DNA of 64,000 nucleotides, taken from assembly GCF_900120005.1 (NCBI RefSeq), contig NZ_LT635453.1, positions 1 through 64,000 on the forward strand, written 5' to 3'. This stretch comes from Holdemania sp. Marseille-P2844 (lineage in GTDB: Bacteria > Bacillota_I > Bacilli_A > Erysipelotrichales > Erysipelotrichaceae). Each line of letters starts with the position of its first letter. Positions within the stretch are counted from its first letter, which is position 1. Below the pieces are notes generated by a model, which saw only the letters and a program-made list of their open reading frames with translations, ran no database searches and was not told the origin of the DNA. Shown here one piece after another: positions 1 to 64,000 of this stretch. The translations under genes were made by a program, and so were the position numbers.

Positions 1-77
1 ATGAATTGACGTTGTATTTGTGCTTTTCTTCCTGTTTAGTTTTCAAAGATCGACGCCCTCTCGCGAGGTGCTCATTA
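1..77 (-). other. rRNA operon leader with boxA-like antitermination sequence
   Basis: Read on the minus strand, this stretch is the 5' leader of a transcript leaving the window. It contains CTTTGAAAACT (complement of 38-53), the sequence found ahead of 16S and 23S genes in Bacillota that overlaps boxA, where NusB/NusE-type antitermination assembles. The 16S gene itself would start just beyond position 1 and is not seen. The identification therefore rests on the leader and the strong promoter behind it. Confidence 0.65.
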
Positions 78-137
78 ATATTACCAAATCACCCCTTTTC
101 TGTCAACATCTTTTTTTATTTTTTTTGTATTTTCTCC
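78..137 (-). promoter_or_regulatory. Strong sigma-A promoter with A-tract UP element, probable rrn promoter
   Basis: Minus strand: -35 TTGACA (complement of 101-106), 17-bp spacer, -10 TAATAT (complement of 78-83). Directly upstream of the -35 lies a run of A tracts (107-137), the hallmark of an UP element. The combination of consensus -35, ideal spacing, UP element and a downstream boxA-like leader is typical of stable-RNA promoters. Confidence 0.75.
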
Positions 138-349
138 CCTCACTTTGTTTCCCCCTTATTTTAAAGCCTTTTTGCTTATTTGTTCATTTTTCGATCGAGG
201 GGTAATTCTCGTTTTGCTTCATTTCTTGACTCGCCATTTTTAATTCTTTCTTCCAATTTGAATCACGCTGTTTTCTTTATTCAATCAATCGTCTTCTTCA
301 ATTTAAGCCCGGTCAGTTTCATTCAAGATCATTTCTTCTTTTCCGTATA

Positions 350-437
350 AAGAAAAGAATATCCTTTTCAGCCAATGCCGGACACCACGCAGTGTCCCCG
401 GTTGATCAGGATATCCTTCTCTTCGCTTTTTTATTTT
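350..437 (-). terminator. Long nested hairpin, probable (bidirectional) terminator after the AICAR formyltransferase gene
   Basis: An outer stem pairs 350-364 with 409-423 (AAGAAAAGAATATCC against GGATATCCTTCTCTT, with G-U pairs), and an inner stem pairs GGACAC (380-385) with GTGTCC (392-397). On the minus strand it is followed by TTCTTTTCTTT and on the plus strand by GCTTTTTTATTTT. It sits about 60 bp past the stop of the gene at 487. Between here and the rrn promoter (138-349) there is only AT-rich sequence in which I see no gene. Confidence 0.5.
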
Positions 438-486
438 CAGAATGACAAACTTGAATGCTTGTTCTTATTTTTAATGATGGAACTTT

Positions 487-1659
487 TTAATGATGGAACA
501 GCCGCACGCCGTTAAAGATCAGAACGATACCGTAGCGGTTGCAGGTATCAATGACATGATCGTCGCGGACCGAGCCGCCTGCTTCAACAATATAGGACAC
601 GCCGCTCTTGCGGGCCCGTTCAATATTATCACCAAACGGGAAGAAAGCGTCGGAAGCCAGGGAGACGCCGCTGACCTGTGCCAGCCAGGCTTTCTTTTCT
701 TCTGCCGTCAGGACCTCAGGCTTTTCCGTGAAGACTTCCTGCCAGCTTCCCTCGCGCAGCAGGTCTTCCCATTCGTCGGAAATATAGACGTCGATCGCGT
801 TATCGCGGTCAGGCCGCCGGATCTTCTCTTTAAACGGCAAGCTCAATACCTTCGGATGCTGACGGAGATGCCAGATATCCGCTTTGTTGCCCGCCATGCG
901 CGTGCAGTGAATACGGGACTGCTGGCCGGCGCCGATCCCGATCGCCTGGCCGTCTTTGGCATAAACAACGGAATTGGACTGGGTATATTTGGCCGTGATC
1001 ATCGCGATCAGCAGATCGCGTTTGGCTCCCTCCGGCAATTCCTTATTTTCAGATACGATATTCTGAAGCAGATTTTTGTCGATCTTCACATCGTTGCGCT
1101 GCTGATGGAAACGCACGCCGTACACTTCTTTGCTTTCCATTGGTTTGGGCGTATAGTTGGGATCCATCTGCAGGACCAGATAGGTTCCCTTGCGTTTTGC
1201 GCGTAAAATTTCAAGCGCTTTTTCGCTGTAAGACGGAGCGATTACACCGTCGGAAACTTCCTTAGATAAGAAACGGGCCGTGGCTTCATCACATTCCTCA
1301 GACAGCGCCGCAAAATCACCATAGGAAGACATCCGGTCAGCACCGCGGGCACGGATATACGCGCAGGCAATCGGCGTCAGCTCGATTCCTTCGCAGAAAT
1401 AGATCTTTTTCATTGTTTCATCCAAGGGCAGCCCGATCGCCGCGCCGGCTGGAGATACATGTTTAAAGGAAGCCGCGGCGGCCATGCCGGTCGCTTCCTT
1501 CAATTCCCTGACAAGCTGCCAGGCGTTGAGAGCGTCCAGCAAATTGATATAGCCGGCCCGTCCATTTAAAACGGTAAAGGGCAGGTCGCCTTCTTCAATA
1601 TCAACGCTGGCTGGTTTCTGGTTGGGGTTGCATCCGTATTTCAGCTGATACTCTTTCAT
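487..1659 (-). CDS. Stand-alone AICAR formyltransferase (PurH-type transformylase without the cyclohydrolase domain)
   Basis: Transfers a formyl group from 10-formyl-tetrahydrofolate to AICAR, the penultimate step of purine synthesis. The 390-residue protein carries the AICARFT signature, including the KHVSPAG motif with the catalytic Lys-His pair, but lacks the N-terminal MGS-like IMP cyclohydrolase domain of bifunctional PurH (about 510 residues). IMP cyclohydrolase must therefore be encoded elsewhere. The start is the ATG at 1659, preceded by AAAGGAGGAG; an open frame reaching 1758 runs back into the riboswitch and is not used. The gene is monocistronic, driven by the promoter at 1784-1812 and controlled by the ZTP riboswitch, which fits a role in clearing ZMP. 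The stand-alone form is known from other Bacillota. Confidence 0.9.
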   Translation of the reverse strand: MKEYQLKYGCNPNQKPASVDIEEGDLPFTVLNGRAGYINLLDALNAWQLVRELKEATGMAAAASFKHVSPAGAAIGLPLDETMKKIYFCEGIELTPIACAYIRARGADRMSSYGDFAALSEECDEATARFLSKEVSDGVIAPSYSEKALEILRAKRKGTYLVLQMDPNYTPKPMESKEVYGVRFHQQRNDVKIDKNLLQNIVSENKELPEGAKRDLLIAMITAKYTQSNSVVYAKDGQAIGIGAGQQSRIHCTRMAGNKADIWHLRQHPKVLSLPFKEKIRRPDRDNAIDVYISDEWEDLLREGSWQEVFTEKPEVLTAEEKKAWLAQVSGVSLASDAFFPFGDNIERARKSGVSYIVEAGGSVRDDHVIDTCNRYGIVLIFNGVRLFHH

Positions 1660-1678
1660 CTGTTCTCCTCCTTTTACG

Positions 1679-1777
1679 AAAAAAAGCCGCACTGCTGGTC
1701 CACAATGGCCCAGACGGTCGGCTCTGCTTAGCATTAACTTCCCTGTGGTCAATTCCACTTCCGTCAGTCGGTTAACT
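1679..1777 (-). ncRNA. ZTP (pfl) riboswitch with overlapping intrinsic terminator
   Basis: Minus strand, 5' to 3'. P1 is TTAAC pairing with GTTAA. Next come the conserved ACTGACGG and the hairpin GTGG/CCAC followed by CAGGGA, then the conserved 3' domain GCCGACCGTCTGGGC. The pseudoknot pairs GACGG with CCGTC, a covarying version of the usual GGCG/CGCC. The 3' domain (complement of 1708-1724) is also the 5' arm of a GC-rich hairpin closed by GTGCGGC and seven T (1679-1685). Binding ZMP/ZTP would hold the pseudoknot and block the terminator. ZTP riboswitches commonly precede purine and folate genes. No covariance model could be run. Confidence 0.85.
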
Positions 1778-1783
1778 GTCTAA

Positions 1784-1812
1784 AAATTATCACGCTTCCG
1801 TCTTTGTGTCAA
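1784..1812 (-). promoter_or_regulatory. Sigma-A promoter of the riboswitch-controlled formyltransferase gene
   Basis: Minus strand: TTGACA (complement of 1807-1812), 17-bp spacer, TAATTT (complement of 1784-1789). The predicted start of transcription falls just upstream of riboswitch helix P1, as expected for an aptamer at the 5' end of the transcript. Confidence 0.75.
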
Positions 1813-1874
1813 GCCTTCTTCCGTGAAGTTTTCCCCATTTTGAAAGGGAACTTTACAAATGGCCTGCCCAAAAC

Positions 1875-2450
1875 TCACAGCCCGCTGCCGCCGCTTTGCG
1901 GCATATCGAGGAAATCGAAAATCGAGCTGGTGACCACCGCGCCGTATTGCTTCAGAAACGTCTCGCTGTCCATGCTGCGGTTGTGGCACAGCCAGTGATT
2001 GACCGTATAGCACAGACTGTTGCCGAAGTATCCGGCCAGCTCTTCCTCGCTCATCGTACCTAACTGCTCCGGCCGGCCATAACGGCGGAACATCTCGGTA
2101 AACAGCTGCTGGACGTTTTCTTCAAACAAGTCTTCAAAGCTGTTCTGACCTGTGATCCGAAATGCGATCTGATAGAATTCGCGGTTTTCCACAAAGTTAT
2201 CGAGCATCGCTTTGACAGCTTGAAGGAATTGCTTCTTTTCAATATACGGGAGTGCGGTTTCCACCGTATCCAGATAGATGATGTAGCTTAAAGCGGCGTA
2301 CTTATCTTCGAAGTAATTGTAAAACGTCGCCCGGATGACGCCGGTTTTGTCGCAGATTTGTTTAATCGTGATCTTCTCAAAACTTTTCTGCAGCATGAGT
2401 TCTTTCAGGCTTTCAGCCAGAAAGCGTTTCATCATCCCCCGTTTTTCCAT
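1875..2450 (-). CDS. TetR/AcrR-family transcriptional regulator
   Basis: 191 residues. The N-terminal TetR helix-turn-helix spans about residues 8-55, with KITIKQICDKTGVIRATFYNYF matching the family consensus (I..IA..aGVs.gtfY.yF). The remainder is an all-helical ligand and dimerisation domain resembling TetR_C of DhaS-like regulators. The start is the ATG at 2450 behind GGGGGACGAGC; an internal MM six codons in is an alternative. It begins only 11 bp after the stop of the MntP-like gene at 2462, so the two are likely cotranscribed and the regulator may control that operon. The ligand is unknown. Confidence 0.85.
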   Translation of the reverse strand: MEKRGMMKRFLAESLKELMLQKSFEKITIKQICDKTGVIRATFYNYFEDKYAALSYIIYLDTVETALPYIEKKQFLQAVKAMLDNFVENREFYQIAFRITGQNSFEDLFEENVQQLFTEMFRRYGRPEQLGTMSEEELAGYFGNSLCYTVNHWLCHNRSMDSETFLKQYGAVVTSSIFDFLDMPQSGGSGL

Positions 2451-2461
2451 GCTCGTCCCCC

Positions 2462-3034
2462 CTACCGCAGATGCGTCAGCACCTGGAAAAGAATCTTGAG
2501 ACTGATCAAAAAGAGAATGACGCTGCCCGCCGTGAAGATCGTCCGACGATAGGCCAGCCCCAGCCGATAGCCGATCTGTTGTCCCAGCTCAACGCAGACC
2601 AGCGTAACCAGCGTTGAAATCAGACATACCTGAATCGAGTCTGTCTGAAGCAGTGTCATACTCGTGCCCAGCAAGAACACGTCGACGCTGGTAAGCAACC
2701 CCAGGATGAGTACTTTTTTGTAGTTAAAGCTTTCGTCGTGACGTTCCTCGAAAGCTTTTTGACGAAATGCCTGAATCAGCAGGAAGCAGCCCAGCGCAAA
2801 CAGGATCAGCGCGGCGATCACCTGATTGACATGCAGCACCAGCTGGCTCTTGATCAGAGAACCGGCCAGCGACCCCAGCACGATCATCAACAGACTGGAT
2901 CCGGCGAAGATCAAACTGTTCATCAGCGAACGGCGATGTTCCTGAGGATTCATCATCGCGCCCCGCGCCATCATGACCACAAAGCAATCCAGCGACAAAG
3001 CCAGGCAGGTGACCAGAATTTCGAGTGTATTCAC
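2462..3034 (-). CDS. MntP-like (DUF204) membrane transporter, putative Mn2+ efflux
   Basis: 190-residue integral membrane protein with about six transmembrane helices in two inverted repeats. Each repeat starts with the family motif around a membrane Asp: ALSLDCFVV near residue 13 and LLTSVDVFLLG near residue 113. MntP proteins export Mn2+. The start is GTG at 3034, nine bases after AAAGGAGGGAG. A TetR gene follows immediately. No yybP-ykoY manganese riboswitch is visible upstream, so control may be by the TetR protein instead. Family assignment is firm; the metal is inferred from the family. Confidence 0.7.
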   Translation of the reverse strand: MNTLEILVTCLALSLDCFVVMMARGAMMNPQEHRRSLMNSLIFAGSSLLMIVLGSLAGSLIKSQLVLHVNQVIAALILFALGCFLLIQAFRQKAFEERHDESFNYKKVLILGLLTSVDVFLLGTSMTLLQTDSIQVCLISTLVTLVCVELGQQIGYRLGLAYRRTIFTAGSVILFLISLKILFQVLTHLR

Positions 3035-3285
3035 CTGATTCTCCCTCCTTTATTGTTTACAGACCCAGTATAGCCGAAGGGGAACAGGGATGCGATAGAC
3101 AATCGTCAGATTCTGTCAATTCTTCCGGATTCCCAGCCTGCTTTTTAAAACGGCAGGCATGGCGGCGGATTAACTCAGCCTTCAGCAAGACGGATATTTT
3201 CCATTCGCTGCAATCTTATGAAAATGGATTGCTTACTTCCAACAGCCGAAACACCGGGCTTTGTCCCTGAATAGACAAAAGCGCA

Positions 3286-3322
3286 AAAAGAAAAAATCAG
3301 CGGCACTTGCGATCCGCTGATT
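3286..3322 (-). terminator. Intrinsic terminator of the hsp20 operon
   Basis: Nine-bp perfect stem AATCAGCGG/CCGCTGATT (3295-3303 with 3314-3322), followed on the minus strand by TTTTTTCTTTTT. It lies 12 bp past the stop of the downstream hsp20. Confidence 0.85.
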
Positions 3323-3333
3323 CTAAGCCCGGG

Positions 3334-3750
3334 TTATTCAATCATAATGGTTTTCTTGTTTTCCACAGCCGGCGCATCCTTCTTCGGCAGAACGATCTTC
3401 AGCTCGCCGTTTTCATAGTGAGCTTTGATATCCTCCGGTGTCACCGCCTCGCCGACATAGAAGCTTCTGGAGCAGGAGCCCTGAACCCGCTCCTGGCGGA
3501 TTACGTTGCCCTGATCATCCTTTTCTTCCTTATTGGTATTGCGGATAGCGGAAACCGTCAGATAGCCGTCTTCCAAATCCATCTTAATGTCTTCCTTGCT
3601 GCAGCCTGGCAATTCAATGTCAAGCAGATAACTGCCGTCCTTCTCATGGATGTCACAGCGCATCGCCGTAATTGCGTTGCGGTGGAGCAGCGGTTCGTCA
3701 AACACGTCATCAAAGAAGTCGTCAAACATCATTCTCGGTAGTAATCTCAT
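3334..3750 (-). CDS. Small heat shock protein, Hsp20/alpha-crystallin family (second copy)
   Basis: 138-residue ATP-independent holdase chaperone. The alpha-crystallin domain covers about residues 30-125, with the LDIELPGCSKEDIKMDLEDGYLTVSA core and GELKIVLPK strand of the family. The protein ends in the IMIE tail, where the IxI/V motif binds a neighbouring subunit. It is about 60% identical by eye to the upstream copy at 3820, so the pair is a tandem duplication. The 69-bp gap between them has no obvious promoter, and both are probably transcribed from the CIRCE-controlled promoter at 4306-4333. Terminator at 3286-3322. Confidence 0.92.
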   Translation of the reverse strand: MRLLPRMMFDDFFDDVFDEPLLHRNAITAMRCDIHEKDGSYLLDIELPGCSKEDIKMDLEDGYLTVSAIRNTNKEEKDDQGNVIRQERVQGSCSRSFYVGEAVTPEDIKAHYENGELKIVLPKKDAPAVENKKTIMIE

Positions 3751-3819
3751 ACATCACACCTCTTTCTGTTTTCAACTTATGCGATCCTGCCTGATCAGAA
3801 CTCTGATTGCTCAGAGAAG

Positions 3820-4239
3820 TTATTCAATCGAAATGGTCTTTTTGGTCTGCATCGCCTGCGGATCCTTCTTCGGGACGAAGACCTTCAGTTCGCCATTCTC
3901 ATAGCGGGCTTTAATATCCTCGACATTCATTTCCTCACCGATAAAGTAGGTCCGGGTGCAGCTGCCGCTGAAACGTTCCTGGCGAACGAGCTTGCCCTGT
4001 TCGCTTCGTTCTTCATTGGAAGCTGTGCGGGCGGCCGCAATCGTCAGATAACCGTCTTCCAGTTCCATTTTGATTTCTTCCTTTTTAAATCCAGGGAGTT
4101 CAATATCCAGAAGATAGCCATCTTCTCGCTCACGAATATCGGTTTTCATGACAGCCGGGACGTTATTCTTTCTGAAAAATGGATCCTTAAGAACCTCGTC
4201 GGCCAAGTTGTCCATCCAGGTGTTCGGTACAAATCTCAT
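3820..4239 (-). CDS. Small heat shock protein, Hsp20/alpha-crystallin family (first copy)
   Basis: 139 residues with the same architecture as its neighbour: a short N-terminal arm (FVPNTWMDNLADEVL), an alpha-crystallin domain with LDIELPGFKKEEIKMELEDG, and a C-terminal ISIE subunit-docking tail. It keeps unfolding proteins soluble under heat or acid stress. It is the first gene of a two-gene operon read from a promoter whose -35 lies inside a CIRCE element, so HrcA repression is expected. The start ATG at 4239 follows AAGAGGCGATTC. Confidence 0.92.
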   Translation of the reverse strand: MRFVPNTWMDNLADEVLKDPFFRKNNVPAVMKTDIREREDGYLLDIELPGFKKEEIKMELEDGYLTIAAARTASNEERSEQGKLVRQERFSGSCTRTYFIGEEMNVEDIKARYENGELKVFVPKKDPQAMQTKKTISIE

Positions 4240-4305
4240 CTTGAATCGCCTCTTTCTATCTGTCTTATTCCTGGCTTCATTGGGTCTTTCCCAACTTGCA
4301 ATTTT

Positions 4306-4347
4306 AGTATATCACAGTTTTTAGCACTGTCAATAGATAAGTGCTAA
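4306..4347 (-). promoter_or_regulatory. CIRCE operator (HrcA box) overlapping the hsp20 promoter
   Basis: TTAGCACTG (4321-4329), nine bases, then AAGTGCTAA (4339-4347): the HrcA operator with one changed base in each arm (consensus TTAGCACTC-N9-GAGTGCTAA). On the minus strand the promoter is TTGACA (4328-4333), 16 bp, TATACT (4306-4311), so the -35 lies inside the operator. HrcA normally controls groE and dnaK operons; here it would control hsp20. Confidence 0.88.
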
Positions 4348-4371
4348 TTTTCTTATTTTACTTTCACAAGT

Positions 4372-4797
4372 TCACAAAGTACGTCTTTCATAGAGCATCG
4401 CGATGATTTTGTCAATCCGGCGAATTCGTTGTTCCTCTGCACCTTGTTCAGCATAATTCATGATTCGTTCCCGCTGCCAGGGATCAAGCAGCTGAAAAAA
4501 ATAACAAGCGCTTCGATTGGCCAGAAGGGCTTCCTGCAGGGCTTGAGGACAGCGCGTCAGGCATTCGCCGGCTTCCGGAGCCAGCCAGATTTCAACGGTG
4601 CCGCCGGCGGTGAGCGGCTGCAGGGAAAAAGCTTCCGCAGGGAGTTCCAGTGTCCAGAGACAGCCTTTTCTTTCCGCCTTTTGTTTGAATAACAGGGTTC
4701 CCAGCATGACGATCAGCGCCCCTTCCGGCATGGTCTCCGTCTTGATTTCAAGGTGCGGCTGCGGAACAGCGCGGACGATTCCTTCAATCTGCATCAT
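4372..4797 (-). CDS. YdeI/OmpD-associated (bacteriocin-protection OmdA-type) family protein
   Basis: 141 residues. The C-terminal third (about residues 88-138: ALLANRSACYFFQLLDPWQRE followed by RIRRIDKIIAML) matches the OmdA/YdeI domain, whose hallmark is F..L....r......i..a....tR..Ri.k.i..L. The N-terminal part is a beta-rich domain of the DUF1905 kind. The molecular function of the family is unknown; names refer to bacteriocin protection or OmpD association in other bacteria. The start at 4797 or at the next ATG follows AGGAGGAAATC. It lies just upstream of the CIRCE element but is transcribed towards it and is separate from the hsp20 operon. Confidence 0.65.
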   Translation of the reverse strand: MMQIEGIVRAVPQPHLEIKTETMPEGALIVMLGTLLFKQKAERKGCLWTLELPAEAFSLQPLTAGGTVEIWLAPEAGECLTRCPQALQEALLANRSACYFFQLLDPWQRERIMNYAEQGAEEQRIRRIDKIIAMLYERRTL

Positions 4798-5007
4798 GAT
4801 TTCCTCCTGGCCTCTAGTATGCCTCGGCGGATTTAATTTATTTTTATTTTCCCGCCTTTCTGCGGCAGAACCGTCTGATCAGCGCTGTTCGATTTTGCCG
4901 GTTTTTGCGTAAGAGGACAGAGGATCCGGACGGCGGTTTCTCCGCTTTGTCTGAATTTTAATCCTGCTTTTGTCTTTTCCCGCGAAGAAACGCTTGAAAA
5001 AACGAAA

Positions 5008-5050
5008 TAAAAACTGCCAGTCTTCTGCGTAGAAGTCCCTGACAGTTTTT
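5008..5050 (-). terminator. Hairpin terminator after the YjdF-like membrane gene
   Basis: AAAAACTG (5009-5016) with a following CAG pairs with CTG-ACAGTTTTT (5039-5050). The stem has T runs on both strands and can serve both directions. It is 15 bp from the stop of the gene at 5065. The rest of 4798-5007 shows no gene. Confidence 0.7.
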
Positions 5051-5064
5051 AATCGGCCGCTTTT

Positions 5065-5697
5065 TTAACGGTCTTTGAGATTGGTTTGATAAAACGTCTT
5101 CAGCGAAGCGGTCAGCGGATCGTTTTTTCCTTTGCGCTCATGCCGCGTCAGCAGGGTCAGAAAGACAAGGCCGCCTAAGAAGCAGACGATCATATCTGTC
5201 ATCGTATCATAAACGCCCTGGGTGTAGTGATTGATCGCGTCGATCTTCAGAAAGATCAGGCAGGCGAATTCAAAGCATTCCCACAGAAAGGCGATCATCA
5301 TGTTGATCCCCTGAATCGACAGACATTTTAAAAGGTAATGGCGCCGCGAGTCTTCCGTCCATTGTTGTTTCAGCCAGCAATAAACCAGTGTGATCCCGGC
5401 GCAGATCAGAATGCCGGAGCTGAAATGCAGAACTTTGTCAAAGCAGGGAATGGCATAGCCGTTAAGCGTATTGCCGATAATCATCGCGACGGCGATGAAC
5501 AGCTGCGTCCAGAACAACAAACCCCAGGCGTCTTTTAATTTCAACCCTTTGACCGCCAGCGGACCGATCAGCTGCACGCCCAGCGCCATCGCCAGATAGC
5601 CCAGCTTGGCGTAGAGGTGATGCTGCAGCTGAAAGATTGTGCTGATAATCATCAGCGCCGCCGAAGCGCCGTATAAAAAGATACATGCTTTTTTCAT
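5065..5697 (-). CDS. Polytopic membrane protein, DUF2238/YjdF-like
   Basis: 210 residues with about six transmembrane helices. The second half carries the pattern typical of the YjdF/DUF2238 family: DKVLHFSSG near residue 87, then WECFEF near residue 140, then QGVYDTMTDM near residue 160. These are conserved acidic and His residues facing a membrane cavity. The family has no established function. The gene is monocistronic, with a terminator at 5008-5050. No specific regulator is visible. Confidence 0.6.
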   Translation of the reverse strand: MKKACIFLYGASAALMIISTIFQLQHHLYAKLGYLAMALGVQLIGPLAVKGLKLKDAWGLLFWTQLFIAVAMIIGNTLNGYAIPCFDKVLHFSSGILICAGITLVYCWLKQQWTEDSRRHYLLKCLSIQGINMMIAFLWECFEFACLIFLKIDAINHYTQGVYDTMTDMIVCFLGGLVFLTLLTRHERKGKNDPLTASLKTFYQTNLKDR

Positions 5698-5824
5698 GAT
5701 CAGACTCGCGACCTCCCTGTCTGCGTTATGCCGGCTGTTTTTTTAGCTTACCGGAATTGGAAATCCAAAGTTTTCAATGACTTTCACAACGCGGATCATG
5801 TCTATGCGCCGCGTCGGTATTTTA

Positions 5825-7198
5825 TTAATATGCCCCGGTTTCCTGCCGTTCCGCTTCAAAACTTTTCTTTATCGTTTTTAAAGCGATCGGCACGAAGATC
5901 AGCGCGACGAGCAGCTCCGCCGCCGGATAACAGAACCAGACGGCGCCCAGGCCGCCCAGCTGGCCGAGTATCCAGGCCAGCGGAATGATGAATACCAGCT
6001 GGCGCAATAACGACATGACCAAGCTCATCATGCCTTTGCCTAACGCCTGGAACATCGTCGTCATGATGATGCTGCAGGCCGCCGGCAAGAAGCACAGCGC
6101 CAGCACCCGCAGCGCATAGCCGCCCAGCTGAAGCATCTGATCAGAGCCGTTGAACAGCTTCAGCAGCATCTCCGGCATCGTCCAGAACAGCACCGTGCCG
6201 ACAAGCATGATCGCGACCGCCACGCCGAAAGAGAGCGCCAGCGTGCGGGTGAAGCGTTTTTCATCCGCCGCGCCGTAGTTGTAGCCCAGAATCGGCATGG
6301 CACCCTGGTTTAAGCCGAAAATCGGCATGAAGACAAACGACTGAAGCTTAAAATAGATGCCCAGAACCGCCACTGCCGTTGCAGAAAAGCTCATCAGAAT
6401 GGCGTTCATCGCAGTCGTCGTCAGGGAACCGATCGCGTTCATGACAAACGTCGGAATCCCGACGCGGTAGATATCCTTGGCCGCCTGCATCTGCGGATGA
6501 TGCCGCCACGGCGCGATATCGACCTCATGCGTGCCGACTTTCAAGACGATCAAGACGAAGATCATCGCCAGGATCTGACCGATAACCGTCGCCACCGCTG
6601 CGCCGGCCACGCCCATTTTCGGTACGCCGAAATAGCCGAAGATAAAAATCGGATCAAGAATAATATTGGTAATCGCGCCGATCAGCTGCGAAATCATCGG
6701 CACGATCATGTTGCCGGTTGCCTGCAGCACGCGCGAACAGGTCATTTCAATCATGACGCCGACTGAGAATACCATGACGATCATCAAATACTGCGACCCC
6801 ATCGCAAACACCGCGGCATCCTGCGTAAACAGGCCGACAAACGGCTTGGCCAGAAACAGACCGACGAGCATGCACAGCGCCATGTTGATCAACGACAGCA
6901 CGATTCCGGTATTCGCTGCAATATTCGCTTCCTCCCGGCGTTTCTCGCCTAACCGGCGGGCGATCAGCGCATTGGTGCCGACCCCGACCCCCAGCGCCAG
7001 CGCGATGATCAGCATCTGCAGCGGAAAGGCGATCGAAACCGCGACCAGCGCGTCTTCGCTGACCTGTGCGACGAAAATACTGTCGACAACGTTGTATAAC
7101 GACTGAACCAACATCGAAAAGATCGCCGGCACCGACATGCTGAAAAGCAGCTTGCCGACCGGCATGGTCCCCATTTTATCGGAATTGAATTTACTCAT
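5825..7198 (-). CDS. MATE family efflux transporter (MepA-like)
   Basis: 457 residues, twelve transmembrane segments, two MatE domains (about 15-175 and 240-405). The N terminus has the typical P-V-G-K-L-L-F-S-M-S-V-P-A-I start and the GLGVGTNALIARRLGEKR-like loop (here ALGVGVGTNALIARR), both seen in the MepA subgroup. MATE proteins export organic cations and drugs by Na+ or H+ antiport. The promoter at 7230-7258 overlaps three direct repeats, suggesting a dedicated regulator. It is not obviously cotranscribed with the downstream membrane gene at 5065 (127-bp gap). Confidence 0.92.
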   Translation of the reverse strand: MSKFNSDKMGTMPVGKLLFSMSVPAIFSMLVQSLYNVVDSIFVAQVSEDALVAVSIAFPLQMLIIALALGVGVGTNALIARRLGEKRREEANIAANTGIVLSLINMALCMLVGLFLAKPFVGLFTQDAAVFAMGSQYLMIVMVFSVGVMIEMTCSRVLQATGNMIVPMISQLIGAITNIILDPIFIFGYFGVPKMGVAGAAVATVIGQILAMIFVLIVLKVGTHEVDIAPWRHHPQMQAAKDIYRVGIPTFVMNAIGSLTTTAMNAILMSFSATAVAVLGIYFKLQSFVFMPIFGLNQGAMPILGYNYGAADEKRFTRTLALSFGVAVAIMLVGTVLFWTMPEMLLKLFNGSDQMLQLGGYALRVLALCFLPAACSIIMTTMFQALGKGMMSLVMSLLRQLVFIIPLAWILGQLGGLGAVWFCYPAAELLVALIFVPIALKTIKKSFEAERQETGAY

Positions 7199-7223
7199 AA
7201 AACCCCTGCTTTCTTAAATCAAT

Positions 7224-7268
7224 AGTCTTATTCTAGTTGAATTGGGCTTATTCTACAAGTCTTATTTC
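7224..7268 (-). promoter_or_regulatory. MATE promoter embedded in three direct repeats
   Basis: Minus strand: TTGTAG (7253-7258), 17 bp, TAGAAT (7230-7235). On the plus strand the element AGTCTTATTCTA occurs at 7224-7235, as GGGCTTATTCTA at 7244-7255, and as AGTCTTATTTC at 7258-7268. The repeats cover the -10 and the -35, a layout expected for an operator. The cognate regulator is not in the immediate neighbourhood. Confidence 0.6.
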
Positions 7269-7357
7269 AAAAGGATTTCGCCGGGAATGGGTGTTCCGGT
7301 TTTTCTTTTGTTTTATAGAACAAGCTTCGATCCCTAAAACGATGAAAACGGGAAGGA

Positions 7358-7386
7358 TTGTTTGCGGCTTGAAATCATGATAAGAT
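7358..7386 (+). promoter_or_regulatory. Promoter of the YigZ-family gene
   Basis: TTGTTT (7358-7363), 17-bp spacer, TAAGAT (7381-7386), placed 20 bp before the start codon at 7407. Confidence 0.55.
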
Positions 7387-7406
7387 GAAAACCAAGAGGT
7401 GATCGC

Positions 7407-8015
7407 ATGCGGCTGAAAGAAGATTTTCATCACACGATCGTGATCGAACGGTCGGAATTTATCTGTTATGTACGCAAATGTCTGGATGAAGTGCAGGCCA
7501 AGGCGTTTATTCAGGAAATCCGGAAGCTGCATCCGGAAGCGAATCATCATTGTTACGCGTATATCGCCGGGCAGCACAACGAACTGCAGCGTTCCAACGA
7601 CGCGGGAGAGCCCGGCGGGACTGCGGGCGTCCCGATGCTGGAATCCTTGAAGCTCAGCGGCCTGCAGGATTGCTGCGCCGTCACGGTGCGGTATTTCGGC
7701 GGAATCAAACTGGGCGCGGGCGGCTTGGTTCGGGCGTATTCCCGATCGGTCAGCGAAACGCTGAAGCTGGCGCCGAAGGTGGAAACGATCCAGATGGACC
7801 GCTACACGCTGACGTTTTCCTACGACCTGATCGGCAAGCTGGATTATTTATTAAAGGATCAGGCGGACATCGTGGCAAAAGAGTATGGCGAACAGGTGGT
7901 CTACGAGTTTTTAACGACAAATTCTTCCTTAATCGAAAAAATTCAGGAGCTGACCAGCGGACGTTACCCCTGCCGCTGGCTGGCGCGGGAGCTGGTGGAA
8001 AAGGATTGCGGCTGA
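7407..8015 (+). CDS. YigZ / IMPACT family protein
   Basis: 202 residues. The N-terminal UPF0029 (IMPACT) domain covers about residues 15-125 and contains the strongly conserved HHCYAYI, SNDAGEPGGTAG and VRYFGGIKLGAGGLVRAYS motifs. A smaller ferredoxin-like domain (DUF1949-like) makes up residues 135-195. Eukaryotic IMPACT regulates the translational kinase GCN2; the bacterial role is not established, although the fold resembles EF-G domain IV and a translation link is suspected. Start ATG 7407 with AAGAGGTGATCGC upstream. Monocistronic. Confidence 0.92.
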   Translation: MRLKEDFHHTIVIERSEFICYVRKCLDEVQAKAFIQEIRKLHPEANHHCYAYIAGQHNELQRSNDAGEPGGTAGVPMLESLKLSGLQDCCAVTVRYFGGIKLGAGGLVRAYSRSVSETLKLAPKVETIQMDRYTLTFSYDLIGKLDYLLKDQADIVAKEYGEQVVYEFLTTNSSLIEKIQELTSGRYPCRWLARELVEKDCG

Positions 8016-8040
8016 CGCTTCATTGGTTTCCCCAGACAAT

Positions 8041-8107
8041 CCGGCTAACGAAGTAATGCTGTGTATCCCGATTCATTGACAGCCGGCACTGCCGGCTAAC
8101 GAAGTAA
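8041..8107. repeat. Direct repeat pair with GC-rich palindrome
   Basis: CCGGCTAACGAAGTAA occurs exactly at 8041-8056 and again at 8092-8107. The second copy is preceded by the perfect hairpin AGCCGGC-ACT-GCCGGCT (8081-8097). No T run follows, so it is not a clear intrinsic terminator. It lies 25 bp past the yigZ-family stop. Confidence 0.6.
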
Positions 8108-8184
8108 CCGGGTTTCCTCAGAATCGTTCAGCTTGTTCAAAAGCAGACTTTTTTCTTGTGCTTCCCGCAGCGCAGGGGCGGTGT

Positions 8185-8219
8185 TATAATAAATTAGATT
8201 TTCAGACACTGTGTCTGAA
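8185..8219 (+). promoter_or_regulatory. -10 element with a perfect 19-bp palindromic operator ahead of the second MATE gene
   Basis: TATAAT at 8185-8190 is followed by the perfect palindrome TTCAGACACTGTGTCTGAA (8201-8219), which covers roughly +5 to +23 of the predicted transcript. The -35 region is weak. A repressor of the TetR or MarR type sitting here would block transcription. No regulator gene is adjacent. Confidence 0.7.
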
Positions 8220-8236
8220 CGATAGAGGAATAACGA

Positions 8237-9616
8237 ATGAATTTAAAGCTTCAGCCGTTTCTGCCCTCCGGCTTCGATCCCCAGGAAGGCAGACATTTAT
8301 TGAAAGAAACGATCGACCTGGCCTGGCCGGCGACGGTGGAATCGATCTTCGTCGGATTGGCGTCGCTGGTCGATACGATCATGGTCAGCACTCTGGGCAC
8401 AACCGCGATTGCGGCGATCGGCCTGACCAACCAGCCGAAATTTATTGCGATTGCGTTCATCGCTTCCCTGAACGTCGGCATCACGGCGATCATTTCCCGC
8501 CGGATCGGCGCCAACCGGCTGGACGACGCCAATACCTGTCTGCGGCAGTCGTTGTTGATGTCCGTGCTGATCTCGGCGCTGGTCTGCGGTTTATCGTTTC
8601 TGTTTGCCCGGCCTTACATCCAATTCGCGGGCGCGCAGGCGGACACGATTGATCTGGCGGTGCAGTATTTCCGGATTGTCATCGTCGGCCAGTTCTTCGG
8701 CAATATCGGGATGACGATCAACGCCGCCCAGCGCTGCGCCGGCAACAGTAAGATCTCGATGCGCACCAATCTGGCGGCCAATGGGATCAATGTGGTTTTC
8801 AATTATCTTTTGATCGGCGGACATTTTGGCTTTCCGCGCTTAGAGGTGGCGGGCGCGGCGATCGCGACGGCACTGGGCTGCTTCATCGCGTTTTTAATGA
8901 GCGTCCAGTCGTTGGTCAGTCCCAAAAGCAAGCTCCGGCTGACGTTGAAAAAAAGCTGGCTGCCAAGCCGGGAGGTGTTGGCGCCGGTCGGCGAGATTTC
9001 GTTCAGCGCGTTTGTGGAACAGCTGTGCATGCGGCTGGGTTTCTTCCTGTATGCCTTAATCGTCGCGGGCCTGGGTACCAAGATGTTTGCGACACATCAG
9101 ATCTGCATGAATATCTGCAACATCTGTTTCAGCTGCTACGACGGCTTTGCGGCCGCCGCGGCGGCCTTAGTCGGCCAGAATTTAGGCCGCAGGCGCAGCG
9201 ATCGGGCGGAGTGCGTCACTGTGATCTGCAACCGGCTGGCGATGACGATGGCGGTTCTCATGGTGGCCGGGCTGATCCTGTTTCGCGCGCCGTTGATTCA
9301 AATGTTTACCGCGGATCCGGAAATCATCCGGCTGGGATCGTGGATTATGATACTGTTCGCGCTCAGCGTCCCTTCTTTAAGCGCGATGACGGTGTATGGC
9401 GGCGCGCTGCGCGGAGCCGGGGACACACGCTTAATCGCGGTGTATGCCTTAGTTTCGACCACGATCATCCGCCCGGCCCTGTCCTGGCTCTTATGTTATC
9501 CGGTCGGATTGGGTGTGATCGGACCGTGGATCGGCTTGCTTGTTGACTTTGTGCTGCGGTTTGTGCTCTGCCGCCGGCGCTATCAAACCGGCCTGTGGAA
9601 GCAGCGGGTTTATTAA
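8237..9616 (+). CDS. MATE family efflux transporter
   Basis: 459 residues, twelve predicted transmembrane helices, two MatE domains (about 30-190 and 255-415). It has the family features E-T-I-D-L-A-W-P-A at the first helix, NQPKFIAIAFIASLNVGITAIISRR-like loop sequences and GAGDTR near residue 395. It is only distantly similar to the MATE protein at 5825, so this is not a recent duplication. Start ATG 8237 follows AGAGGAATAACGA. The palindrome at 8201-8219 suggests induction by relief of repression. The terminator at 9696-9750 closes a single-gene unit. Confidence 0.92.
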   Translation: MNLKLQPFLPSGFDPQEGRHLLKETIDLAWPATVESIFVGLASLVDTIMVSTLGTTAIAAIGLTNQPKFIAIAFIASLNVGITAIISRRIGANRLDDANTCLRQSLLMSVLISALVCGLSFLFARPYIQFAGAQADTIDLAVQYFRIVIVGQFFGNIGMTINAAQRCAGNSKISMRTNLAANGINVVFNYLLIGGHFGFPRLEVAGAAIATALGCFIAFLMSVQSLVSPKSKLRLTLKKSWLPSREVLAPVGEISFSAFVEQLCMRLGFFLYALIVAGLGTKMFATHQICMNICNICFSCYDGFAAAAAALVGQNLGRRRSDRAECVTVICNRLAMTMAVLMVAGLILFRAPLIQMFTADPEIIRLGSWIMILFALSVPSLSAMTVYGGALRGAGDTRLIAVYALVSTTIIRPALSWLLCYPVGLGVIGPWIGLLVDFVLRFVLCRRRYQTGLWKQRVY

Positions 9617-9695
9617 TATCGCTAAAACAGACTTGGAATTTCACGAAACTTAAAAGCCTTGGATTCTGCGCTCGAATTTTCATTCAAACCAAAAC

Positions 9696-9750
9696 AAAAA
9701 GCTGGTCATGCTCAGCCTGAATTCAGGCTGGATATGGCCAGCTTTTATAT
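9696..9750 (+). terminator. Strong bidirectional terminator between MATE and fucosidase genes
   Basis: AAAAGCTGG-TCAT pairs with ATG-GCCAGCTTTT (9697-9709 with 9733-9746), and an inner perfect stem CAGCCTGAATTCAGGCTG caps it. T runs flank both sides, so it serves the convergent genes at 8237 (plus) and 9868 (minus). Confidence 0.85.
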
Positions 9751-9867
9751 CATTGCTTCCACTATAAATTAATTCGGTCTCCTATCCCAGTTTAATTCTC
9801 AGATCTTGGAAAGCGTTATCTTATGTTTTGTTGAGTTAAGCTTGCTTAAAAGTTACGAAGCCCCGGC

Positions 9868-11109
9868 TTATTCAAACTCCACTTTGGCGACACGCACAAT
9901 CCAGTGGCTGCCATATGGGAAGCCGACAGCGCGGTAGCTGCAGACGTCATCCTTCTGGCTGAACAATAATTCCTCGCCGTTGTCGATCCAGCGGATCGAT
10001 TTGACCTTGCGGTGCAGTTTGGACAGCGAATGATCCTCATCGGTGCTTTCATACGCCGCGACGACGTCCTTCGGCCCCAATAGCGGAAGATCGTGGACAT
10101 ACACATACGCCGCCCCGTCTTTTTCCAGCACGAAGTCTTTTTCATGGCTGCAGCGGATATCGCACACCTTGCCATCGTACAGCGAATCCTTCGCCATCGC
10201 CGTCCACTGGCCGATGACTTCCAATAACGCTTCCGTCATCTTCGTAACGCCGCCCTGGCCGGTCAGCCCGATGTTCAGCAGATAGTTGGCCCCGACCTTG
10301 CGGGCATGACACAGCCGTTCGATCATCTGACGCGGACTCTTGTAATCCAGATCATGCGCCGCGATGCCCCAATGCCGGTTCATCGTCTGGCACATTTCCG
10401 CCGTGATGTATTTGGCCTTGCCTTCGCGATCCATCGGCGTCGCCTGACCCTGTTCAAACGTAACGGAATCCAGCTCAGGATGACCGGCTTCGCCCTGACG
10501 GGACAGACCGGTGTTGTTGATGATCATCGCATCCGGCTGCAGCCGCCGGATCATGCCGTAGAACTCATCCAGCTTCCAGTCCGCATCGCGCTTGGACCAG
10601 TTGCCGTCGAACCACAGCCCGCCGATTTTCCCATAGTGTGTGCACAGAATCTCCACCGACTTGGACAGATATTCCAGATAAGCGTCGAAATCGGCGTCAA
10701 AATCCGGATGAACCCAGTCTAAGGTCGTGTGATACAGGATCGGCAGGATATCTTCCTCGCGGCAGGCCTCGACAAATTCTTTGACCAGATCCCGTCCGCA
10801 CGGTGTATGCATGACGTCGTAATCGGTCAAACCGCGGGTATCGTACAATGAAAAACCGTCGTGGTGCCGCGTCGTCAGCGTGATGTATTTCATGCCCGCC
10901 TGTTTGGCCAGCGCCACAATCTTCTTTGCATCGAAGTCCTCCGCCGTAAAGTTGTTGAACAGCTCGGTGTACTTTTCCTGGGAAATATGATGCAGGTTCA
11001 TCGTCCATTCCCCTTGCGCTAACTGGGAATACAGTCCCCAGTGGATAAACATGCCGAAGCCGCGCTTTTCAAAGTCGGCAATGTATTTTGCCGGTACAGG
11101 AATACTCAT
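9868..11109 (-). CDS. Alpha-L-fucosidase, glycoside hydrolase family 29
   Basis: 413 residues. The TIM-barrel domain opens with the GH29 motif KRGFGMFIHWGLYS, then TTRHHDGFSLYD, and carries GGLWFDGNW near residue 170, whose Asp is the catalytic nucleophile in the family. A short beta-domain ends the protein. GH29 enzymes release terminal L-fucose from glycans such as mucin or milk oligosaccharides, so gut life would fit. There is no signal peptide, so it acts in the cytoplasm on imported oligosaccharides. The start is the ATG at 11109; upstream in-frame codons to 11298 have no ribosome binding site and poor composition. No fucose catabolic genes are nearby. Confidence 0.92.
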   Translation of the reverse strand: MSIPVPAKYIADFEKRGFGMFIHWGLYSQLAQGEWTMNLHHISQEKYTELFNNFTAEDFDAKKIVALAKQAGMKYITLTTRHHDGFSLYDTRGLTDYDVMHTPCGRDLVKEFVEACREEDILPILYHTTLDWVHPDFDADFDAYLEYLSKSVEILCTHYGKIGGLWFDGNWSKRDADWKLDEFYGMIRRLQPDAMIINNTGLSRQGEAGHPELDSVTFEQGQATPMDREGKAKYITAEMCQTMNRHWGIAAHDLDYKSPRQMIERLCHARKVGANYLLNIGLTGQGGVTKMTEALLEVIGQWTAMAKDSLYDGKVCDIRCSHEKDFVLEKDGAAYVYVHDLPLLGPKDVVAAYESTDEDHSLSKLHRKVKSIRWIDNGEELLFSQKDDVCSYRAVGFPYGSHWIVRVAKVEFE

Positions 11110-11308
11110 AATAACAGCCCTCTTTCTTTCTCTCTGCTTATATTGTATCAAAATTTCAGAGGCAAAACGACTGGAATTTCGCGATCTGTCCAAAGCGGGC
11201 GCCGTTGCGTGGCAGCTCTCAGCGCTTCTCAAAGTCCGCAGCCGGTTTTCTGACATAACAGGTAAAAGAAAAGAACGGCGTGTGTCCGTTCCTTTCAAAA
11301 GAAATGGA

Positions 11309-11872
11309 TTAAATAAAGCTCAGCAGCGCGCTAATCACGCCCACGCCGACCATGACTTTGATCGGGCTTGGTTCCCATTTGCGCAGAATGAAGAACGCCG
11401 CCGCAAAGAAGATCAGATTCTGCGGGTCAAGAAATTCCAGACCGAAGCCCGCCGCGCCTTCTTTGAAGAACGCCAGCTTGCAGATCGACAGCCCCGCCGA
11501 AGCGATCAGAGCGATGACGACCGGGCGCAGACCGGACAGAATGCCTTTCATCAACGACAGGTTTTTATATTTGGTATAAACGTAAGCCAGGGATAAGACG
11601 ATGATGCAGGAAGGGGCCACGCAGCCGATCGTCGCGATGATCGCGCCCGGCAGACCCGCGATATGCGTGCCGACAAACGTCGCAGAGTTGATCGCGATCG
11701 GTCCCGGCGTCATTTCCGCAATCGTGATGATATCCGCAAACTGTGTCATCGTCAGCCACTGATGAATTTCAACGACCTGACTCTGGATCAGCGGCATCGC
11801 CGCGTAGCCGCCGCCGATGCTGAACAGGCCGATCTGGAAAAAGCTCAGAAACAGCTGGATAAAGATATTCAT
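11309..11872 (-). CDS. Chromate transporter ChrA-type subunit (second half)
   Basis: 187 residues, about five transmembrane helices, a single CHR domain with SIGGGYAAMPLIQ near the N terminus and AEMTPGPIAINSATFVG near residue 52. Short-chain CHR proteins work as heteropairs equivalent to one full-length ChrA. The start ATG overlaps the stop of the partner at 11869 (ATGA), implying translational coupling. Family members export chromate; in gut Bacillota the real anion is uncertain. The divergent LysR gene at 12590 probably regulates the pair. Confidence 0.88.
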   Translation of the reverse strand: MNIFIQLFLSFFQIGLFSIGGGYAAMPLIQSQVVEIHQWLTMTQFADIITIAEMTPGPIAINSATFVGTHIAGLPGAIIATIGCVAPSCIIVLSLAYVYTKYKNLSLMKGILSGLRPVVIALIASAGLSICKLAFFKEGAAGFGLEFLDPQNLIFFAAAFFILRKWEPSPIKVMVGVGVISALLSFI

Positions 11873-12474
11873 TTCTGTTCCTCCCCTTCTTTCGCTTTCT
11901 TCTCCCGCGTCATGTAATCCACTGTGCCGATCGCACCGCAGACGACGATGATGATCAGGATGTTAACCTTAAAGTAAACGCTGGCGATGAACGCCGCGAC
12001 CAACAGGAAATACTTGACGACGTTCTTTTCTTTCACTAATCCCTTTAACATGTTCCAGACGACGTCCAGAATGACCGCCGCCACCGCCGCCTGCATGCCA
12101 CGCATCACGGCGCTGACAATCGGCGAACTGCGGAACGCCGCATAGAAATAAGAAATAATCGTTAAGATAATTAACGGCGGCAGCACCGTCGCCACGATGT
12201 TGACCAGCGCGCCCGGCACCCCTAACAGCCGGTAGCCGATGATGATCGAACCGTTGACCGCGATTGCGCCCGGGGAACTCTGGGCAATCGCCACCATGTC
12301 CAGCATTTCTTCCTCGTCGATCCAATGCAGCTCATCGACAAACTTCTTTTTCATCAACGGGACAATGACGAACCCGCCGCCGAACGTAAACATGCTTAAC
12401 GTAAATGTCGAAGCGAACATTTTTGCATACATTTGTAATTTTGAAGGCTTTTTCTTCTCTTCCATTTGTGTCAT
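11869..12474 (-). CDS. Chromate transporter ChrA-type subunit (first half)
   Basis: 201 residues with one CHR domain: TFGGGFVIVPLMKKKFV near residue 33 and AIAQSSPGAIAVNGSIIIGYR near residue 65. A Lys/Glu-rich cytoplasmic N terminus and a charged C-terminal tail (REKKAKEGEE) frame about five helices. The start is the ATG at 12474 behind GGAGGAAGAAGAG; the open frame reaching 12546 crosses the promoter and is not used. It forms a coupled two-gene operon with the partner at 11309 and is divergent from a LysR regulator. Confidence 0.88.
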   Translation of the reverse strand: MTQMEEKKKPSKLQMYAKMFASTFTLSMFTFGGGFVIVPLMKKKFVDELHWIDEEEMLDMVAIAQSSPGAIAVNGSIIIGYRLLGVPGALVNIVATVLPPLIILTIISYFYAAFRSSPIVSAVMRGMQAAVAAVILDVVWNMLKGLVKEKNVVKYFLLVAAFIASVYFKVNILIIIVVCGAIGTVDYMTREKKAKEGEEQK

Positions 12475-12493
12475 CTCTTCTTCCTCCCGCTCT

Positions 12494-12561
12494 ATTATAA
12501 GACTTGTGTTCTCATAAAGACAATAATATAATTTTATAAATAACATATCATTTTTGATATG
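12494..12561. promoter_or_regulatory. Overlapping divergent promoters and LysR-type palindromic box
   Basis: Plus strand (lysR): TTGTGT (12504-12509), 17 bp, TATAAT (12527-12532). Minus strand (chromate pair): TTGTCT (12518-12523), 18 bp, TATAAT (12494-12499). The two promoters interlock, so polymerase can occupy only one at a time. The perfect palindrome CATATCA-TTTT-TGATATG (12544-12561) lies just downstream of the lysR -10 and upstream of the chromate -35. It fits a LysR recognition site giving autorepression and activation of the transporter. Confidence 0.7.
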
Positions 12562-12589
12562 AATTCGATTTCAGGAAGGAGCGTTGATT

Positions 12590-13480
12590 ATGACCCTGCG
12601 TCATCTGCGGATTTTTGTTGAAGTCTGCCGCACGGGAAGCATCACCAAGGCCGCGGAAAGCTTGCATTTGAGCCAGCCGGCAGTCTCGCTGGCGATCCGA
12701 CAGCTGGAGGAATACTATGGAATTCTCTTATTCGACCGGATCTCCAAAAAGTTGTATCTGACGGAATCGGGCAATAAGATGCTGAGCTATGCGAGCCACA
12801 TCATCGAATCGTTCGACGATATGGAGACGCAGCTGAAAAACTGGGACAGCGCGGGAACGCTGCGGATTGGTTCCAGTATCTCAACCGGGACACAGATGCT
12901 GCCGCAGTTAGTCCGGCGCTTCAACCTGCGGTTTCCCCAGATCCGCACGCAGGTTCTGATCGACAATTCACGGATCATTGAAGACAAAGTGCTGACGAAC
13001 CAGCTTGACCTGGCGTTAGTGGAAAGCTTGTCGTATTCGCCGGATATCGTCTGCGTACCGTTTTACACCGACCGGCTGATCGTCATTACGGCCCCAATGC
13101 ATCCGCTGACTCAAAGTCCCAAATGCACAGTCAAAGCGCTTGCCGATTACCCGGTATTATTAAGAGAACCGGGCAGCGGTACCCGCGAGGTCGTCGACGC
13201 CCTGCTGGTCACGGCCGAGGTTCAGATCACGCCGCTGTGGGAAAGCACGAGCACCCGCTCGATCATCAACGCCGTCAAGGAGAACATCGGGATCTCGATT
13301 TTGCCGTATGAGCTGGTCAAAAACGAAATTCAAAGCGGTGCGATCGCCGGGCTGCCGCTGGCCTCCCCGCTGCCCAACCGCACCTGCAGCATCATTCACC
13401 ACCGCAACAAATACCTGACGCCCTCCGCTCAAGCATTTATTGAGGTCTGTCAGGAATACTCCAACCTTTCCCCGCAATAA
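12590..13480 (+). CDS. LysR-family transcriptional regulator
   Basis: 296 residues. The N-terminal winged helix-turn-helix is classical (LRHLRIFVEVCRTGSITKAA, then LHLSQPAVSLAIRQLE, residues 2-60), followed by a periplasmic-binding-protein-like effector domain (about 88-290). The start is the ATG at 12590, eight bases after AGGAAGGAG; a TTG at 12584 is only two bases from that site and is unlikely. It is divergent from the chromate transporter pair and shares a promoter region containing an 18-bp palindrome, so it most likely controls that pair. The effector is unknown. Confidence 0.9.
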   Translation: MTLRHLRIFVEVCRTGSITKAAESLHLSQPAVSLAIRQLEEYYGILLFDRISKKLYLTESGNKMLSYASHIIESFDDMETQLKNWDSAGTLRIGSSISTGTQMLPQLVRRFNLRFPQIRTQVLIDNSRIIEDKVLTNQLDLALVESLSYSPDIVCVPFYTDRLIVITAPMHPLTQSPKCTVKALADYPVLLREPGSGTREVVDALLVTAEVQITPLWESTSTRSIINAVKENIGISILPYELVKNEIQSGAIAGLPLASPLPNRTCSIIHHRNKYLTPSAQAFIEVCQEYSNLSPQ

Positions 13481-13601
13481 TTCCAGCCGATCCTGACGCA
13501 GGATTGCACGATGCCGCGGGGTCTCGCTATTTTTAATCCAGGGTTGATCACTGCGCAGACATTCGCAAACAGATCTGCCCGCAGCAAAAAGTGTAAATAT
13601 A

Positions 13602-13657
13602 AAAAAGAATTCCGCTCCGTCCGGGTTTCACTCCGGCAAAGATAGGAATTCTTTTTG
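13602..13657. terminator. Bidirectional terminator between lysR and telA
   Basis: AAAAAGAATTCC (13602-13613) pairs perfectly with GGAATTCTTTTTG (13645-13657); an inner CCGG/CCGG pairing sits in the loop. T runs occur in both orientations, so the convergent lysR and telA transcripts both end here. Confidence 0.85.
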
Positions 13658-13755
13658 TTTTAATCCTTGATCTCTGCGCACAAAAACGCCTGCGAAACAA
13701 ACGGGAACTCCATCCGGACTTCCGTTTTGTTTTGACGTATCTGAAAACCGCCGGC

Positions 13756-14886
13756 TCAGCGGTTGATTTCCAGCAGCTTCTGATTGAGCTCTTTTTCGAT
13801 CTTGCGCAGCTCGGCTTCGGCTTCGATCCGCTTCTGGCGGCCTTCCTTCTGAATCTGAGCGACTTCGTCCAGCGTCGAGATCAGCGCTTCGTTGGTATGC
13901 TGCAGCGTTTCGATATCGACGATGCCGCGCTCGGATTCCTTCGCGGTTTCGATCGTTGCCATTTTCAGCGTGTCGGCGTTCTTCTTCAGCAGCTGGTTGG
14001 TCATCTCGTTGACCTCGCGCTGAGCTTCCATCGCCTGCTTGGAGTGGTTCAGGCCCAGCGCCAGCACCATCTGACTTTTCCACAGCGGAATCGTGTTGAC
14101 CAGCGTCGACTGGATTTTTTCCGTCATCAGCGTATCATTATTCTGAACCAGACGGATCTGCGGCGCCATCTGCAGAGCGACCGTGCGCGTCAGTTCCAGA
14201 TCGTGAATCTTCTTTTCAAACCGATCGCAGGCGTTGGCCAGATCGTTCGCCTTCTGCGCGTCTTCCGGCAAACCGCTCTTCTGCGCGGCGGCGATCAGCT
14301 GCGGCAGATCCTTGCTTCGAACTTCCTGCAGCTTTTTCTTGCCCGCTAAAATATACATCGTCAGTTCCTTGAAATGAACCATGTTTTTCTCATACAGCTG
14401 ATCCAGAAGAGCGATATCGCGCATCAGCGTGATCTGATGATCCTCCAGCGCCTTGGAAATCTTATTGACGTTTACCTCGGCCTTGTCATACCGGGCTTTC
14501 ATCTTTTCCATCTTGTTCGTCGTTTTCTTGAACATGCCGAACAAGCCTTTTTCTTCTTCTTCATCGGCAGAGAAACCTTTCAGCTCGCCGACCAGATCCG
14601 CCATCATCTCGCCAACTTCGCCTAAATCCTTCGTTCTGACGTTCTGCAGAGCGGAATCGGAGAAATCCGCGATTTTTTTCTGGGCTTCCGCGCCATACTG
14701 CAGCACGGTTGTGGACGAGGTAACGTCGATCTGTTTGGAAAAGTCGTCGACCATTTTCTGTTCTTCCGGACTTAATTTCACTTCCTGCTGCTGATCGGCA
14801 GTCTCCATCTGTACAGCCGGCTCCGCAACGGTTTCTTCTTCTGTGATCTGGGGATTCAGCGTCAGCGTAATTTTCTCTTCAGCCAT
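13756..14886 (-). CDS. TelA/YaaN-family protein (toxic anion resistance family)
   Basis: 376 residues, soluble, almost entirely helical with long coiled-coil stretches. The whole length matches the TelA/KlaA family (PF05816): an acidic N-terminal tail, the LGEVGEMMADLVGELKGF segment near residue 85, DIALLDQLYEKNMVHFKELTMYI near residue 157, and the conserved QMAPQIRLVQNNDTLMTEKIQSTLVNTIPLWKSQ-type block near residue 235. Some members were found in tellurite resistance loci, but the true function is unclear and is linked to envelope stress. It has its own promoter (14930-14958) but is the last gene of a conserved cluster with xpaC- and AAA-type genes. Confidence 0.9.
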   Translation of the reverse strand: MAEEKITLTLNPQITEEETVAEPAVQMETADQQQEVKLSPEEQKMVDDFSKQIDVTSSTTVLQYGAEAQKKIADFSDSALQNVRTKDLGEVGEMMADLVGELKGFSADEEEEKGLFGMFKKTTNKMEKMKARYDKAEVNVNKISKALEDHQITLMRDIALLDQLYEKNMVHFKELTMYILAGKKKLQEVRSKDLPQLIAAAQKSGLPEDAQKANDLANACDRFEKKIHDLELTRTVALQMAPQIRLVQNNDTLMTEKIQSTLVNTIPLWKSQMVLALGLNHSKQAMEAQREVNEMTNQLLKKNADTLKMATIETAKESERGIVDIETLQHTNEALISTLDEVAQIQKEGRQKRIEAEAELRKIEKELNQKLLEINR

Positions 14887-14929
14887 GGATAATTCCTCTT
14901 TTCTATCAATTTATTTATCTACCTCTTTA

Positions 14930-14958
14930 ATCTTAGACGGTCGCTTTCCGCTTGTCAA
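14930..14958 (-). promoter_or_regulatory. Separate promoter of telA
   Basis: Minus strand: TTGACA (14953-14958), 17-bp spacer, TAAGAT (14930-14935), 44 bp ahead of the telA start. It follows a terminator at 15111-15135, so telA can be expressed apart from the upstream genes. The remainder of the 308-bp gap (14887-15194) holds these two elements and no gene. Confidence 0.75.
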
Positions 14959-15110
14959 GAAACTCAGAGATGTCGGCCGCAATCAATTTTGTTCATTTGC
15001 GAAACTTTCCAGTTTCTCAAGGAAACAGCGACAGACGATCAAACCCTTTCCCCTCCCTTCCGCGCTTGCCACGATTTCTGATTTTAAACCTTGGCCCGCT
15101 GCGTTCAACG

Positions 15111-15135
15111 AAAAAGCTGCCGCAGAGGACAGCTT
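15111..15135 (-). terminator. Intrinsic terminator (possibly leaky) after the AAA ATPase gene
   Basis: AAGCTG (15114-15119) pairs with CAGCTT (15130-15135), and on the minus strand is followed by TTTTTCG. The short stem suggests partial read-through into telA. Confidence 0.55.
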
Positions 15136-15194
15136 GTTTTAGTCTTGGAGACTTCGCTGATTTATCTTTCTCACCGCTATTCATAGATCCGCAT

Positions 15195-17318
15195 TCATGC
15201 GGACAGTTCGAGATCGAAGTCTTCCCGAAGCAACAGATCCATTCGTACCTGCGGGTCGCTGAGAATGCGGCGGGATTGGTTCAGGATCGCTTTTTCCACC
15301 GTGTTGCGGGCCAGACGGCCGTTGCCGCTGCGGGCGGCGGAATTCATCTGGACGGCGTTGAAATAAATCGTCAGATCATTCAGACAGCTCTCGTCGATCA
15401 CATAATCTTTGCCCTGCGCCAGCGAAACAGCGATCTGCGTCAGTTCGCTGCCGGTGTAGTCGGCAAAATTCAGAATATTCGGGAACCGGGATTTCAAGCC
15501 GGAATTGGCGTTGAGGAATTCTTCCATCTCACGGCTGTAACCCGCGAGAATGACGATCAGATCGTCGCGGTGATCTTCCATGCCCTTAACCAGCGTATCG
15601 ACGGCTTCCAGACCGAAGCTGTCGTCCTTGCCGCGGACTAACGAATAGGCTTCGTCGATAAACAGCACGCCGCCCAGCGCGGATTCGATGATCTGCTGGG
15701 TCAAAGGCGCGGTATGGCCGACATAGCGGCCGACCAGATCGCTGCGGCTGACCTCGATCAGCTGCCCCTGCGTTAACAAGCCGAGCGCCTTAAACAGCCG
15801 GGCGACCAGCCGGGCCATCGTCGTCTTGCCTGTCCCCGGATTGCCGGTAAAGATCATGTGGCGGGACAGCGGGGCGGCTTTTAACCCTTGTTTCTGCCGC
15901 AGCTGCGTCACTTTGTAATGTTCTTCCATCGACCGCAGCGTGTCCTTGACTTCCTGCAGACCGACGATCGCGTCCATTTCCTTGCGGATCGCGTCAAGAT
16001 CGTCCTTTTCCAGCCGGATCAGATCCGAAATCGCCAACCGCTGGCCGTTCACTTCAAAAACCCATTCCCGTCCCGCTTCCGCACGAACCTCCAGAACCGG
16101 CTCCGGCTGCTTCAGGCACAGCTCGTTTAAGGCTGCGTTCAGCTGACGCACATCTTTTTCCAGAGCCAGTGCCCCGGCAGAGGTTTCCAGAACCGCCAGC
16201 CGTTTCTGCGCCGCATCGTCGTCCAACAGGAGCGTCACGTTCAGCTGTTTCTTCGCGGTCTGCACGCTTTCGTTTAATAACCGCTGATAAATCGTCAGCA
16301 GCACCTCCTGACTTAACGGCTGGGTTGCCGGCTGATCAAGAATCTGTTCCACCATCGAATTCGGGAAGTTCTGCATCAGTGCCTTGCGTGAAGTCGTCAG
16401 AAAGACGATATATTTGTTCGTCAGCTTCAAGGTGGACACCGTCTGCGTCACTAACGAGCTGCCGGCTTCCACCAGTTGTTTTCCTTTATTCAAAACGTAG
16501 CGCTTGTTTAACGTCACTTCTTCATTTTGACACAGCTTCATCAGCTGGTTGAGAAAGGGCGGATACAGCGCTTCCGCCTGTTCGATCACGATCACTTCCG
16601 CCGGTGCGCAGGATGCCGCGTAAATATCCTGAATGAAGACTTTTTCCTGATCGCTGCCGGCATAATGCGAGCCGTTGATCATCACGACCTCCGCACTGGC
16701 CAGCCAGTGTTTTTCCGCCAGAATGTTGATCATCGTGGCCAGGGCCAGATGCCGGCCGCTGCCGGCCGGGCCGCTGATCACAAATACATTGCGCAGCTGG
16801 TCCTCCGGCTGCCCGCTGGCCAACGGGCGGAAAAAAGCCCGCGCCAAATCCGCCAGAAACGGTTCCTGACCTAAAACGACGGTCTCCGTCTGTTTTGCGG
16901 CTTCCTGCATTCCATTCAGCACGGCCCGCAGATCCTGAGCCTGCCGCTTCTGATGATTCTCGACGTCGACCGAAATCCCGAAATCCTTCTGCACCTCGGC
17001 CTGCAGCTTCGCAAAATCCTGATCGGTAAACCCCAGATCGCGGGATTGATCGCGCAGGGCCTCTGCTTGTTTCTGTAAATCCTCGCTCTGCTGATGCAGG
17101 ATCGCGTTGAGCTGATCGACGGCGTTTTCCGTCGTGCTCAGCGTATCCTCCACTTGTTTCTGATGTGACTGTGCCTGATCCAGACCCGTCTGCACTTCAT
17201 TCTGACTTTTTTTAACCTGTTCAAGATAGTCTTCGGCCGAAACGGTATTCAGCCGGTGACCGCGGAACATCGAATTCATCAACTGTTCCAGATCTTTTTT
17301 TTCATTATCCTTTGCCAT
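15195..17318 (-). CDS. Two-domain AAA+ protein: degenerate N-terminal AAA plus active SpoVK/CbbX-like AAA+
   Basis: 707 residues. Residues 30-115 form a Gln/Glu-rich coiled coil. Residues 146-350 have an AAA fold whose Walker A reads GPAGSGRH (183-190) instead of GxxGxGKT and whose Walker B reads VIVIEQ instead of hhhhDE, so this domain should not hydrolyse ATP. Residues 445-700 are a canonical SpoVK/CbbX-type AAA+ domain: GNPGTGKTT (492-500), VLFIDEAYSL (551-560), and GLKSRFP with the arginine finger near 611. CbbX-type motors remodel other proteins. It lies 10 bp downstream of the unknown gene at 17329 and upstream of telA, suggesting an ATP-driven partner of TelA and XpaC. Confidence 0.88.
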   Translation of the reverse strand: MAKDNEKKDLEQLMNSMFRGHRLNTVSAEDYLEQVKKSQNEVQTGLDQAQSHQKQVEDTLSTTENAVDQLNAILHQQSEDLQKQAEALRDQSRDLGFTDQDFAKLQAEVQKDFGISVDVENHQKRQAQDLRAVLNGMQEAAKQTETVVLGQEPFLADLARAFFRPLASGQPEDQLRNVFVISGPAGSGRHLALATMINILAEKHWLASAEVVMINGSHYAGSDQEKVFIQDIYAASCAPAEVIVIEQAEALYPPFLNQLMKLCQNEEVTLNKRYVLNKGKQLVEAGSSLVTQTVSTLKLTNKYIVFLTTSRKALMQNFPNSMVEQILDQPATQPLSQEVLLTIYQRLLNESVQTAKKQLNVTLLLDDDAAQKRLAVLETSAGALALEKDVRQLNAALNELCLKQPEPVLEVRAEAGREWVFEVNGQRLAISDLIRLEKDDLDAIRKEMDAIVGLQEVKDTLRSMEEHYKVTQLRQKQGLKAAPLSRHMIFTGNPGTGKTTMARLVARLFKALGLLTQGQLIEVSRSDLVGRYVGHTAPLTQQIIESALGGVLFIDEAYSLVRGKDDSFGLEAVDTLVKGMEDHRDDLIVILAGYSREMEEFLNANSGLKSRFPNILNFADYTGSELTQIAVSLAQGKDYVIDESCLNDLTIYFNAVQMNSAARSGNGRLARNTVEKAILNQSRRILSDPQVRMDLLLREDFDLELSA

Positions 17319-17328
17319 GGATTATCCT

Positions 17329-17916
17329 CTAATAGACTTTCAGCGCGGCCGCAAGCCGGTCGCTGATCTCTTCCATCATCAAATCGCGTGACTGCTTCAA
17401 CGCGCGCGCGACGAGCTTCAGGCCGTCGTAATAGCCCTCGTCATATTTATTGCTTCGCTGACGGGAATTCTGTTGGTAATATTTGCGGATTTCCTCGTCG
17501 ACGATCTTTTCATACATCATCATATCATTCTGGTTGATCGCCATGCGGCGCAGATAGCGCTGAAGTGCATCCTGATGCCCATCGCGGTAATAGCCGCGCT
17601 GACGCGGAGGATACACGACGTTTTCCAGCATCTCCCGCACATACTCATAGCGCGTGCGGTAACGGCCGTGACGGCGATGCACGGCGGCGCTGACCGGACG
17701 TTTGCGGGTCCGGCTGCTGCCGCTGAGACCCTCCTGAATCTCGCCGCTGATCAGATCGCTCATCGTATCGTAGCCCTGTTTGCGGGCTTCCTCATTGATC
17801 GTGTCGCGCACCATCTGTCCGAAATCGGCGAGGTTGGTATTCATGAAATCTTTATCATTGAAGTGTTTATCAAACAAATCATCTAAATAATCGGTGTTTT
17901 TACGTTTCTGACTCAT
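17329..17916 (-). CDS. Conserved-looking hypothetical protein, Arg/Tyr-rich
   Basis: 195 residues; I do not recognise the family. The N terminus is acidic (DYLDDLFDKHFNDKDF), followed by a short basic stretch around residue 70 (SRTRKRPVSAAVHRRHGRYR) and a helical C-terminal half rich in Arg, Tyr and Asn with YDEGYYDGLKLVARALKQSRD near the end. There is no signal peptide or transmembrane helix. It lies between xpaC (8-bp gap) and the AAA gene (10-bp gap), so it is cotranscribed and is probably a soluble adaptor or substrate of the AAA protein. That role is inferred from position only. Confidence 0.75.
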   Translation of the reverse strand: MSQKRKNTDYLDDLFDKHFNDKDFMNTNLADFGQMVRDTINEEARKQGYDTMSDLISGEIQEGLSGSSRTRKRPVSAAVHRRHGRYRTRYEYVREMLENVVYPPRQRGYYRDGHQDALQRYLRRMAINQNDMMMYEKIVDEEIRKYYQQNSRQRSNKYDEGYYDGLKLVARALKQSRDLMMEEISDRLAAALKVY

Positions 17917-17924
17917 GGATTCAC

Positions 17925-18875
17925 CTACTTTCTGACGCCGGAGAGCGTGCCTTCCTGAACCAGACCATCTTTTTTCAACAGGGCTTCCAGCGTGGTCATG
18001 TCAGCGGATAAACTCATCAAATCGTCTTCCGCCATCGTCGCGCTGATCGTTTTCATCGCTTCGTTGATCAGAATGATCGTCTTGTTCAGGCGATCCTCCG
18101 CTTCATGGAAATCTTCATGATTGGACGCAGACTGGCCGATGTTCTTGTAATTTTCCAGAATGTCCAGCAGAATCGGCAGATAGTATTGATAGAGCTTGTC
18201 GAGCTTATCTTTATTCTCCGGGAATTTTTCCTCAGCGATCGCCAGATGTTTCAACAGCGCGCAGGTCTGGTACAGGCCGTTAGTGATGGACTCGTTGGCA
18301 ATCTCGGTATTCAGAGCGTTGATTTTTTCAATATAGGCTTCCGCCCGATCCAGCTCCGGCTGAGCCGGCTCTGCCTGCGGCAAATCGGCTTCTTCCGCCG
18401 GGACTTCTGGTTTCTGATCAGCCGTGGTCTGCGGTTTTTCTTCCGTCTGCGGCTGTTTGGCGAACTCCACCAGTAAGCGCAGAATCTCGTTATACAACCG
18501 CGGATAGCGTTCGCCGAACTCGTCGAGCGTGCCGATGCAGTCGTCGTCCTTCAGCAGGACCAGATTGCGCAGTCCGGTGTATTCCGCCTTTTCCGGCCGC
18601 AGGCTGATTTCTTCCAGCAGCGGCAGCTTTTCATGCGTGCGGAAATAGCGGCTCAGCGCTTCGTTGACCAGATCGCTCTGCCGGCCGGACAGACGCGTGC
18701 GGCTTTGTCCGGAAGAAGAACGCCGGCGGATTGTCTGCCGCTCCTCATTATTCTTTGTCACTGATTTATAAATGATGAAAAAGATGATCAGCGGAAAAAG
18801 CAGGCCGCTGAAGATCCCGCCAAATCCAAAGATAATCATAAAAAACAACACCGGAAATATCCAGGAATTTCTCAT
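17925..18875 (-). CDS. XpaC-like membrane protein (5-bromo-4-chloroindolyl phosphate hydrolysis family)
   Basis: 316 residues. Two close hydrophobic helices form the N terminus (residues 5-37), then a basic linker, a region like a degenerate J-type or helical module (50-130), and a Pro/Glu-rich spacer (145-185). The C-terminal helical domain (190-300) contains KLDKLYQYYLPILLDILENY, the XpaC hallmark. XpaC is a membrane-associated protein of unknown activity; the name derives from an X-Phos phenotype in Bacillus. XpaC and TelA/YaaN genes are neighbours in many Bacillota. It is the first gene of the cluster, with an extended -10 promoter at 18933-18941. Confidence 0.75.
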   Translation of the reverse strand: MRNSWIFPVLFFMIIFGFGGIFSGLLFPLIIFFIIYKSVTKNNEERQTIRRRSSSGQSRTRLSGRQSDLVNEALSRYFRTHEKLPLLEEISLRPEKAEYTGLRNLVLLKDDDCIGTLDEFGERYPRLYNEILRLLVEFAKQPQTEEKPQTTADQKPEVPAEEADLPQAEPAQPELDRAEAYIEKINALNTEIANESITNGLYQTCALLKHLAIAEEKFPENKDKLDKLYQYYLPILLDILENYKNIGQSASNHEDFHEAEDRLNKTIILINEAMKTISATMAEDDLMSLSADMTTLEALLKKDGLVQEGTLSGVRK

Positions 18876-18932
18876 TTTGTTCCCCCTTGCTCAAGTTCTG
18901 GAGCGCTAGTCTGATTTTATAAACTCGCGTTT

Positions 18933-18941
18933 ATTATACCA
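18933..18941 (-). promoter_or_regulatory. Extended -10 promoter of the xpaC-AAA operon
   Basis: Minus strand TGGTATAAT (complement of 18933-18941): a perfect -10 with the TGn extension. No good -35 is present, which suggests either reliance on the extended -10 or help from an activator. Confidence 0.6.
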
Positions 18942-19013
18942 TGATTTAAAACGTGTGCGCGGGAAATCGTTCACGCTTATGACGCTTCAAACCGCACTCA
19001 AGACAAAGATTTG

Positions 19014-19036
19014 AAAAGCGGCCTGAAACAGGCCGC
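19014..19036 (-). terminator. Terminator of the ceramidase-like gene
   Basis: Perfect 8-bp GC-rich stem GCGGCCTG-AAA-CAGGCCGC (19018-19036), followed on the minus strand by TTTTCAAATCTTT. It lies about 90 bp past the stop codon at 19123. Confidence 0.7.
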
Positions 19037-19122
19037 CCGCAAATCTCAATCACCGATGAAATAAAGCTGAAATCCATCTATATCCTCCGGATTCCTGTTT
19101 TACCCCATTCCGGGAGTTCTTT

Positions 19123-20388
19123 CTATAACGTTGCCAGCCAGTCGCCGATCTCACGGATCAGCTGTTCTCCGGCGCCCTTTTCAAACGGACTGCTCATCGC
19201 TTCGTAGAACTGCTGGTCATAGGCGTTTTCATCCGCCATATACAGCGAATAGCCGTTGGTGTAGCCGATGAATTCCGCGTTCCAGCGCGCCTTCACCGGA
19301 TTGCTCAGCTTGCTGAAAAGCTCGACCGGCACGGTGATCAGCTTGACGGAAGGCAGCTGAATGCAGGAAATTGACAGCGGGATCTCGCGCAGACCGGAAG
19401 CGTTGCGGCAGGACAGTAAATTATTCTCCGCACCTTCTTTCAGCGATTCCAATAAACGCAGTGCTTTGGCATCAGCGCCTTCGCTGCGCGCCTGTTTGAC
19501 CTGTGCGCTCAGCGTCCTTACTTTTTCTTCCGCGACTTCAACCGAATCGAGGACCTTGGCCTTCACCATGAAGGTTTTCTGATGAACCTCAAGCGTCAGA
19601 TTCGCGCCCGGGGACAGCGGCTCCGGCTGGTTCAGCAGCGTTTTCAGCTGATCGGCCGCCAGCTGCGCCATTCGCTCCATTTCCGCAAAGCTGGATTCCC
19701 GGCGGGTAAACCGTGTGCTCATATCGCCGCAGCTGCCGTTGACGAAGGCGACCATCTCCGCATCCGCGAAGCAGCTTTCCAACGCGCCCGGAAAGTCTGC
19801 GCTCAACATCAGATTTTCGCCGTTGAGCACCGTCGGATGACAGGCCATGCGCGTCCATAGACAGCGTTTCTTATCCTGCGTGATCAGTTCCAGAACAAAC
19901 GCGTCCTGATCGCTTGGCAGCGTTGGATCATGCCGGTCGGTCCCCAACCCGCTGACGGTGCCGCGCAGAATCCGCCACGAAAACGGTTGTTTCTGCGTCC
20001 GCAGCCGCTCGACACCCGCCGCAATCCGCCGGGCGGTTTCCGTTACATAACAGGCGTTATACTCGCCGAAAACAGGTTCCAGTCCCTTTAGAATTCCCTG
20101 ATCGCAGCGCACCGTGCCGCAGGGGCCGGAATGCGTATGCGTCGAAGAAAGGATCAGATGCGGCGCATGAATCCCCGTTAATTCCGCAATCTGTTGGTAA
20201 AGCATGGCGTCCGCCGCACACCAGTCGATCTGGATCCACAGCGTCTCCTGTTCCCCGCTGAACAAAAGCAAACGGGCATACAGCGGATCATGGGCAGTCT
20301 GTGCCCAGCGGATCTTGCCGAAGCCGGAAAGCCGGACCGGCAGCGCCGGGGTGACGTCGATTTTTTCAAAGCTGACCTGCATTGTCAT
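19123..20388 (-). CDS. Neutral/alkaline ceramidase-like protein (PF04734 N-terminal domain type)
   Basis: 421 residues. The N-terminal region matches the neutral ceramidase catalytic domain: KIDVTPALPVRLSGFG at the start, THTHSGP near residue 84 (zinc-binding His pair), and ACHPTVL near residue 184, then VNGSCGDMSTR. In true ceramidases a Ser attacks the amide of ceramide. This protein is much shorter than secreted ceramidases (about 640 residues) and lacks a signal peptide and the C-terminal Ig-like domain. It is therefore probably an intracellular hydrolase of unknown amide or ester substrate. Monocistronic. Start ATG 20388 with GGGAGGAAAC upstream. Confidence 0.7.
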   Translation of the reverse strand: MTMQVSFEKIDVTPALPVRLSGFGKIRWAQTAHDPLYARLLLFSGEQETLWIQIDWCAADAMLYQQIAELTGIHAPHLILSSTHTHSGPCGTVRCDQGILKGLEPVFGEYNACYVTETARRIAAGVERLRTQKQPFSWRILRGTVSGLGTDRHDPTLPSDQDAFVLELITQDKKRCLWTRMACHPTVLNGENLMLSADFPGALESCFADAEMVAFVNGSCGDMSTRFTRRESSFAEMERMAQLAADQLKTLLNQPEPLSPGANLTLEVHQKTFMVKAKVLDSVEVAEEKVRTLSAQVKQARSEGADAKALRLLESLKEGAENNLLSCRNASGLREIPLSISCIQLPSVKLITVPVELFSKLSNPVKARWNAEFIGYTNGYSLYMADENAYDQQFYEAMSSPFEKGAGEQLIREIGDWLATL

Positions 20389-20580
20389 ATCAAAGTTTCC
20401 TCCCTTTTCCTTAGTCTATCATGGAGGCGCAAACCTGTCGAATAAATTATTCACAAATCATATATAATTATAGAATTTATTATTTTCTCCTGATAAATCT
20501 TTCCTCAATGTCCACAAGACGTGTTAAACGCGAGCACAGGTTTCAAGGATTTCCACGAAGCTCCGGTTTCACGATGCGGT

Positions 20581-20611
20581 AAAAAAAAGCAGAGCTGGAT
20601 CGCCCTGCTTT
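20581..20611 (-). terminator. Terminator of the sortase gene
   Basis: Minus strand AAAGCAGGG-loop-CTCTGC followed by eight T (20581-20588). It begins at the stop codon of the gene at 20613. The remaining sequence to 20388 is AT-rich with no gene. Confidence 0.8.
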
Positions 20612-20612
20612 C

Positions 20613-21386
20613 TCATGAATTATGCGGCTGGACAGACTCCAGCCGGGCATGAACGACAAACCGGCGCTCCCCGTTATCCGAACAGGTCGACAACGTCAGA
20701 ACCGAATCCGCCCGGGTTGCTTCCACATCGGTTTTGTATAACGCCCGTTCATGAAAGCCCTGGATGAACTCCGCGTAGGTTTCATCGTGACCAAAGCCGA
20801 TCGTATAGACGTTAAACGCGTCCGGCTGCGCATATTCAACGGAAAATATCCGATATCTCCGTGTTTCCGCAGGCAGGCTGATCGTAATCTCTCCGCCGAA
20901 TTGGGAATAGAAATCCGCATTGGCATACTGCTTCAAGCTGCCGAACATACTTCCGTCGTTCATACTGTGACCATAGAGAATCGTATGCAGGTCGTTAAAG
21001 TCCGGCTGATTCTCCCATTCCATGAAAATCGCTCCATACCGGCTGACGCGGTCATCCCAGGTATGGCGCAGATAATATGTATCATCAGAGCCTTGAACGA
21101 TCGGATAATCAATAACTTCCAATCCGGCAATGCGGATCCAGCCGACCACATGCTTTGACACGCAGCGCAGTCCGGCAAAATCCACAGAAAAGTCCGCAGC
21201 ATCTTCAGAACCCGCCGGCTGCGCGCTCACATAGCGGCTGACAGCCTCTTCCCGGGCTTTCTGATGATTCCGGCTTTCCTCAATATAACGGCTAAATTGA
21301 AAAGCGCAGTAAACCAACACGCCGATGCAGACAGCCATACCGGCAAAGATCAAACGCTCCTGTCCGGTTTTTTTTCGTTGCTTCAT
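20613..21386 (-). CDS. srtB: Class B sortase
   Basis: 257 residues: a cytoplasmic basic tail, one signal-anchor helix (about 12-33), then an extracellular sortase domain (about 75-250). Catalytic residues are visible as H140 in LYGHSM, C235 in LSTC, and R242 in RRFVVHARL. The spacing and the long beta6/beta7 region are those of class B enzymes. It would attach surface proteins to peptidoglycan or crosslink fibre subunits. Its likely substrates are the proteins at 22236 and 23197, whose tails carry TPQSGG and SPLTSD before a transmembrane helix. It is divergent from the SipW-type peptidase across a 129-bp region. Confidence 0.92.
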   Translation of the reverse strand: MKQRKKTGQERLIFAGMAVCIGVLVYCAFQFSRYIEESRNHQKAREEAVSRYVSAQPAGSEDAADFSVDFAGLRCVSKHVVGWIRIAGLEVIDYPIVQGSDDTYYLRHTWDDRVSRYGAIFMEWENQPDFNDLHTILYGHSMNDGSMFGSLKQYANADFYSQFGGEITISLPAETRRYRIFSVEYAQPDAFNVYTIGFGHDETYAEFIQGFHERALYKTDVEATRADSVLTLSTCSDNGERRFVVHARLESVQPHNS

Positions 21387-21458
21387 CCTGCTCCCCCCTT
21401 TCTGTCTGAAGCGCTGACAACGCTCACTGACGTTTTCCTCGCTTCCCTCTGTCTTTTA

Positions 21459-21490
21459 ATTTGACACTGCCCGTCAAATCGCTTTACAAT
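21459..21490 (+). promoter_or_regulatory. Promoter of the SipW-type peptidase, with an inverted repeat over the -35
   Basis: TTGACA (21461-21466), 18-bp spacer, TACAAT (21485-21490). The inverted repeat ATTTGAC-N7-GTCAAAT (21459-21465 with 21473-21479) straddles the -35 and spacer and is a candidate operator. The -10 overlaps an upstream ATG at 21489, which rules that codon out as a start. Confidence 0.7.
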
Positions 21491-21515
21491 GAAGATAAAC
21501 GTTAGGAGTCTGAAT

Positions 21516-22061
21516 ATGAAAATACAACCGCAAATCAAAACGGATTTATCCTCGCCAGGACAGCGCCGGCTGAGCGTTGTCTATCATGGCGCCGGTCTGA
21601 TTCTGATTTCAGTTTCACTGTTTCTGATTTTATTTTTGACCCTGCCCCCGCTTTCCGGGCTTCATCTTTACGCCATAACCAGCGGCAGTATGGAACCGGG
21701 TATTCCCACCGGCAGTCTGGTCTGCGCAAAATCGGCGGATCCCGCTGCCGTTTCCAGCGGCGAGGTCATCGTTTTCCGCGCAGGCGCGGCTTCATCCTCC
21801 GTCGTCACCCACCGGGTCGTGGAAAATCAATCGGAACATTCACAGTTGATCACAAAGGGCGACGCCAATCAGGCGGAAGACCGCGAACCGGTCGCGTATG
21901 CCCGCTTCATTGGCAAAGTCGTCGCGGTCTTTCCCGGGCTGGGCCCTCTGGCTTTGTTTTTATCCAGTCCTTCCGGCAAATTCATCATGCTTGCGCTGTT
22001 GGCGGCCGCCGCCCTTCTGATGTTTCTGGGCGATCAGCTGAAAAAGCCTACCCGGTCTTAG
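21516..22061 (+). CDS. sipW: SipW-type signal peptidase I
   Basis: 181 residues: two transmembrane helices at the N terminus (about 28-50) and one at the C terminus (about 150-172). Box B TSGSMEPGIP carries the catalytic serine (S58). The usual lysine is replaced by histidine in VVTHRVV (H99), the mark of the archaeal/ER-like SipW class, and TKGDANQAED is box D. SipW enzymes process TasA/camelysin-type precursors, exactly the kind encoded at 23981 and 24701. The start is the ATG at 21516, seven bases after AGGAG; the ATG at 21489 lies within the -10. A strong terminator follows at 22099. Confidence 0.9.
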   Translation: MKIQPQIKTDLSSPGQRRLSVVYHGAGLILISVSLFLILFLTLPPLSGLHLYAITSGSMEPGIPTGSLVCAKSADPAAVSSGEVIVFRAGAASSSVVTHRVVENQSEHSQLITKGDANQAEDREPVAYARFIGKVVAVFPGLGPLALFLSSPSGKFIMLALLAAAALLMFLGDQLKKPTRS

Positions 22062-22098
22062 CAAGTTCATATTTCCATTCCTCTTAATCAGTCAGACA

Positions 22099-22133
22099 AC
22101 AGAAGGACACCCTGCGATGTCCTTCTGTTTTTA
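22099..22133 (+). terminator. Terminator of the SipW-type peptidase gene
   Basis: Perfect 11-bp stem ACAGAAGGACA/TGTCCTTCTGT with an 8-base loop, followed by TTTTT. Confidence 0.92.
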
Positions 22134-22235
22134 CTTCTGTTGTCCGTATCGTTTTTTCAGAATGGACCCGCCGGAATCCTTTCCATTTTAAATCATTCTG
22201 ACGAGGAAATAAATCCGGACCGACTCTTTTCTCCT

Positions 22236-23195
22236 TTATTCCTCGCTGTCAGCTTCTTTTTCCTTCTTCATAACCACGATAATCAATCCGATTACAGCGA
22301 TCAGGGCAACGATACCGCCGATCATGAAGAGATTCATTCCGCCTGCCGCCTGGCCGCCGCTTTGCGGCGTTACCGCTTCTTCCACCGTTTCCTGCTGCGG
22401 AACTTCCTGGCCGCCGTTTGTCGGGGTGTTGTTATCTTCTACAACTTCTACCGGCTGCTCCTGTTGGCCGTTATTGACCGGCGGCTGCGGATTGTTGACC
22501 TGAACCCCGATTGTATTCGTCACTTCTTCCGTGCGCGTTACGGTCTCCACGTTCGTGTTGGTCGTCGTGCGGACGGCGGAGGCTTCGTAGACAAACGTAA
22601 ATTCATTCTCCGCGCTCTCCGCAGCCAGACGCGTGTTCTGAATCAGCTGCTGGCAAGCCGGCGTCGGCACATAGCCGTCGATGTTCAGCATGGCTGCCGA
22701 AATCGGATCGCCGATCGTGGCATAGAATGTCTGGGAAGCAGCCAGCGTCTGTCCTTCGGCGTCTTCGTAATGAATCGTGTAAGCCACCAGATTCCCCGGT
22801 ACGCTGTACGCCACAACGTAGCTGGCGTCGCCTTTTACCGTAATGACTTCATTGTTTTCCACGACGGCGTCGCGCCCGCTCAGGCGGTAGCCGCGGACAT
22901 GATATCGACCATCCGCGTGCGTCACCGCGCCTGCAGTTTGAACATTCAGCTGCACGGCGTCGCCATAATGCAGTCCGGAAATCGTCACTTCATGATCCGT
23001 TGCGGTTGCCTGAACCGGATTACCGTTGACCGTCACCGCATCAGCCATGATTTCAGTAAAGGCTCCGGAACCGGAGGACAGCGTAAGCGAATAGCCATAG
23101 CCCTGATTTTCTTCCGCCCTCAGCGCCGCAGCCTGACTGGCGATCAACGAGCATAACGTCAAGAATGTGACAAGCGCCCGCATCATTTTCTTCAT
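22236..23195 (-). CDS. Membrane-anchored surface protein with MucBP-like domain
   Basis: 319 residues. Signal peptide (1-28, cleavage after AALRA), a beta-rich domain, a MucBP-like module near residues 140-210 (AYTIHYEDAEGQTL, then GDPISAAML), and a Thr/Asn/Gln/Pro-rich stalk. The tail TPQSGGQAAGG is followed by a hydrophobic helix and a KKEKEADSEE end. The order of polar motif, helix and charged tail is that of a sortase substrate, but the motif is not LPxTG; TPQSG loosely resembles the (S/P)PxTG motif of Clostridioides class B sortase. Last gene of the surface operon, 1 bp after the gene at 23197. Confidence 0.75.
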   Translation of the reverse strand: MKKMMRALVTFLTLCSLIASQAAALRAEENQGYGYSLTLSSGSGAFTEIMADAVTVNGNPVQATATDHEVTISGLHYGDAVQLNVQTAGAVTHADGRYHVRGYRLSGRDAVVENNEVITVKGDASYVVAYSVPGNLVAYTIHYEDAEGQTLAASQTFYATIGDPISAAMLNIDGYVPTPACQQLIQNTRLAAESAENEFTFVYEASAVRTTTNTNVETVTRTEEVTNTIGVQVNNPQPPVNNGQQEQPVEVVEDNNTPTNGGQEVPQQETVEEAVTPQSGGQAAGGMNLFMIGGIVALIAVIGLIIVVMKKEKEADSEE

Positions 23196-23196
23196 C

Positions 23197-23967
23197 TTAC
23201 CGTTCCTCCTTTGCTTTTCTGCGTTTATTGATTCCGATCAGCACGATCAGCACGATCACCGCGCCTACGGCCAGTGCGCCGAGCAGCGGCAGCGAGCTTC
23301 CATCGGAAGTCAGCGGGGAAACAATCGTTTTCACCACGGTATTCACGATCGTGTTCGTTTTGGTTTCATTGACCGTTACGGTCGTCTCGGCAATCTCTGC
23401 CGCGAAGTACAGCGACAAAGCCGCTGATTTGCGCTGATAGGCGTTTAACAGCGTTTCCCCATCCAGTCCCAAGGTTAACGTTACCCTGGCCTGTTCGCCA
23501 TCCGCCAGCGTATCCAGATACAGATAATCGCTGCCCAGCGTCGGATTGATCTGATTTAAGCCCGCGCCGCCTTCCGTGCTTTCCCCGCCGACTGAGCGGC
23601 TGTCGTACAGCACCTGGGTCACAGCTGAAGCCCCCGGTTCCGTATAGGTTAACTGATAGGTATACGCGCCATCGGCCGCATCCGCTTCTTCAAAAATATC
23701 CAGAATATTGTTCTGAATGTACCAGTCTGCTTTTTCCCCGCAGACATTCTTCAGTGTAATCTCAATGCTGACGGTATCGCCCGGCTGCAGATCACTGAAG
23801 GAGTCAGCGAAATCCGCGGCGGTATAATTGGCTTTCATCTTTTGCCCGTCAAACGCGACCTGCCATTGATCCGATCCAGTCTGACTTTCTGCGGATACCG
23901 GCGTTGCCAGCGTGATCAGAAACCCGGCGGCGATCAGAAAGCTCATGGCTTTTTTCATCATCTTCAT
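23197..23967 (-). CDS. Membrane-anchored surface protein, possible fibre anchor
   Basis: 256 residues. Signal peptide (1-26, PVSA|ES) followed by a beta-sandwich-like ectodomain of about 180 residues; LQPGDTVSIEITLKN near residue 60 resembles TasA/camelysin-like folds. A Thr/Val-rich segment (VTVNETKTNTIVNTVVKTIV) then leads to SPLTSDGSSLP, a transmembrane helix and NKRRKAKEER. SPLTSD resembles the (S/P)PxTG class B sorting signal with Gly changed to Ser. Together with the sortase upstream this suggests wall attachment. Cotranscribed with its neighbours (1- and 13-bp gaps). Confidence 0.75.
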   Translation of the reverse strand: MKMMKKAMSFLIAAGFLITLATPVSAESQTGSDQWQVAFDGQKMKANYTAADFADSFSDLQPGDTVSIEITLKNVCGEKADWYIQNNILDIFEEADAADGAYTYQLTYTEPGASAVTQVLYDSRSVGGESTEGGAGLNQINPTLGSDYLYLDTLADGEQARVTLTLGLDGETLLNAYQRKSAALSLYFAAEIAETTVTVNETKTNTIVNTVVKTIVSPLTSDGSSLPLLGALAVGAVIVLIVLIGINKRRKAKEER

Positions 23968-23980
23968 GTTAACTTTCCTC

Positions 23981-24697
23981 CTATTCCGCCAAACTTAAAG
24001 TTCCATCATCCGCAATGTTGACCTTCACGCCCCAGGCGCTTAAGATCGCGTCCTGTGCGTTATTGACCTGCACGGCGTCCACTTCGGCGATCAGCTGCAG
24101 CTGCACGCTGTCCGCATCGTAATCATAAGAAGACACGACCGATCCATTTTCCAATTCGGTGTGGGTCAGGATTGAAGCGACTTTCGGATCGACGGAGATT
24201 TCTGTATTGAACATCACCGTTTCCGAAGCTTTTACAATGTGTTTTCCATAGAGAACAACCTGTTCTTTGTTTCCGGAGGCAGGAGCAACAATCCAGTCGG
24301 TATCCTTCAGCGACAGCCGAATCAGCGCCGGATCCAGTTCCGTTTCCGGAATCTCGGTCACCGTCGTTGATCCATCTTCGTTTTTGACCACTTTGACCCA
24401 GCGCCGGGTCACGATGACGCGGATATATTCCTCGACCTCGCCGGTATTCACAGCGCTGAGTTCTTCGGTGTAATTCTTGCCGGGAATGACGTTTTCCTTA
24501 AACGTATTCGTCAACAGTTCGCCTTCGTTGGGGATCAGCACGCCGTTTTCCACAAGCCCGACCGTTAGTTCGCTGGTCGCGATTTCAGCCGTATATTCTT
24601 CATTGCGGGCTGCCGGAACTGCCCGGGCCGCACCGACGCCCAGGGCGATGACCAGCACGGCCGCGCAGGCGATCAGACCATATTTTATTTTACGCAC
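23981..24697 (-). CDS. SipW-dependent TasA/CalY-like matrix protein
   Basis: 238 residues. The N terminus (MRKIKYGLIACAAVLVIALGV) is a long hydrophobic signal, followed by a TasA/camelysin-like jelly-roll domain: NTFKENVIPGKNYTEELSAVNTGEVEEYIRV is the family's segment in which added tail or strand residues allow fibre assembly. It lacks a C-terminal anchor, as expected for a secreted fibre subunit. The nearby SipW-type peptidase would mature it. It is 3 bp from the second TasA-like gene at 24701, within the surface operon. Confidence 0.78.
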   Translation of the reverse strand: MRKIKYGLIACAAVLVIALGVGAARAVPAARNEEYTAEIATSELTVGLVENGVLIPNEGELLTNTFKENVIPGKNYTEELSAVNTGEVEEYIRVIVTRRWVKVVKNEDGSTTVTEIPETELDPALIRLSLKDTDWIVAPASGNKEQVVLYGKHIVKASETVMFNTEISVDPKVASILTHTELENGSVVSSYDYDADSVQLQLIAEVDAVQVNNAQDAILSAWGVKVNIADDGTLSLAE

Positions 24698-24700
24698 CGC

Positions 24701-25213
24701 TTATTCCCCCTTTTCCATTCCATGGGACCAGCTCAGGTTCCAATCCGGATGATCGCCGTCATAGAGCGCCTGAACGCTTTCATGAACGACGACGATCTGG
24801 AAATCCTGCGTCAGGCTTCCGGCCTTCGTTTCGTCGACATCCACCTGAACGACCGTGGTGCTCGCTTGCGGCTTCAGCACTTCTGTATAAATCCAGCAGT
24901 TTTCCGCTTCCTCCCAAACCCAGCCGGCGCCGGCAGTGATCTTGACATCCAGATTGTCCAGCGCAGGATAGAAAATCCGCAGCCGGACAAACGCTTCCGA
25001 CGTTCCGGTATTTTTAATTTGAATCTGTTTATCCAATCCGTTTAAGATCTCGATGATCTCCGTATGGGAAGGCTCCAGCGCAACCGGAGCGGTGCCGGCA
25101 GCCGTCGTATAATCCGTGAAATAAGCCAGCGACGGATTGACGGCGAAGCCCAGAACGAGTGCCATGATCAAGGCGATTGCTCCGTAGGGCTTTTTCCAGA
25201 AATTCTTTTTCAT
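24701..25213 (-). CDS. SipW-dependent TasA-like small matrix protein
   Basis: 170 residues. The signal region ends in NPSLAYFTDYTTAAGT, close to the LAYFTD-type sequence that defines SipW-dependent precursors (typically LGGTyAYFTD). The mature part is a beta-sandwich of the camelysin/TasA kind with IKNTGTSEAFVRLRI. There is no anchor helix. The 12-bp gap to the giant adhesin upstream places it in the same transcript. A minor fibre subunit or an adaptor between fibre and adhesin are both possible; the sequence does not decide. Confidence 0.82.
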   Translation of the reverse strand: MKKNFWKKPYGAIALIMALVLGFAVNPSLAYFTDYTTAAGTAPVALEPSHTEIIEILNGLDKQIQIKNTGTSEAFVRLRIFYPALDNLDVKITAGAGWVWEEAENCWIYTEVLKPQASTTVVQVDVDETKAGSLTQDFQIVVVHESVQALYDGDHPDWNLSWSHGMEKGE

Positions 25214-25225
25214 TGGTACTCCTCC

Positions 25226-28200
25226 TTATTCAGCCTTCTCGTAAACCGGCGTGACTTCGATCTTTCCGTTGTCAACGGCATACTTGTTGATCACGCCGCT
25301 GCCGCTGTTCTGATTTTCGTTGAAATCGTTGACGGCCGTCACCTTCAAGCCCAGCCGGCGTCCGTTTTCATCACTCATCAGCGTAACGCCTTCCGGCATC
25401 TGATCCGCCGACGCGCTCCAGAGCGAGACCGGCAGCTGGAAGGTATCCGCCCCTGCGGCATCATACACGCTGCCGCTGTAAATTTCTTTCACTGTGTAGT
25501 TCAGTCCGTAAGGGAGATCGTTGATTTCCACGGTTTCAGAACCCGCGCTGTTGAAAGTGAGCGCGACGATGTTGTTATAGGCTCCTGCCGGATTGTTTTC
25601 ATCCTCCGGTGTGCCGGTGATTTCAAAAACGAAGGTTGCGCCTTTGTACGTTTCGCTGTAACGCTGCAGCTGTTTCTCAATCGCCAGGTTGACCTTGGCA
25701 ATGTTTGTGTAGGCAATCTCGATCGCCTTGTTCATCACGACGCCGGAGGCCGTGCGGTCTTCCGTGAAGACCTCGTCAATGTAGACAAGATAATCACCTT
25801 TGGCTTCTTCGATGGAATATTCCGTTCCCTGCGTAAGACCTGTTAACGTAAACTGCTCGCCGCCTTTTAAGACGATCGTCAGGTTTTCCGAATCGTAGAC
25901 CGGCTTCAGCTTGCCTTTCTGGCCGTCGGCCGACGTGATATAATAGGACAACTTGTTTTTTGTCGGACCCAGCTTGACTGTAAATTCAAACACCGCGTCG
26001 GAAGGCTGCGGCTCGATCACCGTTTTTCCAACAGAGAGGGTATAGTTTTTGACCTGCGCATCCTTGCGGTTATCCAGTTTGACCTGATAGAAATTTTCAA
26101 CTTCGAATTCGCCGTTGAACGGTGCGTCGGCCTTGACCTTTTCGCTGATGATCGCCGAGTATCCGTCGATTCCCGCTTCCACGATCGTCCAGTCATGGCC
26201 AGGTTCCAGATTCGTCCAGATATAATTCCAGTTATTGTCCTCGGACAGGATGACCGAGGCGTCTTTGCGGGTCGTTTCATCGATCGATACGCCATCGCGC
26301 ATGAGGTAGACCAGCACCTGATCCGGATGTTCTTTTAACGGTTTGCCATTGGCGTCAGTCCAGGTCTTGATCACCTGCAATGCCTCGGTATCGGAGCCGA
26401 TCTGTAAATGACCGTTGTTGGCGATCGCGAAGCCCGGGCCGCCGCCCCGGTTTCCGGTCACGACGACGCCGTGCGCTTCGGCCGCTTCTTTAGCCCATTG
26501 TCGGGTCTGCTCGGAAGCCTGGCTGATCATCGAAAAGGAATTTGACGTATACTGGTAAGCGCTGCGGTCAAGCACTTCATCCGGATTGCTGCTGCGGACA
26601 AATGTGATCTCGCCGCCGCCCGGCGCTACGTCGGAAACGTAAACTCGATTGCCGTCCCGGCCGCTGTTGTGATAAATATCCGTAGTTCTGTAATTGTTCT
26701 TATCTTTGTTGTCGATGATCAGTGCGCCGTTGATCTCAAAGATCGCCGTTTCCCCAGTCGGGCAGGTATACAGCGCGCCATAGTGCGCATAACCGCTGGT
26801 CGAGCGGTTGCCGCTCGCATACAGGTTCTTCATTTCTACCGAAGCGTTCTGCTGGATCGAGATCGCACCGCCGCTGACATACATGGAATTGGCCGTGGAT
26901 TCATTGTCGGTAAAGGTCGCAAGATAGATCTTGCCCTGCGACGAATATTCGTAACAAATACCGCCGCCTTCGCTGACGCTGGTATTCTGGGTAACAAGCG
27001 TCCGGCCGTCATACAGACCGAAGTTCACCGTTCCTTTATCGCTTACGTTGACGCCGCCGCCATAAACCGCGGAATGGTTGCCGATAATCGTGCCGCCGTC
27101 AAAGTTAACGACCGCCTTATATCCCTGGACATAAACGCCGCCGCCCAGCTTTGTCGCATGATTGCCGCGGATTGTACCGCCGGTCATGTTCAGCAGGCCC
27201 TGATTCACGATAATTCCGCCGCCGTAGTCCGCAACGCCGTTTTCAATCAGCGTCGTTCCAGTGATGTTCAATTTGGCGTTGCTGCCGACCGAAATCAGCG
27301 AATTCCGGCTTTCAATGCTGGCGCCGTCCAGATGCGCGCCGTCCAGCGTCACTTCGCCTTTGATCTCAAGCAAAGAGGAGTCGTGGTGCTCGCTGCAGCG
27401 GACCAGCGTCAGTCCGCGCTGATTCAGAATTTCCTCATCGGCCGCCGTGACCGTGACAGTAGTGCAGACATAAATTTTATTCAGTCCCTGATCCTGCGCT
27501 GCCTGCGCCGCTTCCGCCAACGTCCGGGTTACCTGGTCGTTTTCGCCGGTATGGAAGGTTTCGTCGGCTGCTAAATAAATTCGCTTCGGTACTTCCACCA
27601 GACTGTAATAGCCCTGATACAAGTCCTTTAAATTTTTCTGCGTATAGAGGTTCAGCGTATAGATCGCGTCTTCCGTTTCCGTTTTCAAGGCCGATTCCGC
27701 GATGTTGATGGTCGCTTTGGCGGACGCGGTGTTCGCCGCCAGAATTTCAGAGGAAGCGCCGACAGCGCCGGCCTGACTGTTGACCATTGTATCGTGCGGC
27801 GTAAAGTTCTTGTAGATCCGCGTGCCGTCGTTCAAGTTCAGAACGGCTCCGGAGACCGGCGCCAGAAACAGGCCGCCGCCAACGCCTTGAAACGTCTTGT
27901 TCGCGGTATTGCCGGTAATGATCACATCCGCCAGTGTCGTCGTTTTGATCTTATTGAGATAAATCCCGCCGCCGTTATTTTCCGCCGTGTTGTTTTCAAT
28001 CCGGCCGCTGATCTCGACGTGAATCTCGTTGGCGCCGCTGGCATTCAACGAGAGCGCGCCGCCATTGTATTTGGCACTGTTGTTGATCGCCGTGATGTTC
28101 TCGAATTGAAGATTCCGGTTATTCGGGATGGCGTTGATCAATACGGCGCCGCCGCCGTTGGTTGCGAACTTCGACGTCGCGGTCGACTGGTTCCCGTCAA

Positions 28201-29980
28201 AGAGCGTGTTCTGGAACAGGCAGTCTGCCGTCGGTTTATTCAGATAAATCGCACCGCCGCTGGACGCGGAATTTTGTTTGAATTCGGAATCCTTCACTAC
28301 CAGACTGCTCTCGGTTACGTAGACCGTACCATTGCCTGAGGTCATATTGTCGTTGATTTTAACGTTTGTTAACGTCACCGGAATTTTCTCGGCAGAGATC
28401 GCTGCGCCATAGCTGCTCAAGGCTTGCGAACCGGTGATTGTCGTGCCGGCAATCTTCAGCGAAGCGTCAGCGTTTGTCTGTCCCTGGATACTCAGCGCAC
28501 CGCCGTTGCCTCTGTTGGCCAGCGGTTTATTGTTTGCAAACTGCCCGCCGTTGATCGTGACGTTGAAGGTCGGGTTGGAGTTGGCGTTATTGATTGTGGC
28601 GTAGAGCGCGCCGCCGTTAGACAGATACCGGTTATCGGCAAACTCGCAATTTTCAACTGTCAGATCAATCGTTCTGCCAGCGGCCTGACCGTCGATGATC
28701 AGGGCTGCTGCGCCGCCATACTGCGCCAGATTTCCCCTGAACGTTGAATTGGTCAATGAGAACGCCAGCGTTTGATCGGCGTCGTCGGAGATCATGGCGA
28801 CCGCGCCGCCGTAAACGACGTCACTCACCATTCCTTTGGCTGCGCCGTCAAACGTACAGGCGTCCACGGTCAGATTTCCGTTAACCACCAGCACCATGCC
28901 GCCTGCGGATTTTCGGTTGCTGTTGATCAAGATTGTTTCTTCGTTGTCAATGTTGTATCCGCCCAGAAATGTAACGTTCGTTACCGATACATCGGCTTCG
29001 TTGGCGGTAATCAGACGGTAAACATCCGCCGCCTCCATCGTTCCGTTTTCAATTTTCAGGGAACCGCTGCCGACGGTGATCGCCGATGCGCCGTTTGTCG
29101 TCCAGGTCTTTTCGTTCAAATGAATCGTCAGCTGCGCAAATTTCGCCTTCGGTACGGTCACGCTTTCGGCAACGTCAGTTTGAAGCTCGATCACCGGATT
29201 GGCATCGTTTGCCTGCGCGGCGGCGTTGATGGCCGCCTGCAGCGTCGCGTAAACGTTATCGTTATACCCGGCTGCCGCCTTCGTCGTCATCGTGATGACA
29301 TAGGTGGAAAAGCTTTCTGTTTCAAAGGTAATTTCAGTAGTTTTGGCATTTTGCGCAGAGGCGACGACTTCAGCCGCCGCGTCGTCCGGCACGTGCACAA
29401 CCTGCACTTCCGACTCCTGAGCAACTTCTGAAAGGGTTTCCGTCAGCGGCGCTTTCAAGCTGATATTGACGGAAACACCGCTGTCCGGCTCCACTTCTTC
29501 CCCACTGTTCACCGCGTAAAATGTAAGATCATAAGCGGCCAGAGCGACGAGGAGCTGCGTTTCATCCAGCGCGTCTTCAACCTGATCGGCCACGGCTTCC
29601 AGTGCCTCCGGCTGCGTAATCTTTTCAGCCTGCAGCCGGACTTCTTCACTAAATGCGCCTTCCGGTGCGGATACCGTGATGATTGCGTCTTCCGTTTCAG
29701 CGGTATAGACGGCGGCAGGCATGCGGGTTTCCTCTTTTTCCAGTGCTACGACGACAGTGACATCGTCTTGCGCTGAGGCAATGGAATATTGCACGGCTAC
29801 TTTTTCAGCGCCGTCTGTTTCTGTTTCATCCGCCGTATTCATCGGCTCTGTCAGTTCATCGTTCACCATGACGCTGACGATCTGATATCCCTGAGCCGGT
29901 TCAACCGTGAAGACAGCTTCGTCTTCCGCATTCATGCCGGATGGGCCTTCGATCATTGCCGCTGCTTCCGGCTCGATCAC
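25226..29980 (-). CDS. Giant surface adhesin, main body (beta-helix plus Cna-B/FctA-like domains); N terminus frameshifted
   Basis: 1584 residues from a GTG, but the frame is open upstream to about 30060 and the real N terminus is the separate frame at 30036-30395. Residues 1-235 are beta-rich and acidic. Residues 240-1170 form a right-handed beta-helix of polymorphic-repeat type with many GGAIYLNK, GGALYA and GGGVYV turns. Residues 1190-1290 are a Cna-B-type module (KTWTDANGKPL, LEPGHDWTIVEAG). Residues 1310-1560 resemble FctA/pilin modules (FEFTVKLG, FTLTGLTQGTEYSIEEAKG) that may form isopeptide bonds. There is no C-terminal anchor, so attachment probably depends on partner proteins encoded downstream. 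Confidence 0.8.
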   Translation of the reverse strand: MIEPEAAAMIEGPSGMNAEDEAVFTVEPAQGYQIVSVMVNDELTEPMNTADETETDGAEKVAVQYSIASAQDDVTVVVALEKEETRMPAAVYTAETEDAIITVSAPEGAFSEEVRLQAEKITQPEALEAVADQVEDALDETQLLVALAAYDLTFYAVNSGEEVEPDSGVSVNISLKAPLTETLSEVAQESEVQVVHVPDDAAAEVVASAQNAKTTEITFETESFSTYVITMTTKAAAGYNDNVYATLQAAINAAAQANDANPVIELQTDVAESVTVPKAKFAQLTIHLNEKTWTTNGASAITVGSGSLKIENGTMEAADVYRLITANEADVSVTNVTFLGGYNIDNEETILINSNRKSAGGMVLVVNGNLTVDACTFDGAAKGMVSDVVYGGAVAMISDDADQTLAFSLTNSTFRGNLAQYGGAAALIIDGQAAGRTIDLTVENCEFADNRYLSNGGALYATINNANSNPTFNVTINGGQFANNKPLANRGNGGALSIQGQTNADASLKIAGTTITGSQALSSYGAAISAEKIPVTLTNVKINDNMTSGNGTVYVTESSLVVKDSEFKQNSASSGGAIYLNKPTADCLFQNTLFDGNQSTATSKFATNGGGAVLINAIPNNRNLQFENITAINNSAKYNGGALSLNASGANEIHVEISGRIENNTAENNGGGIYLNKIKTTTLADVIITGNTANKTFQGVGGGLFLAPVSGAVLNLNDGTRIYKNFTPHDTMVNSQAGAVGASSEILAANTASAKATINIAESALKTETEDAIYTLNLYTQKNLKDLYQGYYSLVEVPKRIYLAADETFHTGENDQVTRTLAEAAQAAQDQGLNKIYVCTTVTVTAADEEILNQRGLTLVRCSEHHDSSLLEIKGEVTLDGAHLDGASIESRNSLISVGSNAKLNITGTTLIENGVADYGGGIIVNQGLLNMTGGTIRGNHATKLGGGVYVQGYKAVVNFDGGTIIGNHSAVYGGGVNVSDKGTVNFGLYDGRTLVTQNTSVSEGGGICYEYSSQGKIYLATFTDNESTANSMYVSGGAISIQQNASVEMKNLYASGNRSTSGYAHYGALYTCPTGETAIFEINGALIIDNKDKNNYRTTDIYHNSGRDGNRVYVSDVAPGGGEITFVRSSNPDEVLDRSAYQYTSNSFSMISQASEQTRQWAKEAAEAHGVVVTGNRGGGPGFAIANNGHLQIGSDTEALQVIKTWTDANGKPLKEHPDQVLVYLMRDGVSIDETTRKDASVILSEDNNWNYIWTNLEPGHDWTIVEAGIDGYSAIISEKVKADAPFNGEFEVENFYQVKLDNRKDAQVKNYTLSVGKTVIEPQPSDAVFEFTVKLGPTKNKLSYYITSADGQKGKLKPVYDSENLTIVLKGGEQFTLTGLTQGTEYSIEEAKGDYLVYIDEVFTEDRTASGVVMNKAIEIAYTNIAKVNLAIEKQLQRYSETYKGATFVFEITGTPEDENNPAGAYNNIVALTFNSAGSETVEINDLPYGLNYTVKEIYSGSVYDAAGADTFQLPVSLWSASADQMPEGVTLMSDENGRRLGLKVTAVNDFNENQNSGSGVINKYAVDNGKIEVTPVYEKAE

Positions 29981-30035
29981 ATAGGTGATCTTGTAATCGA
30001 ATGTTTGTGAATTTTCAAGATCGGGATTCAGGATT

Positions 30036-30395
30036 TCATCGCCCGCCGGCGTCGAAGTCGGTGACTTCCGGGGTGGCTTCCGGCGTCGAAGTCGGCGTTG
30101 TTGCCGGGGTGGCCTCCGGAGTCGAGGTCGGCATGACTTCCGGGGTTGCCGTAGGCGCGACTTCCGGGGTCGGCGTCGGCGAATTCACCGGATCAGCCGT
30201 CGCCGGAGTGTTCCCGGCTTCCGATTCCTGATCATTATTCTGACCCTCCCGCATTTCCGTATTCCCTTCGCCCGGCTGTTTCGGCTCAGCGCCTTCCGCC
30301 ATGACGGACTGATAGTTTATTGCGGTCAGAGCCAACATCATGGCTACGCCGGTTTTCAACAGCTTATTCATCAGATTTTGTAGACTTCTTTGCAT
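30036..30395 (-). CDS. N-terminal signal peptide and Pro/Thr-rich linker of the giant adhesin (frameshifted fragment)
   Basis: 119 residues. The signal peptide (1-33: LLKTGVAMMLALTAINYQSVMA) is followed by an acidic spacer and a TPEV/TPEA/TPTS repeat linker. The frame stops at 30036 after VTDFDAGGR. In another frame the DNA continues as TSTPAGDEILNPDLENSQ and runs straight into the adhesin body. Sister repeats read GTCGGCATGACTTCC where this spot reads GTCGGTGACTTCC, so two bases are missing. The two frames together would encode about 1,720 residues. This is a disrupted gene, a phase-off state or a sequencing error. Confidence 0.8.
   Translation of the reverse strand: MQRSLQNLMNKLLKTGVAMMLALTAINYQSVMAEGAEPKQPGEGNTEMREGQNNDQESEAGNTPATADPVNSPTPTPEVAPTATPEVMPTSTPEATPATTPTSTPEATPEVTDFDAGGR
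30056..30180. repeat. GC-rich Pro/Thr/Glu coding repeat tract containing the frameshift
   Basis: Plus strand units of the form GTCGGNNTGACTTCCGGGG and CCGGCGTCGAAGTCGG recur about five times with small changes. They encode TPEV/TPEA/TPTST on the minus strand. The frame break lies near 30058-30066. Repeats of this kind expand or contract by recombination, but normally in multiples of three. Confidence 0.75.
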
Positions 30396-30456
30396 TTTCC
30401 TGCTCCTCTCAGAATATTTGAAACTTTTATACCGTGGAATCCGAATTCCTTTGCAC

Positions 30457-30615
30457 TCAGGATACCGGTCCTGGCGGATTCTTCTCTGTCAGTCCGTTAC
30501 GGAAGTTCATCCTGGACCTCTGCGCGGACTGCCGCAGCGTCATTTTTTGATCAGATTTCCCGGGAAGGGGAAAGATCATTCGGTTTAAGAACCAGAATAC
30601 CCGTTCTTTTTGCAC
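30457..30615 (-). CDS. Possible 52-residue leader peptide ahead of the adhesin operon
   Basis: GTG at 30615 lies seven bases after a perfect AGGAGGT (complement of 30623-30629) and opens a 52-codon frame ending 61 bp before the adhesin start. The product is basic (pI high by eye) with no recognised domain (QKERVFWFLNRMIFPLPGK at the start). It could be a leader peptide or a small protein. The strong ribosome binding site is the main evidence. The remainder of 30396-30780 holds this frame and the terminator at 30728. Confidence 0.4.
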   Translation of the reverse strand: MQKERVFWFLNRMIFPLPGKSDQKMTLRQSAQRSRMNFRNGLTEKNPPGPVS

Positions 30616-30727
30616 TCGATGCACCTCCTGATGGTTATATCCTATCAAAGCGAGGTTATTTTTTGGTTAGATTTTCTACTTATTCCGGATTTTTTAAGCG
30701 ATTGCTCAATGAAAAATGCCGAAACAC

Positions 30728-30766
30728 AAAAAAAAAGACAGTCATGAGTGATTTTCCCATGACTGC
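30728..30766 (-). terminator. Terminator of the orphan gene at 30783
   Basis: CAGTCATG pairs with CATGACTG (30739-30746 with 30758-30765), followed on the minus strand by nine T. It isolates the orphan gene from the surface operon. Confidence 0.85.
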
Positions 30767-30782
30767 CGCTTGATTTACTGGG

Positions 30783-31589
30783 TTAGATGCTTCTCCACAG
30801 TTCGCTGTAAGAGATGAACGGGATTTCGTCAGCGTTGATCTTCGCCTGATTGCGCTGTTTCTTGATGTTGCCTTCATGAACGTTCTGAAGCATGTCTTTA
30901 TTGACCATGTACTGAACGTAAACCACTTTTTTCAACAAGAACCAACGAACAACCAGCGAATAGATCGCCGCTTCTTTGTCTTCCGCTTCGTGCAGCTCGG
31001 TTTCCGCATTTTCCCTGACGGCTTCCGCTTCGTCCAGCGCATCCTTCTTCAGCTGTTCATAGTTGGAGAAACGGCTGCGGTCCGCTTCCCGCTGCAGTGC
31101 GCCGGCCTTGACGCTGAACAGCTTGCGGAACGTCGCCAGAACGCCGTCGACACTCTCGGCGGTCACTGCGACCAGCTCGTTCTTGCAGTCGGCCAGGAAG
31201 CTGTATGGCTCCGTCAGCGTATAATAGAGACCCTTGGCATACAGATAGCTGCGGTCGCTGTGCTTGACTAAGATCAGCGCGCGTTCGGCATCGTCCTGCT
31301 TGCCATAAACGATGATCGGGCAGATCACCGGATGCCCCTGCAGCTTAAATGCATCTTTATACCGGATGATCTGATTGGAAATCACCTGCCGGTTGATATC
31401 GGCGCGCAGATTCACGCAGATCTTCAAATCATGATTTTCTTCAAACAGTGCGTGCAGGATATCCTTCATCGGCTGATCTTCGGAAGAATCAATGACTTCC
31501 AGGTAATCTTCCAGGTAGCCGTTGAACTCGCACAGCTCTCCTTCTTTTCTGACATCTTTAATTTCTTCTAAGATTTGATAAATTGCCAT
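30783..31589 (-). CDS. Hypothetical protein of unknown family
   Basis: 268 residues, no signal peptide, no transmembrane helix. I do not recognise it. The central part alternates beta strands (ICPIIVYGK, ALILVKHSDRSYLYAKGLYYTL) and ends in a long charged helix (YEQLKKDALDEAEAVRENAETELHEAEDKEAAIYSLVVRWFLLKKVVY). The layout of an alpha/beta N-terminal domain with a coiled-coil tail would suit a regulatory or scaffolding protein, but no motif supports a function. It has its own promoter (31617-31645) and terminator (30728-30766), so it is an independent unit between the surface locus and the PadR operon. Confidence 0.75.
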   Translation of the reverse strand: MAIYQILEEIKDVRKEGELCEFNGYLEDYLEVIDSSEDQPMKDILHALFEENHDLKICVNLRADINRQVISNQIIRYKDAFKLQGHPVICPIIVYGKQDDAERALILVKHSDRSYLYAKGLYYTLTEPYSFLADCKNELVAVTAESVDGVLATFRKLFSVKAGALQREADRSRFSNYEQLKKDALDEAEAVRENAETELHEAEDKEAAIYSLVVRWFLLKKVVYVQYMVNKDMLQNVHEGNIKKQRNQAKINADEIPFISYSELWRSI

Positions 31590-31616
31590 TTCGTTTGGTC
31601 CCCCTGTTTCGTTTCT

Positions 31617-31645
31617 TCTATATCTGTTTTATCACAATCAGGCAA
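31617..31645 (-). promoter_or_regulatory. Promoter of the orphan gene at 30783
   Basis: Minus strand: TTGCCT (31640-31645), 17 bp, TATAGA (31617-31622). Confidence 0.6.
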
Positions 31646-31703
31646 TAAAAAAAAGTAAAATTTGTCCCCAAGCCGTAAAAACTGGCAAAATTATCTTGTT
31701 TAG

Positions 31704-31736
31704 CTACTTGACAATGCAAAGTAGTGGGTTTAGCAT
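31704..31736 (+). promoter_or_regulatory. PadR promoter overlapped by an inverted-repeat operator
   Basis: TTGACA (31708-31713), 17 bp, TAGCAT (31731-31736). The inverted repeat CTACTT-N9-AAGTAG (31704-31709 with 31719-31724) covers the -35. It has the TACTT...AAGTA form common in front of PadR-DUF1700 operons, which suggests autorepression. Confidence 0.7.
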
Positions 31737-31759
31737 GGTAATCAGAAGGAAGGATCGCC

Positions 31760-32098
31760 ATGAACGCACAATTTAAAAAAGGCGTGCTCGATCTGGTCGT
31801 CATGGTTGTCGTCAGTCAGCACGACATCTATGGCTACGAATTGGTCAAGCGGGTCTGCGAAGTCGTCGAAGTCAACGAAGGCACGATTTATCCGCTGCTC
31901 AAGCGGATGACCAACGAAAAGTATTTCGAAACCTACCTGGTGGAATCTACCGAAGGACCGCCGCGCAAGTATTACCGCATCACCGCGCTGGGATTGACAA
32001 CGATGAATCAGCTCAAAACGGAATGGCTGGCATTTTCCAAGCAATTAAATCTATTCCTGGAAGGGGGAAATCACGATGACCAAGAAGGAATTTCTTGA
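31760..32098 (+). CDS. PadR-family transcriptional regulator
   Basis: 112 residues, a compact winged helix-turn-helix: FKKGVLDLVVMVVVSQHDIYGYELVK (helices 1-2), EGTIYPLLKRM (recognition helix, about 40-50), and PPRKYYRITALG (wing). The C-terminal helix for dimerisation is short. It overlaps the next gene by 23 bp, so both are translated from one message. PadR proteins paired with DUF1700 membrane proteins respond to envelope or antibiotic stress in other Bacillota. An inverted repeat over its own promoter suggests autorepression. Confidence 0.92.
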   Translation: MNAQFKKGVLDLVVMVVVSQHDIYGYELVKRVCEVVEVNEGTIYPLLKRMTNEKYFETYLVESTEGPPRKYYRITALGLTTMNQLKTEWLAFSKQLNLFLEGGNHDDQEGIS

Positions 32099-33734
32099 TA
32101 AATTAGAACACAAGCTGCATCTGCTGAAACGCGATGAAATCCAGGATATTCTGGACGAGTATTCCGGGTATATCGACAACAAGCTGCAGGAAGGCAAAAC
32201 CGAGGATGAAGCGGTCGCCGACTTCGGCAACCTCGACGATCTGGCGCGGGAAATTCTCAGCGCGTACAAAATCAACGAAAAGTACACCCGCGATTCAAGC
32301 CGGGATATCATCGACAATGTGGTGGACGTGATGACCCAGGGGATCGACTCCGTGGTCAGCTACTTCGCCGGACACTTCAACACCCTCAGCGTCGAGGCCA
32401 TGATCCGGCTGATCGCGCTGGTATTGATCGCACTGGTGATCGTCGGTTTGATGAAAATCCCGTTTTCCCTGCTGGAAGCCCTGATCGTCAGTCTTCTGCG
32501 CGCCATCCTGCCGGGCTTTTTAGCGGCAGCTTTGAACTTCTTCGTTCGTCTGGCGATCAACCTGATTTATCTCTGCCTGGTCGTCCTGCTGATGGCGAGC
32601 TTTATTTCTCAGGGTTTGGAAAACAAGCCGGTCACCCTTCGGGATTTGTTTGAAAAACCGCTCCGGTTCAATTTCGGCAGGCGCCATGACGACGCCTGCT
32701 CTCCCCAAAGCGGCGTCCCGCAAACTGTAAATTCAAATCTTGCGAAGACGGAAAACGAAGCAGCGCAGCAGCGCAAAGAGGAAGAAGCCTTTGCCCAGGC
32801 GGAAACGGCGGCGAAGACGGAAGAGCAGATCGCAGCGGAAATCGACGAGGCGTTCAGTCAGGAATTCGACGAACCGCGGATTCTGGAAGATCCGATCGAT
32901 CCGCTGATTCAGCCGCGCGGCCGTTACCCTTATTATAATAATGAGGAAAAAACGGCTGAAAAGCAGGGCTGGGGGATTGGAAAAATTGCCGCCCGGCTGA
33001 TGATCGGGATCGTCCAGCTGATCACGCTGATGATTCTGATTCCGCTGGGACTGGGCGAGTTTGCGTTCTGCTTTGCCTTCGGCTTGTTGGTTTTCCTGTT
33101 ATTTCAAGGCGCGAAGCTGTGGGGCCTCATGTTGATCTGTCTGGGTTTGATCGGGATTTTCCAGACGGCGGTCGCCGCCTTGTGGCGGATCGTGCATCCG
33201 GCGACGAAAAAACGGCCGCTGTTGATCGCGCTGATCATCAGCGTGGTGATCACAGGCATTGGCGTCCCCTTGACGATGGTCGAATTCTCCAGTTTTAAAG
33301 AGGTTCCGATCCGCCAGGATTTCCCGGAATTGTTTCAGCCGCAAATCATCCATCTGATGGAAACGGATGATCTGGACAGAGTTTATTTATCGTTTGCTTT
33401 TGACGAGATCGTTTTCCGCGAGAATCCAAAGCTGGGCTACGGCAGTTTGCAGCTGATCCTGCCGCCGGGCGAGTATGAACCACGCTATAACGACCAGCTT
33501 AATCCGCCGAATTACGAATATGTTAAAACCGTCAATATCGTTGCGATTCACGGCAGTTCGGACAAATTCCGCACGGCGCTGAAGATTCTTCTGCGGGGCA
33601 TGCGGGAAGGAAAAACATATACAATGGACGACGATGGCATGCGATCGGCCCCATTGATCGTTGAAGCTTCGCATCCGACGCTTGAAAAACTGGCGATGGA
33701 CGAGAATCAGACACTTTTGTTGATTAATCGCTGA
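32076..33734 (+). CDS. DUF1700 (HAAS domain) membrane protein
   Basis: 552 residues. The N-terminal HAAS/DUF1700 helical domain (residues 1-75: MTKKEFLDKLEHKLHLL, DILDEYSGYIDNKLQEGKTEDEAVADFGN) is typical of partners of PadR regulators. Then come two groups of transmembrane helices (about 105-185 and 305-410) with an acidic cytoplasmic loop (EEQIAAEIDEAFSQEFDEPR) between them, and an extracellular C-terminal beta-rich domain (about 430-550). DUF1700 proteins are thought to sense envelope signals and bind PadR. It is unusually long compared with typical 180-300-residue members. Terminator at 33735. Confidence 0.85.
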   Translation: MTKKEFLDKLEHKLHLLKRDEIQDILDEYSGYIDNKLQEGKTEDEAVADFGNLDDLAREILSAYKINEKYTRDSSRDIIDNVVDVMTQGIDSVVSYFAGHFNTLSVEAMIRLIALVLIALVIVGLMKIPFSLLEALIVSLLRAILPGFLAAALNFFVRLAINLIYLCLVVLLMASFISQGLENKPVTLRDLFEKPLRFNFGRRHDDACSPQSGVPQTVNSNLAKTENEAAQQRKEEEAFAQAETAAKTEEQIAAEIDEAFSQEFDEPRILEDPIDPLIQPRGRYPYYNNEEKTAEKQGWGIGKIAARLMIGIVQLITLMILIPLGLGEFAFCFAFGLLVFLLFQGAKLWGLMLICLGLIGIFQTAVAALWRIVHPATKKRPLLIALIISVVITGIGVPLTMVEFSSFKEVPIRQDFPELFQPQIIHLMETDDLDRVYLSFAFDEIVFRENPKLGYGSLQLILPPGEYEPRYNDQLNPPNYEYVKTVNIVAIHGSSDKFRTALKILLRGMREGKTYTMDDDGMRSAPLIVEASHPTLEKLAMDENQTLLLINR

Positions 33735-33762
33735 CAGACGAACCTGAAATTCGTCTGTTTTT
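33735..33762 (+). terminator. Terminator of the PadR-DUF1700 operon
   Basis: CAGACGAA pairs with TTCGTCTG (33735-33742 with 33750-33757), followed by TTTTT, starting at the stop codon. Confidence 0.9.
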
Positions 33763-33847
33763 GCGTTTTCAGGCAAGTTCTGGCTTTTGCCGCGGACGGG
33801 CTTCTATGATAAAATGAAGCATATTGAAAACAGCGGAGGCGATCATC

Positions 33848-36517
33848 ATGAAAATTCCAAATTTACTGGCGCCGGGGTATTTGCACAGCCTGTTGATCAA
33901 AGCGAAGATTCAGGAACAGAACGGGCGGTTTCTGACGCATTATGCCCTCGGGACGGTATCCGGACTGATCCGTGCGCAGGCGATGGCAAATGAAAACGCG
34001 ACGCGGGACAGTCTGATGGCGTCGATGCGGATTCAGGGGGCAGAGAGCGTTTGCCGGGTCTATCGCAAAATGGTGCGTTATCCTGATTTTCATCGCCAGC
34101 TGATTGCGTTTCGGCGACTGATGCAGGATTACGGGCTGACGTTGGCTGAGCTGCCGGAAAAGAGCGAAGGGCAGCGGGAATTGAAGGCGTTATTGGCCTT
34201 GATCGCCGATCTTCCTTTTACACATTTGCAGGAAGAACGTTTTCTCGCCGAAATCCAGACGCTCGATTTCAGCGGGGCCGAGTGCACGCCCGGCTGGATC
34301 GAGGATCTGCATCAGCAGCGTTTACTTGATGCTTTGAAGGCGCAGGGGCTGCGGTTCAAGCCGCTGAAGCAGGCGCAGCCGCGGACAACGCGGTTTTACA
34401 AGGCGCTGAATTCCCGGCAGGAAGCAGAGGGGCTGGCCCAGCTTTTGCTGCGCGAGCAATGGAAGCCGGAGGAAGTCATGATCATTCTGTGCAACAGTCA
34501 GCGCGACGGCGGGCTGGTCCGCTCCGTACTGACCCGTTACCAGCTGCCGGCGGCCCAGGTTGCTTATCAGAAACCATCGAAAATCCTGCGCTGCTTTGAC
34601 GCTTTGGTGTCGCTGACCCGCGCGCCGTCAATCGCGGCGGTTCTGACAACGCTGCAGCTGAAAACCTATCCGACGTTGATTTCCGAGGCGTATGTTCAGT
34701 ATCTGACACAGTTTGTTTTTGACCTGAACGATCTGTGCAAGCCGGTTTTCACGCATGTACAGCAGGCGCTGGAAAGCAACACACTGCTCAATATCATTGA
34801 AAAAGAAAATCTGCTGCGGCTGGAATCGCAGGCTCAGAGCGTGCATGAACAGCTGCTTCCCTGGCTGCTTCCGCTGCTGGAGGATGTCCCGCTGAGCGAA
34901 AAGCTCACCCGCTGCTATGAACTGCTTCGTCAGCATTCTTGCTTAAATGACGAATTGGAACGGCGGGCGTTATTAAATCTGAAGACCACGCTGGAGGATT
35001 GCTGGGATCTGCTGGAACAGCCGGGAGCTCTCGACATGTTCATGGCGCTGCTTGCGCAGAAAAAGCTGGAAATCAGCGAAGAAGTCGACGGCCGAATCGC
35101 GATCACCGATCTGAAGCATCCGCTTCCCTGCCGGCCGCTGACAATTCTTTTCGGCGCGGATCAGAATAGTTTCCCGGGAAATATCGCAGCCACCGGGATC
35201 TTTGACGAGGATTATCTGAAGACCACTTCGATGCCATCCCAGGCTGAGCGCTACGATCATTACACTCGCCAGCTGGAATGGATCTACACCAGCGCATCCC
35301 ACTGCCTGATCTATTCTTACGCTGCCGGCAACTACGAAGGCAAGAGCTGGGACGTCGCGTTTGAAATTGAACAGCGCGCGGCCACCCGCGCCGTGCTGTG
35401 GCCGCTGGTTCAAAACGAGGTCTATTCCGATCAGCGGCATCAGCTATCGCCGGATACCGCCCGCCGTCTGTTTGCCCCGGATCATGTGCTGCGCGGCAGT
35501 ATTTCTTCCTTTGAAACTTATTTCCAATGTCCTTATGCCTACTTCCTCAAAAGCGGTCTGCGCTTATCCAGAGGCAGTTTGACAACGGTAGATGCCGCCA
35601 TAACCGGTACGATCCAGCACGCGCTGCTGGAACAGGGTATCCGGTCTCAGGGCAAGGCTTACGCCAGCCTCAGCGAAACAGAAATAAACGCGATCCTGAA
35701 TCCTTATTTCCAGCAGCTCGACGCTCTGTTTCCTGATCAACATGCCGAAATCGACCAGATTCAGCGGCGGATGCAGCTGAATTTAAAGCAGCTGCTTCAG
35801 GCGCTGGCCGCCATGGAGGAAAACACTTCGTTTGCACCCGCCTTTCAGGAACTCCGCTTTGAAGAAGATCTGCTTGAAACCGGCGGCGTCACCGTGCGCT
35901 TAAATGGAATTATCGACCGCATTGACACCTGCCTCAACGACTTGCGGATTCTGGATTACAAAAGCTCCGCCAAAACACTCAGCGAAGCCAGGGTCAAAGC
36001 CGGACTCCAGCTGCAGCTGTTAACCTACCTGATCATTGCCGTCCGCAAGCTCGGGCTGCAACCGGCCGGCGCGTATTACTGTTCCTTAAAAAATGAAACG
36101 ATCAGCGTCAGCGAAGCTTCGCTGAACGGCCGGCGTATGGAAATTGAAGACGTTGACCGCGATGAATGGATGAGCGAATTGCAAAGCAGCCATCAGCTCA
36201 AGGGCTGGACGATGAAGGAGTGCGAAGGTTTGGATTACGACGGCACGCACGTACAGGGACTAACCTGTAAAGACGGTCAGGTCAAAGTCCGAAGCCTGAA
36301 AGACTTCGACAATGTCCAGGCACTGATTCTGGAACTTTACCAGCTGTTGGTCCAACAGCTCAGCGCAGGCCGGATAGAGCTGGATCCGGTTGAAGGCGCA
36401 TGTTTATTCTGTGATTTCAAACCTGTCTGCCGGCTGCGCAAAGCGCCGAAAAAACCGGCGGCGCTGGTTGGCAAAGAAGAAGGAAAGGAGGTGCGGGATG
36501 GCGATTCAATGGAGTGA
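33848..36517 (+). CDS. addB: AddB/RexB-like nuclease subunit of the recombination helicase-nuclease
   Basis: 889 residues. The C-terminal third is a PD-(D/E)XK nuclease (GIIDRID near 695, ILDYKSS near 710, QLQLLTYL) flanked by the four Fe-S cysteines of the family: one in YFQCPYAYF and three in CLFCDFKPVC near residue 865. The N-terminal part has an inactive UvrD-like fold. The usual AddB Walker A is missing, and the protein is 250-300 residues shorter than AddB or RexB, so it should not hydrolyse ATP. With AddA it trims double-strand breaks at Chi sites. The start is the ATG at 33848, eight bases after GGAGG. It overlaps addA by 20 bp. Confidence 0.85.
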   Translation: MKIPNLLAPGYLHSLLIKAKIQEQNGRFLTHYALGTVSGLIRAQAMANENATRDSLMASMRIQGAESVCRVYRKMVRYPDFHRQLIAFRRLMQDYGLTLAELPEKSEGQRELKALLALIADLPFTHLQEERFLAEIQTLDFSGAECTPGWIEDLHQQRLLDALKAQGLRFKPLKQAQPRTTRFYKALNSRQEAEGLAQLLLREQWKPEEVMIILCNSQRDGGLVRSVLTRYQLPAAQVAYQKPSKILRCFDALVSLTRAPSIAAVLTTLQLKTYPTLISEAYVQYLTQFVFDLNDLCKPVFTHVQQALESNTLLNIIEKENLLRLESQAQSVHEQLLPWLLPLLEDVPLSEKLTRCYELLRQHSCLNDELERRALLNLKTTLEDCWDLLEQPGALDMFMALLAQKKLEISEEVDGRIAITDLKHPLPCRPLTILFGADQNSFPGNIAATGIFDEDYLKTTSMPSQAERYDHYTRQLEWIYTSASHCLIYSYAAGNYEGKSWDVAFEIEQRAATRAVLWPLVQNEVYSDQRHQLSPDTARRLFAPDHVLRGSISSFETYFQCPYAYFLKSGLRLSRGSLTTVDAAITGTIQHALLEQGIRSQGKAYASLSETEINAILNPYFQQLDALFPDQHAEIDQIQRRMQLNLKQLLQALAAMEENTSFAPAFQELRFEEDLLETGGVTVRLNGIIDRIDTCLNDLRILDYKSSAKTLSEARVKAGLQLQLLTYLIIAVRKLGLQPAGAYYCSLKNETISVSEASLNGRRMEIEDVDRDEWMSELQSSHQLKGWTMKECEGLDYDGTHVQGLTCKDGQVKVRSLKDFDNVQALILELYQLLVQQLSAGRIELDPVEGACLFCDFKPVCRLRKAPKKPAALVGKEEGKEVRDGDSME

Positions 36518-39500
36518 GGAACAGCTCAAGGCGATTCATACGACCGATCATAACATTCTGGTTTCTGCTTCAGCCGGAGCGGGCAAGACAACCGTCCTGG
36601 TCGCGCGGTTAATGAAACGGATGCTCGAAGACCACATCAGCATCGACCGCATCGTCGCGATGACCTTCACCGAAGCAGCAGCCAGCGAAATGAAAAAACG
36701 ACTGCTGCAAAGTCTGAACGACAAGCTGCAGGAACCCGATCTGGACGAAGAGGAAGCGCAATATTGCCGCCAGCAGCTGATCCTGCTGCAAAGCGCGCAT
36801 ATCAGCACGATTCACTCGTTCTGTCTGTCGATCATTCAAGCCGACTACGCCCTGATCGGACTAAACCCGGCCCGCATCCAGCGGATTTTTGACGATGCGG
36901 CAGTAGCGCAGATGAAGGAGCAGGCGTTTACCCACGCCTGCCGGAAGCAGATGGCGCAGGATCCCGGGCAGTTTACGACACTGCTGCAAACATTTTCCAG
37001 CCGCAGTGAGGATGTATCCGAGCTGAAGAAAGCGGTGCTGACGATCTCGGCCAAAGCGTCCGGGTCGCAGGATCCGCAAGCCTGGATCCGAACGGCAGCG
37101 GAAGCTTACGCGCCGATCGCCCGTCTCGATCAGCTGCCTTCCCCGGCAAAAGAAGCTTTCTTTGAAAGCTGCGCCGTAGAAGCGGGACGGCTGGAAGACT
37201 GCGCCGTCCAGATGCAGCGGATATTATTCGACGCGTATCCCGACAAAGAAAAGCAGGCCAACGAGGTTCTTCTATTCCTTGGCAAGCTGGCGCCGGCGAT
37301 TCAAGCTGCGAAAAATTACGATTACCGGGAATACCGCCGCGCGTTGTTCGGCGCGATCCAGACCAAGATCAGTACGCTGAAAGACGCGCTGGATTTCAAC
37401 GCGCTGCGCAAACAGCTCAACGCGCTGGCAAAGGATCTTGTCAGCCGGACCTATACCGAGGAAACCCTGCTTTCCGACCTGACATTGACCTATGCGATCA
37501 TAAAGCCGTTAACGGCGCTGACGCTCGACTACCTTGCGCTGTATGCACAGCTGAAGGAAGCGCAGGAAGGGATCGACTTCGATGATATGGAACATTTCGC
37601 CTATCAGATTTTAACCGCGGAAAACAATCTGGCCGCGAAGCGGTATCAGGAGCGCTTTGATGAAATCATGGTCGACGAATTCCAGGATTCCAATGATCTG
37701 CAGAATGCGATCATCAATCTGATTTCCCGCGGCGCAAACGTCTTCCGCGTCGGCGACGTCAAGCAGTCGATTTACCGGTTCCGCGGCGGAAAGCCGCAGA
37801 TCATGCGCAATTTGATGAACGACGCCCGGCCGGAAAATTGTTTTATTCACCTTTCCAGCAATTACCGTTCCAAGCAGATGATCGTCGATTTCAACAATGA
37901 TCTGTTTCTGCGGCTGATGAACATTCCCGGCTGTTCCGATCAATACACCGATCACGACTGCGTAAAAACCGGCGCTCCGGCTCAGAAGCAGGACAACTAT
38001 CCGGTTGAATTCCATGCGCTGATGACCAAAGCGCTGAAGGATCAGGATGAGGGGGCGGAAAATCTCGCCGCCAATCAGATCAAAGCGCAGTACATCGCCC
38101 AACAGATCTTAACGATGCACGAAACCTCAGACTTCCGGCAATGGAAAGATTACGTCGTGCTCGTGCGTTCCCATGCGGTTAAATCCCATTTGAAGCAAGC
38201 TTTCGATCAGGCAGGCATTCCTTATTACATCGACGCGAAAGCAGGGTTCTATCAATCGGAAGCAATGCAGATTCTGCTTTCCTGGTTTCGAATTCTGATC
38301 AATCCGGCCGATAATTTATCGTTAACCGCCGTGTTATCCTCTGACTTTTATCAGGCGGATGACGAGGAATTGGCACGTCTGGCAATGAAGCGGGAGCGCC
38401 GGCCGATCTTCGATATCCTGAAAGAAGAACATCATCCGCTGGTCGCTGACCGGCAGCGGTTAAACGACATCGCACAAAAGCTGGGATTGTGCGCTTTGCT
38501 TGACGCGCTGTTTCAGATTCATCACTTTTATGAAGAGCATTGTACCGCTCAGCAGCGGACCAACTGTGACCTGCTTCGCCAGAAAGCGGAACAATACAGC
38601 GCCGAGCATTCCGATTCGCTGACCGGCTTTCTCGCGATGATCGACCAGGTGAGCGAGGAAAAAACCTCCGAAGCCATTCCCGTTGGCAATGAGGACGACG
38701 TTGTCAAAGTGATGACCATTCACCAATCCAAAGGTCTTCAGTTTCCTGTCGTCTTTTACTGGGCGAGCAGCCGGATCGACATTATGGATAAAAAAGAAAC
38801 GTGCATTGCGGATGCGGATCTGGGGATCGGCCTGCCGGCGCTGGAGCTGCCATGGCGGTTTAAGCGGCCGACCGCGATCCGGCAGGCGATCGAATATAAA
38901 ATCACGCTGGAAGAATTGGAAGAAAATATCCGGATTCTCTACGTCGCCCTGACCCGGGCGCAGAATCAGATGATTCTGGTCGATACGATCAAAGGCGAGC
39001 TGCCGCATAAACCGGTAACGATGAACACGCTGCTGGAACGCAAAGGGACGACGGACCTGATTTTATCCGCGATGTGCGAAAGTAACTCCAGCTTCTGGAA
39101 AGTCCGGACGATTGAAGATCGCTGGGAGGTCCAGCAGCTTCAGCACCGCCGCAAAGCGGTCATCTCCCTGCCGCGCTATACGGAAGAAAAGCCCTTACCG
39201 GTCACCCTGACGCCGTCGGAAACAGAACAGACCGCATATATTCCTGCGCTGTTTCCAAAAAGTAAAGCTGTCCGGCCAGCTCAGCGGGGCATCCAGCTGC
39301 ATGAAGCGGTGGAACGCCTGCCGGAAGGAGATTGGACGGAAAGTCAGATCCGCGGCCTGCTTCCGGAAATAAGACGTTCTGACATCCTTCTTTTGCTTCA
39401 GCTGAACAAACAGCCGTTATTTCAGCACTGTCAAACAATGTCCGTTGAAAAGGAATTCTCCTTCGCCGTCCTTTCCGGCAACGAATTAATTCAGGGGCAG

Positions 39501-39728
39501 ATGGACTATGTCGCACAGGATGAAAATGAAGTTATACTGATTGATTTCAAGAGTGATCGTCATGCCCAGGCCGACCAGTTAAAAACGTTGTATGCCCGGC
39601 AGATTTCAATTTATCTGCGCTGTCTGCGCGAAATGATTCCGGACAAAAGAATCCGCGCCTATCTGTACTCATTTGATCTTGATCAGTTCATCGAAATGAC
39701 GCCTGAAGCTGAATTGGCGGCTGCGTAA
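36498..39728 (+). CDS. addA: AddA helicase-nuclease subunit
   Basis: 1076 residues. UvrD-type helicase motifs appear in order: SAGAGKTTVLVARL (motif I, near 25), DEFQDSND (II, near 395), GDVKQSIYRFRGGKP (III), NYRSK (IV), MTIHQSKGLQFPVVFYW (V, near 740) and LYVALTRAQ (VI, near 815). A C-terminal PD-(D/E)XK nuclease follows (GQMDYVAQD, then VILIDFKSDR near 1015). AddAB is the Bacillota counterpart of RecBCD. The start is the ATG at 36498 after AAAGGAGGTGCGGG, inside the end of addB. The operon ends at a terminator at 39744. Confidence 0.92.
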   Translation: MAIQWSEEQLKAIHTTDHNILVSASAGAGKTTVLVARLMKRMLEDHISIDRIVAMTFTEAAASEMKKRLLQSLNDKLQEPDLDEEEAQYCRQQLILLQSAHISTIHSFCLSIIQADYALIGLNPARIQRIFDDAAVAQMKEQAFTHACRKQMAQDPGQFTTLLQTFSSRSEDVSELKKAVLTISAKASGSQDPQAWIRTAAEAYAPIARLDQLPSPAKEAFFESCAVEAGRLEDCAVQMQRILFDAYPDKEKQANEVLLFLGKLAPAIQAAKNYDYREYRRALFGAIQTKISTLKDALDFNALRKQLNALAKDLVSRTYTEETLLSDLTLTYAIIKPLTALTLDYLALYAQLKEAQEGIDFDDMEHFAYQILTAENNLAAKRYQERFDEIMVDEFQDSNDLQNAIINLISRGANVFRVGDVKQSIYRFRGGKPQIMRNLMNDARPENCFIHLSSNYRSKQMIVDFNNDLFLRLMNIPGCSDQYTDHDCVKTGAPAQKQDNYPVEFHALMTKALKDQDEGAENLAANQIKAQYIAQQILTMHETSDFRQWKDYVVLVRSHAVKSHLKQAFDQAGIPYYIDAKAGFYQSEAMQILLSWFRILINPADNLSLTAVLSSDFYQADDEELARLAMKRERRPIFDILKEEHHPLVADRQRLNDIAQKLGLCALLDALFQIHHFYEEHCTAQQRTNCDLLRQKAEQYSAEHSDSLTGFLAMIDQVSEEKTSEAIPVGNEDDVVKVMTIHQSKGLQFPVVFYWASSRIDIMDKKETCIADADLGIGLPALELPWRFKRPTAIRQAIEYKITLEELEENIRILYVALTRAQNQMILVDTIKGELPHKPVTMNTLLERKGTTDLILSAMCESNSSFWKVRTIEDRWEVQQLQHRRKAVISLPRYTEEKPLPVTLTPSETEQTAYIPALFPKSKAVRPAQRGIQLHEAVERLPEGDWTESQIRGLLPEIRRSDILLLLQLNKQPLFQHCQTMSVEKEFSFAVLSGNELIQGQMDYVAQDENEVILIDFKSDRHAQADQLKTLYARQISIYLRCLREMIPDKRIRAYLYSFDLDQFIEMTPEAELAAA

Positions 39729-39743
39729 AAACCGAACCCAAAG

Positions 39744-39778
39744 AAAAAGCGATCTGATCATCCAGCTTCGCTTTTTTT
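39744..39778 (+). terminator. Terminator of the addBA operon
   Basis: AAAAAGCGA pairs with TCGCTTTTT (39744-39752 with 39768-39776); the T run continues. Confidence 0.88.
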
Positions 39779-39986
39779 CATCTTCTTAAAATTAAACCCA
39801 TGGGAACAAATCACAATTTTCCCAATTCACTCCATGACGCTCAATGCTTAAGGATCGTTTCCTCCCGGGTCGTTTAAGCTGAAAGAATACCAGCCTTCAC
39901 CCTGCGGATCATCAAAAATACTCTTTTATCAGAGTCACATTGATCATAAAAATAAATTATACCATGAAATGGTAACTGTTTTTTAA

Positions 39987-40264
39987 TTTTGAATGATCAC
40001 TGAGAAATTCATTGTTTATCGTTGATTTTTAATCCAAGCATTCACAAAAAAGCCAAATAGTATATCACTTTTTCTAATTCGTGCACGTTTTTGAATGATA
40101 ACTCTGAATTTCATCGTTTATCGCCGATTTTCAAGATTATCATTCAAAATTAAGCGCAAAAATAAAAGCTAATATTATAACATATTTTTAATTCTTCGCA
40201 CGATTTTGAACGATTGCGCTGAAATTCGTCGTTGATCGTTGATTTCCGGGGGAATCATTCAAAA
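39987..40264. repeat. Three-copy palindromic repeat family (about 60-bp units, 102- and 115-bp spacing)
   Basis: Units at 39987-40047, 40089-40149 and 40204-40264 each start TTTTGAAYGAT, contain a shared core (gAAATTCRTCGTTTATCGttGATTTT-like) and end CATTCAnAAA. Unit 2 has a perfect 13-bp inverted repeat (TTTTGAATGATAA at 40089-40101 with TTATCATTCAAAA at 40137-40149); unit 3 has 11 of 12 bases paired; unit 1 is decayed. Spacers share ATTCGTGCACG/ATTCTTCGCACG. No open frame. Together with the terminators at both ends this accounts for the 570-bp gap; 39860-39980 is AT-rich with only a small ACCAT-GAA-ATGGT palindrome. Confidence 0.75.
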
Positions 40265-40288
40265 AACCCTGACTGTTTTCAGCCAGGG
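40261..40288 (-). terminator. Terminator of the PTS-aldolase-transaldolase operon
   Basis: CCCTGaCTG pairs with CAGcCAGGG (40267-40275 with 40280-40288), followed on the minus strand by six T. It lies 10 bp past the stop of the last gene and abuts repeat unit 3. Confidence 0.85.
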
Positions 40289-40297
40289 ATAATCAAA

Positions 40298-41350
40298 TTA
40301 GCCGATTAAACTGTCAATCAAGGACTGCGCCTGTTTCCACGCCGATTCAAATGACGAACGGAACAGGACGACCGGTCCGAAAGCTTCGTATTCCGAAGGT
40401 TCGATCGCATGCAGGCAATAACTCTTACGGAAATCCGGGAGCTTCTCAAGCAGCTCATCCAGCACGGCGGGCGGCGTTGGCTGGGCAAACCGCTCGATCA
40501 CCGGCGGATTCTGATCTATCAACTGATCGGCAGTCCCCTTCCAGTTGATCGTAACGCAAGCCTGAGCGCCTACCATCTCTGTGAAATGATGCAGTCCCCG
40601 CGCACCGCCGCCGATGAAGCCGACATCCGGATATTGGGTCCGGGTCATCGCATAGGTCTTTTTCGTAGCCGCAATACCGGCCTGAAACAACACATCTGAG
40701 GCGATGGCGACCTCCGTTTCCTGTACTGTTTTATACAGATATTCGTCCAGAATTCCCGTGATGTGCGAGTAATAGATTGGTGCCTTCCTGACGCAATGGC
40801 TTGTCGCTTCCGCATATACCCGACCGACATCCATGGCCTGACGAACCGACATCACCTCCGTCGCATTGATCGGTACGCCCTGAGCCGCCAGAATACTGAT
40901 GGCTTTTAACCCTTCTTCCGTAACAGGAATCTTAATCATAATATTCTCGCCCGCTTCCCGATTGAACAACCCGGTCTTTACAATCGAATCGCAATCCTCA
41001 TGGAACGGATCCCCCTGAATACTGACATATCCCCATCGCCCCTGCGACTGTTGATAAAGCGGTAAAAAGAGTTTGGCGATGCGGCCGACCAGCTCCCGCT
41101 GCACGGCGATCAAAATCTGATCCCGGGCGACGCCTTGATCCCGCAGCCGCATTATTAACTGTTGGATTTCCGGCAGCTCGCTTTCCCGCTGCATCATCTT
41201 CCAGACATACGCCGGATTCTGCGTACAGCCGCACGCCCCTTCCGCCAAGGCCCGCTTCGCCTCTTCCTGCGTCACATTATTGATCCAGAACCGCGTCGGC
41301 GTCAGTTCATTCACTCTGTGAAAATAAGTTTTTTCTTCCATGGACTTCAC
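40298..41350 (-). CDS. Transaldolase-family protein
   Basis: 350 residues, TIM-barrel. ACGCTQNPAYVWKMM near residue 40 matches the transaldolase T-x-N-P start, and MIKIPVTEEGLKAI near residue 138 holds the Schiff-base lysine in the IKIP/VKIP motif. It is longer than typical transaldolases (215-320) and divergent, so the substrate may not be sedoheptulose/fructose phosphate. The start is probably the GTG at 41350, which overlaps the racemase-like stop (GTGA) five bases after AGGAG; the ATG at 41341 is the alternative. Last gene of a seven-gene PTS operon. Confidence 0.82.
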   Translation of the reverse strand: MKSMEEKTYFHRVNELTPTRFWINNVTQEEAKRALAEGACGCTQNPAYVWKMMQRESELPEIQQLIMRLRDQGVARDQILIAVQRELVGRIAKLFLPLYQQSQGRWGYVSIQGDPFHEDCDSIVKTGLFNREAGENIMIKIPVTEEGLKAISILAAQGVPINATEVMSVRQAMDVGRVYAEATSHCVRKAPIYYSHITGILDEYLYKTVQETEVAIASDVLFQAGIAATKKTYAMTRTQYPDVGFIGGGARGLHHFTEMVGAQACVTINWKGTADQLIDQNPPVIERFAQPTPPAVLDELLEKLPDFRKSYCLHAIEPSEYEAFGPVVLFRSSFESAWKQAQSLIDSLIG

Positions 41351-42009
41351 TCTTTCTCCTGCAGCATCGACCAGGCGCGCTCGATGCCTGAGCGCGGGCT
41401 GGTCAGCACTGGTATGGTCATTTCATTTAAATAAGGAAGCAAGGTGATCATGCTGCCCTGCGCCAGCACAACGACGTCGTTTTCTGCCGCTGCCCGCTGA
41501 ATCATCGCCAGAACAATCCGGTTATGCTTATCCACATCCTTTTCTTTCATCAGAATGTCCAGCGCTTCCGCCGCCAGATATTCCTGCACGGCCACTTCCT
41601 TGCCCAGCCGTTGGGCAGTCGTCCGGATCAGATCGCAGCTGGGTTTTACCGTCGACGCCACCGTCGCGATTACGCCGATCCGCGCACCCAGACTCACTGC
41701 CTTTTCCGCCATCGGTTCGTCGACTCTCAGCGTGGGAATCGCCGTACACCGGCTGGCAATCGCAAAGGCTTCCCCGACCGAGGAACACTGATTGAAGATC
41801 AAATCAACACCTAACGATTCCGCCGACTGAACATAACGGCACATCCGGCTGATCACGGCCGGGGTGATCCCGTTGTTCCGCTTGACCTCCGCTAACAAAC
41901 TGTCGTCGATGATGTTGATGATTTCCACCTCCGGCATGATCGCTTGACACAAGGCGGTCAGATCCTGCAGCGACACGGCGCTGGTATGGATGATCGCCAT
42001 CTTTTTCAT
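41347..42009 (-). CDS. Aspartate/glutamate racemase superfamily protein
   Basis: 220 residues. It has the two-domain fold of the Asp/Glu/hydantoin racemase family. Catalytic cysteines are usual in two positions; here FNQCSSVGEA near residue 77 supplies the first, but the second expected Cys lies in a region reading VLAQGS, so the second is absent. The protein may therefore be an isomerase or decarboxylase acting by one cysteine, or an enzyme on a sugar acid. The start is the ATG at 42009 after GGGAGAAATT, with ATGA overlap to the aldolase. Its place between an aldolase and a transaldolase implies a carbohydrate role. Confidence 0.72.
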   Translation of the reverse strand: MKKMAIIHTSAVSLQDLTALCQAIMPEVEIINIIDDSLLAEVKRNNGITPAVISRMCRYVQSAESLGVDLIFNQCSSVGEAFAIASRCTAIPTLRVDEPMAEKAVSLGARIGVIATVASTVKPSCDLIRTTAQRLGKEVAVQEYLAAEALDILMKEKDVDKHNRIVLAMIQRAAAENDVVVLAQGSMITLLPYLNEMTIPVLTSPRSGIERAWSMLQEKE

Positions 42010-42881
42010 AGAAATTTCTCCCAATAAGCAGACGCTTTGCCGACGCTGCCGAACAGCTCCATCTTGTGCCGGATGACCGCGCGCGCCGCTTCAAAACCCT
42101 TCGGCATCAAGGTTGAGAACTTGAATTCGCCGGTTTCATTCATGATTTCGTTCAGTTTCCGTGAATAGGCTGCCTTGTAATCGCTGGCAATGTTGACCTT
42201 GCGGATACCGATCTGACATGCCTGACGGATTTCCTCATCCGGATTATCTGAACCACCGTGCAGCACCAACGGCACCGGGCTGACCTGTTTCAATTCTTTC
42301 AACAAGTCCAGCTGCAGCTTCGGCACGAAGCCTTCCGGATATAAGCCATGCGAAGTCCCGATCGCGACCGCCAGACTGTCGACGCCGGTTTTCGCTGTGA
42401 AATCAATAACTTCTTCCGGCCGGGTGTAGGTGATATGATCGACTCCCCCTTCATCGGAATAGTTCATAATCCCGATCGTTCCGACTTCCCCTTCGACGGA
42501 AACGCCGACCAGATGGGCGAGATCGACAACCGCTTTCGTCTGGCGGACATTCTCCTCATACGGCAGCTCGGAACCGTCGAACATAACGGAAGTGAATCCG
42601 GCCTGAATCGCCCGCAGAATATCCTGCAGCGTGCGGCCGTGATCCAGATGCAGCACAAACGGAATCGGACTTTCCAACAGCCGCGTGCGGACATAGCTGT
42701 AAAATTCAGGGCCGCAGAAGTCAAGCTCATTGACGGCGATCGCGATGATCGTCGGCGCTTTCTGCGCTTCTGCTTCTTCCACGACGCAGCGGAAATTCGC
42801 AACCTCCGTGACGTTGAAGGCGCCGGCCGCGAAGTGATGTTCTTCCGCGACGGCTAGAAATTCCTGCATGTTCATTAACAT
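42006..42881 (-). CDS. Class II fructose-bisphosphate aldolase family protein (ketose-bisphosphate aldolase)
   Basis: 291 residues, zinc-dependent class II aldolase. LHLDHGRTLQDI near residue 80 supplies the catalytic Asp and zinc His, then VEGEVGTIG near 127 and LVLHGGSDNP near 208; the family metal-binding His residues are retained. It splits a ketose-1,6-bisphosphate (fructose, tagatose or related) to DHAP and an aldehyde. The start is the ATG at 42881 after AGGAGGGATT. It sits after PTS IIC, so the imported and phosphorylated sugar is its likely substrate. No matching sugar-phosphate kinase is in the operon. Confidence 0.88.
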   Translation of the reverse strand: MLMNMQEFLAVAEEHHFAAGAFNVTEVANFRCVVEEAEAQKAPTIIAIAVNELDFCGPEFYSYVRTRLLESPIPFVLHLDHGRTLQDILRAIQAGFTSVMFDGSELPYEENVRQTKAVVDLAHLVGVSVEGEVGTIGIMNYSDEGGVDHITYTRPEEVIDFTAKTGVDSLAVAIGTSHGLYPEGFVPKLQLDLLKELKQVSPVPLVLHGGSDNPDEEIRQACQIGIRKVNIASDYKAAYSRKLNEIMNETGEFKFSTLMPKGFEAARAVIRHKMELFGSVGKASAYWEKFL

Positions 42882-42903
42882 GATAAATCCCTCCTGTTTC
42901 TGA

Positions 42904-43995
42904 TCAGAACGTGATGTTGACTTCGGCGACTTCGCCGTCGTCGGCCTGCGTATAATCAATGCCGTAGGCTTCCTGACTCGGTGTTAAACGACGCTTGAGA
43001 ACAAACAATGCAACGCCCATGATGACGCTGCCAATCACTAAAGCCGCGACGAATCCCAACGGGTTAGTGAAAGTTGGAATGACGAACCAGCCGCCATGGG
43101 CAACCGGACTCTCGACGCCCCATACCATGCACAGACCACCCGCAATCGAACCGCCCAGAACACTGGACAGCACCACCCGCCACAGATCGTTCATCGCCAA
43201 CGGGATAACGCATTCGGTAATCATACATACCCCCATCGGGAAGCAGGCTTTCAGATTTTCCTTCTCATCATTCGTATAAATCGGCTTGCGGAAAATCTTC
43301 GCTAATCCCCAGGCGATCAGCACGCCCATCGGCGGAATCATGCACGCGACCATGTGGCACGCCTTCGGCCCATTAATTCCATCCGCCAACATCGCTGTCG
43401 TATATAAGGAAACCGTCTTGTTGACCGGACCGCCGAAGTCGAACGCCGAACCGGCCGACATGACGAAGCCGTAGACAAACTTGGAACCGGTTGACAGATT
43501 CGCCAGAAACTGCGTCATCGCCTCCATGAAATACGCGATCGGCGTCCCCAGCACCGTAAACATCAGCACGCCGCAGATCAGCGAAGCGAAGAACGGAATG
43601 ATCAGAATCGGCATCAGTCCCTTCATCGAATCCGGCAGATGAATATATTTTTTCATGGCGTTGACGACATATCCGACTAAAAACGCGCCGACCAATCCGC
43701 CTAAGAAGCCTGCCTTGATTTCCGCGCTCACCAAACCGACGACCAGCCCCGGCGCAATGCCCGGCTTATCCGCGATGGAATAGGATATCGCGGCGCAGAT
43801 GACCGGAATGATCATCGTGGACATCCCCAGATTGCCGACCTTGTAGATGATGTAAGCGAAACTGCCGACGGCGTCCTTGACATTCGGACCGCCGAGAATA
43901 ACGCCCAGTGCCTGGCAAAGCCCGGCGCCGACGACGACCGGAACCATAAACGAAATCCCGGTCATGATGTGTTTCTTGATGATTTTCCAATTCAT
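42904..43995 (-). CDS. PTS fructose-type transporter subunit IIC
   Basis: 363 residues, about nine transmembrane helices. The N terminus (HIMTGISFMVPVVVGAGLCQALG) and the loop with FDFGGPVNKT near residue 200 mark the fructose/mannitol IIC family; that motif and MIPPMG near 235 form the substrate site. It imports a ketose with phosphorylation by the partner IIB. The start is the ATG at 43995, not the longer open frame to 44118. A structured 147-bp gap separates it from IIB at 44143. Confidence 0.9.
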   Translation of the reverse strand: MNWKIIKKHIMTGISFMVPVVVGAGLCQALGVILGGPNVKDAVGSFAYIIYKVGNLGMSTMIIPVICAAISYSIADKPGIAPGLVVGLVSAEIKAGFLGGLVGAFLVGYVVNAMKKYIHLPDSMKGLMPILIIPFFASLICGVLMFTVLGTPIAYFMEAMTQFLANLSTGSKFVYGFVMSAGSAFDFGGPVNKTVSLYTTAMLADGINGPKACHMVACMIPPMGVLIAWGLAKIFRKPIYTNDEKENLKACFPMGVCMITECVIPLAMNDLWRVVLSSVLGGSIAGGLCMVWGVESPVAHGGWFVIPTFTNPLGFVAALVIGSVIMGVALFVLKRRLTPSQEAYGIDYTQADDGEVAEVNITF

Positions 43996-44142
43996 TAAAC
44001 TCTCCCTCTTTTCTTTTAACTGTATTGTTTTCTGACAAGGCCGGACCACCGTGAAGTCCGTTACGCCAATCGCTTCATGATCCTGTGGGGACAAGTGTTC
44101 CTGTCCCGGACTTTCCACGGCGATGATCCGCCGCCATGGATC

Positions 44143-44460
44143 TCAGCGATGGTTTTTCAACGTCGCTTCGATCTTCTTTAAGAAGCCTTCCGTGTTGCGC
44201 ATGACGTCTTCCGTCCGGCAGCGCACGACCGGTTTGCCTTTAAAGCGTTCTTCCCCGGTAATCTTGACGTCGACCGCTAGCAGCACGACGTCGGCCTCCG
44301 CAATTTCCTGCGCCGTCAGCTCGTCTTCCGCGCCGATCGACCCCTGCGTTTCAATCCGGCAGGGATAGCCGCAAACTTTCGCCGCTTCGATAATTTTCTT
44401 CTTCGTGATGTAAGTGTGCGCAATCCCTGTTGGACAGGCAGTAATTCCGACGATCTTCAT
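44143..44460 (-). CDS. PTS fructose-type IIB
   Basis: 105 residues. The N terminus ITACPTGIAHT holds the phosphorylated cysteine (residue 9), followed by the usual IETQGSIGAEDELT loop. It accepts phosphate from IIA and transfers it to the sugar bound in IIC. Four-base overlap with the IIA gene upstream (ATGA). As a free-standing protein it differs from the fused IIBC fructose permeases. Confidence 0.92.
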   Translation of the reverse strand: MKIVGITACPTGIAHTYITKKKIIEAAKVCGYPCRIETQGSIGAEDELTAQEIAEADVVLLAVDVKITGEERFKGKPVVRCRTEDVMRNTEGFLKKIEATLKNHR

Positions 44461-44918
44461 TCCGATTCCTCCTTTCTTAAAACAGTGACGATTTCCTCAA
44501 CCGTATGGGCGTGATGAAGTGTGTCAATCACGTCCTTATCCAATAACAGCTGGGCGACATGGGACAGAAGCATGATATGCTGCGACATATCCACATCGCG
44601 AATCGCAAACATAATAATGCAGCGAACCGGTTTGTCGTCAAACGTTTCCCAGCTGACGTCGGCACGGGTGCGTCCGATCGCAATGACGCTGCGGTTCACG
44701 ACAGCGGAACGGCCATGAGGAATCGCGATCCCCTCGCCAATTCCCGTCACGCCTTCCGCTTCGCGGTGAACCAGCTCGTCGATGAACGGCTGTTCCTCCC
44801 GGATCGCGCCGTTTTCATAAAGCATGCGCGTCATCTGCGTGAACACTTCCTCCTTGGTTCTGGCTTCCAGTTCCAGATTGACGTTTTCTTCCATTAATAC
44901 TTCTCTGATATCCAACAT
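44457..44918 (-). CDS. PTS fructose-type IIA
   Basis: 153 residues of the PTS_EIIA_2 (mannitol/fructose) family. The active-site histidine lies in IAIPHGRS near residue 68. It takes phosphate from HPr and passes it to IIB. First structural gene of the operon, 14 bp after the PRD regulator. Confidence 0.92.
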   Translation of the reverse strand: MLDIREVLMEENVNLELEARTKEEVFTQMTRMLYENGAIREEQPFIDELVHREAEGVTGIGEGIAIPHGRSAVVNRSVIAIGRTRADVSWETFDDKPVRCIIMFAIRDVDMSQHIMLLSHVAQLLLDKDVIDTLHHAHTVEEIVTVLRKEESE

Positions 44919-44932
44919 AAGAGTCCCTTTCT

Positions 44933-46459
44933 TTATCCGTTCAGCAAGCGCCGGACTTCCTCGATATCCTTGGGATCCAGCAGCGCGGATACCGTCACGC
45001 TCGGACAGGAAATTTCAAAATCAATACCGACGGTCGTTAAGATGAAATCCAGATCGGCTGCCTTTCGGTGCTTCAGCTGCCGCAGCGAGATCACATCGAC
45101 GATCTCCAATTCCGGAAAGACGGTCGCTACCCGTTTCTTCAACAAATGTGAGGTGCCGATACCGGTCGAACATACTAACAGTACCCGCTGGCGCGGTGTC
45201 TTCGGCTCCAGCGCCAGCTGGAAATACAGGCAGAGATAACACAGCTCATCCTCAGAAATAAAATGTTTTGGATAATACTTTTGCTTAAGCTCCAGCACCG
45301 CGGTTTTCACCTGCGCGTACATCTGCGGAAATTCCGCGATCGTCTTCTCTTTTAACAGACAGACGATCCGGACGTTGTACTGAATTCGCGTGATCATCGA
45401 ATTGATATGCAGAAGCAGGCTGTAAAACAGATTCGCGTCCTGTGAAAACTGAACCTGCGTTTCCGCTTCCATCCGCTGAATCAGTTCCTCGCAGAACGCA
45501 AGAACTTCCGGCTGGGAGCATTGCAGCGTCTGACCGATCACTTCCCGCTGCGGCAGCTCACCGACCCCGCAGCCCATAAAATGGGTGTAAATATATAACA
45601 GCTCGTTAGGGGGAAACGTAATCTGTACTGCTTGCGAGAAATTCTGGATGCATGCGGCAATCTTTTCATAAATCAGCGGATTGATCAGCTTCGGATTCAT
45701 CACGCCGCCGGGATTGATGTAGCGCCGGCGGCGCATCCGTTCCATCGCGATCAGGATGTGCGTAACAATATTGATATAGTAAATATCGCCGAGAATCACA
45801 CCGATCGCTTCCTCGATCTCACCCACGCACTGTTCTACCTGACGCAGCGATTGAGCGCCGTAGATTCCGCTCAGCACCATCCGGTTTTCCTCGTTCAGGC
45901 GTGTTGGCAGTCCGCTTGGCGGCAGCAGTTGGAAATGGCGGCTTTGGTTCAGCACCTCCGTAACTTCATTGCGGATCGTCAACTCGCCTCCGGTGATGTA
46001 CGTTCCCTCGCGCGTGCGGTTCAGCGTCAGTCCGGCTTCGCGGATCCGCTGCTCAATGGCGGCCAGATCGTTCACAATCGAACTGCTTCCGACATAATAC
46101 GCTTCCGAAAGGCTGCGGATTGTCGTGGGCTGAGGCGCGTTGAGAAGCAAACCCAGATAAATCCGGCGTCGCCGGTCTTCCACGGAATCTCCCGAGCTCA
46201 GCCGATCCCCGCCGTAAATCCAGCGGTTCAGTCGGCCGCGATCCGCATTGCCGCAGTCCAGCACAATTCCCTGACTGCTGCGTAAGAGCGTATATCCCAG
46301 CGACAACCCCAGAATTTCAATGCGCTTGAAATCCCGTTGGATCGTTTTGATCGAACACCCAAAGCGCCGGGCCAGTTCCGGATTCCGCAGCGGTTCCGTC
46401 TGCCCCGCCAACAATCTCAAAATCTGAATTTGGCGTTCATTGAGATCTTCCATAGGCAT
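44933..46459 (-). CDS. PRD-containing transcriptional regulator (MtlR/LicR-type)
   Basis: 508 residues: DeoR/HTH_11 winged helix (residues 5-60), a second HTH/Mga-like domain (about 85-170), two PTS regulation domains (PRD1 near 180-290, PRD2 near 295-400), and a C-terminal EIIB-like domain with VLLVCSTGIGTS near 411. PTS enzymes phosphorylate PRD histidines, coupling transcription to sugar availability, so it is the likely activator of its own operon. Two in-frame ATGs (46459 and 46453) fit; the second is eight bases from AAAGGA and may be preferred. Confidence 0.88.
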   Translation of the reverse strand: MPMEDLNERQIQILRLLAGQTEPLRNPELARRFGCSIKTIQRDFKRIEILGLSLGYTLLRSSQGIVLDCGNADRGRLNRWIYGGDRLSSGDSVEDRRRRIYLGLLLNAPQPTTIRSLSEAYYVGSSSIVNDLAAIEQRIREAGLTLNRTREGTYITGGELTIRNEVTEVLNQSRHFQLLPPSGLPTRLNEENRMVLSGIYGAQSLRQVEQCVGEIEEAIGVILGDIYYINIVTHILIAMERMRRRRYINPGGVMNPKLINPLIYEKIAACIQNFSQAVQITFPPNELLYIYTHFMGCGVGELPQREVIGQTLQCSQPEVLAFCEELIQRMEAETQVQFSQDANLFYSLLLHINSMITRIQYNVRIVCLLKEKTIAEFPQMYAQVKTAVLELKQKYYPKHFISEDELCYLCLYFQLALEPKTPRQRVLLVCSTGIGTSHLLKKRVATVFPELEIVDVISLRQLKHRKAADLDFILTTVGIDFEISCPSVTVSALLDPKDIEEVRRLLNG

Positions 46460-46662
46460 TTCCTTTCTTCGGTTTCATCATAATCAAAGTCCAAACAAGA
46501 AACCATACCAAAACATGTCGCGGTTTCCCGGACAATTTTGGTGCTTCTTCGACGTTAAACTTCATCATGACACGGAAACTGCCGTGAAAAAAGTGGTAAT
46601 TTTTTTCCATAACCAGAAACGTCCTTCGTGTTTATGCACTCTTTCAAAAGCGAAATTCAAAC

Positions 46663-46696
46663 AAAAAAAAGGTTCCCCACTTCACAGGGAAACCTT
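46663..46696 (-). terminator. Terminator of the DUF4230 gene
   Basis: Minus strand AAGGTTTCCC-loop-GGGGAACCTT followed by eight T (46663-46670). Between here and the PRD gene (46460-46662) no second gene is visible; it must hold the PTS operon promoter. Confidence 0.85.
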
Positions 46697-46745
46697 GCTT
46701 CTTTTTATCTTTACCCTTTTGGATGCCGCTATTTGAAGCTGTACC

Positions 46746-47369
46746 TCACGCCGCTTTCGCTTCCTGAACCTGAATCGTATATTCCGGATTGGCCGTTGTC
46801 AACAGCTGGCTGATCACCTCGCCTGCTTTTTTTCGCGCTTCCTCAAGCAGACCGCCGTCAATCACCTTGTCTTCCATGACGATTTTCTGCTGCTTCGAGA
46901 ATGCGGCGTAATCCGAAATACTGATCGGATTGAAGAGATTGTTAGATTCATCGTAGACCTCAATGCTCGCCTCGTCGACCTCATGGCTTAAAATCTGAGC
47001 CGGCGGCAGTGTGATCGTGATCGTCTTGTCCACAACGTCGATCTGAACGTCGTCCAGCCGCACCCCGGCTGTAATTTTACCGTCATACGCCAAAATAAAG
47101 CTGGCTTTGGTCAGCGGAATCGTCCAGCCGTTGAGATCAGCGTTTTTTTCAAATTTACCCATATTCGTGTAATGATATTCCACCGTTGTCAGCTGACTGA
47201 CGGAACGCAGCTGCTGAAACAAGGTGTCGCTGGTCACCGTCGTCTTGCCGGAATGACTGCGCTGCGCCAGCAGGACGCCGCCTAAGAAGCAAACTGCCCC
47301 CAGAATCAAAGCGACGATAGTGATGCTGATCATCTTGCGGATGATCGACTGATTTTGTTTTTTACTCAT
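46746..47369 (-). CDS. DUF4230 family membrane-anchored protein
   Basis: 207 residues: a short cytoplasmic tail, one transmembrane helix (about 13-35), and an extracellular domain matching DUF4230, with LRSVSQLTTVEYHYTNMGKF near residue 54, KASFILAYDGKITAGVRLDD near 88 and ITITLPPAQILSHEVD near 115. The function of the family is unknown. It carries an extended -10 promoter at 47432 and its own terminator, so it is a single-gene unit between the PTS operon and prs. Confidence 0.8.
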   Translation of the reverse strand: MSKKQNQSIIRKMISITIVALILGAVCFLGGVLLAQRSHSGKTTVTSDTLFQQLRSVSQLTTVEYHYTNMGKFEKNADLNGWTIPLTKASFILAYDGKITAGVRLDDVQIDVVDKTITITLPPAQILSHEVDEASIEVYDESNNLFNPISISDYAAFSKQQKIVMEDKVIDGGLLEEARKKAGEVISQLLTTANPEYTIQVQEAKAA

Positions 47370-47431
47370 GAACCTGCCTCCAGCCCGGAATCGACAACCT
47401 GCGTCGAACTCTGTCGGTTTCTGTCGCTTTC

Positions 47432-47440
47432 ATTATACCA
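47432..47440 (-). promoter_or_regulatory. Extended -10 promoter of the DUF4230 gene
   Basis: Minus strand TGGTATAAT (complement of 47432-47440): perfect -10 with TGn extension and no clear -35. Confidence 0.55.
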
Positions 47441-47482
47441 CGTCCGCTTTCCTCACGCTGACGCTTTTGCGTTTGACCAAAG

Positions 47483-47520
47483 AAAAAACGGGCGTTTCCT
47501 GAACCCACGGCCCCGTTTTG
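47483..47520 (-). terminator. Terminator of the glmU-prs operon
   Basis: Minus strand AAAACGGGG with loop and CCCGTTTTTTCTTT, 48 bp past the prs stop. Confidence 0.85.
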
Positions 47521-47567
47521 CACAAGAGCGCGTCGTTTTCGGAAATTCCCGTTTTTGAGAAATCAGT

Positions 47568-48524
47568 TTAGTCGTTGAACAGATCGTAAACGGCGCTGAC
47601 CGGATTCTTCAGCTGGATCGCTTCGATCGTCTTCGCCAGCATGTAGCCGACGGACAGCAGCGTGATCTTATCCGTGCCGTTCTTCTTTTCTTCGCTTAAC
47701 GGAATCGTGTTGGTGATGACCATTTCCTTAATGTAGGAATTCTGAATCCGTTCGATCGCCGGTCCGCTTAACAAACCGTGCGTGCAGGCGAAGTAAATTT
47801 CCTTCGCGCCTTTTTCCTTCAGGATGTTGACGCCGGCAATCAGCGTGCCGCAAGTATCCGCCATATCGTCGACGATGATCGCGGTCTTGCCTTCGACCTC
47901 GCCGATCACGTTCATCGCTTCCGCGACATTCGGTTTCGGACGACGCTTGTCAATAATTGCCATCGGCGCGTTCAGGCAGTCGGCCAGACGGCGCGCCCGG
48001 GTGGTTCCGCCATGGTCCGGCGAAACGACGACGACATTCTCCAGATTCTTGGAACGGAAATACTGGCCGATCATCGAAACGGCGCTCAGATCGTCGATTG
48101 GAATATTGAAGAAGCCCTGAATCTGGGTCGCATGCAGGTCAATCGTCACGACGCGGTTCGCCCCAGCAGTCTGAAGCAGATCCGCAACCAGCTTCGCGGT
48201 GATCGGCTGGCGCGCACGCGCTTTACGGTCCTGGCGCGCATACCCGTAATACGGCATGATGACGGTGATTTCCCCTGAGCTGGCGCGCTTGCAGGCGTCG
48301 ATCGCGATCAGCACTTCCATCAGACGGTCGGAAACCGGCGAACATGTCGACTGGACGATATAAACGGAACGGCCGCGAACTGTTTCCTCCGGCTCCACCA
48401 TAATTTCTCCATCGGCAAAATGCTTAACAGAAATCTTTCCCATTGGTAAGCCCAGGTATTCTACGATTTCCTGAGCCAGTTCAACACTGCTGGACAGTGC
48501 GAAGACAATTGCATTCTCGATCAT
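47568..48524 (-). CDS. prs: Ribose-phosphate pyrophosphokinase
   Basis: 318 residues, the normal length. Makes PRPP from ribose 5-phosphate and ATP for nucleotide, His and Trp synthesis. Motifs: HFADGEIMVEPEE near residue 35, YYGYARQDRKARARQPITAK (ATP-binding flexible loop), VVVSPDHGGTTRAR near 168, and the PRPP loop VDDMADTCGTL near 220. It follows glmU by 11 bp, the arrangement conserved in Bacillota. Confidence 0.97.
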   Translation of the reverse strand: MIENAIVFALSSSVELAQEIVEYLGLPMGKISVKHFADGEIMVEPEETVRGRSVYIVQSTCSPVSDRLMEVLIAIDACKRASSGEITVIMPYYGYARQDRKARARQPITAKLVADLLQTAGANRVVTIDLHATQIQGFFNIPIDDLSAVSMIGQYFRSKNLENVVVVSPDHGGTTRARRLADCLNAPMAIIDKRRPKPNVAEAMNVIGEVEGKTAIIVDDMADTCGTLIAGVNILKEKGAKEIYFACTHGLLSGPAIERIQNSYIKEMVITNTIPLSEEKKNGTDKITLLSVGYMLAKTIEAIQLKNPVSAVYDLFND

Positions 48525-48535
48525 GTTTTCTCCTT

Positions 48536-49903
48536 TTATTTTTTCTCTTTGTTTTTGTAGATAAGACCATAACCCGGCTTGTTTTCCTGGCGTACGCGAC
48601 CGATGGCCATATCCCCATCAGGCACATCCTGAGTCGCAGTCGATCCCGCAGCGACGACGGCATTTTCGCCGACCGTCACCGGCGCGATCAAATTGACGTT
48701 GCTGCCGATAAAGGCTCCGTCCTTGACAACTGTGTGGAACTTGTTTTTCCCGTCGTAGTTGACGGTGATGACGCCGCAGCCAATGTTGACTTTCGATCCG
48801 ATCTCGCTGTCGCCCAGATACGTCAGATGCGCACAGCGGCTGTCGAAGCCGAACTTGGTGTTTTTGAATTCGACGAAATTGCCAATCCGGTTCTTACTGT
48901 CAACCTCGCAGTTCATCCGCAGATGAGCGTAAGGACCAATTTTAACTTCGTCATGAACGATGCTGTCGGTAATGCGCGAGCTGTCGACCGTGCAGTTCTT
49001 TCCGATCACGGCGTTAACCAGAAACGACTGCGGAAGGATTGTCGTCCCGTCGTTGATCACAGTGTTGCCTTCCAGATAGACGTTCGGATACAATGTGACG
49101 TCTTTGCCCAAGACGACGTCCGGTCCGATATACGTGCTGTCCGGATTGATCAGCGTGACGCCTTCCTCCATCCAATGCTCGTTGATCCGCTTCTGCATCC
49201 AGCGGGTTGCCTGCGCCAGCTCTTTTTTGTCATTGACGCCGCTGGCTTCAAAGCTGTCTTCCACAATCTTGGCCTTGACGCCTAACCCATGGCGGTTGAA
49301 AATTTCAACTAAATCCGTAATGTAATACTCCTGCTGCGCGTTGTCATTGTGGATTTCTTTGAGATGCTCAAACAGAGCCTGATTGTCGAAGCAATAGATG
49401 CCGGTGTTGATTTCCGTGATTTTCCGCTGTTCCTCCGTGCAGTCTTTGAATTCCACGATCTTCTCAATCATGCCTTCAGCGTTACGGATAATCCGGCCGT
49501 ACTGTTTCGGATCGTCCAGCACTGCCGTTAACACGACCATGCCGCACTGATCCAGGGCGTCCAGCATCCCCTGATAGGTTGCGCTTTGAATGCAGGGACA
49601 ATCCCCATTGACGACTAAGGTTTTTCCTTCTGCCTGGCTTAGAATCGGCGCCGCCTGCATGACCGCGTGGCCGGTTCCCAACTGAGGGGATTGAAGCACA
49701 AACTCACACTGCCCGCTCATTGCAGCTTCCACCTGTTCGTGGCCAAAACCGACAACAGTTACAATCTTGTCGACCTGAATTTTTTTCAGATTGTCAAGGA
49801 TATGCCCCAGCATCGGTTTCTGGCAGACCGGATGCATCACCTTCGGCAGCTCGGAGTGCATACGCGTCCCCTTGCCCGCCGCCATAATAATTGCAGATTT
49901 CAT
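48536..49903 (-). CDS. glmU: Bifunctional UDP-GlcNAc pyrophosphorylase / glucosamine-1-P acetyltransferase
   Basis: 455 residues. The N-terminal nucleotidyltransferase carries MAAGKGTRMHSELPKVMHP; the C-terminal left-handed beta-helix has the acetyltransferase features (KFGFDSRCAHLTYLGDSEIG, IGCGVITVNYDGKNKFHT). Makes UDP-GlcNAc for peptidoglycan and wall polymers. The start is the ATG at 49903, ten bases after GGAGG; the open frame to 49936 is not needed. Cotranscribed with prs. Confidence 0.97.
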   Translation of the reverse strand: MKSAIIMAAGKGTRMHSELPKVMHPVCQKPMLGHILDNLKKIQVDKIVTVVGFGHEQVEAAMSGQCEFVLQSPQLGTGHAVMQAAPILSQAEGKTLVVNGDCPCIQSATYQGMLDALDQCGMVVLTAVLDDPKQYGRIIRNAEGMIEKIVEFKDCTEEQRKITEINTGIYCFDNQALFEHLKEIHNDNAQQEYYITDLVEIFNRHGLGVKAKIVEDSFEASGVNDKKELAQATRWMQKRINEHWMEEGVTLINPDSTYIGPDVVLGKDVTLYPNVYLEGNTVINDGTTILPQSFLVNAVIGKNCTVDSSRITDSIVHDEVKIGPYAHLRMNCEVDSKNRIGNFVEFKNTKFGFDSRCAHLTYLGDSEIGSKVNIGCGVITVNYDGKNKFHTVVKDGAFIGSNVNLIAPVTVGENAVVAAGSTATQDVPDGDMAIGRVRQENKPGYGLIYKNKEKK

Positions 49904-50488
49904 TATCCATCGTCCTCCATAGTCTATTTTACTCAAACTCGCCCTTTAAAAAAAGCCTAAAGTGATGTTTTTTCCCTGGATTTCCTGTTTTTTACAGTTA
50001 TTCCCGGCCTGTTTCCTTAATTCCTGTCCCGGGTTTCTGAATGAAGGGGCTTACATTCCGTTTTCATGTTCTCTTCCGGCTGACTGGATACCTGAAAATC
50101 GTTCAGGTCAATCCTTCAAAAATAAAAGAACACAGTGTTCGTCACTGCATTCTTCAGGGGTATAATCAGAATCTCCATCCTTTATCTCAAACGGATTTAA
50201 TTTTAACATTACACGTACGTTTCCCGGATTCCGCCTGTGACAGGAATTCATATCCATCCTTCCGGATTGGCTTCCTGTCAAGACGAAATCAAATGTTTTT
50301 AATTTGTCATTTTCCTGTTCTTTTTCGATCTATTTGATGATTGCCGCTTCATTTCTGCCGTTCTTTCTCTTTGATGGAAGATTCATATTCACTGCAAGGA
50401 CCTCAGCTTCATTCCTGTTTATTTCCTTTTTCCAACCTCTGCGATCAATCCCAGTTTTGCAGTAAGCAATCATTCTTTTCTTCTGAAT
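49904..50488. other. 585-bp non-coding gap between ispE and glmU
   Basis: In Bacillus this interval holds purR, yabJ and spoVG. Here I see no frame resembling any of them on either strand. The stretch is AT-rich with one small perfect hairpin (ACCTGAA-N5-TTCAGGT, 50090-50108) and must hold the glmU promoter, for which I cannot point to a convincing -35/-10 pair. Confidence 0.5.
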
Positions 50489-51361
50489 TTACCTGTCATA
50501 ACGCTTATAGGGAAACTCTTCCTGCGGCCGCAGTTCCGTCTTGCGGATAAACGCCGCTTTCTTCCGCATCGCCGCCGCTCCTTTTTCCAACAGCTCCGGA
50601 TCGCGTGTTAACGCGAACACCGTCGATCCGCTGCCCGACATCAGCGCCCCGTCGAAGCCCAGCGCCAACAGCTCCTGCTTGATCGTCGCGATCTGCGGCA
50701 CCAGCTTAAACGCGCTCTGTTCCAGCGTGTTGCCCAGAGATTGAAGCACACCGTCATAGTCGTTGCCGATCAACGCTTCGCGCATCCTGCGGCAGTCAGG
50801 ATGTTCGGCACAGCTGAAATCGAGCGTTTCAAAGGCCACCTTCGTGGACACACCCTTATATGGCTTCACTAACAAGAGATAAAACGGCGTATGCACGCGG
50901 AAATGTTCCAGATTCTCGCCGATGCCCGTCACAAACGCCGGGCGGCTGCGCAGGCAGAACGGCACGTCCGCTCCAACCTTCTTGGCGATTTCGACCATCT
51001 TCTCATTATCCATTCCCAGCTGAAGCATCTTGTTCAGCGCCCGGATCGCCGCCGCACCATCCGTGCTGCCCCCGGCCATGCCGGCCTGCGTCGGAATGTG
51101 CTTCTGCAGCGTGATCTCAAAGTTCTCCTTGAAACCATATTCCTCACGAAGCAGCTCGATCGCTTTCACAATCGTATTCCGCCGGTCTAACGGAAGATAG
51201 GGCACATTGCTTTGTAAACGCAGCTCGTCGCTGAATTCAAAGTTCAGCGTATCGTAGAGATTCACTGGGGCCATGATCATTTCCAGTTCATGATACCCAT
51301 CCTCTCGCCGGCGCACGACGTCCAGGCAGAGGTTAATTTTCGCGTAAGCTCTTTGTTTCAT
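50489..51361 (-). CDS. ispE: 4-diphosphocytidyl-2-C-methyl-D-erythritol kinase
   Basis: 290 residues, GHMP kinase fold. Phosphorylates CDP-ME in the MEP isoprenoid pathway. Motifs: AYAKINLCLDVVRRREDGYHELEM at the N terminus (substrate Lys and His), the phosphate-binding loop PTQAGMAGGSTDGAAAIRALN near residue 92, and MSGSGSTVFAL near 240. It starts 29 bp inside rsmA and is translationally coupled to it, as part of the rnmV-rsmA-ispE operon. Confidence 0.96.
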   Translation of the reverse strand: MKQRAYAKINLCLDVVRRREDGYHELEMIMAPVNLYDTLNFEFSDELRLQSNVPYLPLDRRNTIVKAIELLREEYGFKENFEITLQKHIPTQAGMAGGSTDGAAAIRALNKMLQLGMDNEKMVEIAKKVGADVPFCLRSRPAFVTGIGENLEHFRVHTPFYLLLVKPYKGVSTKVAFETLDFSCAEHPDCRRMREALIGNDYDGVLQSLGNTLEQSAFKLVPQIATIKQELLALGFDGALMSGSGSTVFALTRDPELLEKGAAAMRKKAAFIRKTELRPQEEFPYKRYDR

Positions 51362-52208
51362 ACGTCACCTCATACAGATCGAGAAATTGATCCAGCGTCA
51401 TCGTTTCCGCCCGCAGCGAAGGTTGTAAGCCAGCTTCCTTCAACAGTCGGGCAGCTTCATCCTTATCCTGCAGATATTCGCGGAAGTTGTTGTAAAGCGT
51501 CTTGCGGCGCTGTTTGAAGCACCCTTTGACCAGCGCGAAGAACTGTGCTTCATCCCGTGCTGCACGCTGGGGCAGTTTGCGGGTAAACTGCACGACGGCC
51601 GAGTCCACCGCCGGGCGGGGATTGAAAATCGTCTTGGGAATCTTCATCACTGTCTGAACCTGATACTGATACTGCACGATCACGCTCAGTGCATTGTAAT
51701 CCTTCGTCGAAACCGCGGCGGTGAAGCGGTCGGCGACTTCCTTCTGCATCATCACGGTGATCACCGGGATATCCGCCTTACTTTCAAAGATTTTAAATAA
51801 GATGGGAGTCGTAATATAATACGGTAAATTGGCGCAGACCAGAACCTGATCCGACTGCGTTTTCAGCTTCGCCACCGTCGCATTCAGGTCTGCTTCCAGA
51901 AAGTCCTGATGTTTGACCTCAACGTTCGGGTAATCGGAAAGCGTATCGGCCAGCACCTCGATCAGGCGGTCGTCGATCTCAAACGCCAGCACCTGTCCGG
52001 CCACTCTCGCTAACTGTTCCGTCAGAGCGCCGATCCCCGGACCAATCTCGATCACGGCGCTGCGCGCATCCGCCTGGGATAACCGCGCGATCTTTTCCAC
52101 GATTCCCGGTTCGATAATAAAGTTCTGACCAAAATTCTTTTTTGCGTACAGGTCATATTTCGCTAAGATTTCATTCGTTCTGGCCATTGTAGCAATGGGC
52201 TTATTCAC
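51333..52208 (-). CDS. rsmA: 16S rRNA (adenine-1518/1519-N6)-dimethyltransferase
   Basis: 291 residues. Dimethylates two adenines in helix 45 of 16S rRNA late in 30S assembly. Motifs: KKNFGQNFI near residue 24, VIEIGPGIGALT (SAM motif I), FEIDDRLIE, and the NLPYYIT catalytic motif near residue 126. Overlaps rnmV by 8 bp at its start and ispE by 29 bp at its end. Confidence 0.97.
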   Translation of the reverse strand: MNKPIATMARTNEILAKYDLYAKKNFGQNFIIEPGIVEKIARLSQADARSAVIEIGPGIGALTEQLARVAGQVLAFEIDDRLIEVLADTLSDYPNVEVKHQDFLEADLNATVAKLKTQSDQVLVCANLPYYITTPILFKIFESKADIPVITVMMQKEVADRFTAAVSTKDYNALSVIVQYQYQVQTVMKIPKTIFNPRPAVDSAVVQFTRKLPQRAARDEAQFFALVKGCFKQRRKTLYNNFREYLQDKDEAARLLKEAGLQPSLRAETMTLDQFLDLYEVTYETKSLREN

Positions 52209-52749
52209 CGGCGTCCCTCCGTTCTTCCAACATCGCTTTTGTGATTTTCAGCATATTCAGACGCTTCCACAACGTCTTGGCATTGGCTTCACCGACATGC
52301 CATCGGTTTCCAACTTCCCTGCGCCGCAGAGCGCTGTCCGGCAGGCCGGTTAATCCCAGCTCTACAAACTCCGACCAGCTCAGCGTATTTTCCCCATCCG
52401 CTTCATAAGTCAGGCAATGCTCCAAAGCGGCCAGAATTTCCTGTTTCCCGGCATGTTCCACACCGACCTTCCGTTTTCCGCGCACGATTTCCCACGCCTT
52501 ACCCGAGGGCAGAAAAGCATTCTTGCAGCCGGGAACCGCATTGTTGATGCGCTGGCGAATCTGATCGCCCGGGGTATCCGGATCGGTAAAGATGATCACG
52601 CCGCGGGTCGTTGCCCACTGGCGGATCTGTTCCAGCGTCGCTTCACTCAGACCGGTGCCGCTGGTTTCCAGCGTGTCCACATCCAGCCAGCGTTTTAAAT
52701 TAGCCGTATCTTTTTTTCCTTCAACGACGATAATTTCCTTGATCTTCAT
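52201..52749 (-). CDS. rnmV: Ribonuclease M5
   Basis: 182 residues, TOPRIM nuclease that matures 5S rRNA, also seen ahead of rsmA in Bacillus. EIIVVEGKKDTANLKRWLD holds the catalytic Glu and TDPDTPGDQIRQRI the paired aspartates; GKAWEI and KRKVGVEHA complete the family pattern. The start at 52749 lies under a promoter at 52778-52806, so the operon rnmV-rsmA-ispE has its own promoter downstream of the inserted accessory block. Confidence 0.95.
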   Translation of the reverse strand: MKIKEIIVVEGKKDTANLKRWLDVDTLETSGTGLSEATLEQIRQWATTRGVIIFTDPDTPGDQIRQRINNAVPGCKNAFLPSGKAWEIVRGKRKVGVEHAGKQEILAALEHCLTYEADGENTLSWSEFVELGLTGLPDSALRRREVGNRWHVGEANAKTLWKRLNMLKITKAMLEERRDAGE

Positions 52750-52777
52750 ATCTGTTCCTCATTCCGATCTTTATTTT

Positions 52778-52806
52778 ATCATAGTCTGGGATAACCACCA
52801 AATCAA
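52778..52806 (-). promoter_or_regulatory. Promoter of the rnmV-rsmA-ispE operon
   Basis: Minus strand: TTGATT (52801-52806), 17-bp spacer, TATGAT (52778-52783). Confidence 0.7.
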
Positions 52807-52900
52807 GAATCAAAAGTCATTCCGTTTTTCCCAGATGATAAAGAAATACCCGCTATTTATTTGATATTTCTCAGTTTTAAGTTCAAATTCTTGCGTCATC

Positions 52901-52931
52901 AAAAAAACCGCCTGAACTATCGGCGGTTTTA
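52901..52931 (-). terminator. Terminator of the transporter/two-component operon
   Basis: AAAACCGCC pairs with GGCGGTTTT (52904-52912 with 52922-52930), with seven T following on the minus strand; 27 bp past the response-regulator stop. Confidence 0.92.
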
Positions 52932-52958
52932 AAGTATGATTATTTATTAATCAAATGT

Positions 52959-53717
52959 CTACGGATGATTCTTCTTATATTGCGTTGGCGAAACACCAAT
53001 TAATCGTGTAAAGACTTGGAAGAAATATTTATAATCATTAAACCCAACTTGTTCGGCAACCTCATAAATTTTATCTTTTCCTTCAAGAATCCGCAAGCAA
53101 GCTTGAGCGATGCGATAATGAATGAGGTAGCGATGCAATGTCAAACCGGTTTCCTGACGGAATAACCGATTAAGATAATCAGCAGAGACACCCATGCGTT
53201 CTGCTACTTCCTCATCCCGCAGACGCGATGCAAAATGATCCTGAATCCATTGAGCAGCTCGACAAACATAATCTGAACACCCCTCTGGAATCGTCATCAG
53301 TTCAAGTACAGACTGAGGCAGCGAAGCTCCTGTTTCCGTCTGTTTTTTATGGATCCGATCTATCAGTTTGATCAGAACGCTCTCCAGTTCTTTCCTGTTG
53401 AATGGCTTTAAAAGATATTCTGCAACCTGTAACGAAATCGCCTCCTGCGCATAACTGAATTCTCCATATCCTGTTAAAATCACAGCTTCATATTGTTCTT
53501 GTTCTTTTGATAAACGCAACATTTCCAATCCATCCATCACCGGCATCTTTAAATCTGTAAAAACAATGTCAGGATGATACTGATAAATCTTTTCCAATCC
53601 CTCTTTTCCATTCCGTGCCTCGGCGCATATCTGACAACCTAAACGGGAAAAATCCAAAGATTGACGAAAACCCTGACGCAAAATAATTTCATCCTCTACG
53701 ATTAAAATTTTAATCAT
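52959..53717 (-). CDS. YesN-like response regulator with AraC-type DNA-binding domain
   Basis: 252 residues. Receiver domain (1-120) with the acidic pocket in IVEDEIILRQGF, the phosphorylated Asp in DIVFTDLKMPVMDG near residue 54, and Lys in YLLKPFNRKE near 104. Two AraC helix-turn-helices form the C terminus (about 155-250: YLNRLFRQETGLTLHRYL, then VAEQVGFNDYKYFFQVFTRLIGVSPTQYKK). The start is the ATG at 53717 after GGAGGAAAAAAGG, overlapping the kinase stop by 8 bp. It should activate the ABC importer genes upstream. Confidence 0.9.
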   Translation of the reverse strand: MIKILIVEDEIILRQGFRQSLDFSRLGCQICAEARNGKEGLEKIYQYHPDIVFTDLKMPVMDGLEMLRLSKEQEQYEAVILTGYGEFSYAQEAISLQVAEYLLKPFNRKELESVLIKLIDRIHKKQTETGASLPQSVLELMTIPEGCSDYVCRAAQWIQDHFASRLRDEEVAERMGVSADYLNRLFRQETGLTLHRYLIHYRIAQACLRILEGKDKIYEVAEQVGFNDYKYFFQVFTRLIGVSPTQYKKNHP

Positions 53718-55392
53718 CCTTTTTTCCTCCCACTGCACGCATGGTCATTGTTATCGTTGTTCCTTCATGCAGCCGACTGTCGACCTGTACTCCGCAGCCG
53801 TTTCCAAAATGCAGTCGAATTCGTTTGTGACTGTTCATAATTCCGATATGTCGGTAATCCTCATGCAGCGAATCAAGATTTTCACGAATTCGCATAAGCT
53901 GGGCAGCGTCCATGCCTTCGCCATTATCTTTAACGATGACTTGTAATTTTTCCGCTTTTTGTACGATCTGAATATCCAGATGAAATGGTCTATCCTGAAC
54001 AAATCCATGGGACAAGCTGTTTTCAATCATGGGCTGGATCACCATCTTTGGAATCCTCAGATTCGAGTGGATTGGAGCTTGAATTGTATAAAGGAACGAA
54101 TCGCCAAGACGGATTTTCTGCAGCTGCAGATAGTCCTCAATATAGGCAAGGTCCTGATCCAGATCAACCATAGAATCCTCGGAGGCATCAAGCGAGTAGC
54201 GTAGTAATTTCGATAATCTGACAATCATATCTTCCGCTTTATCCTGATCAAACATAATCATATATTTAATCGTATCAAGCGTATTGAAAATAAAGTGAGG
54301 ATTAAATTGAGATTGCAGCTGTCTGATTTGTGCAATCCGCGTCTGCTTCTGCAATTCATCATTTTGATCAATCAACTGCTTAACCTCATCAAGAATGCGA
54401 TTATACTGTTGAGCGATCGGACGCATTTCATTTTCCTCTACCGGCAGATATTCCAGTTTGCCACTTTGCGCGTAATTTTGCAAAGAAAGGAAGAGGTTAT
54501 CAACACTCCTCAGACTCGTCCGCGCCGTCATCCGACTGATCTTATTGATGAATATCGCACATAACGCAAATACCAGTAAGTATACAATTAATTCCATCCG
54601 CATTAAAGCATAAACGGATTCCAGCGGTTTAAGGATGCAGAGCGATAACCCAAACAGAGGAAGCTCAATCTGTTGTTTAAGCATTGTCTGTCCCTGTATT
54701 TGCACCAACTTCCAGAAGAGTGGTTTTTCATCCAATCGCTGATAGGGGATGAATTTCTGATCTTCGCTGAGCAGGACACGCTTGCTTCGATTAATTAAGA
54801 CAAAATCGGAACTGACACGACTTAAAATTGAACTCAGCTGCCTCTGTGTGAAGTGATAAAACAGATATCCCAAAGTTTGTTCATCATCCCTGATACTGCA
54901 AGCCAGTGTAAAAACAATCGGATCCGTCGTCATCATTCCGGAATTCGTTGTACTTCCAATAATCCCTGAATGTTCATCAATTTCATAGTGCAGGACGGGA
55001 TTTCCCCGATTATCCGGGATCGGTGATTTGTGAGTCGCAAGCACTTGCCCATCCCGACTTTCCAGATCAAAATAGGCCTCAAGCGGAAGACGGTTACGCA
55101 GAGAATATAAAATCTGATATACTTCGATAGCATCTTTTCCTTCTTTTAAAAAAGATCGGATATGGGGTTCCTTGCGGATGTCTTCCATTCCCTGACGGTA
55201 AGCCTGAAAATTCTCTGTAAGTTGTTCTGAAGCCTGTCTGGCTTCGTCAGCTGTCTGATTTGTCATCAGAAAAATCAACAGAAAAGGAGTGAAAACCAAC
55301 AGGCAGAATCCCGATATTGCCACCGGGATCAAAATGGATCTAACCAGCTTCTGTTGAATCACTTTATGATAAGGAAAGCAGATTTCTTCCAT
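53710..55392 (-). CDS. YesM/LytS-like sensor histidine kinase
   Basis: 560 residues. Helix 1 (about 19-42), an extracellular sensor of about 215 residues, helix 2 (about 268-286), a HAMP-like linker, then the His_kinase domain with QFNPHFIFNTLDTIKYMI (phosphorylated His near residue 369) and a HATPase_c domain with MIENSLSHGF and DNGEGMD near the C terminus. This type pairs with AraC-type regulators such as the one downstream and usually senses sugars or solutes at the cell surface. Confidence 0.9.
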   Translation of the reverse strand: MEEICFPYHKVIQQKLVRSILIPVAISGFCLLVFTPFLLIFLMTNQTADEARQASEQLTENFQAYRQGMEDIRKEPHIRSFLKEGKDAIEVYQILYSLRNRLPLEAYFDLESRDGQVLATHKSPIPDNRGNPVLHYEIDEHSGIIGSTTNSGMMTTDPIVFTLACSIRDDEQTLGYLFYHFTQRQLSSILSRVSSDFVLINRSKRVLLSEDQKFIPYQRLDEKPLFWKLVQIQGQTMLKQQIELPLFGLSLCILKPLESVYALMRMELIVYLLVFALCAIFINKISRMTARTSLRSVDNLFLSLQNYAQSGKLEYLPVEENEMRPIAQQYNRILDEVKQLIDQNDELQKQTRIAQIRQLQSQFNPHFIFNTLDTIKYMIMFDQDKAEDMIVRLSKLLRYSLDASEDSMVDLDQDLAYIEDYLQLQKIRLGDSFLYTIQAPIHSNLRIPKMVIQPMIENSLSHGFVQDRPFHLDIQIVQKAEKLQVIVKDNGEGMDAAQLMRIRENLDSLHEDYRHIGIMNSHKRIRLHFGNGCGVQVDSRLHEGTTITMTMRAVGGKKDD

Positions 55393-55431
55393 ACAGCTCC
55401 TCCTTACTATGTTTTCATTATATCAAATCAT

Positions 55432-57087
55432 TTACAGTTCAATCTCACGCTTACCGGTAATTTTAAACACCAGCAGTAAAACAACAATAGTGGAAGAAAT
55501 CAAAATTGTAGAAAGCGCGCTGGCAACACCGTAATTACCACGAATAACTTCCGTATAAATCGCAATGGTCATCGTTTTTGTTCCGCCTACATATAACATA
55601 ATTGATGCACTCAGCTCACTGATGATGGATACCCAGCTCATCAGCGCACCAGACATAACACCGGAGAACATCATGGGCAGCGTAACCTTGATAAAAGTTT
55701 CAAATCGGTTGGCACCTAAACTTTGCGAAGCTTCTTCAACATTCAAATTAATCTGATGAAGAATCGCACTGCTGGAACGGATTGTATAAGGCAGTCGCCG
55801 AATGACGTAGGCTGCGATAATAATCATTGCGGATCCGCTGAGTAAAAAAGGTTTTTTGTTAAAGGCCAGAAGCAAGGCAATGCCCATAACAGAACCCGGT
55901 ATAATATACGGGAACATTGTAATTGTATCCAATACTTTTGTCAGTTTGCTTTTGCGGCGTACGGAAGTATAGGCAATCAGCACACCCATAATCACAATCA
56001 GAATGATCGCGGCTGTAGAGAATACATAAGTATTGCGGATCGCATTTCCCATCGACGAGAATGCTTTACGGTAACTGTTGAACGAATATCCTTCCACGAA
56101 TAACATGCCGTTGGTATTCTGGAAAGAATTGACCAATACAACAAAGATCGGAAGGACTGCCAGAAAAGCACATAAGTAGGCAAACAAATGTGACAGGACA
56201 TTCTTTATTCCACGAGCAGGGCGAGGCTCAATCGGACGCAGCGCCGACATCTCTATTGTCTTTCGGTTGGAAATATACTGTTGGAGCAGGAAAATGATTG
56301 TCGTAAAAATAACGATAATCACGCTGATTGCGGCCGCAAATGCTTTATCCCTTCCCATTTCGCCAACAAACGAATTATAGATTAAAACCGGCAGTGTACG
56401 ATAACCTTCTCCAATCAGCATCGGTGTTCCGAAATCCGCCAGCACCCGCATAAACACAAGTAAGCCTGATGCCAGCATCGTCGGCAAAATCAGCGGAATA
56501 ACAATCTGAAATATTTTCCGGATCCCAACACATCCCAGACTTTCAGCGGCTTCATTTAAGGAATTATCCATATTTTTTAAAGCCCCCGTTACATACAAAT
56601 AAACCAGCGGAATCATTTTGATCGTAAATACCAGCAGGATTCCTGAAAAACCATAAATACCCGGCAGCGTCACATGAAAGAATTGATTGAATACCTTTGT
56701 TACAACTCCGGCCCGCCCCAGCAAGACGATCCAGGCATAGGCGCCAATGAAAGGAGGGGACAGGACAGAGATGATCATTGCGATATCCAGCGCGCCTTTA
56801 AATCGAATCTTGACCGTGCGTGTAATGTAAGCCAGTGCCGAACCAAAGATCACTGTTAACAGGGTTACGGTCGTTGTAACCTTGGCACTGTTGATTATTG
56901 TATTTGTATAGTAACTTTTTGAAAAAAACTTTTGGAATGCTGCCAATGAAAAAACACCCGTATCAAAGTCATAAATGCTGCCAATAAAAATACGGGAAAT
57001 TGGATAAATGAAGAAAAACGCAAAATAGGCGAAGCAAAGTAATGTGATCAGCGTCCAGCCGTCAATTTTCCATTTCCGGGTGCGCAT
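55432..57087 (-). CDS. ABC transporter permease, fused double BPD_transp domain (AfuB/FbpB type)
   Basis: 551 residues, twelve transmembrane helices made of two permease halves (about 60-270 and 340-545). Each half carries an EAA-type loop for the ATPase: NEAAESLGCVGIRKIFQIVIPLILP near residue 180 and EEASQSLGANRFETFIKVTLPMM near 455. Such fused permeases belong to the FbpB/AfuB group that imports Fe3+ or, in some bacteria, hexose phosphates. Ends 39 bp before the sensor kinase; starts 3 bp after the ATPase. Confidence 0.9.
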   Translation of the reverse strand: MRTRKWKIDGWTLITLLCFAYFAFFFIYPISRIFIGSIYDFDTGVFSLAAFQKFFSKSYYTNTIINSAKVTTTVTLLTVIFGSALAYITRTVKIRFKGALDIAMIISVLSPPFIGAYAWIVLLGRAGVVTKVFNQFFHVTLPGIYGFSGILLVFTIKMIPLVYLYVTGALKNMDNSLNEAAESLGCVGIRKIFQIVIPLILPTMLASGLLVFMRVLADFGTPMLIGEGYRTLPVLIYNSFVGEMGRDKAFAAAISVIIVIFTTIIFLLQQYISNRKTIEMSALRPIEPRPARGIKNVLSHLFAYLCAFLAVLPIFVVLVNSFQNTNGMLFVEGYSFNSYRKAFSSMGNAIRNTYVFSTAAIILIVIMGVLIAYTSVRRKSKLTKVLDTITMFPYIIPGSVMGIALLLAFNKKPFLLSGSAMIIIAAYVIRRLPYTIRSSSAILHQINLNVEEASQSLGANRFETFIKVTLPMMFSGVMSGALMSWVSIISELSASIMLYVGGTKTMTIAIYTEVIRGNYGVASALSTILISSTIVVLLLVFKITGKREIEL

Positions 57088-57090
57088 ATT

Positions 57091-58176
57091 CTACACCGCT
57101 TCTTTCATTAAGGAAAGTTCAGTTTCCTGATCAAAGATATTGACATGGTGAGGATCAAACGCAAGCCGGACATCTTCGCCAATTTCGTGGATCTTCTCAC
57201 GCGCATCTTTCGATACCTCTATCACCTGTTGGTTGGGTAATTGGATATCGTATTTCATTGTCGTCCCTAAAAATGTCCGATCCATTATCGTCCCTTTAAC
57301 TCCGCTATTACTGAAATCCATTTCATTAGGACGCACACAAACTCGAACGGATTGCGCTTCTTTGCAGGCATCAATCAGACGATTAGTCGCAAGAATTTCG
57401 CCATCTTCCAACATTACCTGTTTTTCATTCTGCCGTATCACGATTTTTCCATTCAATAAATTACTTTGTCCGATAAACGTCGCGACGAATAAATTCTTCG
57501 GATGGGCATAAATTTCTACAGGTGTGCCAATTTGCTGGATAACGCCGTGCTTCATGACCGCAATGCGATCTGACATGGACAAAGCTTCTTCTTGATCATG
57601 TGTAACATAAATCGTCGTAATTTTATATTGATGTTGAATTTCCTTGATTGCTGAGCGCATCTCAATCCGCAGCTTGGCGTCCAGATTGGACAGTGGTTCG
57701 TCCATTAACAGGACATCCGGTTGGATGACAATCGCTCTTGCCAGCGCAATTCGTTGCTGCTGACCGCCAGACATATTCGAAGGCATCCGGTCTTTCAAAT
57801 CCGAAATTTGCACGACGTTTAACATTTCGTCCACCCTTCGGGACAGCTCTGGTTCTTTCACTTTTCTTTGTTTTAAGCCATATCCTACATTCTTCCCCGC
57901 GCTCATGTGCGGAAAGATTGCATAGTTCTGGAAAACCATCCCAATATTGCGCGTATGCGGTGGGAGATCGTTAATTCGCTTATCATTAAAGTAAAAATCT
58001 CCGCCTTCAATAGTATTAAACCCGGCGATCATCCGGAGCAAGGTTGTTTTGCCGCAGCCGCTGGATCCCAGCAGTGTAAAAAATTCGCCTTCTTTGACAT
58101 GCAGGCAGAGGTCAGGAATGATTGTTTTATCGCCGAAACGTTTTACAGCATGTTCGATATTTATAGCTACACTCAT
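57091..58176 (-). CDS. ABC transporter ATP-binding protein (FbpC/PotA-like)
   Basis: 361 residues. Walker A GSSGCGKTT near residue 37, signature MSGGQQQR near 134, Walker B LLMDEPLSNLD near 155, and switch His in THDQEEAL; the C terminus forms a TOBE-type regulatory domain. Drives the importer of the permease at 55432. Begins 81 bp after the binding-protein gene, behind a perfect 15-bp hairpin. Confidence 0.92.
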   Translation of the reverse strand: MSVAINIEHAVKRFGDKTIIPDLCLHVKEGEFFTLLGSSGCGKTTLLRMIAGFNTIEGGDFYFNDKRINDLPPHTRNIGMVFQNYAIFPHMSAGKNVGYGLKQRKVKEPELSRRVDEMLNVVQISDLKDRMPSNMSGGQQQRIALARAIVIQPDVLLMDEPLSNLDAKLRIEMRSAIKEIQHQYKITTIYVTHDQEEALSMSDRIAVMKHGVIQQIGTPVEIYAHPKNLFVATFIGQSNLLNGKIVIRQNEKQVMLEDGEILATNRLIDACKEAQSVRVCVRPNEMDFSNSGVKGTIMDRTFLGTTMKYDIQLPNQQVIEVSKDAREKIHEIGEDVRLAFDPHHVNIFDQETELSLMKEAV

Positions 58177-58194
58177 CGTTGTTCTCCTTATTTA

Positions 58195-58230
58195 AAATAA
58201 GGAATTGAACTCCCATTCAATTCCTTATTT
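58195..58230 (-). terminator. Perfect hairpin between binding-protein and ATPase genes (partial terminator or mRNA stabiliser)
   Basis: AAATAAGGAATTGAA (58195-58209) pairs without mismatch with TTCAATTCCTTATTT (58216-58230), leaving a 6-base loop. It sits in the intercistronic gap and touches the ATPase ribosome binding site AAGGAG. Such hairpins protect the upstream binding-protein message and lower expression of the downstream genes. Confidence 0.8.
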
Positions 58231-58257
58231 CCCATCGGTAATGATTCAAGGTCTTGA

Positions 58258-59304
58258 TTATTCAAAAATAGAAGTATATAAATCAGTATATCGTTCAACA
58301 ATTTTTTCTTTTGCTTCAGAAGACCACTGACTGGTAATTTTAATTGTTTTTACTTTCGTGATATCCTGCTTGTAATCTGCAAGTTTCACACCTGGACGAA
58401 CCGCATTGGCCCCTGTAACTTCTGTCCCCATTAATGACTGACCATATTCACTGGACATAAAATCAACAAACAGCTTGGCATTTTCCATGTTCTTTGCGCC
58501 TTTGATTACTGCGACGCAGCTCATTTTAGGAACAACGCCTTCTTCCATATAAACAACACCGATATTGTCAATTCCCTGCGATAAATAGGTCTGTGCCGGT
58601 GTATCCCAGGTTAATCCTACAGCGTATTCGCCAGAGACTACACCTTTATGAATGGTTCCGGAACTATCAATAATTTTTCCATCCAGCTGAGTTAAAAATT
58701 GTTCAACATAATCCCAGCCTTCCTGTGATTCTACCAATTCATCATTAGTCGAGCCTTTTCCCATCGCAAGAAGCATGTTTTCCAGATGATTGTAAGCAGA
58801 AGATGAGTTTGCGGAATTCCCCATGGCAATCTTACCTTTGAGCTCCGGATTCAACAGATCGGCATAGCCTTTGATTTCAAAGCTGACCAGATTCTTATTA
58901 TAAAGAATAACTGGAACATTGTAGTCAACAATCGTAGCATAACCGGTTGCATTCTTGAAATCGCCCATATCCTTGTCATTTTCAGAAATATATTCTTCAA
59001 AATAACTGGTATCGCTGACGACGTAATATTCGCCAAGCCATGTCACATCGGCATAGGGATTATCTTTTTCCGCCTGAATACGGGAATAGATTTCGCCTGA
59101 ACTCGCTGTCACCGTTTCTACTTCAATTCCATATTTCTCTTCGAAAGCTGGAATCATGACATCCAGATTATCCTGAGCAGTTGGTGTGTATAAAACCAGT
59201 TTATTACTTTTGGTTTCACCGGTGTTTGGATTATCAGTCTTGGGAGTAGAACTACATCCGCCTAATACAAGTAGAGCACATAGAATCGCAATCAGTTTTT
59301 TCAT
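58258..59304 (-). CDS. ABC transporter extracellular solute-binding lipoprotein (AfuA/FbpA type)
   Basis: 348 residues. Lipoprotein signal ending LLVLGGCSS, with the cysteine lipidated, then a short linker and a type II binding-protein fold: LVLYTPTAQDNLDVMIPAFEEKYGIEVE, GEIYSRIQAEKDNPYADVTWLG. Homologues bind ferric iron or hexose phosphates; the FbpA-type tyrosine pair is not evident, so a sugar phosphate or phosphonate is at least as likely. The start is the ATG at 59304 after AAAGGAGGAAAT. First gene of the operon with ATPase, permease, kinase and regulator, so the ligand probably controls its own uptake. Confidence 0.88.
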   Translation of the reverse strand: MKKLIAILCALLVLGGCSSTPKTDNPNTGETKSNKLVLYTPTAQDNLDVMIPAFEEKYGIEVETVTASSGEIYSRIQAEKDNPYADVTWLGEYYVVSDTSYFEEYISENDKDMGDFKNATGYATIVDYNVPVILYNKNLVSFEIKGYADLLNPELKGKIAMGNSANSSSAYNHLENMLLAMGKGSTNDELVESQEGWDYVEQFLTQLDGKIIDSSGTIHKGVVSGEYAVGLTWDTPAQTYLSQGIDNIGVVYMEEGVVPKMSCVAVIKGAKNMENAKLFVDFMSSEYGQSLMGTEVTGANAVRPGVKLADYKQDITKVKTIKITSQWSSEAKEKIVERYTDLYTSIFE

Positions 59305-59345
59305 ATTTCCTCCTTTACGTTCCTTTGACTTCATTTTATGTGAAA

Positions 59346-59359
59346 TGTAAGCGCTTTAC
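59346..59359. promoter_or_regulatory. cre-like site (catabolite repression) upstream of the binding-protein gene
   Basis: Minus strand AAAGCGCTTACA matches the last 12 positions of the cre consensus TGNAANCGNTNNCA, but the first two bases are GT instead of TG. It lies 42-55 bp before the start codon and would overlap the -35 if the TAAAAT at 59333-59338 is the -10. No good -35 exists there, consistent with dependence on an activator. Confidence 0.45.
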
Positions 59360-59514
59360 CATGTGGAAAAACAGTCATTTTATCCTAAAATTCCGACTTT
59401 CACCTTGAATTCTCTCTCAATCTCCGTCAAACCTGATCTGAAAATCTCCGATCAGAAAAACCGTAAAACTGTTTCCTTATTCGTGATGTTCCAAAAAGAG
59501 GAAAATAGATGCTG

Positions 59515-59563
59515 AACAAACAAAAGAAGTTTCCCGGGATTTTTGATCCGCAGAAAACTTCTT
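59515..59563 (-). terminator. Terminator of the GntR-ABC operon
   Basis: Minus strand AAGAAGTTTTC pairs with GGGAAACTTCTT, an inner GGAT/ATCC sits in the loop, and TTTGTTTG follows; just past the membrane-protein gene at 59586. Confidence 0.75.
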
Positions 59564-59585
59564 CACTTTAAAAACTTCGGCAAAA

Positions 59586-60827
59586 CTAAAGCGCTCCCCG
59601 TCTGGCCTGAATTCCAAGCCATCTTCCAATCAGAATCAGACTGATAAGCAACAAGCCTGTCCAGAACCAGCCCGAATGCAAAAATAACAAGGCTCCCGCC
59701 GACGCTCCTGCCGCACCGAGGTTGACCGCAAAGAATCCGAAGAAATAACAGATCGATCCCTTATCCAGGTCATATCCAGACCCAAACGTCAAACTATACG
59801 CGACAAACGCCAGTGTGGCGCAAAGCGAAATCCAAACAGCCTTCCAGGTCAGCGGCAGAGCCAGGCTGCCGAAGGGAATGAACAGCTGCGTTCCCAGGAT
59901 GATCAGATCCATAATCCACAGACTTCCAAGCACGAAGCCCTGCGCGATCAGCTGACCTGCCAGCCGTTTTTTCCGCGAGGCCGGGATCAGGTTCAACGCA
60001 TAACCTCCGCTTTGAAACTTTTTCGTCAGCTGCCAGCTGGCCGCAAAGTCGCCGACAAAGAACACCAGATAGACATAGCTTCCGTTCAGAAAGATCAGGA
60101 AGAGCAAGGCCGCCAAGAGTTGAAGACCCTGATCCCGGGTGTGCCGGCGTTGCTTTTTGCCATGCAGCCTGATTTCCGCCAAATCCAGAATCCCGCGCAG
60201 TGGTTCGGAAATTCCCGGAAATTCCAGCTTGTCGAAGGAATCCTGCTTCTCTTTTCCCAACAATTCGATGCGGGTTAATCCGATTGTCAGAGCCAGCACG
60301 ACCGCCGCAGCCAGGATTAACGATAAAGACAACGCTTTATTACTGATTTCCAGCGCACCGATGACAACGATTAAAATAAGCGCATTGTAAATCATCGCGG
60401 TTTTCCAGGTACTGAGCGCTTGTTTTTCTTTCTCCCAACGCAGGACAATCCAGCCATACATCGCCCAGAAAACAACGGCGATCCACGCCAAGACACCGGT
60501 CAATCCCGGACGGCGCATATTCATCACCAGACCGCAGCCGCCGACTAAGCCGATCCAGGTCATCGTTACTGTAACAAGCAGAATGATCTTGCGATCCCGG
60601 TTGGAAAGCGGCAGCGTCTCCAGCATCCTTCCGCTGGCTTCCTCCTCGCCATCACGCCAGTCCAGCATTTTATTGGTAAAAATGATCGCGCCGAACAACA
60701 ACGGAAACAGGGCAAGCGCAACACTCCCCGAAGTCAGAATCAGGGAGAAGATGACCATCCCCAACAGACCGCCGTTGCATTGAAACCAATACCCCCTTGC
60801 CAGATGCAGCCGATCAGAATTCTTCAT
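59586..60827 (-). CDS. Polytopic membrane protein, ABC-2-type permease partner
   Basis: 413 residues with roughly ten to twelve hydrophobic segments, mostly at the N terminus (20-55) and from residue 90 onward; no signal peptide. I recognise no named family beyond its resemblance to permeases found beside YtrB-type ATPases. The start overlaps the ATPase gene by 14 bp, so it is surely its membrane partner. An unusual soluble stretch (DKLEFPGISEPLRGILDLAEIRLHGKKQRRHTRDQ) around residues 200-235 divides the helices into two groups. Confidence 0.72.
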   Translation of the reverse strand: MKNSDRLHLARGYWFQCNGGLLGMVIFSLILTSGSVALALFPLLFGAIIFTNKMLDWRDGEEEASGRMLETLPLSNRDRKIILLVTVTMTWIGLVGGCGLVMNMRRPGLTGVLAWIAVVFWAMYGWIVLRWEKEKQALSTWKTAMIYNALILIVVIGALEISNKALSLSLILAAAVVLALTIGLTRIELLGKEKQDSFDKLEFPGISEPLRGILDLAEIRLHGKKQRRHTRDQGLQLLAALLFLIFLNGSYVYLVFFVGDFAASWQLTKKFQSGGYALNLIPASRKKRLAGQLIAQGFVLGSLWIMDLIILGTQLFIPFGSLALPLTWKAVWISLCATLAFVAYSLTFGSGYDLDKGSICYFFGFFAVNLGAAGASAGALLFLHSGWFWTGLLLISLILIGRWLGIQARRGAL

Positions 60828-61671
60828 ACGTCAGATCCTGCGCCAACATGATTTCTTCCAGTGTCGCGGGGGTAAAGACTACCGGAAGATGCCGCAGCTG
60901 CGCCGCCTGGGTACACATGCCTTCCCAGCCGGTCTCCGTCGGTTTCGGTTTCAGCACAAAATCCTTCATTTCCTTCGGCATTTTTCCTTCGCAGCGGAAA
61001 TGCTGCCAATTCTCCATCAAAATTTCCCTGGACGCGGAGAACTTCACATGGCCGTTTTCCAGACAGGTCACATAGTCCGCGATTTTATCCAGATCCGCTG
61101 TATTGTGCGTGGAAAATAATAACGAATGATCCTCCTGCTGCATGAACTCATATAACAGATCCAGCACTTCCCGCCGCGACACCGGATCAAGATTCGCCGT
61201 CGGCTCATCCAGAATCATCAGCTTGGGATGATGCGATAAAGCGAAGATAATCGAAAGCTTCACTTTCATCCCCGCTGAGAATTCGCCGAACGGTTTGCCT
61301 AACGGCAAGCGGAACCGGTTGAGCAGCGTATGATACAGAACTTCGTCAAACTGATCGTAAAACGGTCCGATCCGGTGCATCAGCTTCATCGCATGGTAGG
61401 AATCCGGAAATACAAACCGGTCGCTGACTACGCCCAGCTGATTTTTAATCTGCCGCTCGTTCTGATCCATCCGCATCCCCAGCAGCGCGCAATGCTGAGC
61501 ACGTGCGGGCGTACTGTCCAGCAACGCTTCAATCAGCGTCGTTTTTCCCGCTCCATTGCGGCCGATCAAGCCCATGACATAACCGCATGGCAAGTTAAAA
61601 TGATCAATGAAAAGATCAAAGTCCGGATAATGCACCCGCAGATTCTCTGCGGAAATCGCGTTTTCAGTCAT
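60814..61671 (-). CDS. ABC transporter ATP-binding protein (YtrB-like)
   Basis: 285 residues. Walker A GRNGAGKTT near residue 37, a divergent signature EFSAGMKVKLSI (G at the second position kept, QR lost) near 130, Walker B LMILDEPTANLDP near 152 and switch His in STHNTADL. The short C-terminal extension has no known domain. It sits between a YtrA-like regulator (ATGA overlap) and the membrane protein at 59586, as in the ytr systems that respond to cell-wall antibiotics. Confidence 0.88.
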   Translation of the reverse strand: MTENAISAENLRVHYPDFDLFIDHFNLPCGYVMGLIGRNGAGKTTLIEALLDSTPARAQHCALLGMRMDQNERQIKNQLGVVSDRFVFPDSYHAMKLMHRIGPFYDQFDEVLYHTLLNRFRLPLGKPFGEFSAGMKVKLSIIFALSHHPKLMILDEPTANLDPVSRREVLDLLYEFMQQEDHSLLFSTHNTADLDKIADYVTCLENGHVKFSASREILMENWQHFRCEGKMPKEMKDFVLKPKPTETGWEGMCTQAAQLRHLPVVFTPATLEEIMLAQDLTYEEF

Positions 61672-62066
61672 AACTTCTCCCTCTTTTCCTGAATGACAGT
61701 TTTTTGTGCCTGATCAAACAAGGTCTGGATCTGCGGCAGCGTAAGTCCCAGCTTCAATCCCTTATCCAGCGTCGCCTGGAATTCTTCGATCAGCTGTGCT
61801 CCCGCCTGTTCCTGTACCTGTTGAACATCCAGCGGACAAACGAAACAGCCCTTGCCCTGACGTGTCTCAATCATCCCCGCTTGTTCCAAATCATCATACG
61901 CCCGCTTTACGGTGATGATCGCCACCTGCAGCTGTTTCGCCAGCTGGCGGATCGAAGGCAGCTGATCCTGCGGACGCAGCTGTCCCTGACAAATTGCCGA
62001 TCGAATCGCGTTTTCGATCTGCAGATAATTCGGATCATTTGAGCTGGAATTCAGAAATATGCGCAT
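61668..62066 (-). CDS. GntR-family regulator, YtrA subfamily
   Basis: 132 residues. The N-terminal winged helix (about 10-70) reads PNYLQIENAIRSAICQGQLRPQDQLPSIRQLA then ITVKRAYDDLEQAGMIETRQGKGCFV, typical of GntR. The short C-terminal helical tail (75-130) is that of the YtrA class. The start is the ATG at 62066 after GGAGGAAG. Two direct repeats (AATAGACAC) over its promoter suggest it represses its own ABC operon until a cell-wall signal arrives. Confidence 0.9.
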   Translation of the reverse strand: MRIFLNSSSNDPNYLQIENAIRSAICQGQLRPQDQLPSIRQLAKQLQVAIITVKRAYDDLEQAGMIETRQGKGCFVCPLDVQQVQEQAGAQLIEEFQATLDKGLKLGLTLPQIQTLFDQAQKTVIQEKREKL

Positions 62067-62084
62067 CGTTCTTCCTCCACTGTT

Positions 62085-62120
62085 ATTATAGAATAGACAC
62101 AGTTGATTTGCAATAGACAC
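62085..62120 (-). promoter_or_regulatory. GntR-ABC promoter with two direct repeats, candidate YtrA-type operator
   Basis: Minus strand: TTGCAA (62108-62113), 17-bp spacer, TATAAT (62085-62090). The element AATAGACAC occurs at 62092-62100 and 62112-62120, spaced 20 bp or two helical turns, with one copy in the spacer and one over and above the -35. Confidence 0.72.
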
Positions 62121-62280
62121 CCAGAATATCGGCTTGAAAATTCAACGGTATTCCCCCTGATGCAAATCTTTCTTCTGTATTCAACTTAATTCCTTTTAAC
62201 AAAATTCCTTAAAATTCCCATTGCTTCATACAAAACATAAAATAAGGATAACGAAGAAGGAAAACATAAATCGCTTTGCA

Positions 62281-62315
62281 AAAAATAAAAAAGACATCCT
62301 GCCCCGCAGAATGCC
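62281..62315 (-). terminator. Terminator of the 3D-domain gene
   Basis: Minus strand GGCATTCTGC-GGG-GCAGGATGTC followed by TTTTTTATTTTTT. The 309-bp interval 62067-62375 holds this terminator and the promoter at 62085-62120; no gene is visible in it. Confidence 0.85.
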
Positions 62316-62375
62316 CTCGTTCTCTTATGCCTGATTTGATTTTATTTAGCCGCGCTGCGCCTGCCTTCAAAGCTC

Positions 62376-63194
62376 TCAGTTGAAGCGGCAGCCGTTGGCC
62401 CGTTTGCGGCCGAAGTCCACGATCGAAACTTTGACGTTGGAGCGTTTCCCGTTGCGCACGCTTGGATAATATTCTGATCCGGTGAACAGGTCGATCGTCG
62501 ATCCCTGCACCGCGCCGCCCCGGTCGGCCACCACTGCCAGGAAAGGTTCTCCCGGCGTCAGCCCCTGACCGTTGAACTTGTGATCGCTGATTTCCACTAA
62601 CGTGCATAACGGCAGCGTTGAGGATGCGGCGATCAGATAATAGCCGTCGTAAGTAATCCCGTCTTTCCATGTGCCGTCAGACTGACGCACCCCGGTTGTG
62701 CTGATCGCGATGCCGGCCGGCGTTCCCCCGCCGCACCCGACGCAATCCGCCCCATAGGAAGTCACGCGGCTGGAATAGAAATACGCTTCCTCTTTGACCT
62801 CGGAGCCATAGCTCATAACGATCGGCCGGGCTTCGATGACTTCTGTGGAATAGGGTACCAGGACACGCGACAACAAGTTGCCCTCCTGGTCGTAGGTCAT
62901 TTCATAGGTATCGTTTTGAACCTTCGGACTTCCGTCGTCCGTTTTGGAGATCATCCAGGAAACGCCGTTTTCCGGAATTTCCTCGGGATGGACAAATACG
63001 GTATCCTGCGCTTCCAGAAAGGTCGTGATCGTCTCCTGCGCCGTCCGATACGGAAGCGTTTCTTCACTCGCGGCTCGCGAATAACTAAAGGTCTGCAGGA
63101 TCAGTGGTGTCTTGACTTCTTCCGGGATCATGATCAATGCGGTCATGCCCAGACCCAAGCATACTAAAATTCCAAAAAGCACTGCTTTTTTCAT
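62376..63194 (-). CDS. Secreted 3D-domain (YabE/Rpf-like, lytic transglycosylase-like) protein
   Basis: 272 residues: a signal anchor (1-24), a linker, and a double-psi beta-barrel domain (about 160-262) with the 3D signature (YLIAASSTLPLCTLVEIS, then VVADRGGAVQGSTIDLFTGSE, holding the conserved Asp residues). The domain is found in YabE and related peptidoglycan-active proteins. A CVGCGG motif near residue 152 is unusual. B. subtilis has yabE between tatD and rnmV; here tatD lies 45 bp upstream, so synteny supports the YabE-like role. G5 and DUF348 repeats of YabE are absent. Confidence 0.72.
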   Translation of the reverse strand: MKKAVLFGILVCLGLGMTALIMIPEEVKTPLILQTFSYSRAASEETLPYRTAQETITTFLEAQDTVFVHPEEIPENGVSWMISKTDDGSPKVQNDTYEMTYDQEGNLLSRVLVPYSTEVIEARPIVMSYGSEVKEEAYFYSSRVTSYGADCVGCGGGTPAGIAISTTGVRQSDGTWKDGITYDGYYLIAASSTLPLCTLVEISDHKFNGQGLTPGEPFLAVVADRGGAVQGSTIDLFTGSEYYPSVRNGKRSNVKVSIVDFGRKRANGCRFN

Positions 63195-63239
63195 TTTATT
63201 TTCCTCCTTTCACCAGAGATCGTAGACTCTTCTCTTATT

Positions 63240-64000
63240 TCAGAGTTCGTCTTGCGGGTGGAATAAAGCTTGATAGTTATCCCAAAGACTCTGTTTCAAC
63301 GTTTCTTCCTCCATTCCGCGCAATTCCAGAATGGTTTTCGCGGTCAGCGGAAGATACATCGGCTCGTTCCGTTTTCCCCGATAAGGAACGGGCGTCAGAT
63401 AAGGACAATCGGTTTCAATCTGCAAATGTGCCAGATCCACGTCCGCCGCCACCTCTTTCGGGGTCTTGGCGTTTTTGAACGTGACCGGTCCGCCCAGACC
63501 GATCGTATAGCCAAGCTTGACGAATTCTCTGGCCATTTCCCGGCTGGAGCTGAAACAATGGATAATCCCGCGGCGGGCAGCGGGATGCTCGCGCAGAAGG
63601 GTCAGCGTATCGTTGATCGCATCGCGGCTGTGGACCAGAATCGGTTTATTGACCCGGTTCGCCAGCTCGATCTGACGGATAAACGCCGCCTGCTGCTGAG
63701 GATGATTGTCTTTATCCCAATAATAGTCCAGGCCGATCTCACCGACGGCCGTGACATTCTCATTATAGACCAGAGTTTCGAGTTTATGCCAGTCTTCTTC
63801 CGTAAAATCGCGCAAATCACTGGGATGAAAGCCCACCGCGACGTCAAAACGCGCGTCTTCGGCCTTCATTTTCAAGGCGGCTTCCGCTTCTTCCAGCCGG
63901 CAGCAGACGATCATCATCCGCGCGACGCCGGCATCCAGCGCCCGCTGGCGAACATCCTGAGCCTCGCCAATCAGATCCGCACAGGTCAGATGACAGTGCG
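63240..64000 (-). CDS. tatD: TatD-family hydrolase (5' end beyond the window)
   Basis: About 253 residues visible. Frame continues to the window edge: HCHLTCADLIGEAQDVRQRALDAGV, the N-terminal DTHxHL region without its first residues, precedes the visible ATG at 63917, which is internal. TIM-barrel metal ligands are present in AVGFHPSDLRD, GEIGLDYYWDKD, VHSRDA and IHCFSSS, and the C terminus has IETDCPYLTPVPYRGKRNEP. TatD proteins are metal-dependent DNases or deoxyribonucleases with roles in DNA repair. Conserved beside yabE, rnmV and rsmA in Bacillota. Confidence 0.9.
   Translation of the reverse strand, partial: HCHLTCADLIGEAQDVRQRALDAGVARMMIVCCRLEEAEAALKMKAEDARFDVAVGFHPSDLRDFTEEDWHKLETLVYNENVTAVGEIGLDYYWDKDNHPQQQAAFIRQIELANRVNKPILVHSRDAINDTLTLLREHPAARRGIIHCFSSSREMAREFVKLGYTIGLGGPVTFKNAKTPKEVAADVDLAHLQIETDCPYLTPVPYRGKRNEPMYLPLTAKTILELRGMEEETLKQSLWDNYQALFHPQDEL

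Follow-up and report, generated by a model that had tools for sequence, protein, structure and literature searches.

Within the 64,000-nucleotide stretch of DNA analyzed here (the window), which comes from a gut bacterium, four open reading frames lie in a row on the minus strand in the order XpaC1, P195, AAA2 and telA. The preliminary description had reported four genes running in one direction with gaps of 8-10 bp, and all four frames were recovered where it had placed them: XpaC1 at 17925..18875, P195 at 17329..17916, AAA2 at 15195..17318 and telA at 13756..14886, each on (-). XpaC1 and P195 are separated by 8 bp, P195 and AAA2 by 10 bp, and AAA2 and telA by 308 bp. A promoter of its own had also been claimed for telA. 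The 308-bp gap does hold a sigma-70-like site (TTGACA-17-TAAGAT; 14930..14958, (-)) with 10/12 consensus matches, 44 bp upstream of telA, along with a terminator-like hairpin (15114..15135, (-)) recognized by consensus scan only. These features are consistent, if weakly, with a separate telA promoter, because promoter-like matches across the region (4 observed versus 3.3 +/- 1.7 in shuffled sequences) do not rise above background.

The products that flank the AAA+ protein differ in how readily they can be assigned to families. XpaC1 is XpaC-like, with a hydrophobic hairpin at its N-terminus (about residues 4-40) and a C-terminal helical XpaC domain that carries a YYLP motif; it scores 29.1 bits against Pfam PF10112, where the cut-off is 29.8, and can be aligned with 11 orthologues and with the shorter XpaC2 proteins. 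The Arg/Tyr-rich P195 (195 aa), which contains repeats of YxDGH and GYYDGL motifs, matched no Pfam or NCBIfam family, and a profile search returned only weak TPR-like matches; 11 sequences could be aligned, but P195 proved too variable in alignment for a scan of viral contigs. TelA matches PF05816 at 431.9 bits (cut-off 30; E=2e-129), and its AlphaFold2 model (pLDDT 67) is predicted to form a long helical hairpin with helices at residues 118-204, 207-319 and 325-375. It has been proposed that TelA builds sub-membrane structures (PMC7824862). Kinship of TelA with ESCRT-III or PspA was considered and set aside: the best structural matches, to helical bundles and pore formers of the ClyA type, reach a Z of ~12, within the noise for long helices, and no PspA or ESCRT-III entry occurs among them, an absence that excludes nothing.

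Envelope stress switches on TelA and XpaC in several members of the Bacillota, but there is no agreed mechanism for either protein. In B. subtilis, xpaC-yaaN (telA) is a core sigma-W operon (PMC3498285). Overproduction of membrane proteins in L. lactis raises xpaC-telA 10.3-fold and 3.4-fold in a CesSR-dependent setting (PMC3139573), and the Listeria xpaC-telA genes are bacteriocin-induced, with a telA mutant reported to be nisin-sensitive (PMC12791056).

AAA2 is a tandem AAA+ protein of 707 aa in which a coiled coil is followed by a ClpA/B/C D2-type AAA domain and then by a CbbX/SpoVK-type AAA domain. The N-terminal long helix or coiled coil (about residues 28-113; 16980..17237, (-)) is predicted by AlphaFold2 at low confidence, with pLDDT mostly 40-68. 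The first AAA domain (about residues 125-430; 16029..16946, (-)) matches ClpC in the PDB by profile at E=3.5e-18, and ClpB D2 was matched as well. Its structural match to ClpA has a Z of 22.6 and an rmsd of 3.1 over 263 residues, and residues 125-425 compare with Clp D2 domains at Z ~20-22 over ~265 residues. Profile and predicted fold thus place this domain with the D2 domains of ClpA/B/C, and it did not arise as a copy of the CbbX-type domain behind it.

The hallmarks of an active Clp D2 domain (GxxGxGK[ST], a catalytic Glu, a GYVG pore loop and an Arg finger) are broken in the first domain. Homologues from Bacilli and Clostridia, 28 in number, show loss of the catalytic Glu and deletion of the pore loop in 28/28, His in place of the Walker A Thr in 27/28, and loss of the arginine finger in 27/28. 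The degenerate motifs from which the preliminary description had read a dead domain are present as described, namely GPAGSGRH at residues 183-190 (16749..16772, (-)) and VIVIEQ at residues 242-247 (16578..16595, (-)). Loss of the Walker A Lys, to which it had also pointed, is not general, as 9/28 homologues keep this residue; ATPase residues otherwise are lost in 27-28 of the 28.

The second domain (about residues 437-704; 15207..16010, (-)) is intact, as had been claimed, with Walker A GNPGTGKT at residues 492-499 (15822..15845, (-)) and Walker B LFIDEA at residues 552-557 (15648..15665, (-)). Every motor residue, including the pore Tyr/Phe, is kept in all 31 sequences compared. This domain matches Pfam PF00004 at E=3e-21, together with AAA_lid_6, and the CbbX structure 3syl at Z 25.4 over 268 residues. 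Higher-order membership in the SpoVK-CbbX-EccA clade has been defined by a sensor-1 GY, an Asn upstream of the first Arg finger and a sensor-2 Arg (PMC10659427); G593-Y594, R611 and R668/R671, together with N605 as the putative counterpart of that Asn, are invariant in 31/31. Scores against the individual NCBIfam models remain below the curated cut-offs for SpoVK (TIGR02881; 299.8 bits versus 422.95), CbbX (TIGR02880; 221.5 versus 459.25) and EccA (TIGR03922; 248.3 versus 466.65). In the tree, AAA2 forms a clade of its own (support 97/90) outside the SpoVK group (100/100), the latter being the group with the Bacillus sequences, assigned as SpoVK from length and organism. Profile, structure and residue losses thus agree with the earlier proposal of a CbbX/SpoVK-kind motor joined to a dead AAA domain, and the dead and live states of the two domains are conserved across Bacilli and Clostridia.

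Although its catalytic residues are lost, the first domain retains conserved RP, QDLY and KRY motifs and the Walker A His. Such conservation could be expected if the function lay mainly in the pseudo-ATPase ring, as a scaffold on which TelA assemblies are nucleated or anchored, while the CbbX domain drove its own assembly cycle and pulled on no client. We regard this as distinctly unlikely, since the preservation of the pore Tyr/Phe and of all motor residues in 31/31 sequences suggests real client translocation.

The gene order, which the preliminary description had conceded might be unique to this genome, is conserved far beyond it and is retained across many genera. Of the conditions that the preliminary description had set against its own idea, neither a gene order confined to this genome nor retained ATPase residues in the first domain applies. 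Related operons carry extra genes (a second XpaC, a LemA-like gene and TPM), and one genome, L140, has all seven. P195 is present in 42/106 genomes of the family sample, adjoins XpaC1 in 41/41 genomes with both, and was not found in 8/45 AAA2 genomes. XpaC was detected in 19/20 genomes of one 20-genome set. A 206-kb insertion in the AAA2 gene of genome G003 is flanked by runs of N and is probably a scaffolding artefact. Also, a class search with A3 gave low-scoring matches that mostly fit ClpB, ClpC or ClpE and are not orthologues.

Co-occurrence ties AAA2 to TelA. The family sample comprises 45 genomes with AAA2 and 61 without; telA is found in 45/45 of the former and 13/61 of the latter (P=1.9e-18, a value that overstates independence because the genomes are related). 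At genus level, telA is present in 20/20 genera with AAA2 versus 11/39 without (P=3e-8, also inflated by kinship). The dependence of AAA2 on TelA is one-way and strict in the genomes sampled, as no genome of the 106 has AAA2 without TelA. Relatedness among the genomes and the commonness of telA might suggest that the association merely reflects shared ancestry of gene order. This is very unlikely given the genus-level result, and in 19/45 AAA2 genomes no linkage was found within 6 kb, yet both genes are present. Because telA persists in these genomes, the tie is more than inherited gene order.

Outside this family, TelA is present in 16/16 clostridial AAA2 genomes. In a sample of 200 Lachnospiraceae, TelA occurs in 100 and AAA2 in 5, and a co-occurrence test in this group alone is not significant (P=0.06). 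With TelA in half of these genomes and AAA2 in so few, TelA evidently works without AAA2. As the motor is absent from most TelA genomes outside the family sampled, AAA2 is an accessory and no core part of the TelA system.

In Clostridia, AAA2 mostly stands alone among unrelated genes, without linkage to telA. This arrangement might be explained if AAA2 were a dedicated chaperone of another envelope enzyme, much as SpoVK serves MurG, with TelA and XpaC merely sharing its stress condition and regulon. Members of the SpoVK/CbbX/EccA clade are dedicated chaperones whose target range is narrow and whose N-terminal domains differ, each acting on a single client unrelated to the others (PMC10659427). 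We consider such a client unlikely, although a serious alternative: the family sample holds no AAA2 genome that lacks TelA, and among the genes examined, TelA and XpaC are the only ones that accompany AAA2 in this way.

That the locus is a Ter-type module for defence against tellurite or phages is very unlikely, even though TelA is counted among Ter systems (PMC7824862) and a few IMG/VR contigs carry TelA with XpaC-like genes. PADLOC returned generic AAA matches only, and the nearby proteins examined included no recognizable TerB, TerC, TerD, signal-synthesis enzyme or other Ter product. The N-terminal half of AAA2 was matched once in the plasmid collection and once in the phage collection, in both cases partially and below 80% coverage. 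A scan of viral contigs with a single TelA sequence gave no match.

Because the half-dead AAA2 travels with TelA and XpaC in a conserved operon, its design suggests a protein built for remodelling a TelA/XpaC assembly at the cell membrane. Our preferred reading, to which we give a probability of roughly 45%, is that AAA2, as an optional component, has the dedicated role of remodelling the TelA-XpaC envelope-stress assembly. By analogy with CbbX, AAA2 probably forms a ring, which would be two-tiered, with the dead ClpD2-type tier fixed as an inert scaffold or docking platform and the pore tyrosine Y532 of the working CbbX-type tier tugging on a client. We infer the recruitment, the client and the direction of effect. 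Recruitment to the membrane may fall to XpaC1, through its membrane hairpin, together with P195, which constantly accompanies it. The client might be TelA, a long helical protein, or the TelA-XpaC complex, and pulling powered by ATP would loosen and recycle the assembly after stress. Sequence handles for AAA2 were sought in terminal peptides. TelA tails hold no motif specific to AAA2 genomes. The N-terminal LTL peptide of TelA occurs without AAA2 and is missing from some AAA2 genomes, and the C-terminal tail of TPM, [ST]RGxGAGR, is unspecific as a grip, since its SRGGGAG core is also found in TPM proteins ending in GSW from genomes lacking AAA2.

More tentatively still, AAA2 could represent a hitherto undescribed tandem AAA+ family of gut Bacilli and Clostridia, with a dead ClpD2-type and a live CbbX-type tier, and act as a motor dedicated to disassembling or recycling the TelA-XpaC envelope-stress assembly, in a role like that of Vps4 for ESCRT-III. 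The protein adds a case in which a conserved pseudo-ATPase tier is combined with an active tier of a different AAA+ lineage. Never occurring without TelA in the family sampled, it also offers a handle on TelA and XpaC, in that an ATPase-dead variant should trap the client.

Several known systems resemble parts of this locus. With ClpA, ClpB and ClpC, AAA2 shares the D2 fold and the ClpC/ClpB D2 profile match of its first domain, but this domain lacks the catalytic Glu, Walker A Thr, pore loop and Arg finger, and no Clp N domain or D1 is seen. With SpoVK, CbbX and EccA, its C-terminal domain shares the fold, the Walker motifs, the GY of sensor 1, the Asn before the Arg finger, the sensor-2 Arg and the pore Tyr, whereas AAA2 lies below all three NCBIfam cut-offs, stands apart from SpoVK in the tree, is fused to a pseudo-ClpD2 domain and is linked to TelA/XpaC. 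Similarly, xpaC-yaaN of B. subtilis, lmo1966-1967 of Listeria and llmg_1115-1116 of L. lactis bring XpaC-like and TelA genes together, but these units are reported as xpaC-telA, whereas here P195 and the tandem AAA+ protein lie between the two.

The four open reading frames placed on one strand by the preliminary description were recovered when the sequence was re-read, and all lie on the minus strand. These are the gene for the XpaC-like protein XpaC1 (17925-18875; its PF10112 score is 0.7 bit below the Pfam cut-off), the gene for P195, a 195-residue Arg/Tyr-rich protein with no Pfam family (17329-17916), the gene for the 707-residue tandem AAA+ protein AAA2 (15195-17318; Pfam match for the C-terminal AAA domain), and telA (13756-14886; strong Pfam match). 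The successive gaps are 8 bp, 10 bp and 308 bp. Residues 1-40 of TelA (14767-14886) include a short LTL(D/N)P-like peptide common to most TelA proteins, with or without AAA2, in a low-confidence and probably disordered region. A gene for a neutral ceramidase-like protein (PF04734, 19123-20388) adjoins the operon. The window also has two genes for half-size chromate transporters, accompanied by a divergent LysR regulator (11309-13480), and a possible surface-fibre cluster (20613-24697) comprising a sortase, a signal-peptidase-like gene and three proteins that look secreted, one of which carries MucBP.

AAA2 is a fusion of two separate AAA+ lineages rather than a domain duplication, because its N-terminal half matches Clp D2 domains and its C-terminal half matches CbbX. 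A profile of the N-terminal half retrieved the D2 domains of ClpC (E=3.5e-18), ClpE and ClpB from the PDB, and the nearest NCBIfam models for the C-terminal AAA domain are SpoVK, EccA and CbbX, with scores under the cut-off of all three. In a full-length AlphaFold2 model (17 sequences, pLDDT 79, pTM 0.46), residues of about 125-425 resemble ClpA/C/B D2 (Z about 20-22) and residues 434-707 resemble CbbX (Z 25.4).

Degeneracy of the first domain was confirmed when 28 homologues from Bacilli and Clostridia were aligned with four Clp D2 domains. The catalytic Glu and the entire GYVG pore loop are missing from 28/28, the Arg finger is absent in 27, and the Walker A Thr is replaced by His in 27. Loss of the Walker A Lys, also claimed previously, is not a general trait, with Lys changed to Arg in 19 of the 28. 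The sensor columns also vary, in a part of the alignment that is less sure. Since GxG[RK]H is a near-constant signature of the AAA2 family, with the L046 fragment as an exception (GTGKT kept, Walker B pair lost), these sequences indicate a family trait in a domain long dead, and not the decay of a single genome. The first domain is thus predicted to lack ATPase activity, and may still bind nucleotide. The second domain is intact, as had been proposed: Walker A and B, sensor-1 GY, Arg finger and sensor-2 Arg are present in 31/31 proteins, as is a pore aromatic (Tyr in 29, Phe in 2).

In a tree of the C-terminal AAA domain with 99 rows, the 31 AAA2 rows occupy one side of a single branch (support 97/90). 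Adding the first CbbX-type domain from longer array proteins with a related head domain gives 34 rows (support 100/97), and the group that contains the Bacillus SpoVK-type rows is separate (100/100). In the array proteins (L146, L147, L148, L149, L152), which are 913-1213 residues long, a head that fits the pseudo-ClpD2 profile precedes two or three CbbX-type domains. These proteins come from a Lachnospiraceae bacterium, Lysinibacillus, Paraclostridium, Terrisporobacter and Sporanaerobium. The last CbbX-type domain in L148, L149 and L152 has GTGKK as its Walker A. Also, one relative with TelA, XpaC1 and a P195 fragment, and without AAA2, encodes a protein that combines MORN repeats with two AAA domains of the CbbX type (L047:4781-7273).

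Across the class, clear AAA2 orthologues were found only in the window's own family and one sister-family genome (16 genomes in total), and a scan of GTDB contigs found full-length AAA2 at about 38-45% identity in Lachnospiraceae and other Clostridia. The gene order is not restricted to this genome: XpaC1-P195-AAA2, often followed by a shorter second XpaC protein (XpaC2) and TelA, recurs across many genera of the family. At L140, XpaC1-P195-AAA2-XpaC2-TelA-LemA-like-TPM are consecutive. The window's own genome has the remainder of the module, which comes after telA in relatives, as an XpaC2, LemA-like and TPM row on another contig (L125:1599-3727). The TPM assignment is strong (E=2e-31), and that of LemA is suggestive only (E=1.6e-3 in L038, under the cut-off). 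Among TPM loci (L340, L348, L333, L352 and others), module-linked proteins mostly end in [ST]RGxGAGR[RKH], and those from other contexts in SRGGGAGGSW or similar. In genome G003 (L032/L121), the two parts of the AAA2 gene are separated by 206 kb on a single contig, probably a scaffolding artefact because both edges are runs of N. TelA was also seen on IMG/VR contigs L314-L319 (some >170 kb), mostly with an XpaC-like gene just upstream.

Among 106 family genomes, AAA2 is encoded in 45, P195 in 42, XpaC1 in 46 and TelA in 58. TelA is present in 45/45 genomes with AAA2 versus 13/61 others (P=1.9e-18), or 20/20 versus 11/39 when counted by genus (P=3e-8). P195 adjoins XpaC1 in all 41 genomes with both; in 19/45, no TelA lies within 6 kb of AAA2 on the same strand, with contig breaks perhaps behind some cases. 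In one Lachnospiraceae sample (n=200), AAA2 occurs in 5 genomes and TelA in 100, with both in 5/5 (P=0.06). Adding 12 genomes from the contig scan, TelA accompanies clostridial AAA2 in 16/16, for which the chance is about 1.5e-5 if half of all genomes have TelA, a frequency taken from the Lachnospiraceae sample and applied to some genomes of other families. The dependence in these samples is one-way: AAA2 is never seen without TelA, and TelA often occurs without AAA2. The sole exception among AAA2-related proteins is the Sporanaerobium genome with an array protein, where TelA was not found.

Neither a link between TelA and an AAA+ motor nor a pseudo-ClpD2/CbbX tandem was found in the text of the open-access papers searched, and that of PMC10659427 makes no mention of TelA; an earlier description of either is possible. 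The preferred reading, given a probability of slightly under one half, is that AAA2 acts as an accessory remodeller of the TelA-XpaC assembly. AAA2 would form a ring with its dead tier as a scaffold or docking ring, would be recruited through P195/XpaC1, and would have its client within the assembly. This reading draws on published work. The xpaC-telA pair is an envelope-stress unit, belonging to the core sigma-W regulon (PMC3498285), responding to membrane-protein overproduction in L. lactis in a CesSR study (PMC3139573), and responding to a bacteriocin in Listeria (PMC12791056). Furthermore, TelA has been proposed to build sub-membrane structures (PMC7824862). Finally, the live domain belongs to a clade whose other members are dedicated chaperones, such as CbbX, which pulls on the Rubisco tail, and SpoVK, which activates MurG (PMC10659427).
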